64,000 bases of DNA from Saturnia japonica (taxonomy: Eukaryota; Arthropoda; Insecta; Lepidoptera; Saturniidae). The stretch covers positions 13,578,001 to 13,642,000 of the forward strand of contig CM065323.1 of NCBI GenBank assembly GCA_033032175.1, written 5' to 3'. The position numbers and the translations under genes are program-made. Of this stretch, positions 1-64,000 are shown in pieces. A model generated the notes under the pieces. It was not told the origin of the DNA. It did no database searches and saw only the letters and a program-made list of their open reading frames with translations. The number at the start of each line of letters is the position of its first letter. Position 1 is the first letter of the stretch.

Positions 1-2
1 AG

Positions 3-182
3 TATGGAGAGATAGGAACCGAGTGGCGATGATCTCTACATACCATGGTAATACCACCAACATGGTCAATTCGACAGTGAAACCGTCAGTAGTGCAGGAC
101 TACAACATTATGATGGGGGGAGTGGATAAAAAAGACCAAATATATTTATTTATTATGGCTCAAGAAGAGAAACGGAACTAAA
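3..182 (+). pseudogene. piggyBac transposase, C-terminal catalytic fragment
   Basis: An open frame runs from the window edge and reads WRDRN, then VAMISTYH, then VVQDYN-MMGGVDKKDQ, ending at a TAA. The DYNxxMGGVDxxDQ block is the signature of the third catalytic aspartate region of piggyBac-family (DDE_Tnp_1_7) transposases, which excise and insert elements at TTAA. Frame after DKKDQ no longer resembles the family, so the zinc-binding C-terminus is lost. The 5' part lies outside the window, so completeness upstream is unknown. Family call is secure; activity is very unlikely. Confidence 0.8.
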
Positions 183-413
183 CCACAAAATACACATTGA
201 CAATAGTAACTTATAGAACTAAATTTGCTTTCCTATTATAGTTGGGCACAACATATAATTTTACAAACAAAATACAAAGAATAAAGAAAATAATAATAAT
301 ACAAAATAATTCAATTCATTATATTAGAAAAATTACATAAAGTTTTAGCGCGTAAATAGCATTCTTAAATAAAATCAGATGATTGAAAACTACTGCTTAT
401 ATTTCTATCAAAT
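183..413. other. AT-rich spacer
   Basis: Low-complexity AT-rich DNA with A-runs between the piggyBac scrap and the next gene. I see no coding signal, repeat boundary or promoter that I can defend. Confidence 0.5.
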
Positions 414-1455
414 ATGTTCAAAACCCTGGCATTATATTCATACAAAGTGATAAATAACAAAGTAATTAAAACTATTGAAGAATCATTATCGTGTGAAAAA
501 CACGAAGAAGCTGATTCTAGGATTATTTTTCATATTTGCCAAATCGATTTTGACGCAGACGTTGTTATACGCTGTTCTGATTCTGATATTTTAATTATAC
601 TTCTGGGAAATATGGATCATCTGAAAGCATCTTTGAAAATTTGGATAAATATGTGTGTTGGAAATCATCAGCGTTACATAAACATCAATGAATTACGCCG
701 AATTCTTGGTGACTCTTTATGCAAAGCTTTACCATGCTTCCACGCAATAACCGGATGTGATTACACGCCAGCTTTTTTTAGAAAAGGCAAAGTTAAGCCT
801 TTTAAAATATTAGAAAATTCTAAAGAATACCAGTTAGCTTTTGATAATATAATTACGGATGACGAAGAAGTACTTGAAACTACGTTTGTAACCCTGGAGA
901 AATTTATTTGTCAAATGTATGGAGTTAAAAATTGTTCCAATGTTAATGATGTTCGATTTCATTTGTTTTCAAGTACGTTTAAGTCTAAAAAATCAGATGA
1001 GAACTTCGACAAAAAAATTCGAAACTTTGACTCATCCAGTTTGCCACCCTGTAAAGCGGAATTGCAACAGCATTTATTGAGGGTTCGTTACGTGACTAAA
1101 ATTTGGAGAAATGCTCACTCAAAACATCCAACGTCTTTATCTCCAATGGCTTTCGGTTGGACCATTAACGGTGACAAATATGATTTTGTCTGGTTTTTGG
1201 GAGATCAATTACCATCCTCAGTTGCAGATATTATTGTTCAAAGTAAGTGTGAAATGGAATATTTATCAATAATAACTAACATGTTTTATAACGAACAAGA
1301 AGAATTACACTGTTTATTTTTTTTCTGTTGCAGATGATAGAGTTTTAGAAGATAACGAAAATTCCCAAGAAGATGATATGAATGACACTGACAAAGACAG
1401 CGACGATGATGATGATGATTATGAAGATACCTCTTTTTTTGTGACGTCACTATAG
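414..1455 (+). CDS. XPG/FEN1-like nuclease-fold protein of a repetitive insect family (5' incomplete)
   Basis: Exon 1 ends at 1242 with donor GTAAGT. A 91-nt intron (1243-1333) ends in a CAG acceptor, and exon 2 (1334-1455) keeps the frame to a TAG. Residues 32-36 read EADSR, 55-58 SDSD, and near 108-122 TGCDYTPAF followed by GK. This order (E-A-x acidic site, DxD strand, GCDY plus glycine-rich turn) matches the XPG-I core and the DNA-binding turn of FEN1-type flap nucleases. The last ~40 residues are a highly acidic Asp/Glu tail. A homologous family is scattered through invertebrate genomes as uncharacterised repeats. An N-terminal XPG-N-like exon is not seen upstream, so the gene is probably truncated. 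Nuclease function is inferred from motifs only. Confidence 0.55.
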
Positions 1456-2081
1456 GCTGAAACAACTTGAAAAACTTAATATTAATTATTTATAATTTAC
1501 ATTTAGTAATCAGAACAATTTAAATAAAAAGTGTTGTTTTTTAAATTTTAATCTAATTTTATATTCCTTTTTATGCTTAAATTTTTTTCAAACTTGCTCT
1601 GACTAGAATGATTATTATTATTATTTATTATATGTACAGTGAAAAGTCATTTACTTTCGTAATGGTTCTCTGTATCATTCTCGATTTATTCTGCAACTGA
1701 CTCTCTCGGACTACTAGCATTATACTGCAATACTTTTCATAACTTTTTCATTTTAATTTAAGACTTAACAATCGAATTTATGTCTGGCAAATTTATTTTA
1801 AGTTTTTCTTATCTTTAAATAACATAATATTAAAATTACAGACATTATAAAATACTTAGAAATTTTTATTTTTAAAAAAATCGCGTATGGCACATAGTTA
1901 GCATTGTCAATAATGTCTGGAAATAAAAAGTATGTCAGGTAGACTTATTTAAAATCAAAAAATTAAAAATTACGCCTTCTAAAATGCTTTTTTTTTATAG
2001 GTAGGATGCGCACTAATGAACGCAACCGCTACCGCCAGCCAGATAGCCCAGACTCTAACCGAAAGTGCAAGAAGGACGACA
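1456..2081. other. AT-rich left flank of the tandem duplication
   Basis: No gene is visible. An AATAAA at about 1526 could end the preceding gene. Positions 2013-2052 (GAACGCAACCGCT then CAGCCAGATAGCCC) resemble 35484-35522 in the Tigger 5' region, so this may be a remnant of a related element. The sequence stops matching anything else exactly at 2082, where copy 1 of the duplication begins. Confidence 0.45.
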
Positions 2082-2134
2082 GTTTGCAATTAAATTATAC
2101 ACCAACTCAAATGATTTTCTCTGTTTTGTTTTAG

Positions 2135-2630
2135 GTTCCCTCCATCATTGTTTTCCACTTTACTAGGAAAAAAGAATCTGGCTGGTATCAAAAGCATCCA
2201 GTGGGGGGTAAACCATGAAGAAAATGCTATAAAACTGTTTGAGGAGGCAACACAGAAGAAGGTGTCTCCTACTGGGCTTTGGCTTCACACCTCAGGTGCT
2301 TTAGGAGCATCACCAGATGGCATAGTTGGAGATGCTGCTATCGTGGAGGTGAAATGTCCGTTTAAACACCGAATGAGCACTGCAGAAGAAATTCAACAAG
2401 ATATGAAATACTGCTTTGATGCAGATGGAAAATTAAAAATAAATCACACATATTACCACCAAATACAGGGTCAGTTGGCAATTTTAAATAGATCCATATG
2501 CTATTTCATAGTTTGGACTACAAAGGAAACAATCATTTTGCCAGTGGAAAGAGACCCAAATTGGGAAGTGAATATAAATATCTTGCTGAAATTTTATCAA
2601 GAACAATTTATTGATAGATTAAAGTCTTAA
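2135..2630 (+). CDS. YqaJ-type exonuclease, last exon (copy 1, 5' exons lost)
   Basis: The exon follows a strong polypyrimidine-AG acceptor ending at 2134 and runs open to a TAA. The protein shows the PD-(D/E)XK core of the YqaJ/lambda-exonuclease family: GxxHEExA helix, then GASPDGIV, then IVEVKCP, then YYHQIQGQL. The D of SPDG and the E-x-K of EVK are the expected metal and catalytic residues. The usual N-terminal helix with the RITAS-like motif would lie on earlier exons, which are absent because the duplicated block starts 53 bp upstream. It converges on the THAP-DDE transposase, the arrangement known for ISL2EU/IS4EU transposons, where the nuclease is the second protein. An AATAAA follows the stop. 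Confidence 0.8.
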
Positions 2631-2679
2631 GTTTCTTTGCACAATAAAAAAAAACTTAACAATTGTCATTTTTATTTTA

Positions 2680-2901
2680 TACTAGACTTCGCCTGCAGCT
2701 CTACCTGTATAATTGTTGGTTTATTGATTATCTGTGATACCCTTAAGGCACTGTATTATTTCGGGATAGTATAAAATAGCCAGTGATGTTCAAGGATATA
2801 AGCTATATACTTACATAATTTCATCCAAACTGGTTTAGTATTTTAATGTGAAGGAGTAACAAGCATACATACTTCCAAACTTTCACATTTATAATATTAG
2901 G
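2680..2901 (+). mobile_element. SINE-like/RTE-tail short interspersed element (copy 1)
   Basis: Begins ACTAGACTTCGCCTGCAG and ends with a tail reading CTTTCACATTTATAATATTAG, with an internal TTTCATCCAAA and GTAACAAGCATACATAC. This start-and-end pattern is typical of a very common short repeat in moth and butterfly genomes. Family name not assigned. It lies in the gap between the convergent YqaJ and transposase genes. Confidence 0.55.
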
Positions 2902-3341
2902 GTGATGTGTGATATGTAAATAATAAAACAGTAATGAATTTTTAGTTTTTATTTGTTATGATGTTACATTCCTCTATAATATAATAAACAATATTTATTG
3001 AATAGATTACAACTGAAAAGCTAGCTAGCATAGATTATTGTATTTCTTTGATACTACACATAACACATGTTTTAAAAATAACACTATTTTGTCTACCTTA
3101 AATCTATCTTTGAAACTATTGTAGAACTTATGGTACTAAGAGTTTAGAAGTATTAATATTTACAGTTGTACAATTAAACATACTAGTCATTTATTTACTA
3201 CTTATTTTATGGAATGAAGTGGACCTTTAGCTTCCATCAGTATTCCTAACAAAGTGAAATGCTGAATATAGTAATCAAACAATATATTTATTAAGTAGCC
3301 AAGAGTAAACTTGTAAGAAAAAGACCTATATAATAAAATAT
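2902..3341. other. Non-coding gap between convergent genes (copy 1)
   Basis: AT-rich, no open frame of note; presumably 3' UTR of the transposase on the minus strand. The equivalent stretch in copy 2 is 19286-19725. Confidence 0.5.
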
Positions 3342-5063
3342 CTAATTCTCGGGATTAAAAGGCATGTCCAAATTAAGATTTTCAGGATCTTCAATAGAAA
3401 AACACTGTTCATTTTCTTTTAATAAAGAATACTGCATATTAACCAGAGCTGCACATGTCTGCATGATTTTACAGGCATACATTCTTATGTTGGGTGTTAT
3501 AAAATCGAGAATTCTAAACGATTTCAATCTTGATATTGCCCTCTCCACATGGATTCTAGCCCTTGCAATTTGACGAGTTGCAAGTATTTGCTCTTTTGAA
3601 AACTGTGTGGTGGTCAGGAATGGTGGAATATTAACATTCACACCAAGTGGTGCACAAAGGTCAGATATGAGGAATCCTTTGTCACATAAAATTAGATCAC
3701 GTGCCACCATGTGTGACAGGATACCACTGTCTTTGGTGATGACCTTGTCAGATGAAGATCCAGGGAACAGACCACTGACATATGTGATGGTTGCATTAGG
3801 AGCTATTCCTATCAACACTTTAAATGTATGCCTCTGTTTATAGTGTGAAAACACTGCTTTTTGTTCCTTCATTGAAGATGGAATAACTACCTCAATTTCT
3901 GTGCAATCAAGTACAATTTTTATATTTGGAAATGGTGCAAAACATGATGGTATAAAGAAACTATTTTTTTTCTTTCTGGGAATTGTTTCCATCATTCCTA
4001 TAAATAATATCTCATGTAAAACATTGAGAAATATTATAAATATGTTTTGAACAGTAGTGTCACTGATCTTAAATCGATATCCTAAATCAAAATATTGTAA
4101 ATTGAGTCTAAGTTTCATTAATGTGCATAATAATTGATCATCAATATTAATTATTTCCACCGTCCAACCCATGAAATAATTAATTTCAAATCTACTTATG
4201 AGATCCACTAAGACATGGAAATGAGCAGCTATAGGCAATCCCGTATACTGAAACACTAACAAATCAACTGCCTTGATATTCTCGAAAGACAGCCTGCATT
4301 CACCTTTGGCAAGCACTTCCTTCAATTTCTGGTTCTCTTTTTGTAAGAAATAATTCTCTGCAGTAGTCAAAACATCAGTACTTTCTTTTTCTTGGCATAC
4401 TGTTGGCTGGTTCGATGATACATCCGTGGTTAAAGTTTCCAGTTCAACTGCAACATCTTCAGTCGTCTGGTTTTCTATAGGCCTGATATAAAAATGATTG
4501 CATGTTATTAAATTAAATAAGATATATTATAAGGTTAAGCTACAGGCATACATACTTCATATTTGATTTATGGTTTATATGATTAGGTAAGACAAACCAC
4601 AGCCTTTCAGTCATAACAATGAGGTCTCTCTGCAGTATGGGTTGCTAAAATAAGAACTATTTTATCAAGCCATACTTTAGGAATGATTGTGTACATAATA
4701 ATAAATACTGTATATAGGTACCTTTTCTGTTCCTTAGGATACAAAAAGTCGAATCTCTTGATACTACTGTGTGCAAAAATTTATGGAATAAGATCATTTT
4801 CATCAGCGAAATGGCAACTGCAAAGGCGGTCTTCACGAGTAGGGTCTCTATCCTTGCGACTGAAATGAAAAACAATGAGTAAGCTAGCAATAAATACGAT
4901 TCAACTTGTATGAACTATAGGTCAATAAAATACACAGTAACAGGTAACACCGGCAGAGCGTTTTCCATTTTCTAAACACTTTTTTATTCGCCGGGAATCT
5001 GAAAAACCTACAAGTTTCTCTTCTCGAGACATGGTTACACCCAGGGGCAAAACAATATGGCAT
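3342..5063 (-). CDS. THAP-domain DDE transposase, ISL2EU/IS4EU type, intact three-exon gene (copy 1)
   Basis: Three exons on the minus strand join in phase: 5063-4951 (donor GTGTTA), 4859-4722 (acceptor TTTCAG, donor GTACCT) and 4482-3342 (acceptor TATCAG), giving 463 residues without a stop. The N-terminus MPYCFAPGC with a later SCHF supplies the C2CH zinc site of a THAP DNA-binding domain split over exons 1 and 2. Then come a helical linker rich in E/K, an HTH_Tnp_4 domain (near LLCTLMKLRLN and YRFKISDTT) and a DDE_Tnp_4 catalytic core with D276 in VLDCTE, D351 in LILCDKGF and E397 in IHVERAI. All three catalytic residues are present. The gene converges on the YqaJ exon. The introns are inferred from splice signals and phase agreement. 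Confidence 0.8.
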
Positions 5064-5357
5064 TATATATACTACAAACACCAAAACACAATCGTTATTA
5101 TAATAAAATTGTAAAACCCTATACAACATCCCCTTTGTTTTTACCCAAACGTCAAAATCCGCCATTTTGTGACGTCATCACTTCTGCAGTCTATATCGCG
5201 TTAAGTAACAATATGGCGGATGTATATCAGCTGATTTGTCACTTGTCATTGCCCGTTGCCGACCATCGTTCTGTGCAAAGTTAAAGGAAAAAGGGTCTGT
5301 GTTATTTAATATTTTTAAAACCGACTATATTAGTTATTGTGATATTTCTTTTTTAAC
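5064..5357. promoter_or_regulatory. Head region between THAP transposase and Harbinger gene (copy 1)
   Basis: Contains a CRE-like TGACGTCA at 5170-5177 and an inverted pair CCGCCAT (5159-5165) / ATGGCGG (5213-5219). These probably belong to the promoter or terminal region of the first ISL2EU element. I could not fix its outer boundary or a terminal inverted repeat, because the left end of the element was removed by the duplication breakpoint. Confidence 0.35.
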
Positions 5358-6623
5358 ATGGATATTGTTGATGGCCATAATATATTGCGCACGTTACGTG
5401 ATGAATTACAAGAACTGAGGAGCCTAAGGAGAGTAACGTCGAGAATGGTTAGAAGGCCAAAGATATATATACAATGATAGAGAAAATCCCATGCAGCATT
5501 TGAGTGTTAAAAAATTTAAAAAAAGGTACAGGTTTAGTAAGAAAAATGACTAAAATTATTGATATTGTAAGAAACGATTTACAAGTAGACCATCGAGGCG
5601 GCAGCGTACCTGTAGAATTACAAGTACTGGCCGTAATTAGATACTGGGGTAGACACGAGGTATGTATACAATATACATATATCATTTATTTAGTTTAACA
5701 ATATTATAACTATTACTTAAATAACTTTATTTTAGATTCAAGATGACTGCGCCGACATTCATGGTTTTAGTCAACAAACATTGTTACATCTCTCTAAAAA
5801 AGTGGCTATTGCACTGGCTGCTAAAAGCCCTACTTATATAAAAATGCCATCAGGTTTAGCTTCTGAAATACAAACAAGTCAAGAATTTGAATCCATTTGT
5901 GGCGTTCCGCAAGTTATAGGAGCAATAGATGGAACGCATATTAAAATACGCAAAGTCTCTGGAGATGCTGACCAGTACTATGTTAACAGGAAAGGTCATT
6001 ATTCCATAAATGTTCAGGTAAGTTTATATTATACTAGTACCACTTATATCTTGTGGATTACTTTTTACAAAATTTTACAGTTATTCAAATAAAGGTAAAA
6101 AAAGTGATGAGTTTAAAAGAAATCTTATACTGTTTTTTTATTTGGAGGAAAAAAGTTCATCATATTATTGTATTGACATACTTCTTTTATTCTAATATTG
6201 CTTTATTACAGGTAGTTTGCAATGCAAACTTAAAAATTTGTGACATAGTATGCCATTGGAGGGGCAGTACTCATGATGCCAGAATTTTTCGTGAAAGTTC
6301 AATAAAACAAAGATTTCAAGGGAATGAGTTTAATGGAAAATTGATAGGGGACAGTGGGTATCCATGTATGCCATGCTTACTGACTCCAGTTCTAAGACCA
6401 AGAACTGAAGCTGAAAGGCGCTACAATTATAGCCATATCCGAACCAGGAATGTCATAGAGAGATAAACAAATTTATGTTTTGGTTTATTAAAACAAAGAT
6501 TCAGAATATTGATGGAAGTTATGAGAGGATGGATCTCTTGAAACAATAAAAATTACTATTGTAGCATGTGCTGTATTACATAATTTAGTCATTGAATTTA
6601 ATTATCCAGTATTATTTTTCTAA
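5358..6623 (+). pseudogene. Harbinger (PIF/HARBI1-like) transposase, frameshifted (copy 1)
   Basis: Exons follow the HARBI1 pattern: an N-terminal part from ATG 5358 broken by stops at about 5475 and a frame change near 5540; an exon from 5736 carrying GAIDGTHIKI (first catalytic D) up to donor GTAAGT at 6018; and an exon from about 6212 with HDARIFRES, LIGDSGYP (second D) and RTRNVIER (catalytic E). Directly after VIER the frame is lost by a TAA, but FGLLKQRFRIL and CAVLHNLVIEF follow in other frames. The nuclease core residues are therefore present but the chain cannot be made whole. It ends abutting the convergent Myb/SANT gene, the standard two-gene Harbinger layout. Confidence 0.75.
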
Positions 6624-7905
6624 TGACAAAATTGCTAATTGTTCTTTGTGTATTTCTTCTGCTCTTTGATATTCTCTTTCTTTGTTCTTTTTCATTAATA
6701 AAAATAGTTCTTTTTCATAACCTTCACCTTGATTCATCTGCAAATCATAAATAAAATTATTATAGGTATGTATATAGTAATATATGAGTGATATATACGA
6801 CTAGTTATTACTAGTTTTAATTCTAAAATGTTATAAAACAGCTTACCGTTTTATTCTTTGATATATTTAATTTACGTCTTTTTGGGTTTTGTACAGAAAC
6901 TGGTGTCGTTGTTAATATGACTATATTTTGGTTTGTTCATAAATCCTTTGACTCTGATATCTGTAACATGAAAGTATATTGTTATAGAACACACATTTCA
7001 TAGAATATGAATTAACATGTTATAATATTCTGGCAATAGATTACAATTATTATACCCGAGTTGATTCCTCATATTGCTTAGATGAAGACAGTACAGGTGT
7101 CAAAGGCTCCTCACAATCGGAAACCAATCTTGTGACCCCATGTTGCTTAGATGAAGATGGCACTGGTGTCAAAGGCTCCTCACACTCTGATACCAATTTT
7201 GGGGTTTCCAATGTCTGAGACTAGAATGTACAAAAATTAATAAATAGGATACCATTGAGAGGTAATATAGGTTTCATTTAGAAGCATAAATTACCTGTTT
7301 TAAAGTTTTTTGATATAGTCCATCACTATCAAAGTAGTTGATGTCTACAACAAACTCATTGGGAATGGCCTCTATTAAGACGAGATCTTCAGCAGGTGGG
7401 CTTGGTGGTGGAGGTCCCCCACCTGTCAATAACCTGGCACGTCTGTACTCGGATTCCCTGCTTTTTACTAGACCCTTCATTTTACACCACTGAGTCATTA
7501 ATTGTGATAGATCTTTTTGTTTATTCAGACTTTTGAAACTGTAAAAAATATTTTTATTTGTGATAATTACGCACGATAAAAATAGATGACTCAAATAGTG
7601 ATTTTATTGAAAGACTTACCTAACTAAGACTTCTTGCCAAGCAGCTTTCTTCAGCGTGTTCGTGTTTGTCGTCGTCTGTGTTTTCAATAACGTCAATTTT
7701 TTGTATTAGTATTTCTCTCAATAATTTCTGCAACGAACGATATAGGTGGTTTTTAAAACTTACTAGTAATAACATACAAAAAGCCGGTACGCGTGTCTGC
7801 TTAGATAATAAAAAAGGAATATTAAATAAATTATAAAATACCTTTTCATTTTCTTCCAATTTAAGGATCGTACTCCTTTTTTTTCAATCAGTTCCATTTT
7901 ATAGC
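6612..7905 (-). CDS. Myb/SANT-like DNA-binding partner of Harbinger (copy 1)
   Basis: Minus-strand exons inferred from splice signals: about 7903-7820, 7732-7622, 7543-7294, 7218-7061, 6962-6847 and 6738-6612. The third reads QLMTQWCKMKGL then RLLTGGGPPPP, the hallmark end of the Myb_DNA-bind_5 domain; the preceding exon offers KKAAWQEVL in one frame. A basic KRRKLNISKNK stretch in exon 5 could be a nuclear signal. The last exon is a Lys/Glu-rich coiled coil ending LSLEK. In Harbinger elements this protein brings the transposase to the nucleus and to the element ends. The first two exons do not join cleanly in frame and may be damaged. Confidence 0.6.
7080..7217 (-). repeat. Two-copy 69-bp coding repeat in the Myb/SANT gene (copy 1)
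   Basis: Units 7080-7148 and 7149-7217 share most bases. Each encodes a 23-residue module with the core C-EEPLTPV-SSSKQ (LVSECEEPLTPV and LVSDCEEPLTPV). The acidic Ser/Pro-rich repeat sits between the DNA-binding domain and the nuclear signal. Also present in copy 2 at 23464-23601. Confidence 0.85.
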
Positions 7906-8483
7906 CAAATGTAATTTCTTGTTCTTCTTCTTATTACATAATAGCAACAGCAAAGTGTGTGTGTGCACAAAATCCCACCAAAATTAATATTAAATAATTA
8001 ACACGATTTAAATCTATCCGACTTTTTCACAACTTCACTTTTTTGCATGAAAAAATCTTGCCACTTAAAAAGTTTTATTGAAGCATCACGGCAAAAACAT
8101 TTATTTGCTGGTGATATTAACAAAGTGTGGAAAGAGCAAAATATTTTTCTGGTTATTAACCATTCATTAACTAAGACGAGCTTAAGTAACGTTTATAAGT
8201 AAAAAAATAATAATCATTATTTAAGACGTTAAGTATTACTTAGTTAATTGGTAGCTAAGCAGATGATTAGTTGATTTTTATAAGTAAGACCGTTAGTGCG
8301 TACATCAAGCAACCAGCCCGTTCAGCCTCAGCAGCAACATACCAGATACAAACTACCACGTTGCATATTCATCATCTCAAAACGTCTAGTGGTGTTCTAC
8401 ACACCATATCTGGTTTCTATGAGCCGGTCACATTTCTGGTCCCACGAGCCTCCTCGGCAATTTACGAGAGGTATTCTACCATC
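7906..8483. other. AT-rich spacer with imperfect inverted repeats (copy 1)
   Basis: No supported gene. Around 8152-8255 there are imperfect inverted motifs (TTAACTAAGACG... and ...CTTAGTTAA), possibly the right end of the Harbinger element. I cannot match them to a left end. The same stretch in copy 2 is 24290-24867. Confidence 0.35.
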
Positions 8484-8830
8484 ATGACGGCGACCCTGCG
8501 CATTGCACGTGTGGTGAAGTTTTTCAATCGAAACCAGAAAGAGTTTGAGTCATATGAAGAATATGTTACCGAATTAAGGGAATTAAGTTCTACCTGTGAC
8601 TTTGGAATATTTAATGAATGTTTATTTAAAAGATAATTATTATGCGGCATACGGGATTTCACCATGCGAATTAAAGATTTAACATTATCCCGAGCAATTG
8701 AGATTTGTAGGACTGCATAGGATGCAAACCTATAAACTGAATATATACAACTTGCCACATCATCGAATATAATGAAAGAAAAATCTATTGATAAAGTTCA
8801 AAATAATAAAAAAAATAACAGGGATCGCAA
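8484..8830 (+). pseudogene. Gypsy (mag-like) gag fragment (copy 1)
   Basis: Frame reads FFNRNQKEFESYEEYVTELR then LSSTCDFG, a stop, then LLCGIRDF and LTLSRAIEICR after a small deletion. This is the conserved central gag block of K02A2.6/mag-type Ty3/gypsy elements (R-Q-x-E-S-F, L-x-x-L-A-x-x-C-x-F-G, I-C-G-I, L-T-L-x-x-A-I-E). No LTRs or pol accompany it, so it is a dead scrap. The pol-containing mag-like relic at 58860 is of the same general type. Confidence 0.7.
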
Positions 8831-9001
8831 TCAGGAAGATGTCAATGAAACCGAATTGCGTTTTCATAGTCTTCAAAAATCTCTATGGTATATTAATAAC
8901 AACTGTGAAAAAATCATGACCATAACTTGAAAACTGAGTTTTATAAAAATAAATCAAGTTGGTAGCTCCCTAATATACCTTGCGCTATCCGAATAGTCGC
9001 T

Positions 9002-9011
9002 GTGACGTCAC
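9002..9011. promoter_or_regulatory. GTGACGTCAC palindrome, left end (copy 1)
   Basis: Perfect 10-bp palindrome with a CRE core, 161 bp before the ATG of the SWIM-YqaJ gene. Its twin at 13060-13069 lies 76 bp upstream of the start of the opposing THAP gene, so each gene may be driven from one. Copy 2 equivalents: 25386-25395 and 29445-29454. Confidence 0.6.
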
Positions 9012-9171
9012 ATCGCCGGTTCGATCAAGTCATTGTCATTCGGAGGCGGGCAAGACGCGGCGTTGTGCGAAGTTTACGCGATAAACTTTTTTCTATTTCG
9101 TTTTGCGGGTTAAACCGCTTCTTAGTTTGTTCATTCGTAATCTAAAACTAGTACTCACTCATACAACCGAA

Positions 9172-10887
9172 ATGGAACCAGGATTTTCACGTGGACAAAC
9201 CAACAATCTGCCGAAAGTAGACTTTTTAATGGTTGCGGATTATATCACAAGTCATGCGAAATACATTAGTGCAGAAATTCAAGGACAAAAACTTTTAAAG
9301 TAAGTCACATATTTTTACTAACTTAGAGAGTATTATAATATAGTAGATAATGCTTTATTAGTAAACTTAGTACCTACAATACTTTATTCGGATAAAAAGT
9401 CAGTTTCAATGGCCTTAACTAGTAAACTTATTGTTCCTTAAAGTTTATTTTGTTATTACCTACTACTTTAAATTATTGTTATTGTCTAAAAATGTGTCTT
9501 TACCCTTCGTGTAGGTACTAGTGTTGTCCGCTATTATTGTAGTTTATTATCGATATGACATAATATATAAATTTTCTTCAATATTCAACTATTCTTAAGT
9601 TTTTTTACAATATTACACAGATGGGGACGCGATAATTATGGAGATAACGCAATAGGGTATATACAGGTGAAAAGAGAACATGCGTTGTGTACTGTAAAGG
9701 CGAGAATTGCACCTGAGCACAAGGTCCGGGCCACGGCGTATCGCTGTACATTTATTTGTGATGAAATGGAAAATAAAATTTATAGTCTGGAATGTGAAGG
9801 TTGTGCAGCAAGTAGAGGAGGATGCAAACATACCATGGCGTTGGTCATGTGGTTACATAGACGAAGTGAGGAGCCTGCTTGTACCGAAATAGCTTGTTAC
9901 TGGATGAAACCTAAACTGTCGCAAGTTGGATCCCAGTTAAAATTTATTAAAGCTAAAGATATGGGTATCAAAAGAAAATCCCTACATTCGTCAGCAACAT
10001 CAACCTCTGATGAAACATCGAATGAAAGTTTTTTAAAGTCTGTAATAAAAAAGTCGATAGAGCTGGGAATAGAATCTCAAATTATGGGGTATTTTCATCC
10101 ACCTGAAGATATAAACAAAGCATCAATACATTATCTAGTTAATCAGTTTAGAAAGGAAAACGGCGTCAATGACGCACACAGATTTATTTTTATTCTGCAA
10201 AGAAAATATGCGATCTCAGCAATGCGATGTCATTGAGAAAGCAACTAGATCACAGGCAGACTGTCCATTATGGTATGAAATGAGATACGCTCGTATTACC
10301 GCATCAAAAGCGCACGAATCTGCTCAATGTGACACACCCGATGGAGTTTTGGTGGAATACCTCTTAGGTGCATATAAATTTAAAGAGACATTCGCTGTTA
10401 AAAGAGGTTGGCAATATATTTCATTTAAATGAAATACTAGGAGCAATATAACAGTTCATGTATGTATTTAGTGATTTTTATTTGCAGGTAAACTTTTGGA
10501 AAATGCAGTCTGTGAAGAAGTATCGAAACTAAAAAATATCAAGTTCACTAGAGTAGGTCTCATTCTGTGTAATGATTTTCCAGTTTTGGCGCTTCTCCTG
10601 ATGGTATCGCTGAAGAATGTATAATAGAGATTAAGTGCCCAGTGTCTAATAAAAATTTTCAAAATTATGTGAAAGATGATGTAGTGGCACAAAAATATTA
10701 TGCTCAAATGCAAATGCAAATGTTTTTTACAAAAAAAGAAGTGCTTTATTTTGTATCGCACAAAAATTTCAATTCAACAAAAAATATTGATATATATGAA
10801 GTAAATTATGATAAGGATTATTGTGAGGAGTTGATTAAAAAATGTGAAATATTTTGGAAGGAAAATATATTTAAGCAACTGTTCTAA
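9172..10887 (+). pseudogene. SWIM zinc finger plus YqaJ exonuclease protein, frameshifted (copy 1)
   Basis: Exon 1 (9172-9299) starts MEPGFSRG; exon 2 begins at 9621 in matching phase; exon 3 begins at 10488 after donor GTTGGC and acceptor TTTGCAG. Exon 2 carries a SWIM-like finger (CEGCAASRGGCKHTMA; C-x-C ... C-x-H) and then the YqaJ N-terminal motif (W..MRYARITASKAHE). Exon 3 has GASPDGI, IIEIKCP and YYAQMQMQ, with the catalytic D and E-x-K intact. Two frame breaks are visible: one between 10169 and 10236, and one in the T-run at 10584-10587 where a base is missing before GASPDG. A nuclease that probably binds DNA through SWIM; it is the helper gene of this element. Confidence 0.75.
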
Positions 10888-10979
10888 TGAATGGCTGTTT
10901 CATACTAAATAGTTTTATTAAATATTATTATTGTCATTAAATACGCTGTCAGAGCGTGAGTGTATCAGATGTTACGAAT

Positions 10980-12984
10980 TTAAACTAATCTTTTTTGTAA
11001 GTTTACTAACCCACATGTGATTATAACGACATCATCTAACATATCAATAACTTTTGTGTCAATACATGCATGAGGCGAAGTCATTTTAAATTCTCGTATA
11101 CGACCGATTGCCCGTTCGACGTGGATACGTAAAGCCGCAATCCGTTTGGTTTCTATAACTTCCTCCTTAGTACTTGCTTTACCAGTGCTGACGCTTGGAG
11201 GTCTTACTAGGTGGCAACCAGACATTTCTACATCTGCTGCAATACTTTTGAATCCTCTGTCGGCCATGATTGCATTTCCCTTTGGCATCAATCTAAAATT
11301 TTGCTATTTTGAAAAATGTCTGTATCAGTAGCCCTACCACCATAACCGTCAGATACAAAGTTGATCGTTCAATCTGGCGTTATAGACACTAAATACTTTA
11401 TAGTATTGCAGCCTTTATACTGTGACCACGATAAAGCTTGGTGTAGAGCGCTGGAGGGTTTCTCTATTCTGATCTCGAAGCAGTCTATAATACTTATTGT
11501 ATTATAAAATCTTTTTCTAAAAGGAATTGGAAGATTATCTCTGACGGCTTCTTTATTTGGAAAATAAATTATTTGCTTTAGGCATTTAGCTATTAAAATC
11601 TCTGTTTTCCTAAAAATACGACTTACATTTTTGGTATTAAAATCAATTTCCAAACGTCGATAAGAGTCATTAAATTTAAATTTTTTTAATGTAATCAATA
11701 TATGTATTAATGGACATCCACTATTTTCCACCAATAGGCTAATAACGAAGTATGATTGTTTCGGAATCCCCAAATAAAGTTTAGTGATTGTCAATTTTGA
11801 AAACAGTGTTTTTAAAATTATCCGAATGTACTTCGCAGGATTCGATGGGATTACTATAATATGATGATACCGAATCTGAACTACCGCTACAAACATTTTC
11901 ATCACTGCCAAAACTGATGTCAAAATTTTGTGAAAGCATTTCAACATTTTCTCTCTTTTTTATGGTCTGAGTTTGGACGTTTTTTTTTGTTGTTCTACTT
12001 GTATCCTCTTATCCTTCGTTTTTTTGTTTTCTGTTTTAGGCAGCTCTATCGTAACAGTCTTGTCAATTGGTAATGGATTAATAGGCTCATTCTCATCCAG
12101 AGGTTCATTATCAAATGACACAAATACAGTGTCCTGCTGAGCTACTGACGGTTGTATTTCTTTTGTAAGCAGCGTTTCATAGAAATCTATTCTCTGTCTT
12201 TTGTCGTATCCAGGACGAGTGACTGTAGATGTTCTTTTTGTTTTTTGACAATGGAATTTAGATGGTACTGTGCCTTGTTTCAATTTCAAAGTTCCCACAC
12301 AGTCTCCATCTCATATGATTTTCTGTGTCTGAATCGATCTGCAGTAAAAAATGTTATTGTATATGACTAAACTTTATTACAGATGTATTCTAGACAAAAC
12401 ACCAGTACTATTTGATAACTTCCATATAAAGGAATTTCTACACAACGTGGAACCAGTGATAAACAGGCATGCTGGCTATGCTTATGCTATGTCATGTAAC
12501 ATGTAACCTGGTAATAAAAGATGAATGGCCAAGGTACATAGTAATGGGTCAAAGACATTTGAGTATTTTTCCTACACATATTGCATCGATAACATCTTAT
12601 GACAACACTATCGACATTTAAACCGAAAAAGACAACAATGTAATGTTTAACGAACATCTAGCTTTATTTCTTTGTAAATACCTATGCCCATCTTCATTCC
12701 TGTTTTGTAATAATTAATTGTAAGTACCTTAAACTAGTAATTTAATACATAAACATTATAAAATTAAATAGGTAGGTAATCACATTAAAATGATCTTCGC
12801 AACAATGTCGACTTGTCTTTGCTGACAACGGCTCCTCCCTTCTCATTAGCTTACACCACTTATTTCTAACTTTTTTATCATTTGGGACATGGAAAAAGTA
12901 TTTTTCTGGAGTGCTAATTGTTGTATTAGTACATAGAGGTACAATACAATATATGTACGGCAGTTTATTTTCCATAATTACCAA
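10980..12984 (-). pseudogene. THAP-DDE transposase of the second ISL2EU element (copy 1)
   Basis: The minus strand encodes a THAP exon from 12984 (C-x4-C in IVPLCTN-type order, HCCEDHF), a linker exon near 12345-11960 with a frame change at about 12300, an HTH plus first catalytic D (IIDCFEIRIEKP) in 11947-11369, and the C-terminal half with IMADRGF (second D) and IHVERAIGRIREF (E) in 11291-10980. A TGA at 11369-11371 interrupts between SITPD and TINFVSDG, where relatives normally have an amino acid. Copy 1 alone also lacks one base at 11291/11292, which shifts frame just before MPKGNAIMADRG. All catalytic residues survive, but the gene is dead. Confidence 0.8.
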
Positions 12985-13059
12985 AATATACGAAAATAAT
13001 AAGAGTAAAGTAAAAATACTGCATACGATAGCACGGGCGGGCGAGCAGTGACGAACGAT

Positions 13060-13069
13060 GTGACGTCAC
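13060..13069. promoter_or_regulatory. GTGACGTCAC palindrome, right end (copy 1)
   Basis: Identical to the palindrome at 9002-9011 and placed just inside the right inverted repeat, upstream of the THAP transposase. Confidence 0.6.
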
Positions 13070-13339
13070 GCCTCGAGCGGGCAATACGGACGACAATTTA
13101 AGAACTCATAAGTTTAAAAGTTTATTAAAAGAGCAGTTTTTAAGATATCGCAAAAATTCTTTCACTAGTATTTTTTTAATATTAAGTGTGACTATTCTAA
13201 ACAAAAAAAAATAACAACTCATCTTCCCCATTTAAAAAATCCACACCAGAGATCGTTACAGTCAGGCGAAATGTCAAAATCTAAAATTATGACAAGAATC
13301 ATAAACATCAAAGAAATAAAATTATTAAATACTATAAAT

Positions 13340-13745
13340 GTGGTTTATTTAACCAGCATTTAACAATAAATGTATGAACCGCACGAAATGTGGACATTTT
13401 GCGTCAATGTGCTGAGCACAACATACGAAAAACATACTGTGTACCACCGCGACCTACCTCTCTCGCGGCAACTCAAACCTAGGTCCGCTCCTCGATGTGA
13501 AACCCTTGAGTCTGGCAGCCGCCTACGCGATACAGGTGACACTGCACTTGCAATCAATTAGCTACCCACACACAATATGTTCATACATACGTGCACACAA
13601 CATAGGTACATTCCTGTAAGGAACTTTTTTCTCTTTTTTACGCTAGTTAGTGTAGACCATATTTCAGATCACTAAATACATATACACATGTTCCTTCCTT
13701 CCTCCCAGGAGGCAGGGACATATATATATGTGTAGCGACATGATA
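13340..13745 (+). mobile_element. LINE 3'-region fragment (copy 1)
   Basis: Matches, with divergence, the 3' UTR of the LINE at 47520-50786. Shared landmarks in the same order are AACCTAGGTCCG/AGCCTAGGTCCG, CCCTTGAGTCTGGCA/CCCTTGGGTCAGGCA, GGTGACACTG, the CTTTTTTCTCTTTTT run, TAGTTAGTGTAGA and TTCCTTCCTTCCTCCCAGGAGG. No coding sequence is attached, so it is a 5'-truncated insertion of a related family. Confidence 0.75.
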
Positions 13746-15139
13746 GTACAAAATGTCCCGTCAGTACGGTCCACCTGCACGGTACAGTTGGTAATGTTCA
13801 CCAGTGTCGGTCCGACCACCCGAAGACGCAGTCATATGTAATTTAATTAACAATATATTTGGTGTATCTATTATACGAGTGAAGTATAAATATGTATAGC
13901 GACCCCTCCTACGTAAAGTATCGTATGCCACAAATTTAGGTTTTTGCGATTTTTTTAATAAATCACCTGTTTTAAATGTAGAGTACATTAAGAAATTTAA
14001 AAAATAACAAATATCTGCATATTTACATGCGTTAGCTAACGTATATGTCGGAGCGAAGCCAGGGTTTTCGCACAAATGATTAATTTTAACCAAAACAACC
14101 ACTTTTGTTATTACTCTGGTTTAATCTCAATCTCTATACATAACTGAATAACAGAATTACAGAACGGAATTACGAACCGGAATTGCTAAACGAAATTAGA
14201 TCACTATTTCCAAATCAATAGCTTTTATATCTGAAACCTACATAACAACTATATACTCTGTTTATAACAACTATGTGAAATTAATATACAAAGCAATTCC
14301 ACAAACATATCTTAAAACAGCAAATAAAAATTTATATATCCTTGAACTTTACAATACATTACTCCAAATGAGTTATTTAACGCTAATTATGATTAACAAA
14401 TATTATTCTTTTATAGTCCGCTATAAGCAGGATTCAAATTAAGTTTTACTTATTGCATAGAATGATTAATTAATTTTACTTTTAATTTTACATTTGTTTA
14501 AATATCAATCGTATGTATTTAGAACATTTCCACATTAATGATTATTTAAATGGCGACTTAAAACATAGATTCCTATATTTTACTATTATTTCCGATAGAG
14601 AGGGGCAGCCCGTCGGTACTAGTAATGGCCGGAAATACAAAAGTAACATACAGAATTATTTATACATGAATTTAAAAAAGTTACATATAATACAGATTTC
14701 CACAAAAGAATAATCCCAATATAAACACAGAAGCATTGCGAATAATAATTTAACTATTAACTTTACAAGATCCTTTTTTTTAAAGGAAACAGTACTGATG
14801 GTGGCGCCACCATTACACTTACAACATATTTAAAATTTTTATAAATACAACTAAATAACGACTAATATCTCGAATATATTTACGATAGATTATTATGTAA
14901 TTAAAACATTACTTATTTTACTATTTCTCAACATTACTCTGCTTTAATATGGCGGTTCACCGGAAGCGTCATCAGGCGCGCTCACAGCTCCGTAAACTAC
15001 AATATGTCTAAATAATATTTGATAATAATTTAATACGAAATATGAAATTAATACATCGATATTTACATTTTTGAAGTACTAAATCGTATCAATAGATGGC
15101 GTTTTAGCAGGCGCGACAACATTTATTTTTATTTTTTGA
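13746..15139. other. Long AT-rich non-coding stretch (copy 1)
   Basis: No frame resembles a known protein. Short GC-richer islands occur near 14590-14630 and 14950-14995 but carry no motif I recognise. Could include degraded non-autonomous transposons. The copy 2 equivalent is 30131-31524. Confidence 0.4.
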
Positions 15140-15641
15140 AATGAATAGCCGAACCAGTAATAGAAAACGAAGTAGAGCTCAAATGCTTTGTTATTTGACA
15201 ATCAATAAAACCCAAGGCAGCCAATTTAGTGAAAAATCAAACGAAATAAAACAAGCTGATTTTGATTACATGGATAAGACTAATTCCTGTAGCCTTCCTC
15301 TCGAATGCAAGGTAACACAATTTAGATTATTGTATAATTAGTAGTCTTTTCGGAAAGAGAACTGTCGTGGACAAAAATGGAACTAACGTGATGGTTTTTC
15401 AATGGCAACTCGCCCCTGTCTCCTAGCAAACGTCAATTACTCTGTTGACATAACGAACTGCATTGTATTGAGTGAGCTAGTGTTGAACAGCAACAAATAT
15501 TTATAATCTGTCACATAAGTCTTTCCGTTTCCATGTACTTGGCATTATGTTCCTGTTCAGGGTGTAATGGTTACTCTAATAAAGCTATATCATACAAAAG
15601 CTTAACAATATTCGAACATAGAAGAAACCTGTCTAAGCATA

Positions 15642-16284
15642 TTGCTCAACAAAAATTCTACAACAATTACTGACTTCTTGGGACGGTTTGAGGAAATTAC
15701 GGCAACCTTAAAGTCCTTGGAAATTAATATTCCTGTAAGCATGGCAATAACTAAAGTTACTCTTCGTTACCAGTATCGTATAACCACTTTATCTCAGCTA
15801 GTAAATGATTTGTACAGCCATTTGAAATCGTTTCAGATCAAATTACGCTTGTGGGAGTCACAGATGCTGTCTGGTAACAGTTACCATATCAAAACGCTCT
15901 CTGCGTATGAAAATATTGCTTATGCTCAATATGATGAAGAACTCAAGTTATTGTCGGAACAATTTTTGAACAGATTTAGCGACTTTAAAAACATGAAAGA
16001 CTGTTTCCTAAAATCCAAATTTTAAGTTGTGCGATTTCTACAAAAAATACCTAGAAGAAGACAATTTTCCGCAGCTTAGAAAATTCGCAAGAAGATTGAT
16101 TTGTGCGTTTGGCAGTACTTATAAATGCGAACAGTTCTTTTCATTCATGAAAGTTAATTAATCAACACGTCGTACAAGACTGACTGACGATAACTTAGAA
16201 AATTATTCACGTCTTTGTATCAGTGGAATTAATCTAAATATCGATGGATTAGGTTCCCAAATTCAAGCTCAGGTGTTTCATTGA
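15642..16284 (+). pseudogene. hAT transposase relic (Charlie/ZBED5-like), C-terminal half (copy 1)
   Basis: The first frame (to 16022) has the helical insertion-domain pattern, including LVNDLYSHLKSFQIKLRLWE. After a frame change, RLICAFGSTYKCEQFFSFMK and RTRLTDDNLE follow, the conserved hAT dimerisation block (G-S-T-Y-x-C-E-x-x-F-S). At 16495-16555 the sequence GCCCTCAACATGTCAAAGG with TTGCCCATACCTG looks like the right end of a hAT element (reverse: CAGGTATGGGCAACC). No left end or N-terminal BED finger was found. A stop follows the FSFMK block. Confidence 0.65.
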
Positions 16285-16603
16285 TTTCGGTGTATTTAGC
16301 TTTCGTAGTTTGTAACAATTGCAAATTTAACGATTTAATAATAATGTACCATTTTTCTAAATCTCATTTTGTTATTTTAATAAATTGTACTAAAAAAACA
16401 TTGTAGTATTATTTCATGTCTAATATCTATCGCAAAAAATATTATCACTACTTTAAAACGCACTAAGTACTTTTAAACGCGGCCCGCGAACGTATTTTTA
16501 CGCTAAAGTTTGGCCCTCAACATGTCAAAGGTTGCCCATACCTGTTCTAAAGTTTTAAAACTTCATATTTTAATTTCATAACAATACATTAGCTTCACAA
16601 AAT

Positions 16604-18185
16604 ATGTCTGGGAGACAAATATTCAGTGAGTCGGAGAAGCTGTGTTTCGTACTCATATAAAACCTTATTATCAATACTCGACGGGACTGGCAAACGCAGC
16701 TGACAGCTGTCATGCTTTATGTACTCGTCGAATATTGGAGCTCTTATCGCGAGGCACGCAACAAGAATCGCTGTGCAAAACCGAATCTGAATTCGTATGG
16801 TGACCTGAATCGTGTCGGTGGATATCATCGCAAGTGTTGGAGCAGTCCAAGGTACGTGAGAGCATTGTATTTGTTCCAGTGCTATCTAGTTTTTGAACAT
16901 CGTTTTTTACCGTATCGAAATTACCCAGTGTAGCTAAGCCACCGCTATTTCGGTTCGGTGCGGATGCTACAAGCTGTGTCTACAAGAATTAATTATAAAA
17001 TATAAATTGAATTTAGGCTCAACAATAGCCGCCGGTAATACTACTGTAAAAAACTGGCTTGGGCACACTTATTGGAGAAGTACAACTCAATTGAAAAGAA
17101 TTGTAAGGTAAGTTATCATAATATATAATTATAAACTACTTACAACGTAATTTTGCCGATTATAATTCGCGTTGCCTGTTATAAATTTTTGTTTGGTAAA
17201 AGTTTGTTTCTGCCAAGCATGGTATTTTTTTTAGGAGTAGATAGTATATTGTTGTTCATCAATGATAACCTCTTTAGAGTAGTTTTGCTTTTGAACTTTT
17301 TTGTGTAAAAAAATTAAACTTTAATTAAACAATAAATTTTCTAAATTTTAGAGAACTGAATCGCAGATGAAAAGAAGTGCTGGGATATCCTAAAGAGCCG
17401 TAAGAAAGCGCTTCTAGCCCAAGAGAAAAAAGAGCGCATGAGGACAGGGGGAGGGTCATTCAATCCCAAGCCAGGGCCTTCAAAACAGGACCCCATGCTT
17501 GTTGATGAGGCTTTGATAGAATCAACTGATGTAGAACTGAAATATGTGATTGATAGTCACAATTTACCGGCTGATACCCCTCAAGGTATATATCTGATTC
17601 TGTATTTATAAGAACCAAGACAAATAAATGCTTATTTTTCATATTTTGTTTTTTAGAAACATCACATCACAATGATCCTCTCTCATAAGAGACTGCCTCA
17701 ATGTGTACTGATCCACAATCACAATTATATACTGTGATAGAAATGGACTCAGGACCTGAACTAGAAAGAGGTAACTGATTGATTATAGGATTTATGTATT
17801 AAATTTCATATATTTCCCCTTTTATTCACAAGTAATAACCGCCTACAACGTCATATGAGTTAATTACAATTGTCTATATAAGCTTTTTATCTGTGAAATA
17901 TTTTTTAAATCTGATCAGATAGTTTCAGAGATTACCTTCTACAAACAAGCAAACTTTATATAATAATAGTATACATGTTTATTGTTTCATTTTAAAACGG
18001 TGAATAATATCATTGACTTAAATGATGTATGTAACATCAGTATGTTACTTTGATACAATATTGTATTATATTGTGGATTGTATGTAGCATACATAAAATG
18101 ACTTCTGTTTTATATTTGATAGGTAACCATGGACAATCTAGGTCTCGTCACACTGATTACAGTACAAGTGGGCGACATACATCAG
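16604..18185 (+). pseudogene. Second Myb/SANT-like gene, last exon missing (copy 1)
   Basis: ATG 16604 opens MSGRQIFSESEKLCFVLI, the start of a Myb_DNA-bind_5 domain. Further exons by splice signals: 17017-17107 (KKLAWAHLLEKYNSIE), 17352-17585 (KSRKKALLAQEKKERM then RTGGG), 17657-17770 and 18123-18185. Frame breaks occur in an A-run near 17051 and near 17375. In this copy exon 17657-17770 also has a TAA (17686-17688) created by A at 17687, where copy 2 has C. The final coiled-coil exon is missing because the duplicated block ends in the preceding intron. Confidence 0.6.
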
Positions 18186-18465
18186 GTAACTATTTAAGGT
18201 GCATGCTTTAAAGTCCCATGTAATAAAAAATGAGCATATTTTATTTTTAAACAGTATAATATATTGGAAATAAATACATTATCTTTGGTTGACTTGTTAT
18301 ACCTATATGTTAATAACAAGGCTAGTCTACTTATAAAATATACTAGCTCAGTCAAGAATTTTATGTAAACTTTATTTAGACAAGATATATTTTATTTTTA
18401 AAAAAATTGATGTTTTTTATATGTGAAGTAGATAGAAGTGTTTTTACCCTTGTTATATACTGAGT
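18186..18465. other. Truncated intron leading into the duplication junction
   Basis: Intron DNA of the Myb/SANT gene up to 18457, then the 8-bp filler. Splicing of the last Myb/SANT exon here to the YqaJ exon at 18519 would not keep frame: the former ends after one codon base, the latter needs two. Confidence 0.6.
18458..18465. other. Filler at the duplication junction
   Basis: Eight bases (TACTGAGT) separate the last position shared with the end of copy 2 (18457) from the first position of copy 2 (18466). They match neither the sequence before 2082 nor the sequence after 34841. They could be end-joining filler or the true upstream neighbour of the block. Confidence 0.7.
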
Positions 18466-18518
18466 GTTTGCAATTAAATTATACACCAACTCAAATGATT
18501 TTCTCTGTTTTGTTTTAG

Positions 18519-19014
18519 GTTCCCTCCATCATTGTTTTCCACTTTACTAGGAAAAAAGAATCTGGCTGGTATCAAAAGCATCCAGTGGGGGGTAAACCAT
18601 GAAGAAAATGCTATAAAACTGTTTGAGGAGGCAACACAGAAGAAGGTGTCTCCTACTGGGCTTTGGCTTCACACCTCAGGTGCTTTAGGAGCATCACCAG
18701 ATGGCATAGTTGGAGATGCTGCTATCGTGGAGGTGAAATGTCCGTTTAAACACCGAATGAGCACTGCAGAAGAAATTCAACAAGATATGAAATACTGCTT
18801 TGATGCAGATGGAAAATTAAAAATAAATCACACATATTACCACCAAATACAGGGTCAGTTGGCAATTTTAAATAGATCCATATGCTATTTCATAGTTTGG
18901 ACTACAAAGGAAACAATCATTTTGCCAGTGGAAAGAGACCCAAATTGGGAAGTGAATATAAATATCTTGCTGAAATTTTATCAAGAACAATTTATTGATA
19001 GATTAAAGTCTTAA
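18519..19014 (+). CDS. YqaJ-type exonuclease, last exon (copy 2)
   Basis: Identical in sequence to 2135-2630. Here the upstream neighbour is the end of copy 1 and not the flank seen at 2081, so the missing 5' exons cannot be recovered from either side within this window. The SPDG and EVKCP core is intact. Confidence 0.8.
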
Positions 19015-19063
19015 GTTTCTTTGCACAATAAAAAAAAACTTAACAATTGTCATTTTTATTTTA

Positions 19064-19285
19064 TACTAGACTTCGCCTGCAGCTCTACCTGTATAATTGT
19101 TGGTTTATTGATTATCTGTGATACCCTTAAGGCACTGTATTATTTCGGGATAGTATAAAATAGCCAGTGATGTTCAAGGATATAAGCTATATACTTACAT
19201 AATTTCATCCAAACTGGTTTAGTATTTTAATGTGAAGGAGTAACAAGCATACATACTTCCAAACTTTCACATTTATAATATTAGG
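19064..19285 (+). mobile_element. SINE-like/RTE-tail short interspersed element (copy 2)
   Basis: Same element as at 2680-2901, duplicated with the block and therefore not an independent insertion. Confidence 0.55.
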
Positions 19286-19725
19286 GTGATGTGTGATATG
19301 TAAATAATAAAACAGTAATGAATTTTTAGTTTTTATTTGTTATGATGTTACATTCCTCTATAATATAATAAACAATATTTATTGAATAGATTACAACTGA
19401 AAAGCTAGCTAGCATAGATTATTGTATTTCTTTGATACTACACATAACACATGTTTTAAAAATAACACTATTTTGTCTACCTTAAATCTATCTTTGAAAC
19501 TATTGTAGAACTTATGGTACTAAGAGTTTAGAAGTATTAATATTTACAGTTGTACAATTAAACATACTAGTCATTTATTTACTACTTATTTTATGGAATG
19601 AAGTGGACCTTTAGCTTCCATCAGTATTCCTAACAAAGTGAAATGCTGAATATAGTAATCAAACAATATATTTATTAAGTAGCCAAGAGTAAACTTGTAA
19701 GAAAAAGACCTATATAATAAAATAT

Positions 19726-21447
19726 CTAATTCTCGGGATTAAAAGGCATGTCCAAATTAAGATTTTCAGGATCTTCAATAGAAAAACACTGTTCATTTTC
19801 TTTTAATAAAGAATACTGCATATTAACCAGAGCTGCACATGTCTGCATGATTTTACAGGCATACATTCTTATGTTGGGTGTTATAAAATCGAGAATTCTA
19901 AACGATTTCAATCTTGATATTGCCCTCTCCACATGGATTCTAGCCCTTGCAATTTGACGAGTTGCAAGTATTTGCTCTTTTGAAAACTGTGTGGTGGTCA
20001 GGAATGGTGGAATATTAACATTCACACCAAGTGGTGCACAAAGGTCAGATATGAGGAATCCTTTGTCACATAAAATTAGATCACGTGCCACCATGTGTGA
20101 CAGGATACCACTGTCTTTGGTGATGACCTTGTCAGATGAAGATCCAGGGAACAGACCACTGACATATGTGATGGTTGCATTAGGAGCTATTCCTATCAAC
20201 ACTTTAAATGTATGCCTCTGTTTATAGTGTGAAAACACTGCTTTTTGTTCCTTCATTGAAGATGGAATAACTACCTCAATTTCTGTGCAATCAAGTACAA
20301 TTTTTATATTTGGAAATGGTGCAAAACATGATGGTATAAAGAAACTATTTTTTTTCTTTCTGGGAATTGTTTCCATCATTCCTATAAATAATATCTCATG
20401 TAAAACATTGAGAAATATTATAAATATGTTTTGAACAGTAGTGTCACTGATCTTAAATCGATATCCTAAATCAAAATATTGTAAATTGAGTCTAAGTTTC
20501 ATTAATGTGCATAATAATTGATCATCAATATTAATTATTTCCACCGTCCAACCCATGAAATAATTAATTTCAAATCTACTTATGAGATCCACTAAGACAT
20601 GGAAATGAGCAGCTATAGGCAATCCCGTATACTGAAACACTAACAAATCAACTGCCTTGATATTCTCGAAAGACAGCCTGCATTCACCTTTGGCAAGCAC
20701 TTCCTTCAATTTCTGGTTCTCTTTTTGTAAGAAATAATTCTCTGCAGTAGTCAAAACATCAGTACTTTCTTTTTCTTGGCATACTGTTGGCTGGTTCGAT
20801 GATACATCCGTGGTTAAAGTTTCCAGTTCAACTGCAACATCTTCAGTCGTCTGGTTTTCTATAGGCCTGATATAAAAATGATTGCATGTTATTAAATTAA
20901 ATAAGATATATTATAAGGTTAAGCTACAGGCATACATACTTCATATTTGATTTATGGTTTATATGATTAGGTAAGACAAACCACAGCCTTTCAGTCATAA
21001 CAATGAGGTCTCTCTGCAGTATGGGTTGCTAAAATAAGAACTATTTTATCAAGCCATACTTTAGGAATGATTGTGTACATAATAATAAATACTGTATATA
21101 GGTACCTTTTCTGTTCCTTAGGATACAAAAAGTCGAATCTCTTGATACTACTGTGTGCAAAAATTTATGGAATAAGATCATTTTCATCAGCGAAATGGCA
21201 ACTGCAAAGGCGGTCTTCACGAGTAGGGTCTCTATCCTTGCGACTGAAATGAAAAACAATGAGTAAGCTAGCAATAAATACGATTCAACTTGTATGAACT
21301 ATAGGTCAATAAAATACACAGTAACAGGTAACACCGGCAGAGCGTTTTCCATTTTCTAAACACTTTTTTATTCGCCGGGAATCTGAAAAACCTACAAGTT
21401 TCTCTTCTCGAGACATGGTTACACCCAGGGGCAAAACAATATGGCAT
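19726..21447 (-). CDS. THAP-domain DDE transposase, ISL2EU/IS4EU type, intact (copy 2)
   Basis: Exons 21447-21335, 21243-21106 and 20866-19726 reproduce the 463-residue gene of copy 1 without a difference that I could find. Both copies keep the THAP zinc ligands and the DDE triad. The locus therefore appears to hold two potentially expressible transposase genes, unless the duplication is an assembly artefact. Confidence 0.8.
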
Positions 21448-21741
21448 TATATATACTACAAACACCAAAACACAATCGTTATTATAATAAAATTGTAAAA
21501 CCCTATACAACATCCCCTTTGTTTTTACCCAAACGTCAAAATCCGCCATTTTGTGACGTCATCACTTCTGCAGTCTATATCGCGTTAAGTAACAATATGG
21601 CGGATGTATATCAGCTGATTTGTCACTTGTCATTGCCCGTTGCCGACCATCGTTCTGTGCAAAGTTAAAGGAAAAAGGGTCTGTGTTATTTAATATTTTT
21701 AAAACCGACTATATTAGTTATTGTGATATTTCTTTTTTAAC

Positions 21742-23007
21742 ATGGATATTGTTGATGGCCATAATATATTGCGCACGTTACGTGATGAATTACAAGAACT
21801 GAGGAGCCTAAGGAGAGTAACGTCGAGAATGGTTAGAAGGCCAAAGATATATATACAATGATAGAGAAAATCCCATGCAGCATTTGAGTGTTAAAAAATT
21901 TAAAAAAAGGTACAGGTTTAGTAAGAAAAATGACTAAAATTATTGATATTGTAAGAAACGATTTACAAGTAGACCATCGAGGCGGCAGCGTACCTGTAGA
22001 ATTACAAGTACTGGCCGTAATTAGATACTGGGGTAGACACGAGGTATGTATACAATATACATATATCATTTATTTAGTTTAACAATATTATAACTATTAC
22101 TTAAATAACTTTATTTTAGATTCAAGATGACTGCGCCGACATTCATGGTTTTAGTCAACAAACATTGTTACATCTCTCTAAAAAAGTGGCTATTGCACTG
22201 GCTGCTAAAAGCCCTACTTATATAAAAATGCCATCAGGTTTAGCTTCTGAAATACAAACAAGTCAAGAATTTGAATCCATTTGTGGCGTTCCGCAAGTTA
22301 TAGGAGCAATAGATGGAACGCATATTAAAATACGCAAAGTCTCTGGAGATGCTGACCAGTACTATGTTAACAGGAAAGGTCATTATTCCATAAATGTTCA
22401 GGTAAGTTTATATTATACTAGTACCACTTATATCTTGTGGATTACTTTTTACAAAATTTTACAGTTATTCAAATAAAGGTAAAAAAAGTGATGAGTTTAA
22501 AAGAAATCTTATACTGTTTTTTTATTTGGAGGAAAAAAGTTCATCATATTATTGTATTGACATACTTCTTTTATTCTAATATTGCTTTATTACAGGTAGT
22601 TTGCAATGCAAACTTAAAAATTTGTGACATAGTATGCCATTGGAGGGGCAGTACTCATGATGCCAGAATTTTTCGTGAAAGTTCAATAAAACAAAGATTT
22701 CAAGGGAATGAGTTTAATGGAAAATTGATAGGGGACAGTGGGTATCCATGTATGCCATGCTTACTGACTCCAGTTCTAAGACCAAGAACTGAAGCTGAAA
22801 GGCGCTACAATTATAGCCATATCCGAACCAGGAATGTCATAGAGAGATAAACAAATTTATGTTTTGGTTTATTAAAACAAAGATTCAGAATATTGATGGA
22901 AGTTATGAGAGGATGGATCTCTTGAAACAATAAAAATTACTATTGTAGCATGTGCTGTATTACATAATTTAGTCATTGAATTTAATTATCCAGTATTATT
23001 TTTCTAA
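21742..23007 (+). pseudogene. Harbinger transposase, frameshifted (copy 2)
   Basis: Same breaks as in copy 1 (stops near 21859, loss of frame directly after RTRNVIER at about 22850). The lesions therefore predate the duplication. Confidence 0.75.
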
Positions 23008-24289
23008 TGACAAAATTGCTAATTGTTCTTTGTGTATTTCTTCTGCTCTTTGATATTCTCTTTCTTTGTTCTTTTTCATTAATAAAAATAGTTCTTTTTC
23101 ATAACCTTCACCTTGATTCATCTGCAAATCATAAATAAAATTATTATAGGTATGTATATAGTAATATATGAGTGATATATACGACTAGTTATTACTAGTT
23201 TTAATTCTAAAATGTTATAAAACAGCTTACCGTTTTATTCTTTGATATATTTAATTTACGTCTTTTTGGGTTTTGTACAGAAACTGGTGTCGTTGTTAAT
23301 ATGACTATATTTTGGTTTGTTCATAAATCCTTTGACTCTGATATCTGTAACATGAAAGTATATTGTTATAGAACACACATTTCATAGAATATGAATTAAC
23401 ATGTTATAATATTCTGGCAATAGATTACAATTATTATACCCGAGTTGATTCCTCATATTGCTTAGATGAAGACAGTACAGGTGTCAAAGGCTCCTCACAA
23501 TCGGAAACCAATCTTGTGACCCCATGTTGCTTAGATGAAGATGGCACTGGTGTCAAAGGCTCCTCACACTCTGATACCAATTTTGGGGTTTCCAATGTCT
23601 GAGACTAGAATGTACAAAAATTAATAAATAGGATACCATTGAGAGGTAATATAGGTTTCATTTAGAAGCATAAATTACCTGTTTTAAAGTTTTTTGATAT
23701 AGTCCATCACTATCAAAGTAGTTGATGTCTACAACAAACTCATTGGGAATGGCCTCTATTAAGACGAGATCTTCAGCAGGTGGGCTTGGTGGTGGAGGTC
23801 CCCCACCTGTCAATAACCTGGCACGTCTGTACTCGGATTCCCTGCTTTTTACTAGACCCTTCATTTTACACCACTGAGTCATTAATTGTGATAGATCTTT
23901 TTGTTTATTCAGACTTTTGAAACTGTAAAAAATATTTTTATTTGTGATAATTACGCACGATAAAAATAGATGACTCAAATAGTGATTTTATTGAAAGACT
24001 TACCTAACTAAGACTTCTTGCCAAGCAGCTTTCTTCAGCGTGTTCGTGTTTGTCGTCGTCTGTGTTTTCAATAACGTCAATTTTTTGTATTAGTATTTCT
24101 CTCAATAATTTCTGCAACGAACGATATAGGTGGTTTTTAAAACTTACTAGTAATAACATACAAAAAGCCGGTACGCGTGTCTGCTTAGATAATAAAAAAG
24201 GAATATTAAATAAATTATAAAATACCTTTTCATTTTCTTCCAATTTAAGGATCGTACTCCTTTTTTTTCAATCAGTTCCATTTTATAGC
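22996..24289 (-). CDS. Myb/SANT-like DNA-binding partner of Harbinger (copy 2)
   Basis: Same exon set as 7905-6612, including the TGGGPPPP end of the Myb domain, the 69-bp coding repeat (23464-23601) and the coiled-coil tail. It abuts the convergent Harbinger transposase. As in copy 1, the first two exons do not join in a clear frame. Confidence 0.6.
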
Positions 24290-24867
24290 CAAATGTAATT
24301 TCTTGTTCTTCTTCTTATTACATAATAGCAACAGCAAAGTGTGTGTGTGCACAAAATCCCACCAAAATTAATATTAAATAATTAACACGATTTAAATCTA
24401 TCCGACTTTTTCACAACTTCACTTTTTTGCATGAAAAAATCTTGCCACTTAAAAAGTTTTATTGAAGCATCACGGCAAAAACATTTATTTGCTGGTGATA
24501 TTAACAAAGTGTGGAAAGAGCAAAATATTTTTCTGGTTATTAACCATTCATTAACTAAGACGAGCTTAAGTAACGTTTATAAGTAAAAAAATAATAATCA
24601 TTATTTAAGACGTTAAGTATTACTTAGTTAATTGGTAGCTAAGCAGATGATTAGTTGATTTTTATAAGTAAGACCGTTAGTGCGTACATCAAGCAACCAG
24701 CCCGTTCAGCCTCAGCAGCAACATACCAGATACAAACTACCACGTTGCATATTCATCATCTCAAAACGTCTAGTGGTGTTCTACACACCATATCTGGTTT
24801 CTATGAGCCGGTCACATTTCTGGTCCCACGAGCCTCCTCGGCAATTTACGAGAGGTATTCTACCATC

Positions 24868-25214
24868 ATGACGGCGACCCTGCGCATTGCACGTGTGGTG
24901 AAGTTTTTCAATCGAAACCAGAAAGAGTTTGAGTCATATGAAGAATATGTTACCGAATTAAGGGAATTAAGTTCTACCTGTGACTTTGGAATATTTAATG
25001 AATGTTTATTTAAAAGATAATTATTATGCGGCATACGGGATTTCACCATGCGAATTAAAGATTTAACATTATCCCGAGCAATTGAGATTTGTAGGACTGC
25101 ATAGGATGCAAACCTATAAACTGAATATATACAACTTGCCACATCATCGAATATAATGAAAGAAAAATCTATTGATAAAGTTCAAAATAATAAAAAAAAT
25201 AACAGGGATCGCAA
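24868..25214 (+). pseudogene. Gypsy (mag-like) gag fragment (copy 2)
   Basis: Duplicate of the scrap at 8484-8830 with the same internal stop after ECLFKR. Confidence 0.7.
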
Positions 25215-25555
25215 TCAGGAAGATGTCAATGAAACCGAATTGCGTTTTCATAGTCTTCAAAAATCTCTATGGTATATTAATAACAACTGTGAAAAAATCA
25301 TGACCATAACTTGAAAACTGAGTTTTATAAAAATAAATCAAGTTGGTAGCTCCCTAATATACCTTGCGCTATCCGAATAGTCGCTGTGACGTCACATCGC
25401 CGGTTCGATCAAGTCATTGTCATTCGGAGGCGGGCAAGACGCGGCGTTGTGCGAAGTTTACGCGATAAACTTTTTTCTATTTCGTTTTGCGGGTTAAACC
25501 GCTTCTTAGTTTGTTCATTCGTAATCTAAAACTAGTACTCACTCATACAACCGAA

Positions 25556-27271
25556 ATGGAACCAGGATTTTCACGTGGACAAACCAACAATCTGCCGAAA
25601 GTAGACTTTTTAATGGTTGCGGATTATATCACAAGTCATGCGAAATACATTAGTGCAGAAATTCAAGGACAAAAACTTTTAAAGTAAGTCACATATTTTT
25701 ACTAACTTAGAGAGTATTATAATATAGTAGATAATGCTTTATTAGTAAACTTAGTACCTACAATACTTTATTCGGATAAAAAGTCAGTTTCAATGGCCTT
25801 AACTAGTAAACTTATTGTTCCTTAAAGTTTATTTTGTTATTACCTACTACTTTAAATTATTGTTATTGTCTAAAAATGTGTCTTTACCCTTCGTGTAGGT
25901 ACTAGTGTTGTCCGCTATTATTGTAGTTTATTATCGATATGACATAATATATAAATTTTCTTCAATATTCAACTATTCTTAAGTTTTTTTACAATATTAC
26001 ACAGATGGGGACGCGATAATTATGGAGATAACGCAATAGGGTATATACAGGTGAAAAGAGAACATGCGTTGTGTACTGTAAAGGCGAGAATTGCACCTGA
26101 GCACAAGGTCCGGGCCACGGCGTATCGCTGTACATTTATTTGTGATGAAATGGAAAATAAAATTTATAGTCTGGAATGTGAAGGTTGTGCAGCAAGTAGA
26201 GGAGGATGCAAACATACCATGGCGTTGGTCATGTGGTTACATAGACGAAGTGAGGAGCCTGCTTGTACCGAAATAGCTTGTTACTGGATGAAACCTAAAC
26301 TGTCGCAAGTTGGATCCCAGTTAAAATTTATTAAAGCTAAAGATATGGGTATCAAAAGAAAATCCCTACATTCGTCAGCAACATCAACCTCTGATGAAAC
26401 ATCGAATGAAAGTTTTTTAAAGTCTGTAATAAAAAAGTCGATAGAGCTGGGAATAGAATCTCAAATTATGGGGTATTTTCATCCACCTGAAGATATAAAC
26501 AAAGCATCAATACATTATCTAGTTAATCAGTTTAGAAAGGAAAACGGCGTCAATGACGCACACAGATTTATTTTTATTCTGCAAAGAAAATATGCGATCT
26601 CAGCAATGCGATGTCATTGAGAAAGCAACTAGATCACAGGCAGACTGTCCATTATGGTATGAAATGAGATACGCTCGTATTACCGCATCAAAAGCGCACG
26701 AATCTGCTCAATGTGACACACCCGATGGAGTTTTGGTGGAATACCTCTTAGGTGCATATAAATTTAAAGAGACATTCGCTGTTAAAAGAGGTTGGCAATA
26801 TATTTCATTTAAATGAAATACTAGGAGCAATATAACAGTTCATGTATGTATTTAGTGATTTTTATTTGCAGGTAAACTTTTGGAAAATGCAGTCTGTGAA
26901 GAAGTATCGAAACTAAAAAATATCAAGTTCACTAGAGTAGGTCTCATTCTGTGTAATGATTTTCCAGTTTTGGCGCTTCTCCTGATGGTATCGCTGAAGA
27001 ATGTATAATAGAGATTAAGTGCCCAGTGTCTAATAAAAATTTTCAAAATTATGTGAAAGATGATGTAGTGGCACAAAAATATTATGCTCAAATGCAAATG
27101 CAAATGTTTTTTACAAAAAAAGAAGTGCTTTATTTTGTATCGCACAAAAATTTCAATTCAACAAAAAATATTGATATATATGAAGTAAATTATGATAAGG
27201 ATTATTGTGAGGAGTTGATTAAAAAATGTGAAATATTTTGGAAGGAAAATATATTTAAGCAACTGTTCTAA
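25556..27271 (+). pseudogene. SWIM zinc finger plus YqaJ exonuclease protein, frameshifted (copy 2)
   Basis: Carries the same two frame breaks as copy 1 (in 26553-26620 and at the T-run 26968-26971), so these arose before the duplication. Confidence 0.75.
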
Positions 27272-27363
27272 TGAATGGCTGTTTCATACTAAATAGTTTT
27301 ATTAAATATTATTATTGTCATTAAATACGCTGTCAGAGCGTGAGTGTATCAGATGTTACGAAT

Positions 27364-29369
27364 TTAAACTAATCTTTTTTGTAAGTTTACTAACCCACAT
27401 GTGATTATAACGACATCATCTAACATATCAATAACTTTTGTGTCAATACATGCATGAGGCGAAGTCATTTTAAATTCTCGTATACGACCGATTGCCCGTT
27501 CGACGTGGATACGTAAAGCCGCAATCCGTTTGGTTTCTATAACTTCCTCCTTAGTACTTGCTTTACCAGTGCTGACGCTTGGAGGTCTTACTAGGTGGCA
27601 ACCAGACATTTCTACATCTGCTGCAATACTTTTGAATCCTCTGTCGGCCATGATTGCATTTCCCTTTGGCATCAAGTCTAAAATTTTGCTATTTTGAAAA
27701 ATGTCTGTATCAGTAGCCCTACCACCATAACCGTCAGATACAAAGTTGATCGTTCAATCTGGCGTTATAGACACTAAATACTTTATAGTATTGCAGCCTT
27801 TATACTGTGACCACGATAAAGCTTGGTGTAGAGCGCTGGAGGGTTTCTCTATTCTGATCTCGAAGCAGTCTATAATACTTATTGTATTATAAAATCTTTT
27901 TCTAAAAGGAATTGGAAGATTATCTCTGACGGCTTCTTTATTTGGAAAATAAATTATTTGCTTTAGGCATTTAGCTATTAAAATCTCTGTTTTCCTAAAA
28001 ATACGACTTACATTTTTGGTATTAAAATCAATTTCCAAACGTCGATAAGAGTCATTAAATTTAAATTTTTTTAATGTAATCAATATATGTATTAATGGAC
28101 ATCCACTATTTTCCACCAATAGGCTAATAACGAAGTATGATTGTTTCGGAATCCCCAAATAAAGTTTAGTGATTGTCAATTTTGAAAACAGTGTTTTTAA
28201 AATTATCCGAATGTACTTCGCAGGATTCGATGGGATTACTATAATATGATGATACCGAATCTGAACTACCGCTACAAACATTTTCATCACTGCCAAAACT
28301 GATGTCAAAATTTTGTGAAAGCATTTCAACATTTTCTCTCTTTTTTATGGTCTGAGTTTGGACGTTTTTTTTTGTTGTTCTACTTGTATCCTCTTATCCT
28401 TCGTTTTTTTGTTTTCTGTTTTAGGCAGCTCTATCGTAACAGTCTTGTCAATTGGTAATGGATTAATAGGCTCATTCTCATCCAGAGGTTCATTATCAAA
28501 TGACACAAATACAGTGTCCTGCTGAGCTACTGACGGTTGTATTTCTTTTGTAAGCAGCGTTTCATAGAAATCTATTCTCTGTCTTTTGTCGTATCCAGGA
28601 CGAGTGACTGTAGATGTTCTTTTTGTTTTTTGACAATGGAATTTAGATGGTACTGTGCCTTGTTTCAATTTCAAAGTTCCCACACAGTCTCCATCTCATA
28701 TGATTTTCTGTGTCTGAATCGATCTGCAGTAAAAAATGTTATTGTATATGACTAAACTTTATTACAGATGTATTCTAGACAAAACACCAGTACTATTTGA
28801 TAACTTCCATATAAAGGAATTTCTACACAACGTGGAACCAGTGATAAACAGGCATGCTGGCTATGCTTATGCTATGTCATGTAACATGTAACCTGGTAAT
28901 AAAAGATGAATGGCCAAGGTACATAGTAATGGGTCAAAGACATTTGAGTATTTTTCCTACACATATTGCATCGATAACATCTTATGACAACACTATCGAC
29001 ATTTAAACCGAAAAAGACAACAATGTAATGTTTAACGAACATCTAGCTTTATTTCTTTGTAAATACCTATGCCCATCTTCATTCCTGTTTTGTAATAATT
29101 AATTGTAAGTACCTTAAACTAGTAATTTAATACATAAACATTATAAAATTAAATAGGTAGGTAATCACATTAAAATGATCTTCGCAACAATGTCGACTTG
29201 TCTTTGCTGACAACGGCTCCTCCCTTCTCATTAGCTTACACCACTTATTTCTAACTTTTTTATCATTTGGGACATGGAAAAAGTATTTTTCTGGAGTGCT
29301 AATTGTTGTATTAGTACATAGAGGTACAATACAATATATGTACGGCAGTTTATTTTCCATAATTACCAA
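27364..29369 (-). pseudogene. THAP-DDE transposase of the second ISL2EU element (copy 2, less damaged)
   Basis: The TGA at 27754-27756 and the frame change near 28685 are shared with copy 1, but the base missing in copy 1 is present here (27676). The stretch from TINFVSDG through SKILDLMPKG to the catalytic MADRGF and HVERAIG block is continuous. In this copy only the TGA separates the two halves of the catalytic domain. Confidence 0.8.
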
Positions 29370-29724
29370 AATATACGAAAATAATAAGAGTAAAGTAAAA
29401 ATACTGCATACGATAGCACGGGCGGGCGAGCAGTGACGAACGATGTGACGTCACGCCTCGAGCGGGCAATACGGACGACAATTTAAGAACTCATAAGTTT
29501 AAAAGTTTATTAAAAGAGCAGTTTTTAAGATATCGCAAAAATTCTTTCACTAGTATTTTTTTAATATTAAGTGTGACTATTCTAAACAAAAAAAAATAAC
29601 AACTCATCTTCCCCATTTAAAAAATCCACACCAGAGATCGTTACAGTCAGGCGAAATGTCAAAATCTAAAATTATGACAAGAATCATAAACATCAAAGAA
29701 ATAAAATTATTAAATACTATAAAT

Positions 29725-30130
29725 GTGGTTTATTTAACCAGCATTTAACAATAAATGTATGAACCGCACGAAATGTGGACATTTTGCGTCAATGTGCTGA
29801 GCACAACATACGAAAAACATACTGTGTACCACCGCGACCTACCTCTCTCGCGGCAACTCAAACCTAGGTCCGCTCCTCGATGTGAAACCCTTGAGTCTGG
29901 CAGCCGCCTACGCGATACAGGTGACACTGCACTTGCAATCAATTAGCTACCCACACACAATATGTTCATACATACGTGCACACAACATAGGTACATTCCT
30001 GTAAGGAACTTTTTTCTCTTTTTTACGCTAGTTAGTGTAGACCATATTTCAGATCACTAAATACATATACACATGTTCCTTCCTTCCTCCCAGGAGGCAG
30101 GGACATATATATATGTGTAGCGACATGATA
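29725..30130 (+). mobile_element. LINE 3'-region fragment (copy 2)
   Basis: Duplicate of 13340-13745; related to the 3' UTR of the LINE at 47520. Confidence 0.75.
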
Positions 30131-32026
30131 GTACAAAATGTCCCGTCAGTACGGTCCACCTGCACGGTACAGTTGGTAATGTTCACCAGTGTCGGTCCGA
30201 CCACCCGAAGACGCAGTCATATGTAATTTAATTAACAATATATTTGGTGTATCTATTATACGAGTGAAGTATAAATATGTATAGCGACCCCTCCTACGTA
30301 AAGTATCGTATGCCACAAATTTAGGTTTTTGCGATTTTTTTAATAAATCACCTGTTTTAAATGTAGAGTACATTAAGAAATTTAAAAAATAACAAATATC
30401 TGCATATTTACATGCGTTAGCTAACGTATATGTCGGAGCGAAGCCAGGGTTTTCGCACAAATGATTAATTTTAACCAAAACAACCACTTTTGTTATTACT
30501 CTGGTTTAATCTCAATCTCTATACATAACTGAATAACAGAATTACAGAACGGAATTACGAACCGGAATTGCTAAACGAAATTAGATCACTATTTCCAAAT
30601 CAATAGCTTTTATATCTGAAACCTACATAACAACTATATACTCTGTTTATAACAACTATGTGAAATTAATATACAAAGCAATTCCACAAACATATCTTAA
30701 AACAGCAAATAAAAATTTATATATCCTTGAACTTTACAATACATTACTCCAAATGAGTTATTTAACGCTAATTATGATTAACAAATATTATTCTTTTATA
30801 GTCCGCTATAAGCAGGATTCAAATTAAGTTTTACTTATTGCATAGAATGATTAATTAATTTTACTTTTAATTTTACATTTGTTTAAATATCAATCGTATG
30901 TATTTAGAACATTTCCACATTAATGATTATTTAAATGGCGACTTAAAACATAGATTCCTATATTTTACTATTATTTCCGATAGAGAGGGGCAGCCCGTCG
31001 GTACTAGTAATGGCCGGAAATACAAAAGTAACATACAGAATTATTTATACATGAATTTAAAAAAGTTACATATAATACAGATTTCCACAAAAGAATAATC
31101 CCAATATAAACACAGAAGCATTGCGAATAATAATTTAACTATTAACTTTACAAGATCCTTTTTTTTAAAGGAAACAGTACTGATGGTGGCGCCACCATTA
31201 CACTTACAACATATTTAAAATTTTTATAAATACAACTAAATAACGACTAATATCTCGAATATATTTACGATAGATTATTATGTAATTAAAACATTACTTA
31301 TTTTACTATTTCTCAACATTACTCTGCTTTAATATGGCGGTTCACCGGAAGCGTCATCAGGCGCGCTCACAGCTCCGTAAACTACAATATGTCTAAATAA
31401 TATTTGATAATAATTTAATACGAAATATGAAATTAATACATCGATATTTACATTTTTGAAGTACTAAATCGTATCAATAGATGGCGTTTTAGCAGGCGCG
31501 ACAACATTTATTTTTATTTTTTGAAATGAATAGCCGAACCAGTAATAGAAAACGAAGTAGAGCTCAAATGCTTTGTTATTTGACAATCAATAAAACCCAA
31601 GGCAGCCAATTTAGTGAAAAATCAAACGAAATAAAACAAGCTGATTTTGATTACATGGATAAGACTAATTCCTGTAGCCTTCCTCTCGAATGCAAGGTAA
31701 CACAATTTAGATTATTGTATAATTAGTAGTCTTTTCGGAAAGAGAACTGTCGTGGACAAAAATGGAACTAACGTGATGGTTTTTCAATGGCAACTCGCCC
31801 CTGTCTCCTAGCAAACGTCAATTACTCTGTTGACATAACGAACTGCATTGTATTGAGTGAGCTAGTGTTGAACAGCAACAAATATTTATAATCTGTCACA
31901 TAAGTCTTTCCGTTTCCATGTACTTGGCATTATGTTCCTGTTCAGGGTGTAATGGTTACTCTAATAAAGCTATATCATACAAAAGCTTAACAATATTCGA
32001 ACATAGAAGAAACCTGTCTAAGCATA

Positions 32027-32669
32027 TTGCTCAACAAAAATTCTACAACAATTACTGACTTCTTGGGACGGTTTGAGGAAATTACGGCAACCTTAAAGTC
32101 CTTGGAAATTAATATTCCTGTAAGCATGGCAATAACTAAAGTTACTCTTCGTTACCAGTATCGTATAACCACTTTATCTCAGCTAGTAAATGATTTGTAC
32201 AGCCATTTGAAATCGTTTCAGATCAAATTACGCTTGTGGGAGTCACAGATGCTGTCTGGTAACAGTTACCATATCAAAACGCTCTCTGCGTATGAAAATA
32301 TTGCTTATGCTCAATATGATGAAGAACTCAAGTTATTGTCGGAACAATTTTTGAACAGATTTAGCGACTTTAAAAACATGAAAGACTGTTTCCTAAAATC
32401 CAAATTTTAAGTTGTGCGATTTCTACAAAAAATACCTAGAAGAAGACAATTTTCCGCAGCTTAGAAAATTCGCAAGAAGATTGATTTGTGCGTTTGGCAG
32501 TACTTATAAATGCGAACAGTTCTTTTCATTCATGAAAGTTAATTAATCAACACGTCGTACAAGACTGACTGACGATAACTTAGAAAATTATTCACGTCTT
32601 TGTATCAGTGGAATTAATCTAAATATCGATGGATTAGGTTCCCAAATTCAAGCTCAGGTGTTTCATTGA
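32027..32669 (+). pseudogene. hAT transposase relic (copy 2)
   Basis: Duplicate of 15642-16284 with the same stop after FSFMKVN and the same hAT-like right end near 32880-32940. Confidence 0.65.
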
Positions 32670-32988
32670 TTTCGGTGTATTTAGCTTTCGTAGTTTGTAA
32701 CAATTGCAAATTTAACGATTTAATAATAATGTACCATTTTTCTAAATCTCATTTTGTTATTTTAATAAATTGTACTAAAAAAACATTGTAGTATTATTTC
32801 ATGTCTAATATCTATCGCAAAAAATATTATCACTACTTTAAAACGCACTAAGTACTTTTAAACGCGGCCCGCGAACGTATTTTTACGCTAAAGTTTGGCC
32901 CTCAACATGTCAAAGGTTGCCCATACCTGTTCTAAAGTTTTAAAACTTCATATTTTAATTTCATAACAATACATTAGCTTCACAAAAT

Positions 32989-35211
32989 ATGTCTGGGAGA
33001 CAAATATTCAGTGAGTCGGAGAAGCTGTGTTTCGTACTCATATAAAACCTTATTATCAATACTCGACGGGACTGGCAAACGCAGCTGACAGCTGTCATGC
33101 TTTATGTACTCGTCGAATATTGGAGCTCTTATCGCGAGGCACGCAACAAGAATCGCTGTGCAAAACCGAATCTGAATTCGTATGGTGACCTGAATCGTGT
33201 CGGTGGATATCATCGCAAGTGTTGGAGCAGTCCAAGGTACGTGAGAGCATTGTATTTGTTCCAGTGCTATCTAGTTTTTGAACATCGTTTTTTACCGTAT
33301 CGAAATTACCCAGTGTAGCTAAGCCACCGCTATTTCGGTTCGGTGCGGATGCTACAAGCTGTGTCTACAAGAATTAATTATAAAATATAAATTGAATTTA
33401 GGCTCAACAATAGCCGCCGGTAATACTACTGTAAAAAACTGGCTTGGGCACACTTATTGGAGAAGTACAACTCAATTGAAAAGAATTGTAAGGTAAGTTA
33501 TCATAATATATAATTATAAACTACTTACAACGTAATTTTGCCGATTATAATTCGCGTTGCCTGTTATAAATTTTTGTTTGGTAAAAGTTTGTTTCTGCCA
33601 AGCATGGTATTTTTTTTAGGAGTAGATAGTATATTGTTGTTCATCAATGATAACCTCTTTAGAGTAGTTTTGCTTTTGAACTTTTTTGTGTAAAAAAATT
33701 AAACTTTAATTAAACAATAAATTTTCTAAATTTTAGAGAACTGAATCGCAGATGAAAAGAAGTGCTGGGATATCCTAAAGAGCCGTAAGAAAGCGCTTCT
33801 AGCCCAAGAGAAAAAAGAGCGCATGAGGACAGGGGGAGGGTCATTCAATCCCAAGCCAGGGCCTTCAAAACAGGACCCCATGCTTGTTGATGAGGCTTTG
33901 ATAGAATCAACTGATGTAGAACTGAAATATGTGATTGATAGTCACAATTTACCGGCTGATACCCCTCAAGGTATATATCTGATTCTGTATTTATAAGAAC
34001 CAAGACAAATAAATGCTTATTTTTCATATTTTGTTTTTTAGAAACATCACATCACAATGATCCTCTCTCATCAGAGACTGCCTCAATGTGTACTGATCCA
34101 CAATCACAATTATATACTGTGATAGAAATGGACTCAGGACCTGAACTAGAAAGAGGTAACTGATTGATTATAGGATTTATGTATTAAATTTCATATATTT
34201 CCCCTTTTATTCACAAGTAATAACCGCCTACAACGTCATATGAGTTAATTACAATTGTCTATATAAGTTTTTATCTGTGAAATATTTTTTAAATCTGATC
34301 AGATAGTTTCAGAGATTACCTTCTACAAACAAGCAAACTTTATATAATAATAGTATACATGTTTATTGTTTCATTTTAAAACGGTGAATAATATCATTGA
34401 CTTAAATGATGTATGTAACATCAGTATGTTACTTTGATACAATATTGTATTATATTGTGGATTGTATGTAGCATACATAAAATGACTTCTGTTTTATAAT
34501 TTGATAGGTAACCATGGACAATCTAGGTCTCGTCACACTGATTACAGTACAAGTGGGCGACATACATCAGGTAACTATTTAAGGTGCATGCTTTAAAGTC
34601 CCATGTAATAAAAAATGAGCATATTTTTATTTTTAAACAGTATAATATATTGGAAATAAATACATTATCTTTGGTTGACTTGTTATACCTATATGTTAAT
34701 AACAAGGCTAGTCTACTTATAAAATATACTAGCTCAGTCAAGAATTTTATGTAAACTTTTTTAGACAAGATATATTTTATTTTTAAAAAAATTGATGTTT
34801 TTTATATGTGAAGTAGATAGAAGTGTTTTACCCTTGTTATAACTAACACACAAAACATAATGAATAAAACACCTCTGTTGCCTTTTAATAATCTAGTACC
34901 TAGGTATAATTGTTACCTATTATAAATTAAAATTAAATAATATATACTTTTTATTTTGTCTAGGGACTGCTAAAAATATTAAAGCCAAAGTTATTGATGA
35001 AGAGTTCCGGATCCGGAAACATAATTATGAAAGGATACAAGAGAGGGAAGAAGAGCTGCACAGGCTAATTATGGAAGAAAAACAGTGGATGTTAAAAACA
35101 GCAAAGGAGATATTTAAAAGGGCTGAAATAGAACGAAGAAATGCAGAAGAAATTCTACGCTGCAATCAAGCCAAAAGAGAAGAAATAGAGTTGTTATTAA
35201 AAAAAAAATGA
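32989..35211 (+). CDS. Second Myb/SANT-like gene with its last exon (copy 2)
   Basis: Exons at about 32989, 33402-33492, 33737-33970, 34042-34155 and 34508-34570 match copy 1. The final exon 34964-35211 lies outside the duplicated block and joins in phase (RHTS-G-TAKNIKAKV). It is a long charged coiled coil (EEFRIRKHNYERIQEREEEL, ending EELLLKK-type TGA). Codon TCA at 34071-34073 is intact here, while copy 1 has TAA. The A-run and the AAAAGAAGTG frame breaks in the Myb domain are shared, so the gene is probably still defective unless those regions are spliced differently. A Harbinger-type partner gene or a domesticated relative are both possible. Confidence 0.55.
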
Positions 35212-35882
35212 ATTATACTAAACCTTAATAAACCATTTGTTTCATTGAACCAGTGATTAAAGTTTTGAGTTGAAACATTGGGTGTGATATTCTGTAATTG
35301 ACTTTATTATATCAATGAAACCAACTTTGGTCATTATTATGTAAAACCACTTTTCATGAAACCATGATTAGGGGGAGACGGGGTACAATGATACAAGGGG
35401 CACCTAGATACACCAAACGAATTTCATAATCGATTAAATAAATCCTAGTGGTGACATCACTAAATTGTGTCTTTAAATGAGTGAACGCGACCGCTGTGAT
35501 TGCGCCGACAGCCAGTTAGCCGCTGGTAGTTGACAAGACTAAACGTGTTTCGACTGCAGCCAACTAAAAAAATACGTGGAATATTAAAGTGTTCCAGCAA
35601 TCTTCTGTGCCATCTTGTGATGATCTAAATATATCAAAGGTAAGTTAGGATATGGAGTTTTAAGAAATACGTTCATTTTTTTAAATAAACAATTTGCTTA
35701 TATTAATAAAATTTATTTTTTTGAAAAATTCCGTTGAGGTACTTTGATACAGTAAGTAAGAGGCACATTGATACGCACCATTGTGCCCCGTTATTGTATT
35801 GAGGTGCCCCATTATTATATTAAGGTGCCCCAATATAATATACAGATTTCAGAAAAATAAAATTTGTTGTCATCAGGAAACA
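35212..35882. promoter_or_regulatory. Left end and subterminal repeats of the Tigger-like transposon
   Basis: From 35369 the sequence GGGGGAGACGGGGTACAATG with GATACAAGGGGCAC looks like a transposon terminus. Related short words recur at 35755-35835 (TACTTTGATAC, CACATTGATAC and three GTGCCCC). Such clustered subterminal words are typical transposase-binding sites. No matching right terminus is visible after 58590, so the element is probably truncated on that side. 35212-35368 shows nothing else. Confidence 0.5.
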
Positions 35883-37416
35883 TGATGCGGACGTATAAGC
35901 CGAAAACCGAAAGACGTAATTTAGATGAGGATAAGATCAAGACTGCCGTATCAGAAGTTACATCAAGGGTATTTATCTATACGAAAAGCGGCTGAGCGGA
36001 AAAGATTATGAGGAAAATCAAGCATCATCTTCCATTTTATATGGATCAAAATATACAGTTGCTCAGGTATTTACAACACAACAAGAGAAAGTTTTCTCGG
36101 AATATTTATTGACATGCAGCAAAATGCATTACGGATTATACTTGCAGCAACTTTTATCATTAGCGTTTGAGTACCCAAAATATATAGGGTGCAAATACCC
36201 AGAATCTTGGAAAAAAATTAACGTGCCGGAAAAGATTGGGCAGCAGGATTCAGAAACAGGAACAAGGAGCTTAGTCTAAGAAAGCCTGAAAATACAAGCG
36301 TAGCAAGAAGTTTTGCATTTAATAAAACAGCGGTGACTGAGTTTCTTGACAATTATGAGCGTGTAATGTTACGCCATAAATGTACGCCGGACCGAATAAT
36401 AAATTTGGATGAAACAGGTATAAATACGGTCCTACCTACGCCTAAAACTTTGCCTGAAAAGAAACAGAAGCAAGTAGGACAAATTGTGTCCGCGGAACGT
36501 GGAGAACTAGTTACATTTTGTGGAATAGTAACAGCAACAGGTGTTGCTCTTCCTCCTGTTTATGTTTTTCCTCGTGTTCATTTTAAAGACCCATTTTTAA
36601 ATGGTGCACCAGAAGGCAGTCTTGACTTAGCAAATAGGACTGCTTGGATGACAGCTGAATTGTACATTCAAGTTCTTCAACATATTCAACGACAAACTTC
36701 GTGTACTAAAGATAACCCAAAATTAATTATTTGTGACCACCACGAGTCGGACATTTCTATTGAAGCCGTTAACTATTGTCGTGACAATGGAATTACCTAT
36801 CTCTCTTTGCCACCTCACACGTCACACAAATTACAACCGTTGGACATCAGCGTTTTTGGTCCGTTTAAAGGCAAACTGAAAATAGCGTTCAACGATTGGC
36901 ACATTCGAAATATTGGAAAGCCTTTATCTATATACAACATAGCAGAACTTTCAAAATCGGCTCTCCTGGAATCTTTTACACCCAAAAACATCACAAGTGG
37001 CTTTTCACAACCAGGAATTTGGCCATTTAACAGGCTTGTATTTGGGGACGATGATTTTGCACCTATAGAATTTTTTAGTGGGTGTTTCCAAGAACAAAGT
37101 TATGAAAATAAGCAGGATATAGATTTTGTGGAACTGGAAAAAAGTAAAAATGATGAAGTTATTGATGAAAGTTGTGACAGAGATGAGAAACTAGCAGACC
37201 AAACCGACCCTTTAGACAACCAAGCGGATATTGCTGCTTCTGCGAAAGTTGTGCCAAATTCCAACATTTTATCGCTTCCAAACATTGTTCCATCAAGCCT
37301 TCAGACTAATATAATATCTCCAGCAGCAGTAAGACCGTATCCGAAAAAGGTTTTCATTAAAAAAAACATTTCAAAAAGGCAGAGAAATGGGAAAATCACG
37401 AATTTATACTGACACG
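35883..37416 (+). pseudogene. Tigger/jerky-like transposase, N-terminal and catalytic part
   Basis: ATG 35883 opens a Psq-type helix-turn-helix (MRTYKPKTERRNLDEDKI) that shifts frame near 35966, then reads GYLSIRKAAERK. A CENPB-type region follows (GSKYTVAQV and KDWAAGFRNRN). From 36333 a 359-codon frame is open. It has a DDE_1 core with NLDETG (first D), IICDHHESD (second D; relatives have DNH here) and LPPHTSHKLQPLD (third D), then FSQPGIWPFN. A late frame change near 37388 breaks the conserved GKSRIYTDTPEK block, whose second half lies after the LTR insertion. The enzyme cuts and pastes at TA in this superfamily. Dead by frameshifts and insertion. Confidence 0.8.
37413..37416. other. Target-site duplication CACG, left of LTR-A
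   Basis: Matches CACG at 58016-58019 directly after the 3' LTR. The alternating pyrimidine-purine sequence is the kind of site preferred by errantivirus integrases. Confidence 0.85.
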
Positions 37417-37700
37417 AGTTACGTCACCGTAATGATACGTGAGGTATCATTCCAATGCGTTCTCACGCATCTCATTACCACCTAATTAGCCATTAAGCAT
37501 CTTCCATGTAAGAAATAACAATAAGCTATTTTAAAACTGTAATCATGTAGATTAAGGTTAGGTTAAGTTTCCTTTCAATTGTTTCACAAGATATATAAAC
37601 CTTTGTAAACAAAATAAAGACAGTCTTGTTCTGCTATCCTCGTGTGTAACACTTCATTTGTGTTTTCAAAAAGCCTTTGGCTACCGCCTACAACCTAACT
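37417..37700 (+). repeat. LTR-A 5' LTR (284 bp)
   Basis: Begins AGTTACGTCACCG and ends CAACCTAACT. It contains TATATAAAC at about 37592 and AATAAA at about 37613, suitable as TATA box and polyadenylation signal. The 3' LTR (57759-58015 plus 56701-56717) is very similar but not identical (for example CATCTCATT against CATCACATT), so the insertion is not very recent. Confidence 0.85.
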
Positions 37701-37713
37701 GGCGCAGTCGGTA
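37700..37713 (+). other. LTR-A primer binding site (tRNA-Ser type)
   Basis: TGGCGCAGTCGGTA immediately follows the LTR and shares its T. The first 11 bases are complementary to a CCA end plus a CGACTGC acceptor stem as in tRNA-Ser, the primer class used by 17.6/297/ZAM-like elements. Confidence 0.75.
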
Positions 37714-38053
37714 GTTCGTGTCTAGTGGTCAGTGAATCAAACAAGAAACAGCTGACACAATTGAATCCAGCTATCAAGAGTTCCTGTCAAAATCCGGGGA
37801 AGATACAGTGGTTCAACGGGCGCGATAGCAAAAAACAACCTACAGTGGGTCCAGGCTCGAGGCGACACATTAAGGAAAAGAAAAGCAGTAGGCTCATCTT
37901 CAAGCCTTACATCGGCATGCCCGTGGGGTAAGCATACATTCTGTTGTCTCCCGAGTTTCTTTTTATCTTTCCTTTCCAGACACCTATTGAATATTTAGTG
38001 TGTTTCCATTATAAAGTTTTTTCATTGACATAAATACAACCTCAGTGGATAAA
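37714..38053 (+). other. LTR-A untranslated leader
   Basis: No conserved protein. A GGGGTAAGC at about 37925 could serve as splice donor for a subgenomic env mRNA, as known for errantiviruses. This is a guess from sequence alone. Confidence 0.4.
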
Positions 38054-38390
38054 ATGGCCACAGACAAAAACTTAGTAGATGATAAAAAGAAAATAATAAC
38101 AAGATCAATTGAGATCAACTATAAAACATTAGCGTCGCTGTTACCCTCATATGATGGGAACAGATTGACACTAACATGCTACCTAGAAAGTGTAGACAAT
38201 ATTTTTGAAACAATAACAAATAAGGATGATCCTTACGTCGCATGTTTAATTAGAAACAAATTAATTGGAAAAGCGATTGAAGCCCTCTCCCAAACAACTG
38301 GAATAAAAACATGGCACCAGATAAAATCAGTTTTGCAAAGCAGATACAGGGAATATAGAACTGAAAATCAACTGATTAGGGAATTAATAT
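38054..38390 (+). pseudogene. LTR-A gag, N-terminal part
   Basis: From ATG 38054 the frame reads LLPSYDGNRLTLTCYLESVDN, ACLIRNKLIGKAIEAL and TWHQIKSVLQSRYREYRTE up to the mariner. This is the helical gag of the gypsy/17.6 group (F-D-G-x-x-x-x-L-x-x-F, then L-I-x-N-K-L-x-G-x-A). It continues for seven codons after the mariner (39666-39685) and again after LTR-B. Confidence 0.7.
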
Positions 38391-39665
38391 ATAGGAGTAC
38401 ACATAAGTTTCCGTCGTTTTATTGCAGATGGCGCGGCACGGAGTTTCGGTTAGCTTTCGCAGATGATAACCGGCTTAAAAAATAGTTTGGACATTCAAGA
38501 ACAACATAACCTATTAATATCATTGATTTTATATTGGTAAAATATAATTTTTATAAGTTGAAAATGTCAAAATTTGAGCCAAGTAAGCGTCATTTGCGGG
38601 AAATATTAGTTTACTTCTTTAATTTAAAGAAATCTGCTGCTGAGGCGCATCAATTGCTCGTAGAAGCATATGATGAGGGTGCTTTGAGTGAGAGAACGTG
38701 TCGAGAGTGGTTTCAAAAGTTTAAAAACGGTGATTTCGACGTAGAAGACAAAGATCGCAGTGGAAGGTCAAAATCTTACGAGGATGCAGAATTGGAGGAA
38801 GATTCATCTCAAACACAAAAAGAACTTACTCTAACATTAGAAGTCACTCAGCAAGCAGTCTCACATCGTTTAAAATCATTAGGAACGATTCATAAACAAG
38901 GAAATTGGGTTCCGTACGAATTAAAGCCGAGAGATATTGAACGCCGATTATGCTTAAGTGAAATGCTGCTAGCTAGACATAAAAAAAGGGTTTTTTACAT
39001 CGTATCGTAACTGGTGATGAGAAGTGGATACATTATGACAATCCAAAAAGAAGAAAATCATGGGGATTACCTGGCCACGCGTCAACATAAACAGCAAAAC
39101 CGAATATTCACGGAAAAAAACTTATGCTGTGTATTTGGTGGGATCAGCTAGGTGTAGTGTATTATGAGTTGCTTAATCCGACCGAACCAATTACTGGAGC
39201 CCTCTATCGAACGCAATTGATGAGATTGAGCCGAGCTCTGAAGGAAAAACGCCCTCAATACTATTCTAGACACGAAAAAATTATTCTTCTGCATGACAAT
39301 GCTCGTCCATATGTTGCGGCTCCCGTGAAAAAGTACTTGGAAACACTTGATTGGGAAGTGTTACCCCACCCGCCATATTCACCAAACATTGCACCGTCCG
39401 ATTATCACCTGTTCCGGTCCATGGCACATGTTCTGACGGCGCAGCGGTTCACATCTTATGAGGATACCAAAAATTGGGTTGATTCGTGGATAGCCTCAAA
39501 AGACAAGAAGTTCTTCAGACGTGGCATTCAAATGCTGCCTGAGAGATGGGAAAAAGTGGTTGCAAGTGATGGGCAATTTTTAAATAAATTTATATTACCG
39601 TTCTTCTATAATAAATATTTAATTTGTGTTAAAAAACGGCGGAAACTTATTTGTACTCCTATATA
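38390..39665 (+). mobile_element. Mariner transposon inserted in LTR-A gag
   Basis: Terminal inverted repeats TATAGGAGTACACATAAGTT at the left and the reverse complement of TATAGGAGTACAAATAAGTT at the right, with TA at both outer edges. Length about 1.28 kb, normal for mariner. Removing it rejoins the gag frame (GGGAATTAATA with TTAGAGAAAG). Confidence 0.85.
38564..39640 (+). pseudogene. Mariner transposase, frameshifted
   Basis: Starts MSKFEPSKRHLREILVYFF, with the paired helix-turn-helix (SERTCREWFQKFKNGDFDVE) and the linker SGRSKSYEDAELEE. Catalytic residues of the D,D34D set are present: IVTGDEKW, LLHDNARPY and IAPSDYHLF. The chain is broken by a frame change in the homopolymer near 38990, a TAA at about 39089 within GHAST-TAKP, and no repair later. 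The WDQLGVVYYELL block suggests the cecropia/mellifera side of the family. Would have moved by cut-and-paste at TA. Confidence 0.85.
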
Positions 39666-39685
39666 TTATTAGAGAAAGAAAGTAA

Positions 39686-39818
39686 TGTAACATAAACAAA
39701 CGACGCATGCGCGCACACTCCGAGCCCCGGCTTGTCCGCCATGTTTAACCAGCACACCGACGCACACATACGAAGCGTCGCGCGTTATAAAGCCGAGCGC
39801 TACGGCCTACAGAGTCAG
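39686..39818 (+). repeat. LTR-B 5' LTR, promoter part
   Basis: 133 bp, nearly identical to 47387-47519. GC-rich with TATAA near its end. It stops at CCTACAGAGTCAG, the sequence duplicated around the LINE. The rest of the LTR resumes at 42504. Confidence 0.85.
39786..39818 (+). promoter_or_regulatory. LTR-B core promoter: TATA box and initiator
   Basis: TATAA at 39786-39790 and, 31 bases further, TCAG (A at 39817). In the uninterrupted LTR the sequence would read TCAGTGC, matching the arthropod initiator TCAGT. The spacing is the canonical one. The LINE begins one base after the predicted start. The 3' LTR has the same arrangement (TATAA at 47487, A at 47518). Confidence 0.65.
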
Positions 39819-40094
39819 GAGTGCCCGGTCCCGACGTGTACGGAGCACCCAGTCCGCGATTCACGGGGTGGAATGTGATTTCGCCTCGTGGTATTGTAAA
39901 CCACTGAGTATCCCTACTGCTCACACCCGCACCGTCTAAAAAGTGATTTCCCTCCTTGCCACTGTGACGCCATGTCCAACGGCAGGGAGTCTAAAGGCCC
40001 TTCTAAGGGCCACACAGCATCCAAAGGCCCTTCTTAGGGCCACCTACAGTCGGAAAACCAACGAAACCAGCAAAACCACCCGGACGCCGAGACT

Positions 40095-42086
40095 ATGCCT
40101 CGCAACCTTAACAAGGACCGCCCAACGGACAAAACCAGTCAGCCAACCAGAACGCCGAGTCGCGCATCGCCGCTTACAGCGACGACAGCGCCACGGACAG
40201 TTCGCGAAACTGCTACTGGACCAATCACGCGATCGCCCACTGCGCCTCGAGTGGCGCCACCTACCCCCACCCTGGCAGGTGAAGATTATGAGCGCGATAT
40301 TATCACTTTGGCCAGACTGATAGGAACCGGTATCCTATCTGAAGGAATTTTAAGGTGGATGGCGCTGTACCTTAGGGTACAAGAAGCTGAAATTGAAAAT
40401 ACCTTGTTATCGCGAGACGACCTTGCAGGTCTGGACTTTGCGGCCGCCGGAGTGCTTGCGGTACCGGAAATCGCACCCAAAATGGCTATTAGAAGCCCAA
40501 TCGCGCGTGCCGCCCGACGCAAACGCGAGGAAGATGACATGGAGGGGGGTAGATGTGCGAAGCGCCGCTCCCGCTCTTTCACTTGTACCGTATCGCCTAT
40601 AAAGATGGATTCCCCCCCCAAGCTGCAGTGCCACGGAGGGGAAAGTAATGAGCAGCCGCAACCTTTACCACAAATGGAAAAGAGAGCTGGGGTAGAAGGC
40701 ATCAAAGCCAGCCCCGTGCCACATTTTTCAGCTGAAAAGAGACAAACCACACCACCGACCCCGGTGGTCAGGAAATGCCAATCCGCACAGCCGTCGGCGC
40801 AGGCACCGGTTGCAGTAAAACCGGCACTCGCCAAATACGCGACGATTGCATCGCGATACATGAGTCCAATCAAGCCAAAGGATACGGGTCCACTTGTGAT
40901 CCCGAAGCCGAAGCCTGTGGAGACACCGTCCCAGCCGCGGTCGGTTAAAGACTCACAAGCTCTTTCGATTTCCAGTCAGGCACAGCAGACTACCGGTGTT
41001 CCCACAAAAACCGTAAGTAAAAGTGACAACAGATACCCGCCAATAGTTGTGGAGAAATTGCCACAATGGCATTTACACTTTACCGAGATAGCCAACCGAC
41101 TGGGACGAGCACCGAATGCGAGGCCCCTTGGGGAGGGTGTCCGATTCGTGCCCGAAGGCGAAAAGGAGTACCGTGTGGCGCAGCGATACCTCACGGATCT
41201 GAGTAAAACAGAACAGCTCTCTTGGTTCTCTTACTCGCTCCCGCAAGAAATTAGCCTGAAGGTCGCTATAAGGGGATTACCATCGGACACTGATGTTGAG
41301 CAAGTGAAAGCCGCCCTCGTGGAGAAGGGATATGAGGCAGAATATGTCAAAAATATACGGGCGCGCAGGGGACGCCCCGGTAGCGTATTCTTCGCTTCAA
41401 TTAAGCGCGACAAGAAAACTATTGAGGCTATATATCAGATCGATGAGCTGCTACTGATACGAGGCATCAGGATAGAGGCCTGGCGCGGGAAGATTGCACC
41501 CGCCCAGTGCCACCATTGCCAACAGTTTCGGCATAGCTCGAAACAATGTCACAGGAAGCAGGCCTGCGTGAGGTGCGGTGGACCCCACTTCGCTAGGGAC
41601 TGCGACCGCCCGCGTGAAGAGCCTCCGACATGCGCCAACTGCGGGGGGCCCCACCCTGCTAACTTTACGCAGTGCCCAGTGCTGCGGAAGGAGGCACGCA
41701 ACAAACGCGCCGGCACAGTAGCCAAGACGGGGGTAAAGAATGCTTTGCCAAAAGGGCAGGAGCTACCGCGGCTGAATACCGTTGAGGAGTCGGCCCAAGG
41801 GTCGCTCATGGCGCCGGCCAACAATCCGGTTAAGCAAGGAGGCGGGGCCCAGCCCAAAACTAGACGCCGTAGAAAGAATAAGAAACTGGAAGGGCTGGCT
41901 CAAACAGAGAGCCGCCCGCCAGCACAAGTACCAACTTCACAACCGCAGCAGCCACCGATGATCGGTGTTGCTATGCAGGCCTTTGGAGACCTTCCGGGAG
42001 GCAATCCTCGCTGTGTTAACGGCTGGGGGGGGGGGCAGGAATCTGCTCTGGGAGGCGTGATGAACATTTGCCACCAAGATGGTTGA
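40095..42086 (+). CDS. LINE-1 ORF1 (gag-like nucleic-acid chaperone)
   Basis: 663 codons from ATG 40095. The N-terminal half is rich in Pro, Thr and Arg and probably disordered. Around residues 365-455 is a folded region (SLKVAIRGLPSDTDVEQVKA, an RRM/PRE_C2HC-like domain preceding zinc knuckles). Then come three CCHC knuckles: CHHCQQFRHSSKQC, CVRCGGPHFARDC and CANCGGPHPANFTQC. The tail is Lys/Arg-rich (RRRRKNKKLE). Such proteins coat LINE RNA and target it to DNA. Its frame is complete, unlike ORF2. The stop overlaps the ORF2 start by 8 bases. Confidence 0.85.
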   Translation: MPRNLNKDRPTDKTSQPTRTPSRASPLTATTAPRTVRETATGPITRSPTAPRVAPPTPTLAGEDYERDIITLARLIGTGILSEGILRWMALYLRVQEAEIENTLLSRDDLAGLDFAAAGVLAVPEIAPKMAIRSPIARAARRKREEDDMEGGRCAKRRSRSFTCTVSPIKMDSPPKLQCHGGESNEQPQPLPQMEKRAGVEGIKASPVPHFSAEKRQTTPPTPVVRKCQSAQPSAQAPVAVKPALAKYATIASRYMSPIKPKDTGPLVIPKPKPVETPSQPRSVKDSQALSISSQAQQTTGVPTKTVSKSDNRYPPIVVEKLPQWHLHFTEIANRLGRAPNARPLGEGVRFVPEGEKEYRVAQRYLTDLSKTEQLSWFSYSLPQEISLKVAIRGLPSDTDVEQVKAALVEKGYEAEYVKNIRARRGRPGSVFFASIKRDKKTIEAIYQIDELLLIRGIRIEAWRGKIAPAQCHHCQQFRHSSKQCHRKQACVRCGGPHFARDCDRPREEPPTCANCGGPHPANFTQCPVLRKEARNKRAGTVAKTGVKNALPKGQELPRLNTVEESAQGSLMAPANNPVKQGGGAQPKTRRRRKNKKLEGLAQTESRPPAQVPTSQPQQPPMIGVAMQAFGDLPGGNPRCVNGWGGGQESALGGVMNICHQDG

Positions 42087-42490
42087 TACGCCTCTCAGAG
42101 TGGTTCATTGGAACGCACAGTCATCAAACAAGAAGCACTTAGTGCATTTTCTGCGAATTCAACATGTCGACATCATTTTGGTGTCCGAGATCTGCCCACG
42201 AACCAACGATAACTTCAAAATCCCGGGATCACCAGACCACCAGAGCAGTCATACCCTCGATGCAAGAGGAAGATTATGAAAGCCTCATGCGCGCCAACTC
42301 GTCCGTGCACCCATGCCGGATTGAGAAAGCGCGGGAAAAGAGGAGAATTCACAGGCCTCAGCGTCAGTTACGCAAGGCTTTATTACAGAGACACGCCCGT
42401 TGTAGCGGGCGTCGAAGACAGTCACCCATAGAGGGCTACGCCCTAAAGCGGTTTTCCCACACACTATCAGTGCGTGAGATGATAATTTAC
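42079..42490 (+). pseudogene. LINE-1 ORF2 start (APE endonuclease N-terminus), truncated
   Basis: ATG 42079 lies inside the end of ORF1 (ATGGTTGA). The protein reads LRVVHWNAQSSNKKHLVHFL then VDIILVSEI, the N and E motifs of an apurinic-type endonuclease that nicks target DNA. Similarity ends at FKIPGS near 42230; what follows is in other frames and appears to be 3'-end sequence. No reverse transcriptase remains, so this copy could move only with help from another. Confidence 0.75.
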
Positions 42491-42503
42491 GATACAGACT
42501 CAG

Positions 42504-42702
42504 TGCTGTTGCGTACGACGAAGCTTCCGCACCTAGTGGAACTAGCTGGACCAATAGCTCAATAGGGACTACGCATGCGAACAGAGGCGCTTCGTACATA
42601 CGAACACTTTCTGGTCCGTGTCTTTGTACTGTGAGCATTGTTATGTGGTGTATCAATTAAAAAGTTTTTTTTTTAAGTATCAAAGTCGTTTCATCTGTTA
42701 TA
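42504..42702 (+). repeat. LTR-B 5' LTR, R-U5 part
   Basis: Matches 50800-50989 with few changes and runs on to TGTTATA, the approximate inverse of the LTR start TGTAACA. It is followed at 42704 by TGGCGAACAACGTGAGG, the position and TGG start expected of a primer binding site. tRNA not assigned. Confidence 0.75.
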
Positions 42703-42807
42703 CTGGCGAACAACGTGAGGCCGACTACGACGTACATAACGAAGGCAGGAAGAGTTACTACGTATCCTGCTAAGAGTCAAAAAATTGTAAGCTGGACCAA
42801 GGCAGAC

Positions 42808-43871
42808 ATGACGACTTTAAGTGATGCACAACTGGCTCCCCTGATACATTCCATAACTTCTGCATCTACACGCAGGGTTCAATGGCTACTTGCACACATA
42901 CCTACGATGGATCCGGTGGCCAAGAAGACCTGGAAACTTTCGTTTCAGCAGTGAGCACTTTCAAAACTGTTGAAAATATTGCAGATACTGAAGCTTTGAT
43001 GGGTATCCCACTTGTTTTGCACGGAGAAGCGGCTATATGGTGGCAAGGGGTAAAAGAAAACATCACAACTCGGAATAACTTTGTGCCACGATTGCGTAAT
43101 GCATTTGCACCAAAGAAGCCTGCATACGTCCTATACAAGGAGATAATGTGTGAGGAGCAGCCGCCGAATCTGGCTACAGAGCGATTTGTTGCAAAGAAGA
43201 GGATGCTGTTTTCCATGCTGCCGCCACCAAATCACACGGAGACACAACAGATTGATATGATTTTTGGCCTTTTACATGTGAACATAAGAGGGCATATCGC
43301 ACGAAGTACGATATCTACCTTTGATAGTTTGATGGAAGTAGCACGGGGTATAGAAAATACCATAGAAGAAAAATCGACAAACCAACAACACCTACTCAAT
43401 CAGCCAAAGCATTATAAAAAGTCGCGGTGTACCTTCTGCAGATTACTCGGACACACATTTAATGACTGTCGGAGAGGATTGAAACAGGAAAAACTACCCG
43501 GTCCATCTAAAGTAACTTCAATGGAGCCTGTCATTAAATCGGAAGCAGTTACTCAGATGCCGTCATCTTCGCAGCCAAGATTTTTCTGTTACGGTTGTGG
43601 CGCACCTGGAGTGATCAGATCAAATTGTACGACATGTTATGGTCGCCACCACTCCCAACCAGCATCATCTAACTTAGGATTTTGCACAGTAAACATTCAG
43701 TCGGACATAAAACAGAGGCCGGTCGTATTTATAAACATTTACGGAATGGAGGGTAGTGCTTACCTGGACACTGGAGCCAAACTGAGTGTTGCTTCATACG
43801 ATTTATATTGTAAACTTCGGGAGCTAGGGATGACGTTTGGTAAAAGAGATTGCCAATGTTACTCTTGCTGA
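42808..43871 (+). pseudogene. LTR-B gag and start of protease
   Basis: Starts near MTTLSDAQLAPLI in one frame and shifts near 42880 into the long frame. That frame has DLETFVSAVSTFKTVENI, GIPLVLHGEAAIWWQGVK and FAPKKPAYVLYKEI, the gag capsid block of a common insect gypsy lineage. A CCHC knuckle (CTFCRLLGHTFNDC) is followed by a degenerate one (CYGCGAPGVIRSNC, lacking the His). The protease begins VFINIYGMEGSAYLDTGAKLSVAS with catalytic DTG. The frame closes at 43871; the protease C-terminus continues in another frame at 43837-44019. Confidence 0.75.
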
Positions 43872-45740
43872 TGGTATAAAAAGAAAACAGAAGGTATATA
43901 CCATTAAAGTACCCGTACAGATACAAGGAAAAGTTGTAATAACACCCTTCGTAATACTGCCTGAATCAAGAGACAATCGTACACTGCTTGGGATTGGCTT
44001 TATACAGATGCAGGACTGATTATAAATTTGCCGCAGTTTACAATGACATTCGTGGAGAACCCAGACGTGGTATACGAGTTGTACGAGGAAGGCTTTACTA
44101 TGTTCGTGCCGAAAGAAGAAGTTGTCACTTTTACCACGATTATGAACAATGTTAAATTGCCATCTCCAATATCCTCGTTGTCATATACACCACCAAGCTC
44201 ACCGGAAGCATCAGAAAAAGTTGCTGTGGATGCAGTATCAATGTCGGAAGTAGCTAAAAGAGACGCAGTTCAGCAGGCCGAGACATATGAGCAACCTAAA
44301 CCCCACTCGCCGATAAAGGCACCGACTAAACAACCGAAATTATTCGATGGTTATTCACCGGTTTTAAATCAACTCTGGTATGATTCCCGAAAAGCTATCC
44401 ATGAATCCAGCGTTACACTATCTCCGCACTCTCGGGAACTTTTTGATGGAACAGTGGACTGGGCATTGGATATCGATGCTTTCGAAATTGTGTCTAGCAG
44501 CATCGACACGGACCAGAATCGTGATCTCCAGAAACTTTTGTTTGAATTCCACGACGTGTTTGAGTCGAACGGCAAAGCCGTAAATTTTGTTCAACATACT
44601 ATTGATACTGGCAACTACGAACCACTTGCTGTGCCGCCATACAGACTTACACCGGGACGCAAAGAGATTCTTAGGAAGGAAATAAAGAAAATGATTGAGG
44701 AAGGCATTATAGAGACCTGTGTATCTCCATGGGCAGCACCAGTGGTGATGGTACCCAAAAAGAATGGAGAAATCAGAGTTTGTGTGGATTATAGAAGACT
44801 GAATGCGATCATTGTCCCTGATACCTACCCTATACCACGTATAGACGATCTACTACACGAAGCGAAATCAACACCTTTCATGACCACTTTAGATCTGAAA
44901 GCTGGCTACTGGCAAGTGAAAGTTAAGGAGGAAGATCAACACAAAACTGCGTTTATCTGCCCTTTCGGAATCTATAAATTTAAACGCATGCCGTTCGGCT
45001 TACCAAATGCCCCTGCAACATTTCAACGACTTATCGATCAATTTCGTACTGGAGTCGATAATATCAAGTTGCTGGCTTATTTAGATGATCTGATCGTCTT
45101 TTCGACCTCGTCCGAGAGCCATCTTTGTGACCTGAGAGACGTTTTCAAGCAGATGAGAGTATACAACCTGACTATTAATAAGAAGAAATGTAACTTTGTC
45201 GTTCCAAGGGTTAGGTACTTGGGTCACTACATCACTCCCGAGGAACTTCATGTTGATCCAGAGAAAGTGGCCGCTATCACCCAACTGCCTCTTCCAGGAA
45301 ACTTAAAACACCTAGTTTCATTTTTGCAGGCTTGCTCATGGTAGAGGAGATTTATAGAGAATGTTTCTCTGATTGCAGAGCCTCTTACTAGGCTTACCAA
45401 GAAAAGTGTAAAGTGGAAATGGGGTAACGAAAAAACGGAAGCATACGAAGTGTTAAAGCAAAAGCTAACATCTGCCCCAGTGCTTAAACAAGCCGACTAC
45501 ACTAAACCCTATGTTATAAAGACTGACGCCAGCAATTATGCTATAGGAGCCGTTTTAGTCCAGGGGGAGGGCCAGGATGAGCATCCAGTAGAGTATGCCA
45601 GTCGTCTGCTAACTAAGGCTGAAAAGAATTACTCTACCACAGAACGCGAAGCGCTGGCAGTGGTTTGGGCATTGAACAAATTTCGTGGCTACATAGAGGG
45701 AGTACCCGTAACTGTCGTTACAGATCACCAAGCCCTATAA
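43837..45740 (+). pseudogene. LTR-B protease end, reverse transcriptase and RNase H
   Basis: After the protease tail (TPFVILPESRDNRTLLGIGF) the 438-codon frame 44028-45344 holds a complete RT: VPKKNGEIRVCVDYRRLN, LDLKAGYWQVKV, FKRMPFGLPNAPATFQRL and YLDDLIVFS with the catalytic DD. It ends at a TAG after QACSW, where the family has Tyr-Arg-Arg-Phe. RNase H follows (KTDASNYAIGAVL, EYASRLLTKAEKNYSTTERE, VVTDHQAL) and is closed by a stop and frame change at 45738-45744. The polymerase core is otherwise well preserved. Confidence 0.8.
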
Positions 45741-45743
45741 TGA

Positions 45744-47168
45744 TTGATGACTATCAAGACGCCTACAGGAAGGTTGGCGAGATGGGCGTTACTCTTGCAA
45801 GCTTATGACGTCACTATTACGTATGCGTCGGGGAAAACGAATGTGGTAGCTGACGCACTATCACGTCCTCCGTGTACCGAAAAGCTCAAAAGGGATTGTG
45901 GTATTTGCTCGGTATCTACAGATATACCACCACGTGATCCGAGCGCAGTTAGAGGAGAACAATTGAAGGACGAATATATACGAAAGATAGTTAAGATTTT
46001 AGAAGATGTGAATAAGCATGAAGACGCAGCCTATTGTAGTAACAAGGGCTATGTTATGAACAATGGTCTACTCTATCGCTACAACCCCAATGCAGACACG
46101 GATGAAGCTCAATTGGTTGCCCCAGAGCATGAATGGGCCAACGTGTTGTCCGTCTACCACGATAATCCAATGGCAGAACACTATGGAGCTGAAAAAACGT
46201 TTCAAAGGATTTCATGTCGATACTATTGGAAGGGGATGCGAAAGTATATAGAAAGCTATGTGAAAAACTGCATCACTTGCCAACGTTATAAACCTTCCAA
46301 CATGAAGCCAGCTGGCTTGCTACAAACGTCTGCAATGTCTAAAAGATTTGAGGTTATATCTTTTGACCTATTTGGACCGTTGCCACTATCACAAGATGGA
46401 AAATCTTGGATATTAATAGTGGAAGATTTAGCGACAAGATGGATAGAACTGTTCGCCCTAGAAAAAGCAACAGCGGAAAGTTGTGCCACCACACTTATAA
46501 ATGAAGTGTTTTTACGATACGAGTACCACGTAGGATGGTTAGCGACAATGGCTCTCGATTCGTTAGCTCTGTGATGCAACAAGTAACCTTTTGTCTAAAC
46601 ATAAAACACGCTTTCACACCGGTTTACCAACCTGAAAAAAACCCCGTTGAAAGAAGGAATAGAGACTTAAAGACTCAGCTTGCCATGTTTGTAGAAGGAA
46701 GACATACAGACTGGCCAACTAAAATTCCAGTTATTCGTTTTGCGATGAATACTGCAGTGTGCTCTTCAACTAGCTATACCCCTGCTTACCTAACGTTTGG
46801 AAGAGTTGAAAACTAGTGATGACGTCCTTTACGATCTAAGAGCCATAGTATCGAGTGAGAATTTTATCGCCGAAATTACTCCGAAGCTTATGCAACTTGC
46901 TGAAGTATTGGAAAGAGGCAAAGAAGTACAAGAAATGAAGGAGGAAACGCGAAAAATCCTGGTAGATAGGACAAGAAGACAGGGTCCAAAGTACCAACCT
47001 GGAGAGTTAGTTCTAGCTCAAGTTCATTCGATTAGTAAAGCAACACAAGGAATTGGCTCTAAATTAGCTCCCCGCAGGGATGGGCCTTATGTCATTACCA
47101 AACACCAAGGTCCATCCTCATATCAATTGGCACACCCGGAGGATTCTCAAACAAACATTGGCATTTAA
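45744..47168 (+). pseudogene. LTR-B integrase
   Basis: The RNase H tail (ITYASGKTNVVADALSRPP) leads into the HHCC zinc site (HYGAEKTFQRI ... CITCQRYK) and the catalytic core with FDLFGPL (first D) and MVSDNGSRF (second D), reached through a frame change near 46535. Then comes EKNPVERRNRDLK (E). Another frame change near 46800 precedes the C-terminal domain (GELVLAQVHSISKATQGIGSK, RRDGPYVITK), a GPY/F-type module. The integrase inserts the DNA copy. Broken in at least two places. Confidence 0.75.
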
Positions 47169-47396
47169 CATTCCTCTGCTCTTGTGCCTTATCAGGGAAA
47201 TCCTGCTAATCTACCAAAACCTTCACAACCAATTAGGAAGAGAGGTCGACCTAAGAAAACCTCAATTGGCGCTGCCAATGTTTTTTTAGCAAAGAAACGA
47301 GGACGACCTCGTAAGACCAACAGTCATCCTCTTGCTGCAAAGGACTGTCCCCTCGTCGGGACGCCGTCGGATCCAGAGGGGGAGATTGTAACATAA
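47169..47396 (+). other. LTR-B AT-hook tail after integrase
   Basis: In the frame that follows the integrase, two AT-hook cores occur, KRGRPKK at about 47239 and KKRGRPRK at about 47295. They are spaced 18 residues apart in a Lys/Pro-rich tail that ends at the start of the 3' LTR. AT-hooks bind the minor groove of AT DNA and could bias integration. The preceding TAA at 47166-47168 breaks the link in this copy. Confidence 0.65.
47375..47385 (+). other. LTR-B polypurine tract
   Basis: GAGGGGGAGA directly before the TGTAAC of the 3' LTR, the primer for plus-strand DNA. Confidence 0.7.
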
Positions 47397-47519
47397 ACAA
47401 ACGACGCATGCGCGCACACTCCGAGCCCCGGCTTGACCGCCATGTTTAACCAGCACACCGACGCACACATACGAAGCGTCGCGCGTTATAAAGCCGAGCG
47501 CTACGGCCTACAGAGTCAG
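47387..47519 (+). repeat. LTR-B 3' LTR, promoter part
   Basis: Nearly identical to 39686-39818 and interrupted after the same CCTACAGAGTCAG. Confidence 0.85.
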
Positions 47520-48128
47520 GGGAGTTCCGAATCGGTCGCTATCGTGAACGGACGTGTCGCTCCGTTTGCGCTCTCGACCGTCACGTGACAATCGTTTACG
47601 ATCGTGTTTGGAATTTTTATTTCAAATATATCTTTGTAATACTCGTCGTACACCAACGGGTGTCTACGCTCGCGAAAAACCGCACTTTTCGGTGCGACTT
47701 TCTATGTTTTTTTTGTAAATCCACGGTTTTGTGGTCACTCGCTGGATACCTGACGGTGCCAACGAAGCTGAGTGGGGTGTGACCCGAGCAGCCCGCTGGT
47801 TGCCTCCTTCAGAGGCAAACAGCCAGACTCGGACGGGCCTGGGAATCTAGGCCTTTGCGGTATCGCATAGTCTGACCCCAGGTGTCTCCTGCCAAACCCT
47901 CCGATCCTGCAAGCCTCCATCCCCGAGAACCTGTTTGGGCCTAGCCCGGTTTAATTACCGGTCTGCGTCCTCAGTCCCGGGCTTGTTAGGGTTTCCTTAG
48001 GGCCGATAGGTTCTTCCTGTGTGTCATTGCACCTTGACCATAGGACTCTTGCCCGACTCGGATAGTCGTATTTAATTTTTGGCGCACCCCCCTGCCCCTA
48101 AGGCAGGGAGGCCTTAATTTAAATAAAC

Positions 48129-50080
48129 ATGTCCCAACTCCCACCCACCGCTGCCGAGATGGAAAAAACGACTACCGATCTGGCCACTTGCGTCAGCGAT
48201 TTGCAGGGCAGTATTAAGTCGATGGAATTCACCCATCTCCAATTTCAAAATTTTGTCATAGTACGAGATCCTTCAATCATGGAGGAATTTCGAAGTACAA
48301 AAAATATTCCCACCGCGCGTCGCATCGTTGCGACCGCGCCCAGTCAAGGGCCGCTACGGGGAGCGTGACGGCCGATGACGTAATCGTCAAACCGACTGGC
48401 GCCGCACCAGACGGCGCCACGCTGAAACGTACCGCGCGTAGCGTCGCGCGTCCGTCCGCCGCGACCAATCAGGGGGCCGCTTCTGCGAGCGGTGCGCCCT
48501 CTGTCAGAACCGTTAAGCCGACTGGCGACGTCGTGGAGAGACGTGGGTAGCGTCGCGCGTCCGTCCGCCACGTCATCCGGGGCCGTGGCCACTCCCACCG
48601 CCACGCCCCCAGTCCCGATTAGCCAGTCGCGCGGGTCAAGTCCCGCCTCCGTTAGGCGAGGGCCGCGTAATTCGCGTTCCCATTCTAGGCCGGCTAAAAA
48701 TAGCCCGTATGTCCGTCCCGCGCGTTCAATAGAAACCGCGATTAAAACAAATAATTCTTTTTCGGCCCTTCCGGTCGAATTAGACTCGCCTGCGAGCCCG
48801 GATCCGTATCCGGAGATGGATACCGCGGCCCCAAATGACGGTTTTACCGTTGTCGCGTCGCGCAAACGTCCGTCGCGAGTCAGCCCGTCTGCGCAGCCGT
48901 CTCGCGCAACTAAAACTGTGAAAACGGTTAGTGGCGCCGTCGCCTCCGCGTCCTCCACGCTCCCCGCACCCGCCGCCGCGAAAAAAGAGCGTACCCCACC
49001 TCCTATCACCGTCCGGGACAAGGCGCCTGGACGATTCTTGTCAATGAGCTGCGCAGGCTCAAGTTAGAATATCATAAAGCCCGCAATACCGTTAATGGTA
49101 TTTCCGTTACGGTGAGTTCATCGGAAACTCACCGTAAATTCACTGCCCTCCTCCGGGAGAGAGGGCTCCAATACTTCACCTACTCCCTTGCGGAGGAGCG
49201 CGTCCTCCGCGTGGTGATCCGCCGTATTCCGGTGGAAGTCAGCCCTGCGGAGTTGTGCTCCTCGCTCGCAGAGCAAAGATACCCAATATGAGAGGTACAT
49301 AGAATGTACAGCAAGGAGAAGCGGCCACTACAAATGGTAGTGGCCATTCTGGACCTTTCCCCCGAGGGAAAGGCCATCTTTCGCTTAGAAAGTGTATGCG
49401 GGCTCCTCGGCGTCACCGTTGAGCCCCAATATAAAAACCACATGCCTTCGCAAAGTCATAACTGCCAGCTCTACGGGCACGCTGCCCGTAACTGCCATCT
49501 TCGTCCGCGGTGCGTTAAATGTCGAGAGGACCACCCTACTAGGGAGTGCACGCGCGAGCGTGACTCCACCACTCCCCTGAGCTGCGTACTGTGCGGAGGG
49601 GAGGGGCACCCTGCGAATTATCGCGGATGCCCCAAAGCTCCGCGCACTACGCGACCTCAGCACCACAGGCAGGCGGCCCCCCGGGCGGCGCCTCCCGCCT
49701 CAGCCCTCCGAGCGCAACCCCTGCTGGCGCCAGGGGAATTTCCCGCGCTTCCGGTCCCTCGCCAGATCCCGGCCGCCGCCGGCCCTCCCGAGCCTCGCGG
49801 TCAATTACAACCCGTGCGTTCGGCTCCGAACGCATGGGGGCCCCGTCGCCCTAATCCACAGCCTCGTATGGCGATGCAAAATTCCGCGCCCCGCGCTCCC
49901 TCTCACGTTGCGAGCAACGATCTTATGATCCTGCTCCTTCGTGAGCACGGTATTCAGGAGGTCATCGACTACAATGACCATATAGAGCGTTACGGTCTCG
50001 TCAAGACCGTATGCGCCTTCCCCCGCCTCGTTGAGACGCTACACCGTCTCGACAGCGGCACATATGACCACCCGGCGTAA
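48129..50080 (+). pseudogene. LINE-2 ORF1 (gag-like), frameshifted
   Basis: Starts MSQLPPTAAEMEKTTTDLAT at 48129 and ends at a TGA after 80 codons. It resumes in another frame over a Ser/Ala/Pro-rich region (48492-49067), then RKFTALLRERGLQYFTYSLAEE and VLRVVIRRIPVEVSP, and finally 49304-50080 with zinc knuckles: CQLYGHAARNC (first Cys lost), CVKCREDHPTREC and CVLCGGEGHPANYRGC. The C-terminal IQEVIDYNDHIERYG block is helical. At least three breaks. Function as for other LINE ORF1 proteins. Confidence 0.7.
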
Positions 50081-50768
50081 ACGCCGGCCACGCAAAAATT
50101 TTATGTACTCGTATGTACAATAAACTCTCGATTCGTCTCTCCAAATAGAGCGTGACAGCGCCCACGCCCACGTAACCACCGTTCTCTCCGCAGAGGACGG
50201 GCGGTCAAACTAGCTCCCGCACACTCCATACGTTCACCCTCTTCAGCGGGTGACCCAAGCCTAGGTCCGTTTCCTCTGCGTGAAGCCCTTGGGTCAGGCA
50301 ACCGCCCGCACGATACAAGTGACACTGTACGTGCATCACTTAGCTACCTACATACAACACTACACACGTGCACACCACACAGGTACATAGGTTCTGTGAG
50401 GGACCTTTTTTTCTTTTTTTTGCGCTTGTTAGTTAGCGCTAGTTAGTGTAGAAAACATTTCCAATTTCTAAATACACACATGCACGGTTCCTTCCTTCCT
50501 CCCAGGAGGAAGGGAACGTGCCTATGTGTATAATTTAGTTAGCTCGAATCGTAGGTTGTAGGGATTCAATTAGATCGCGACTTATTTGCGAACGCGACGA
50601 CCACCCGAGCCGAGGCCCGGCCACTTTGGCACCCTTGTGCGAGTCGTCCATACAACTTTCGCGGCTGAGTGCCCTCTGCGCTCGCCCCCAAGTCCGGTGA
50701 AGCTGTAAAAGCCGCAGCGGCTCTGTTTTTGGATAGGGCCCTTAAGGCTAACAGTGTAGTCAGTTAAT
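50081..50768 (+). other. LINE-2 3' UTR
   Basis: Non-coding. Its CCTAGGTCCG, TTCCTTCCTTCCTCCCAGGAGG and TAGTTAGTGTAGA landmarks recur at 13340-13745 and 29725-30130, showing that this LINE family has other, truncated insertions nearby. Confidence 0.75.
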
Positions 50769-50799
50769 AAAAAAAAAAAAAAAAAACCTACTGAGTCAG

Positions 50800-50989
50800 T
50801 GCTGTTGCGTACGGCGAAACTTCCGCACCTAGTGGAACTAGTTGGACTAATAGCTCAATAGGGACTACGCATACGAACAGAGGCGCTTCGTACATACGAA
50901 CTCTTTCTGGTCCGTGTCTTTGTACTGTGAGTATTGTTATGTGGTGTATCAATTAAAAAGTTTTTTTTTAAAGTATCAAAGTCGTTTCA
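50800..50989 (+). repeat. LTR-B 3' LTR, R-U5 part, 3'-truncated
   Basis: Matches 42504-42693 and stops at GTCGTTTCA. The TCTGTTATA ending of the 5' LTR is missing, replaced directly by LTR-A gag sequence. Confidence 0.75.
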
Positions 50990-51451
50990 AAATTTAATTT
51001 AATAATAAAAAATCTAATTTGTGCATTAATGTCAATTGATCCAACAAAAAGGCATTATTATGAAACAATGGCTTTGGATACATTTTTAAACAAAATAAAT
51101 CCCATAACTGCTTTAACTATCAAAATTAAGCAAGTACAAAATTTATATGAAGCTATAGCAATAGCTAAACAGGAGGAGATTAAAATAAAAAATAGGAAAG
51201 TACAAAAAAATAAAACAAACTTTCCTAAACCAGAAAATAAATTGAAACAAGATTTTAGTAATAAATATAACAATAAAAATAAAACAATAAATAATAATAC
51301 TGGCGAAAAGTTTAAAAAACAGCCGGTTCACTTTCAAGACGAGATAGACGAAGATAATAGTACATCTTCTACAGATCAGGAAAATGAGGAAAATGAATCT
51401 AATATGGAGGAAAATTTTCCCGAGAATATAGAAACCAACCCAATAACATGA
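50990..51451 (+). pseudogene. LTR-A gag, C-terminal part
   Basis: The frame reads NLIIKNLICALMSIDPT then ETMALDTFLNKINP and LTIKIKQVQNLYEAIAIAKQEE, typical of the end of the gag helical domain in 17.6/ZAM-like elements. It continues as a Lys/Asn-rich then Glu/Asp-rich tail without zinc knuckles, as usual for errantiviruses. Compared with relatives, several dozen residues between RELILEK (39685) and this start seem to be missing. Confidence 0.65.
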
Positions 51452-51454
51452 TAT

Positions 51455-51908
51455 ACATGAATAATGTACAAAACTATAGTCGCCTACCATACATTTTTAT
51501 AGAAGAGTTAGGAGGTAAATTTTTAGTGGATACAGGCGCTTCACAATCTTTAATATGTAAAAAAAATAAAAAAATAAAGATATTGATTATAAGGTAAAAA
51601 AAGAGATACATCATATTAAAACAACACAGGCAACAACGAAACATAATAAGGTGATTTTTATATCATTACCAAAAAGATTATTTCAGGAAAAAATTAAACA
51701 TAAATTTTTAATATTTGATTTCGATTCCGATTTTATAGGCTTATTAGTTCTAGACTTTCTAGTACCTCTGAAATGTAAAATAGATATTAAAAACATGGTA
51801 TTGCAAACTAGAAAAACAAATATTCCAATTAGAGACGATATAAAATCTAATTCAAAAATAATAGCAGGTACTGAACAAGTGGTCAATCTAATATATAATT
51901 ATAAATGA
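51455..51908 (+). pseudogene. LTR-A protease
   Basis: FIEELGGKFLVDTGASQSLIC shows the aspartic protease DTGAS site. The frame changes near 51570 and the C-terminal half (FDFDSDFIGLLVLDFLVPLKCKIDI) reads open to 51908. It would cleave the Gag-Pol precursor. Confidence 0.7.
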
Positions 51909-52167
51909 ATACATGTTAAAGGAAATACAAACAAAAAATGGTTTTATCTTCCCATCAGCTTTAGTAACGGTAAATAATGGAGAAATGTTTACAACAGTAA
52001 TTAATCCAACGGATTAACTTAACTTAAAAATAGTTGTCAAATAAAATTAAAAACAAACGACATAGAGACAAATATTAACCAAAATTTTGTTATAATAATA
52101 ATTGTGAAAGTATTGAGAATATAGAGGAATTAAAAAAAATAATATCAATAAGCTAAGAACGAACCAT

Positions 52168-53560
52168 ATGTATATGGAGGAAAAACGAGAAATTAAAAAA
52201 TTGTGTTATAAGTATCGCGTTATTTTTCATTGTGAACAAATACCGTTAACATTCACTCATAAAATCAAACACAAGCTAAGATTAACAGATACTAAGCCAA
52301 TATTTGTAAGAAACTTTAGACAAGCTCCAGAACAAAAATCAAAAATAAAAAAACAAGTAGATCAATTATTACAACAAAAAATAATTAGGGAAAGTAACTC
52401 TCCTTGGTCATGTCCGGTACACATAGTCCCAAAAAAATTAGACGCATCAGGAAAACAAAAATGGAGATTGGTAATTGACTATAGGATGTTAAATGATAAG
52501 ACAATAGAAGACAAATATCCTCTACCTAATATAGAAGACATATTAGATAAATTAGGAAGAGCACAATACTTTACAACAATAGATCTGGCTTCTGGGTACC
52601 ATCAGGTAGAGATGGATCCCGAAGATATTGAAAAAACAGCGTTCACAGTGGAACGAGGACATTATGAATTTCCCAGAATGCCCTTTGGTTTTAAGAATGC
52701 ACCTAGTACATCCCAACGGCTTATGGACTCAGTACTGCGTGGCATAAATAATGTACTTACGTATTTAGATGACGTCATAATTTTTTCCACATCTCTGCAA
52801 GAACATATAAATAAGTGTAAACAAGTATTCGAAAGATTTTGTTCACACAACTTAAAAATTCAACTTGATGAATCCGAATTCTTAAAAAAGAAGTTAAATT
52901 TCTGGGTCACACTTTAACAAATAAAGGTATAAAACCAAATGACGATAAGATATCACCAGTAAAAAAAATTACTTTACCAAAAACTCAAAATAGAAATTAT
53001 ATCATTTTTAGGATTAGTAGGTTATTAAAGAAAATTCATATTAGATTTCGCAAAACTAACAAAACCTTTGACGAAATGTTTAAAAAAGGCAATAAAGTAG
53101 ATCACTCATCAGAATTTGTACAAGCGTTTGAAAACTGTAAAAAATACTTATAAATTCACCAATATTAAAATGCCCAGACTTCGATAAACCATTCATACTA
53201 ACTACGGACGCATCAGACGTAGCTTTGGGTGCAGTTTTATCGCAGGGTAATATAGGTACAGATAAGCCAATAGCGTACGCTTCACGTACCTTATCGGACA
53301 CAGAGCAAAGATATTCCACAATAGAAAAAGAATTATTAGCAATAGTATAGGCAACTAAATACTTCCGCCCATATCTTTATGGAAAAAAAATTACAATTTA
53401 CACTGATCATCGGCCATTAACATGGTTAATATCTATAAAAGACCCAAATTCAAAATTAACTCGCTGAGTATGATTTTGACATTCAATATAAAAAAGGGAA
53501 AGTTAACACCAACGCTGACGCCTTATCAAGAATTCAAAGCATACACCACAATAAAAACAT
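52168..53560 (+). pseudogene. LTR-A reverse transcriptase and RNase H
   Basis: RT frame 52168-52917 is open: WSCPVHIVPKKLDASGKQKW, LVIDYRMLNDKT, TTIDLASGYHQVEMD, RMPFGFKNAPSTSQRLMD and YLDDVIIFS with the catalytic pair. A frame change at about 52905 precedes GHTLTNKGIKP. RNase H spans 53157-53467 ([26 protein letters not shown], then a TAG where relatives have Trp, then [10 protein letters not shown]). The tail (KKGKVNTNADALSRI) follows after another frame change. Defective polymerase of an old copy. Confidence 0.8.
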
Positions 53561-53695
53561 AACAAACCAGAATATCAATGACCCTCAACCTAGTACATCA
53601 CATGACAATTTAGACCTTAGCACAATAGACATAAGAACTCTATTGGATATGCCCATTACTCCTGACAACATAAGTATCTTGAGCCTCAATCAGAA

Positions 53696-54715
53696 TTGCC
53701 TAGTATAACAGACAAAATTCCACAAATTGATGACGCAATAGATAGACAATTAAAACAATTCCACATTAGAAAAACACCAGGTGAAATTTACCGAGTAGAA
53801 TATAGGTCTAAAGGTAAAATAATAATAAAGGATGTATGGATTCCCATAAACAACACAAAAGAACAAATAATACAATTCCTGAAAGAACACACCATTCCAG
53901 ATAGAATATTTCATTGTTATTTCCACTTCGAAGAATACTATCCTTTGTTCTGCGAAGTATACAAAACTATATTTAGTAACCGTGGTCCAAAATTGATTAG
54001 ATGTATGAACAGAGTAACATTAATAGAAAATTTAAGAGAACAAACAGATTTAATTAGAAAATATCATGAAGGCAAAACGATACATAGAGGTATTCAAGAG
54101 ACATACAAACATTTACACAGAAACTATCATTAGCCAAATATGTTAAGCTCAATACAAAAATTAATCAATAAATGTGAAATTTGTATTAAAAGTAAATATG
54201 AACGAAACCCATTAAGGGTACCCTTATTTTTAACAGAAACACCTCACAAACCTATGGAGCACATATTTATGGACCTCTATAGCAGTGGTGGTATAACATT
54301 CTTAACAATCATAGATAACTTTACAAAATACGCTCAAGCAATGCCACTATCATTATCAACCAGTATACATATCGCCGAAACACTCATATATATATTCTCA
54401 ACCCTAGGAATACCGAATAAAATCATAACAAATTCAGACTCTAAATTCGACAATGAGGTAATTAAAGAAATGTGTGCGATACATAATATAAACATTCACT
54501 TTACAACACCATATAACCCTAATTCGAATTCCCCAATAGAAAGACTACATTCAACCTTAGCAGAAATAATTAGGTTACAAAGAATTACAGATAAGGAAGA
54601 ACCAATTAATTTAATGAAGTATGCTATTATAGCATATAATAATTCAATTCATTCATCAACGGGATTTACGCCATTCAAACTATTATTTGGACATACAAAT
54701 AGTAGAAACCCTTGA
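53696..54715 (+). pseudogene. LTR-A integrase
   Basis: Two frames, 53696-54133 and 54140-54715, separated by one TAG-containing step. The HHCC site is visible (YHEGKTIHRG ... CEICIKSKYE). The core has FMDLYSSGG (first D), IITNSDSKFDN (second D; the usual Asp-x-Gly-x-Glu-Phe is altered) and SNSPIERLHSTLAE (E). The family inserts preferentially at alternating pyrimidine-purine sites, in line with the CACG duplication. Confidence 0.75.
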
Positions 54716-55081
54716 GAACTTTATTTTCCGAGAGAATTTTACCAGTATTACGTAATTAAACACAAACAAATTATGGTAAATGTTCAAAAATTGGTAAACA
54801 CAAAACTTTCAATTGAAAAACAAGTCATTGAAATAATCAATAAAAATGCAAAAAAAAAAAAAATTTAAATAGGAGATAAAGTATATAAACAAGTAGCAAA
54901 AACAGCTCGCAGTAACAAATTAAGAGCCTAAATAGTAAGGTCTTTATACCATTGTTAGAATACATCCAGAACAAATTGCTGAATTAGTAGGTAGTCACGT
55001 AAACGCAAAAACCATTAGGGTTCACTTCCGTTTACTAAGGCGTCCTGAAACTGTTTCAGAAACGTCATCACCTGCATCGCT
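54716..55081 (+). other. LTR-A integrase C-terminus and env leader, degraded
   Basis: Short fragments such as GDKVYKQVA (54871 onward) and VGSHVNAKTIRVHFRLLRR (54990-55045) look like the integrase tail but are cut by stops. The CAG at about 55117 could act as env splice acceptor. Confidence 0.45.
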
Positions 55082-56716
55082 ATGCTCCGATTAGCCGCAG
55101 CCACAGCAATCATACAGCCAATAGACAATCACAACGGATTATTAGTTTTAACAGAAGCAAAGGCTCATTATCAAATAGATACATATCACCTAGCGGTAGT
55201 TTATAATACTACACGTTTACGTGAAACATATTTAGAAATAATTAGTAATTATTATACATTTAAGTTAAATAAAAATAATACAATAAAGAATTCTATAATC
55301 ACAAAACAAATAGATTATATTATATACACTATAGAAAATAAGTTATCTTATTTAGGTTTAGAAACCTTAGGTTATAGAAACACCCAACGACAAAAGCGTG
55401 AACTAATAAACGGATTAGCTTCAGTAATAAAAGCAATTACGGGAAATTTAGATGAAAATGATGTTTTAAAATTTGAAAAAGAGATAAAAATAATTCAATA
55501 ATCTATTCATAATAGTGCCATTACGCAAAAACAAACATTAGGAGTTATAAAAGATTTTGCGTTAGAATACGAAAATAATTTAATAAATATGCTATCAAAT
55601 CAAAAAGTATTAGAAACAACGATAAAAGAGCAATATTCTTCATTAAATGCAATAAACATTTATAATGAAATTGAGAGATCGCTTCAACAACTTTATGATA
55701 AATTGGTAATGTTAGAGAATGCGATAACATTCTCACATCTGTGTAGAATGCATCCTAGTATACTAGATCCAAAACAATTAATTGAAGAGCTAAATTACAT
55801 TCAAAAAGAAACAGCTGCAAAATTAATTTTTACGCCTGATATCAAACATATCTACTTATGGGAAAAAATTAAAACCTTAAATTTTATATTGGAAATACCA
55901 CTAGTAGATAACCATTTATATAATCTTATGCACTTATATTCCATACCTAATGATAAAAATATAATCCTAATTCCAAAGAATCCTTCCCTGTTACGCGGAA
56001 ACAACGAATTTGCCAACCCCCACGAACCATGCGTGAAGATAACAGATAAAGACGTCATCTGTAAAAATGTGGATTGGCAAATATTACAAGGATCCAACGA
56101 TTGTATAGCACAACTTATACAACATCAGGAACCTCAGAACTGTACATACGCAATGGCAAGCTTTAAGGATAAAATAATAGAACAAATTAAAGAAAGCAGC
56201 TGGTTAATAATTACCAAAAAAGAAGAAATTTTCAAAATAATATGTGACGAAGATGTCCAATATAAAAGAAACAAGGGAAATGCCCTGATTACAATAGATA
56301 ACAAATGTAAAGCGGAAATTTCGGGAATAACTTTAACAACACATCAAAAATATATAAAAATAAGTGAAACCATTCCACTACCGCACACTCATCAAACACC
56401 AGAAACTACACACATAACAATTAACCTGGAAGACATGAAATTGGATAAACTCAAAGACATCATACAAAAAACCACAAAGTTGGAAGATATTTACGAAAAT
56501 AATGTCCAAATACCAATAACACCAAATTGGCCGACCATTTTAGTATACATTATACTCATCCTGTTGGGAGCCGGAATTGTAATCTATAGGTTTTGGTGGA
56601 AACCAAGATCGAGACAATCTTCAGCGCAGCATCATCAGGTCGAAGAAGTACCTCTCCAGCCGATGCAATCTACGGTACATCTCTCGCTTAAGGGGGGAGG
56701 AGTTACGTCACCGTAA
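55082..56716 (+). pseudogene. LTR-A envelope-like (F-type) gene with one in-frame stop
   Basis: A single frame from 55082 to 56716 is interrupted by a TAA at 55499-55501. Early residues are hydrophobic (signal-like), followed by the errantiviral pattern ending HLAVVYNTTRLRE. RQKR at about 55390 is a furin-type site followed by a Gly-rich fusion-peptide-like stretch, the layout of baculovirus-F-related env proteins. A C-terminal membrane segment (TILVYIILILLGAGIVIYRF) precedes a short basic tail. Cysteine content and length fit the family. The stop prevents a full-length product in this copy. The frame overlaps the start of the 3' LTR. Confidence 0.75.
56690..56700 (+). other. LTR-A polypurine tract
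   Basis: AAGGGGGGAGG lies immediately before the AGTTAC of the 3' LTR and within the end of env. Confidence 0.8.
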
Positions 56717-56717
56717 T
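56701..56717 (+). repeat. LTR-A 3' LTR, first 17 bp
   Basis: AGTTACGTCACCGTAAT identical to the start of the 5' LTR; the rest is displaced by LINE-3. Confidence 0.85.
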
Positions 56718-57073
56718 CAAAATAAAAATAATCTTTATTCAATTTAGGCCCTAAAAAGGCACTTATGAATGTCAAAACACTACTGCCGGTTCGGAAAATA
56801 TCCCAGACATCGAGAAGAACCGGTAAGAAACTCGATCGGGTTTATCTCTTTTTTTTTTGTTAACTGTACAAATGTTACAAATATAACAGGTACAATAATA
56901 ATATATTAGTGGATGCACAGAGAGGGCGTCACTTCCAGGCATCACTATCATTCACATAATGATCCACCCTATAATAACCTTTTGACAGTAAAACCCGCTT
57001 GACATGGTCCTTGAACTTGTTGTCAGGAAAATCAGTAATGTGCTTCGGGATCTTGTTATAGAACCTAACACTA
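56718..57073 (-). other. LINE-3 3' UTR
   Basis: Non-coding, GC-moderate, ending in the AT-rich tail; no further genes. Confidence 0.6.
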
Positions 57074-57758
57074 TTACCTAAAAAAACTTTTATTAGTCTT
57101 ACTAAGTCTAAAACACGGTACGACTAATTTATTTTTATTTCTAGTATGTACATTGTGCTGATCTTTGACAAAATCCAGCTTGTCTAAGTTTTTACGGACA
57201 TACATTATTTTATCAAAGATATATTGGGAGGGCAAAGTTAAAATACTAAATTCCTGGAACTTGTTCTTTAGTGATTCGCGGGGTCTCATATTGTAAATTG
57301 CTCGAACAGCCCGCTTTTGTAATATAAATATGGTATCTACCTCAGCTGCTGAACCCCACAGCAAAATACCGTAAGACATTAAGCTATGAAAGTAAGCGAA
57401 GTAGACTAACCTAGCGGTGGCAATATCTGTTAACTGGCGAATTTTGCGTACTGCGAATGCAGCAGAACTTAATCTTCCCGCCAAAGTTTTAATATACGGA
57501 CCCCACTGTAATTTTGAATCAAGGGTAATGCCCAAGAAGACATTACCATCAACTAAGCCTACTAAATTCCCTTATATCTTGATACTACTATCAACACGCC
57601 GAACATTGGGCAAGACAAATCTCATACATTTTGGTTTTGTTTGCATTTAGTAATAAATTATTTAAAGCAAACCATTCAGAGATTTTAAATAAGGTGTTGT
57701 TTAATTGCCTAAGCTCCGAATCTATTCTTTTCATTTTGAATATAAGTGAAGTGTCGTC
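57074..57758 (-). pseudogene. LINE-3 reverse transcriptase, C-terminal part
   Basis: In sense, the first codons give DDTSLIFKMKRID, the second half of the LINE FADD catalytic motif, then ISEWFALNNLLLNANKTK. After a frame change come GITLDSKLQWGPYIKTLAGR, LVYFAYFHSLMSYGILLWGS and ILQKRAVRAIYNM, the thumb and connection of Jockey-clade RTs. Dead fragment. Confidence 0.8.
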
Positions 57759-58015
57759 GTATCATTCCAATGCGTTCTCACGCATCACATTACCACCTAA
57801 TTAGCCATTAAGCACCTTCCATGTAAGAAGTAACAATAAGCTATTTTGAAACTGTAATCATGTAGATTAAGGTTAGGTTAAGTTTCCTTTCAATTGTTTC
57901 ACAAGATATATAATCCTTTGTAAACAAAATAAAGACAGTCTTGTTTTGCTATCCTCGTGTGTAACACTTCATTTGTGTTTTTAAAAAGCCTTTCGCTCCC
58001 GCCCCCAACCTAACT
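57759..58015 (+). repeat. LTR-A 3' LTR, remainder
   Basis: GTATCATTCCAATGCG through CCCCCAACCTAACT, closely matching 37445-37700. CACG (58016-58019) follows as target duplication. Confidence 0.85.
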
Positions 58016-58019
58016 CACG

Positions 58020-58588
58020 CCAGAAAAAAATCGACTACTGATGTTACATGAAGAAAAGGAAAGAAAACGACAAGTTAAATTGATAAAACAGAAAGCAAAG
58101 GAGTTGAAAACGGCAAAGAATTTATTGGGGCTTTACAGAATTAAAAAAACCTAAAACGAAAAATGTCTGTTCCCATTTAAAGCCAATATCAGACTCCGAT
58201 TCTAGTGAAAATGAATCGTTTAAATTAAGTGATAACGACGAGTATGAAGAATCTGATGCAAGAGGTGCAGTAGAGTTTGATGTACCTAATCCTGAAAATA
58301 TAAATATTGGGGATTTCCTACTTATCAAATTTGAAAAGAAGACGTCTGTAGTATATTACGTTGCCAAAGTAATTTCTAAATATAATTTTTGACTGAATAT
58401 CAAGTGTCTTATCTCAGAAAAAATCCAAGGTCTTATGTTTTTGTTTTTCCAAATGTAGAAGATAAAGCAAGTGTTGATTTTAGAGATATAGTTTTACACT
58501 TACCTAAACCAAACTTTATAAAAGGTACAGCTCGAACATCATCTTTGTTCTCTTTTTCAGTTGATTTAAGTGCATACAACGTGCAATA
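58020..58588 (+). pseudogene. Tigger transposase, C-terminal domain beyond the insertion
   Basis: The first codons complete the TPEKN motif begun before LTR-A and continue as a Lys/Glu-rich helix (EEKERKRQVKLIKQKAKEL). Further on are NINIGDFLLIKF, VYYVAKVI, a stop at about 58390, then SYLRKNPRSYVFVFPNVEDK and DIVLHLPKP, ending FSFSVDLSAYNVQ. This domain is the usual end of Tigger/jerky-type proteins in insects. Its placement proves which host sequence was interrupted. Confidence 0.75.
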
Positions 58589-58859
58589 AAAGCGTTACCA
58601 ATTAATATTTGATAAATTTGATAATAATTTCTTTATCATGTTATTTTTGTTAGCCTATGTAGAATTTTTTATGAATGTTTTTTTATTGCGAAGTTTTTTT
58701 TCTGTTAAATTGATAGAAAGTTTTGGTGATTATATTTAAAAGATTCTTTGAATAATAAAAATAGTTTAAACTGTTAGTTTGAATAAGTAATATAAGTATT
58801 ATTTACTATAAAATGTAAGACTGATTATGATCTTTTCACAATTTATCATGTTATCCTCC
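58589..58859. other. AT-rich 3' flank of the Tigger gene
   Basis: AATAAA at about 58755; no inverted terminus matching 35369 is visible before the mag-like relic starts near 58860. Confidence 0.45.
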
Positions 58860-58876
58860 TATACTGTTAACATTGA

Positions 58877-59817
58877 AGGTGCACGGCAGAGATGTCGTTA
58901 TGGAATGTGACAGGGGCAGTGCCGTTTCGTGTATTAGTTCTACCATGTACTATAAGTATTTTAATGATTTGAAATTAAACACGTGTAGTTTAGTGCTAAG
59001 ATATTATACGGGGGAATTAGTACGACCTATGGGGTCGTAATAGAACCAGCCGTAGAATATAAAAACAGAACTAAATGTTTGGAGTTATTTGTGTTACGTG
59101 ATGCGAAATCATCTCTGTTAGGCCGACAGTGGTTATCGGAATTGAAGATACATTTACCTACATTAGAATATAATTTACTTAATAATATAGACGATAAGAT
59201 TTTTGATTTGAAGGAATTCAGTTCCAGATATTGTGAAGTGTTTGCGGACGGGTTGGGCCGCTTCACTGGCGGCACCGTGAGCATAAGTGTGCGGGAGGGC
59301 GGGCGGCCTGTATTCATGCGTGCGCGACCGCTTGCTTACGCGCTGCGGGAACCAGTGGAACGCACGCTCAGCCAGCTGGTTCGCGACGGCATACTCACCC
59401 CCGTTGATAAGTCTGATTGGGCCACGCCTATCGTACCAGTGGTTAAAAAAAGACGGTAACATTAGAATTTGTGCTGATTATAAGTTAACTCTAAATAAGG
59501 TCATAGAGGTCGACCGTTACCCGTTACCTCGTATGGAGGACTTTTTGGCTCGCTTAGGTAGTGGAGAGAGATTTAGTAAAATAGGTTTGTCACAGGCCTA
59601 CGCTCAGTTTGAATTGGACGATTCAAAAAAATAGACTGTCATCAATACACATAAGGGTTTATTTATGTATAATCGTTTGATTTTCGGTCTAGCGTCCAGC
59701 CCGGGTGTTTTTCAAAAGCGATTGGAGCAATTGCTTGCAGACTTACCAGGTGTAGTTGTATTTTTAGATGACATCATTATTACCGAAAAAAATACTACTC
59801 AACATATTAATTAAGTT
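58877..59817 (+). pseudogene. Mag-like protease and reverse transcriptase
   Basis: The protease shows MECDRGSAVSCIS, in which the DTG/DSG catalytic triplet has become DRG. Then come LLGRQWLSELKIHLP (end of protease) and the RT entry block RARPLAYALREPVE with VDKSDWATPIVPVVKK. A frame change at 59448 leads to GNIRICADYKLTLNKVI and RYPLPRMEDFLARLGSGERF. A TAG at about 59632 interrupts before YNRLIFGLASSPGVFQ and the FLDD catalytic motif at about 59760. Non-functional. Confidence 0.75.
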
Positions 59818-59819
59818 AT

Positions 59820-60612
59820 ATGTTTGATAGATTAAGATCACACGGTTTGAGGGTTAAAAAAGAAAAATGTACATTCTTTGCAGAGTCAGTGAGTTATTTA
59901 GGTCATATTATAAACAAAGATGGAATTCAAACTTGTCCCGAAAAAGTTAAAGCCGTTTGGTATTCCAAACGAACCTCCACCTCCTAAGAATGTTTCGGAA
60001 CTCAAGGCGTTTATAGGTCTCATTATATATTATGCTAAATTCGTGAGAAATGTGAGTACAATTTTAGCTCCTTTGTACAATCTTGTGAGAGATAACGTTA
60101 AGTTTATTTGGAATGAAGAATGTAAAGCCGCTTTTCATCATATTAAACGCAGTTTGAGCGGTTGCGAAGTCCTGGTCCACTACTCTCCAGAGCTACCATT
60201 ATTGCTTACAGCGGATGCAAATGCGGTGGATGTTGGGGCAGTGCTATCACATATTACACCGGATGGTGAGCGCCCGGTGGCATACGCGTCGCGGTCACTT
60301 ATTTCCGCCGAGCGCGGTTATGCACAGATAGATAGGGAGGCTTTAGCAATTGTTTATGGAATCCGGAAATTCCACCAATACTTATATGGAAGGAAATTTA
60401 CGCTAAGAACTGATCATAAGCCGTTGACATATATTTTTGGAAATAAAGTAGGTATACCCGTTATGGCGGCCACGCGGTTACAGAGGGGGGTCGTTTTACT
60501 ATCTGGATATAATTATAATATAGAATATGTAGCATCGGACAAGAATTGTGCCGACGCGTTATCGCGACTTCCGGTAACTGGTACCGATAGCAAAATAAGT
60601 ATCTTATGTTAA
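59820..60612 (+). pseudogene. Mag-like RT thumb and RNase H
   Basis: After a frame change the frame from 59920 reads ELKAFIGLIIYYAKFVRN, then RNase H: LLLTADANAVDVGAVLSH (D), PVAYASRSLISAERGYAQID (E), FTLRTDHKPLTY (D) and the tail VASDKNCADALSRLP. It is open to 60612. RNase H removes the RNA template during copying. The active-site acidic residues are kept. Confidence 0.75.
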
Positions 60613-60655
60613 TTTTTTAGAACAATTTTTACCTATAACGAATAATGATAAAAGA

Positions 60656-61411
60656 ATGGCTACTGTGAGGGATCCTGTTATGAGTAGGGTAGTAAGTTAC
60701 CTTCGAACGGGTTGGTCGACGACATGTCCGGAAGACACAATTAAACCTTATTATAATAAGCGTAATGAGTTGTATCTAGAACGTGATTGTGTAATGTGGT
60801 TATATCGCATAATCGTACCACCACTACTTCGAGAAACTGTGATAAAACAGTTACACTCGGGTCATATGTGTATAGTCAAAAGTAAAGGCATAGCCCGTAG
60901 TTACGTGTGGTGGCCCGATATTGATATAGATTTAGAGCCGGTATGCAAGCAGTGTAAAACTTGTGCTGCAGAACCGCAAGCCCCTCCTCGTGCTCCGCCG
61001 CAACCTTGGCCTTATCATATTCAACCGTGGTCTAGAATCCATTTAGATTTTTTGGGTTCTTATAATAGTAGGATGTTTTTGGTACTCGTTGATTCTAGTT
61101 CCAAGTGGCTCGAAATTTTTGAAATGCCGAAAACAAATGCTTTTTCTACAATCAAAGAGCTCAGGGCTACTTTCGCACGCTTTGGACAACCGACTGAAGT
61201 GGTTTCAGACCAAGGACCATCGTTCACGAGTCTGGAATTTAAAAACTTTTTAACCGCTAATGGAATTCGTCAGTCTTTTTCACCGGTGTACCATCCATCA
61301 TCCAATGGTGCCGCTGAGAATGCGGTTAAATTATATAAGCAAACAATTAAGAAAGCATATAGGGATTCAGTAGACGTGGATGCCGCACTACAGACTTTTC
61401 TATTAGCTTAG
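60656..61411 (+). pseudogene. Mag-like integrase
   Basis: HHCC site from HSGHM and YVWWPDIDIDLE to CKQCKTC. The catalytic core has IHLDFLGSY (D), VVSDQGPSFTS (D) and SSNGAAENAVK (E), all in one open frame of 251 codons. It ends at a TAG after TFLLA, where the conserved continuation (HSTTGESPALLL) appears in another frame. Confidence 0.8.
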
Positions 61412-61978
61412 TATTCATAGTACTACTGGTGAAAGCCCAGCGCTGTTACTCCAACGTCGCTCTTTACGTTCTCGTCTCGATTTATTACGCGGCAGACGCG
61501 CTCTCGATGACCATGTTAGGGATTCACAATCACGACAAACAAAAAACGCAGGCGGAATACCGCGAACTTTAAATTAAGGCGAGTAGGTTTGGATGACAAC
61601 TTATGGGGGACGCGAAGATACGTTGTGGACATGGGTAATGATCGGCTTTCGCGAAGACATGTTGATCAATTGAAACGTAGATCTATATTAACTGATGTTC
61701 AGTACTCATCACAAAATGATAAAGATAATTTAGTGTCCAGGGGTGGTGAGGATGCTGTAGTTTACCCGAGATCGGAAATGGAGGCGAAGGTTGCCGATTA
61801 TGAGGTGGCAGGCAGTGAACAAGAGAATGATATTGATAATTGTCCAGTAAGTCCACCTGGCTCCCCTGAATACGAGTCCGCAACTTCACCACCATTGGAG
61901 TCTCCAAAAGAACCACGTTATCCTAAGCGATCACGGAAACCAGTAATTAGATATGGCATTGATGAATATCATAAGTGA
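61412..61978 (+). pseudogene. Mag-like polyprotein C-terminus
   Basis: Fragments TTGESPALLLQRR and RSRLDLLRGRR in one frame, then 61589-61978 with TRRYVVDMGNDRLSRRHVDQ and a Pro/Ser-rich tail ending RYPKRSRKPVIRY. The GxxRYxVxMxxG-x-x-x-RRHxDQ and RYPxRxRKPPxRY pattern is the usual end of mag-type polyproteins in insects. Confidence 0.7.
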
Positions 61979-62130
61979 ATGTTGCTTGTAATATGTTGTA
62001 TGTGATTATATTATTGTTCATTTAAAATTTTGTTATGCCATATATAGTCTTGTAAAAGTTATTGTTATATTTGGAGCATTATTGTTATTATATAAGCCTT
62101 ATAAGGATATTCATATATTTAATAAGGAGA

Positions 62131-62253
62131 TGTGATGTATTGTGTATTTCTTTGTACGCGTCACTCGTACGTCAGTCGTGTCAGCTGGCCGTGCAAGCCA
62201 GACGTATGTAATAAATAAAACAATAATCTTCTCGTCGGTCCCAAACTACAACA
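62131..62253 (+). repeat. Mag-like 3' LTR (123 bp)
   Basis: TGTGATGTATTGTG to ACTACAACA, preceded by the purine tract AATAAGGAGA and containing AATAAA at about 62213. No second copy exists in the window, so the assignment rests on position and the TG...CA ends. Confidence 0.65.
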
Positions 62254-62265
62254 GGACTCATATTA

Positions 62266-63476
62266 ATGAGATGGAGAACCCATAGAATATGTATCAATGC
62301 GGACATTATTAAGATGTATCGAATGGTACGTGTAACAAAAGAAGATACTGAGTATCAGAGGATTTTGTGGAGATTTACATCGGATGAGTCAATTAAACAC
62401 TTTAAACATTTAAGATTGACATTTAGGACAGAGTGTGCACCATATTTAGCTGTAAAATCATTGCATAGCCTAGCTGATGATGAGAAATCAAAATATCCTA
62501 TTGCTGCTAAAATAACTAAGAATGATTTCTATATCGATGATCTGTTGTCTGGGTGTGAAACTGAGGATGATGCGGTGAATATTTACAATGAGATTAATAA
62601 TTTGATGAACTCAGGGGGTTTCGAACTCCAGAAATGGAGTAGCAACAGTCAAACCTTGCTAAACTATATCGGAAAAAATAAACCAGATGATCATGAACTA
62701 CCTCTTAAGGTCAATAGTCTAGTGAAGGTATTAGGAGTGAGTTGGAATAGAGAAACAGATACATTTGGATATACTATAAACCTACCTGATTCAAACCAGC
62801 CAATTACCAAAAGAAACATTCTTTCTGAAATAGCTAAACTATATGATCCGTTAGGATGGATAGCTCCTGTTGTTGTTATCGCAAAGATATACAGAAACTA
62901 TGGAGAACTGGGCTAGAATGGGATGACAATGTAAGTGGAGATTTGCTAATCGAGTGGCTACAATACCGAGAAAACCTGATTCACATCAAACAAATTAGCA
63001 TACTAAGGTGGCTGCACAACTGTTACTTGTCAAAAATGGAGCTACATGTATTCGCAGACGCTTTACAGGTAACATATGCAGCAGCAGTTTATATACGTGC
63101 CATGGTAGAAGATCGAGTATACGTAAACATAATATCAGCCAAAACAAAGGTCGCACCTATAGAGAAACAAATTTCAATACCGAGGCTGGAACTTTGTAGT
63201 GCTGTGTTGGCGGCTAAACTGGTTTTAGAAACATCTCAAGTGATGAATATACCTAAGATAAATTTACACGCTTGGACAGACTCAACAATAGTTCTAGCTT
63301 GGCAGAAAGATGGTCCTAGCAGATGGAGTACTTTCGTAAGCCACCGAGTATCAGATATATTAAATATTTTAGACTATGAGCAATGGGGGTATGTTGATAG
63401 TACCATGAACCCGGCTGATTGTGCGTCGAGAGGTGTGCAAGCACCGGATTTGTTATATACGACGGATATATGTTGA
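62266..63476 (+). pseudogene. BEL/Pao reverse transcriptase and RNase H
   Basis: Begins mid-RT (RTHRICINADIIKMYRMVRV), then ECAPYLAVKSLHSLADDE, DFYIDDLLSGCETEDDA with the Pao-type YIDD, and KVLGVSWNRETDTFGY with ILSEIAKLYDPLGWIAPVV, a strong BEL/Pao signature. A frame change at about 62890 precedes IQKLWRTGLEWDD. RNase H follows (ELHVFADALQVTYAAAVY, LELCSAVLAAKLV, HAWTDSTIVLAW, PADCASRGV). Gag, protease and the RT fingers are missing. Confidence 0.8.
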
Positions 63477-63509
63477 AATATATTTATTTGGTCAACGATT
63501 TCTGAAACA

Positions 63510-63765
63510 GATGGTACAAAGAATATCTCGTAAACCTTAATCAAAGATACAAATGGAATGTAAAACGTACTGAACCAGAAATTGATGACATAGTAGTGAT
63601 AAAAAAAGATAATATTCCACCCAGTAAGTGAGTATTAGGTAAAATAATACAAAAACATATAGGGCCTGATAATATTTGTCGTATTGTATCAATTAAATGT
63701 AAGAATGGTGAATACAAGCGACCTGTAAGTAAAATATTATGTATTTTAACAAAATAAGCTTACCT
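63510..63765 (+). pseudogene. BEL/Pao C-terminal domain (DUF5641-like) fused to RNase H by deletion
   Basis: The frame reads WYKEYLVNLNQRYKWNVK, IDDIVVIKKDNIPPSK, a TGA where relatives have Trp, then VLGKIIQKHIGPDN and NGEYKRPVSKI. This is the domain that follows the integrase in Pao elements. The integrase itself (about 1 kb) is absent between 63476 and 63510, so an internal deletion has joined the two. Confidence 0.7.
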
Positions 63766-63770
63766 TCGTT

Positions 63771-64000
63771 AAATACTTATCTAAATATTTTAATGTAGGT
63801 TTCCTATGATACTGTTCATAGACTCATAAGTGAGGGGACTAGATGCAAAAGCGCCTCTGTCCAAATTTATCACCATGCAATATTTATATTTGGCAACACT
63901 CTTTTCTTAATCTTATTGCATTTTACCAAAGCGAAAACAAGCAAATTCGCCTCTATCATATAATAAAAACGATATGAAATAAATGCTTAGGTGCAAAACC
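63771..64000. other. Unassigned right end
   Basis: AT-rich, no recognisable coding or repeat feature before the window edge. Confidence 0.4.

What the first reader, a model, noticed from the sequence alone, without database searches (positions are those of the whole stretch)
39686..50989. Two different LINEs sit at the same base in the two LTRs of one gypsy element, at the predicted transcription start
Both LTR-B LTRs are split after CCTACAGAGTCAG, at 39818 and 47519. The 5' LTR holds LINE-1 and the 3' LTR holds LINE-2. Their 5' UTRs, ORF1 proteins and 3' ends differ, so they are not copies of one event. Both lie in LTR orientation and both show a 10-13 bp duplication of the target. The break is 31 bases after a TATA box, at TCAG|T, the arthropod initiator. 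Site-specific R1-clade LINEs exist for rDNA and telomeres. A LINE group that aims at an LTR initiator, and so gains a ready-made promoter at its own first base, would be new to my knowledge.
Basis: partly seen in the sequence, partly recalled or inferred. Interest (0 to 1): 0.87.

Follow-up and report, generated by a model that had tools for sequence, protein, structure and literature searches.

The report
LINEs that jump into TATA promoters
In this genome, probably that of a moth or butterfly, two related families of jumping genes land again and again about 30 bases after TATA boxes, close to where genes begin to be read, which could hand each new copy a ready-made promoter.

Summary
Both LTRs of the gypsy element are split after CCTACAGAGTCAG, LINE-1 at 39818|39819 and LINE-2 at 47519|47520, with 11- and 13-bp target duplications. 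The LINEs share no DNA similarity; their ORF1s are 25% alike. The reading needs widening: the target is not this LTR but TATA promoters at large. All 18 places found with the LTR's 5' half lead into LINE sequence, 16 at LTR bases 118-133. Elsewhere the flanks are mostly unrelated but often share a TATA box about 33 bp before the LINE. Of 503 exact 5'-end words of the LINE-2 group, TATAWA 16-46 bp in front gives 215 rows (TATATA runs counted repeatedly), against 26 in the next window upstream; with ends counted once on six contigs, 32 of 96 against 2 of 96. Of 82 listed ends, 67 have TATA 32-36 bp ahead. Sense TATAAA 109, antisense 20. Truncated copies obey it too, so insertion itself is aimed. 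Duplications mostly span about bases 20 to 31 after TATA. Many copies lack a clear TATA box. The RT is Jockey-like; R1 was not tested. Best explanation: docking on the Pol II initiation complex, capturing the start site. Pattern shown; mechanism inferred.

The parts
39686..39818 (+). 5' LTR-B, upstream half (U3) up to the insertion point
39786..39792 (+). TATA box (TATAAAG), first T 33 bp before LINE-1
39808..39818 (+). 5' copy of the LINE-1 target duplication TACAGAGTCAG
39819..42492 (+). LINE-1: full 5' end, ORF1 with PRE_C2HC-like region and CCHC knuckles, start of an endonuclease-like ORF2 (by eye), internal deletion, 3' end
42493..42503 (+). 3' copy of the LINE-1 target duplication TACAGACTCAG (1 mismatch)
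42504..42693 (+). 5' LTR-B, downstream half
42694..47386 (+). gypsy/Ty3 internal region with Ty3_capsid and RVT_1 matches, frames broken
47387..47519 (+). 3' LTR-B, upstream half; TATAAAG at 47487
47507..47519 (+). 5' copy of the LINE-2 target duplication CCTACAGAGTCAG
47520..50786 (+). LINE-2: full 5' end, broken ORF1 (PRE_C2HC), 3' UTR and A tail; no ORF2
50787..50799 (+). 3' copy of the LINE-2 target duplication CCTACTGAGTCAG (1 mismatch)
50800..50989 (+). 3' LTR-B, downstream half

Best explanation
LINE-1 and LINE-2 belong to a Jockey-like LINE group whose insertion is aimed at TATA-type RNA polymerase II core promoters. Shown in sequence: copies lie mostly in the sense of the TATA box with LINE base 1 about 33 bp after its first T; target duplications of about 7-13 bp run mostly from about base 20 (first nick) to about base 31 (second cut) counted from that T; truncated copies follow the same rule; insertion leaves the TATA box in place, so one promoter can be hit again and LINEs stack. 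Inferred: the LINE particle is brought there by a promoter-bound protein (TBP/TFIID or the open Pol II complex, whose melted stretch, as I recall, is about -9 to +2), nicks the template strand at the upstream edge and starts target-primed reverse transcription; a full-length copy then has its first base at or just after the host start site and is transcribed from the captured promoter. The LTR-B start site, hit in all copies seen, is one multicopy instance.
For: LTR-B: 18 of 18 places lead into LINE sequence, 16 of 18 breaking at LTR bases 118-133, with LINE-1, LINE-2 and other truncation points, two stacked. LINE-2 group genome-wide: 503 exact words GTTCCGATTTGGTC; TATAWA 16-46 bp before it 215 rows, reversed-pattern control 0; 47-77 bp before it 26 rows; counted once per end on C1-C6, 32 of 96 against 2 of 96; 67 of the 82 distinct ends's 100 listed rows have TATA 32-36 bp ahead; sense TATAAA 109, antisense 20. 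Letters read: 48 junctions kept of 54, in 42 flank groups, TATAWA at -45..-29 in 18 of 42, against a first-order resampling mean of 1.2 and maximum of 6 in 1000. DNA after target TATA boxes is 51% GC, against 32% after TATAWA in fetched loci (32 against 1028). Copies with a 967-aa ORF2 frame: 41 on C1-C6 in the capped list (one holds a TAG), 23 with the 5' word 4.2-4.4 kb upstream, 12 of these with TATAWA. Truncated copies with duplications: 4 of 6 kept have TATAWA just upstream.
Against: No transcript, protein or binding data, and no other LINE family of this genome was run as a control. Strict TATAWA is met by 32 of 96 ends and 18 of 42 flank groups; by a loose matrix 35 of 54 junctions score 6 or more at -45..-29 (8 of 17 LINE-1, 27 of 37 LINE-2) and 19 do not: L011, L012, L013 (just under), L017, L021, L022, L025, L031, L036, L095, L098, L101, L103, L105, L113, L118, L119, L120, L121. 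Among 48 junctions TTTATA (antisense) also rises a little in that bin, 4 against 13 for TATAAA. L020 sits beside the same 57-bp promoter as L097 but in the opposite direction. L055 broke the LTR at base 44 in antisense and L054 at base 72. The second LTR-like pair of the window (37444-37705, 57759-58020) has a TATA-like box and no LINE. Nicks at L067, L105 and L106 lie 6, 14 and 14 bases after the T. Whether the targets are active promoters is unknown.
Confidence: 0.72

Rival explanations
1. The LINE's own endonuclease or ORF1 protein reads TATA DNA (or its bend) directly, with no transcription machinery involved; promoter position is a by-product.
For: TATA is the element seen in common among the flanks; L020 uses the TATA of the L097 promoter from the other side; known sequence-specific LINEs are aimed at DNA sequences.
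Against: The nick lies about 20 bases from the T with no shared motif at the nick that I could see (by eye); polarity 109 to 20; target TATA boxes are followed by GC-richer DNA than TATAWA at large.
Confidence: 0.2
2. One reading: the LINEs are specific for the LTR-B initiator.
For: All 16 LTR-B halves that keep the site are hit.
Against: The copies of both LINEs outside LTR-B lie at other sequences, 42 flank groups among 48 junctions.
Confidence: 0.03
3. Gypsy reverse transcription switched template at the U3/R boundary and pulled LINE mRNA into the LTR.
For: The break is at the predicted U3/R boundary.
Against: Target duplications behind A tails, LINEs of many truncation points at the same spot, and the same TATA spacing outside LTR-B.
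Confidence: 0.02
4. Biased survival, ascertainment or assembly artefact: copies near TATA are kept, found or joined more often.
For: Full-length 5' ends were used for the first surveys; the window array has a near-copy 1.3 Mb away.
Against: 5'-truncated copies follow the rule; a flank is not inherited by daughter copies; the pattern recurs on many contigs; spacing is narrow.
Confidence: 0.03

Closest known systems
TRE5-A of Dictyostelium (LINE aimed upstream of tRNA genes)
   Same: A non-LTR retrotransposon with APE endonuclease sent to the start region of genes through the transcription machinery; its ORF1 protein interacts with TBP, Brf1 and Bdp1 (PMC5911963, passages read).
   Different: Pol III genes, about 44-54 bp upstream, in opposite orientation; here TATA promoters of Pol II type, about 33 bp after TATA, mostly in sense.
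Ty3 of yeast
   Same: Aimed at the transcription initiation region; insertion needs TBP and Brf1 (PMC5911963, passages).
   Different: LTR element with integrase, Pol III genes.
R1-clade site-specific LINEs (R1, TRAS, SART, Waldo; names recalled)
   Same: APE-type LINEs with precise target sites.
   Different: [quoted passage not shown] core promoters are not in that list, and most specific families are said to fall in early-branched, Tx1 and R1 groups, not Jockey.
Jockey-clade LINEs of insects
   Same: RT and PRE_C2HC/CCHC ORF1 relatives.
   Different: No strict target specificity in this group is known to me (recalled; TART at Drosophila telomeres aside).

Membership tests
non-LTR retrotransposon (LINE) | LINE-type RT, A-rich 3' tail, variable 5' truncation, variable-length target duplications | tested here: met
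Jockey clade | RT closest to Jockey elements | tested here: inconclusive
   338-aa RT piece: best hits with an organism name are lepidopteran (two called jockey, 43-51%) or labelled Acinetobacter baumannii, probably contaminants; no tree with R1 references was built
Jockey clade | ORF1 with CCHC knuckles of Jockey type | tested here: met
   PRE_C2HC in both ORF1s, LINE-1 at 22.0 bits just under the 22.1 cut-off; named hits include jockey-like and X-element proteins
R1 clade | RT within R1 | not tested
   no R1 reference compared; none of the listed rows is named R1
target-specific LINE | most copies share one target | tested here: inconclusive
   strong preference for TATA at fixed spacing, but strict TATAWA in 32 of 96 ends and a loose match in 35 of 54
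TRE5-A-like transcription-factor-guided LINE | target chosen by a promoter-bound protein complex | not testable with these tools
   needs binding or retrotransposition assays

The most novel reading that the evidence does not exclude
A LINE lineage that uses the assembled RNA polymerase II preinitiation complex as its landing site, cutting the two edges of the start-site bubble, so that every full-length copy is born at +1 of a foreign promoter. It need carry no promoter of its own, turns LTRs and host genes into its promoters, and never uses up its target because TATA stays upstream.
Probability: 0.55. Interest if true: 0.93.

Novelty: new variant of a known kind. Interest (0 to 1): 0.86.

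Why it matters
LINEs must be transcribed from their first base, and how a promoterless copy escapes being dead on arrival is an old problem. These elements appear to solve it by landing at ready-made start sites. If so, their insertions would be a natural map of TATA promoters in use in the germ line, they would put LINE RNA under host or LTR control and cut genes off from their promoters, and they would offer a way to study how target-primed reverse transcription can be aimed at promoters. With many copies of an intact-length ORF2 frame (54 of the 119 scored rows show 967 aa, one with a TAG; my count), the idea can be tested directly.

Tried and rejected
Rejected: LTR-B-only specificity; gypsy template switching; survival or ascertainment bias. 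Left open: the R1 label (untested). Considered: that sites are splice acceptors (CAG|G at a few early flanks); the larger sample did not look like it, but I did not test it. Extra G residues before LINE base 1 may be cap-derived or subfamily differences; not resolved. Searches for the LTR-B downstream half and for the empty L091/L130 site did not complete, so no empty-site survey exists beyond. Paper searches for LINEs aimed at TATA or start sites (titles and abstract starts only) gave no report of it; most subscription papers are not in that library. One search was for TRE5-A. Papers opened, passages only: PMC5911963, PMC4640811, PMC3276498, PMC4120745. PMC3276498 excluded non-LTR elements and so says nothing on them.

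Rows dropped: one search listed 32 matches, 30 with loci; the 17 that reach LINE-1 base 1 or 2 were used. One search listed 40 (1003 first-look candidates); 38 were fetched (not the window's own and its near-copy) and L124, part of that near-copy, was left out, giving 37. One search dropped 6 of 54 (L010 near-copy; L025, L107, L119, L121 behind another LINE's A tail or end; L095 filler); 30 loci, 8 with a duplication candidate, L062 (tandem repeat) and L083 (9 bp, offset) set aside, 6 kept; 22 pairs, 14 without a recognised tail, 7 found by script, L100/L137 by eye. The TATA-like word from which nick distances are counted was picked by eye, which is circular for weak words. The wide word list was chosen after seeing flanks; TATAWA is the standard consensus. 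The matrix is written from memory. One search's 32 sites include related promoters, and LINE-added G may lift their GC a little.
Full report
OBSERVATION. The window lies in an unnamed 580-Mb assembly (402 contigs; window = C20:13578001-13642000). Each LTR is broken after CCTACAGAGTCAG; TATAAAG starts at LTR base 101 and the break is after base 133. LINE-1 (39819-42492) is followed by TACAGACTCAG and LINE-2 (47520-50786) by CCTACTGAGTCAG, each a target duplication with one mismatch. The LINEs share no DNA similarity beyond three chance words; the ORF1s are distant relatives, 25% over 204 aa (LINE-1 against L125), both with a PRE_C2HC match (LINE-1 just under Pfam's cut-off). LINE-1 has lost most of ORF2 (by eye); LINE-2 has none, and the same ORF1-only form was seen at L125.

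ALL LTR-B COPIES SEEN ARE HIT. A genome search with the 134-bp LTR half gave 18 places. In 18 of 18 the 500 bases after the LTR match hold LINE sequence, by DNA match to LINE-1, LINE-2 or L125, or by protein match to LINE RTs. In L049 some 40 bases of filler come first; in L056 the DNA match starts 283 bases on, though the frame before it reads like the same RT. The break is at LTR base 133 (5 places), 131 (2), 130 (4), 129, 128, 127, 119 and 118 (1 each), that is after 18 to 33 bases counted from the T of TATA; the other two break at 72 and at 44 (antisense). L039/L040 and L041/L042 are near-copies, L043/L044 carry the same insert, and L046 shares its truncation point with them, so I count 12 or 13 independent events at the site. 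L052 and L053 hold stacked insertions: LINE end, A tail, target copy, second LINE. No empty LTR-B was seen; the 12 fetched loci (some overlapping) that hold GAGTCAGTGCTGTTGCG all have an A tail in front of the target. Searches with the LTR's other half did not complete.

THE TARGET IS THE TATA PROMOTER. Copies of LINE-1 (flanks) and LINE-2 (38 junctions fetched, printed) stand mostly at unrelated sequences, often with TATA boxes at a fixed distance. Of 54 junctions tabulated (17 LINE-1, 37 LINE-2), 48 were kept for statistics, in 42 flank groups: strict TATAWA starts at -45..-29 in 18 of 42, against a resampling mean of 1.22 and a maximum of 6 in 1000, with 0-3 in the other bins. By a loose matrix 35 of 54 score 6 or more there. 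Sense TATAAA is in that bin in 13 of 48, TTTATA in 4 of 48.

GENOME SCALE. The exact 5'-end word GTTCCGATTTGGTC occurs 503 times. TATAWA 16-46 bp in front: 215 rows, reversed control 0; 47-77 bp in front: 26 rows. Rows count TATATA runs more than once; on C1-C6, where both lists run complete and ends are counted once, 32 of 96 against 2 of 96. Among the 100 rows that one search listed are 82 distinct ends, 67 with TATA 32-36 bp ahead. Orientation matters: sense TATAAA 109 rows, its reverse complement 20. DNA after target TATA boxes is 51% GC, against 32% after TATAWA in the fetched loci.

NOT A BIAS OF FULL-LENGTH COPIES. Truncated LINE-2-type copies with clear duplications also have TATA upstream: L064, L067, L070, L076 (TATAWA); L080 and L066 have weaker words; and the truncated LTR-B inserts sit at the same spot. 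Full-length copies with both ends read give duplications such as GCCAACGAGC after TATAAAAGGCGCACTACTGGG (L091/L130), AATGGACTGGC after TATTTCTGCCGACAGCCGGC (L098/L135), CCTCTTCTATCG (L102/L139) and TTAGAGAAAAA (L094/L125). For 15 sites, with the TATA-like word picked by eye, the first nick lies 18-22 bases after the first T in 11 of 15 (others L080 17, L105 14, L106 14, L067 6) and the second cut 28-34 bases after it in 12 of 15.

THE ELEMENTS LOOK YOUNG. A 338-aa RT piece read from L052 found 17108 first-look candidates; 119 rows were scored, the query's own locus at 100% and the rest at 98%, and 54 of the 119 show an open frame of 967 aa, one with a TAG (my count). Of 41 such copies on C1-C6, 23 have the 5' word 4.2-4.4 kb upstream and 12 of these have TATAWA. 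Named relatives of the RT are lepidopteran, mostly 43-52% identical (one Antheraea piece 65%), besides entries labelled Acinetobacter baumannii that are probably contaminants; ORF1 hits are PRE_C2HC proteins of Lepidoptera, with similar bacterial labels. The organism is probably a lepidopteran (inference).

MECHANISM. The duplicated stretch (about -10 to +1 if the start is some 31 bp after TATA) is close to the stretch melted by Pol II at initiation (recalled). I therefore favour docking on a promoter-bound complex, by analogy with TRE5-A and Ty3, which use TBP-containing TFIIIB (PMC5911963, passages). Direct reading of TATA DNA is the main rival. Both keep the central claim: site choice is tied to the core promoter, the LINE begins at or just after the predicted start site, and the target survives insertion.

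NOVELTY. [quoted passage not shown] My nine paper searches (listings) showed no LINE aimed at TATA promoters; subscription papers are mostly missing from the library.

Noticed in passing
2082-34762: Tandem duplication with copies 16384-16386 bp apart, 98-100% identical in the stretches listed.
   Followed up: no
37444-37705 and 57759-58020: A second, unrelated LTR-like pair, 95% identical without gaps, with TATATAAA near 37592 and no LINE inside; the LTR-B element and a mariner-like transposase (38510-39672, by eye) lie between.
   Followed up: partly
G000:C20:12327880-12342568: Near-identical copy of the LTR-B/LINE-1/LINE-2 array with the same downstream flank and an extra piece of LINE-2 plus LTR.
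   Followed up: partly
47520-50786 and L125:1-2901: ORF1-only LINE form with both ends present, a likely parasite of the ORF2-bearing family.
   Followed up: partly
L043 and L044 (C15): The same truncated LINE at the same base in two LTR-B copies 3.9 kb apart: either the gypsy element copied a LINE-loaded LTR, or a local duplication.
   Followed up: no
L020 and L097: Same 57-bp promoter stretch, 100% identical, with LINE-1 and LINE-2 inserted on opposite sides of its TATA in opposite directions.
   Followed up: partly
L016 and L103: LINE-1 and LINE-2 each inserted in a copy of the same repeat (92% over 97 bp), both just after TCAGG: a second shared target besides LTR-B.
   Followed up: partly
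L088-L118 junctions: Variable runs of extra G between flank and LINE base 1, possibly reverse-transcribed cap or added bases.
   Followed up: no
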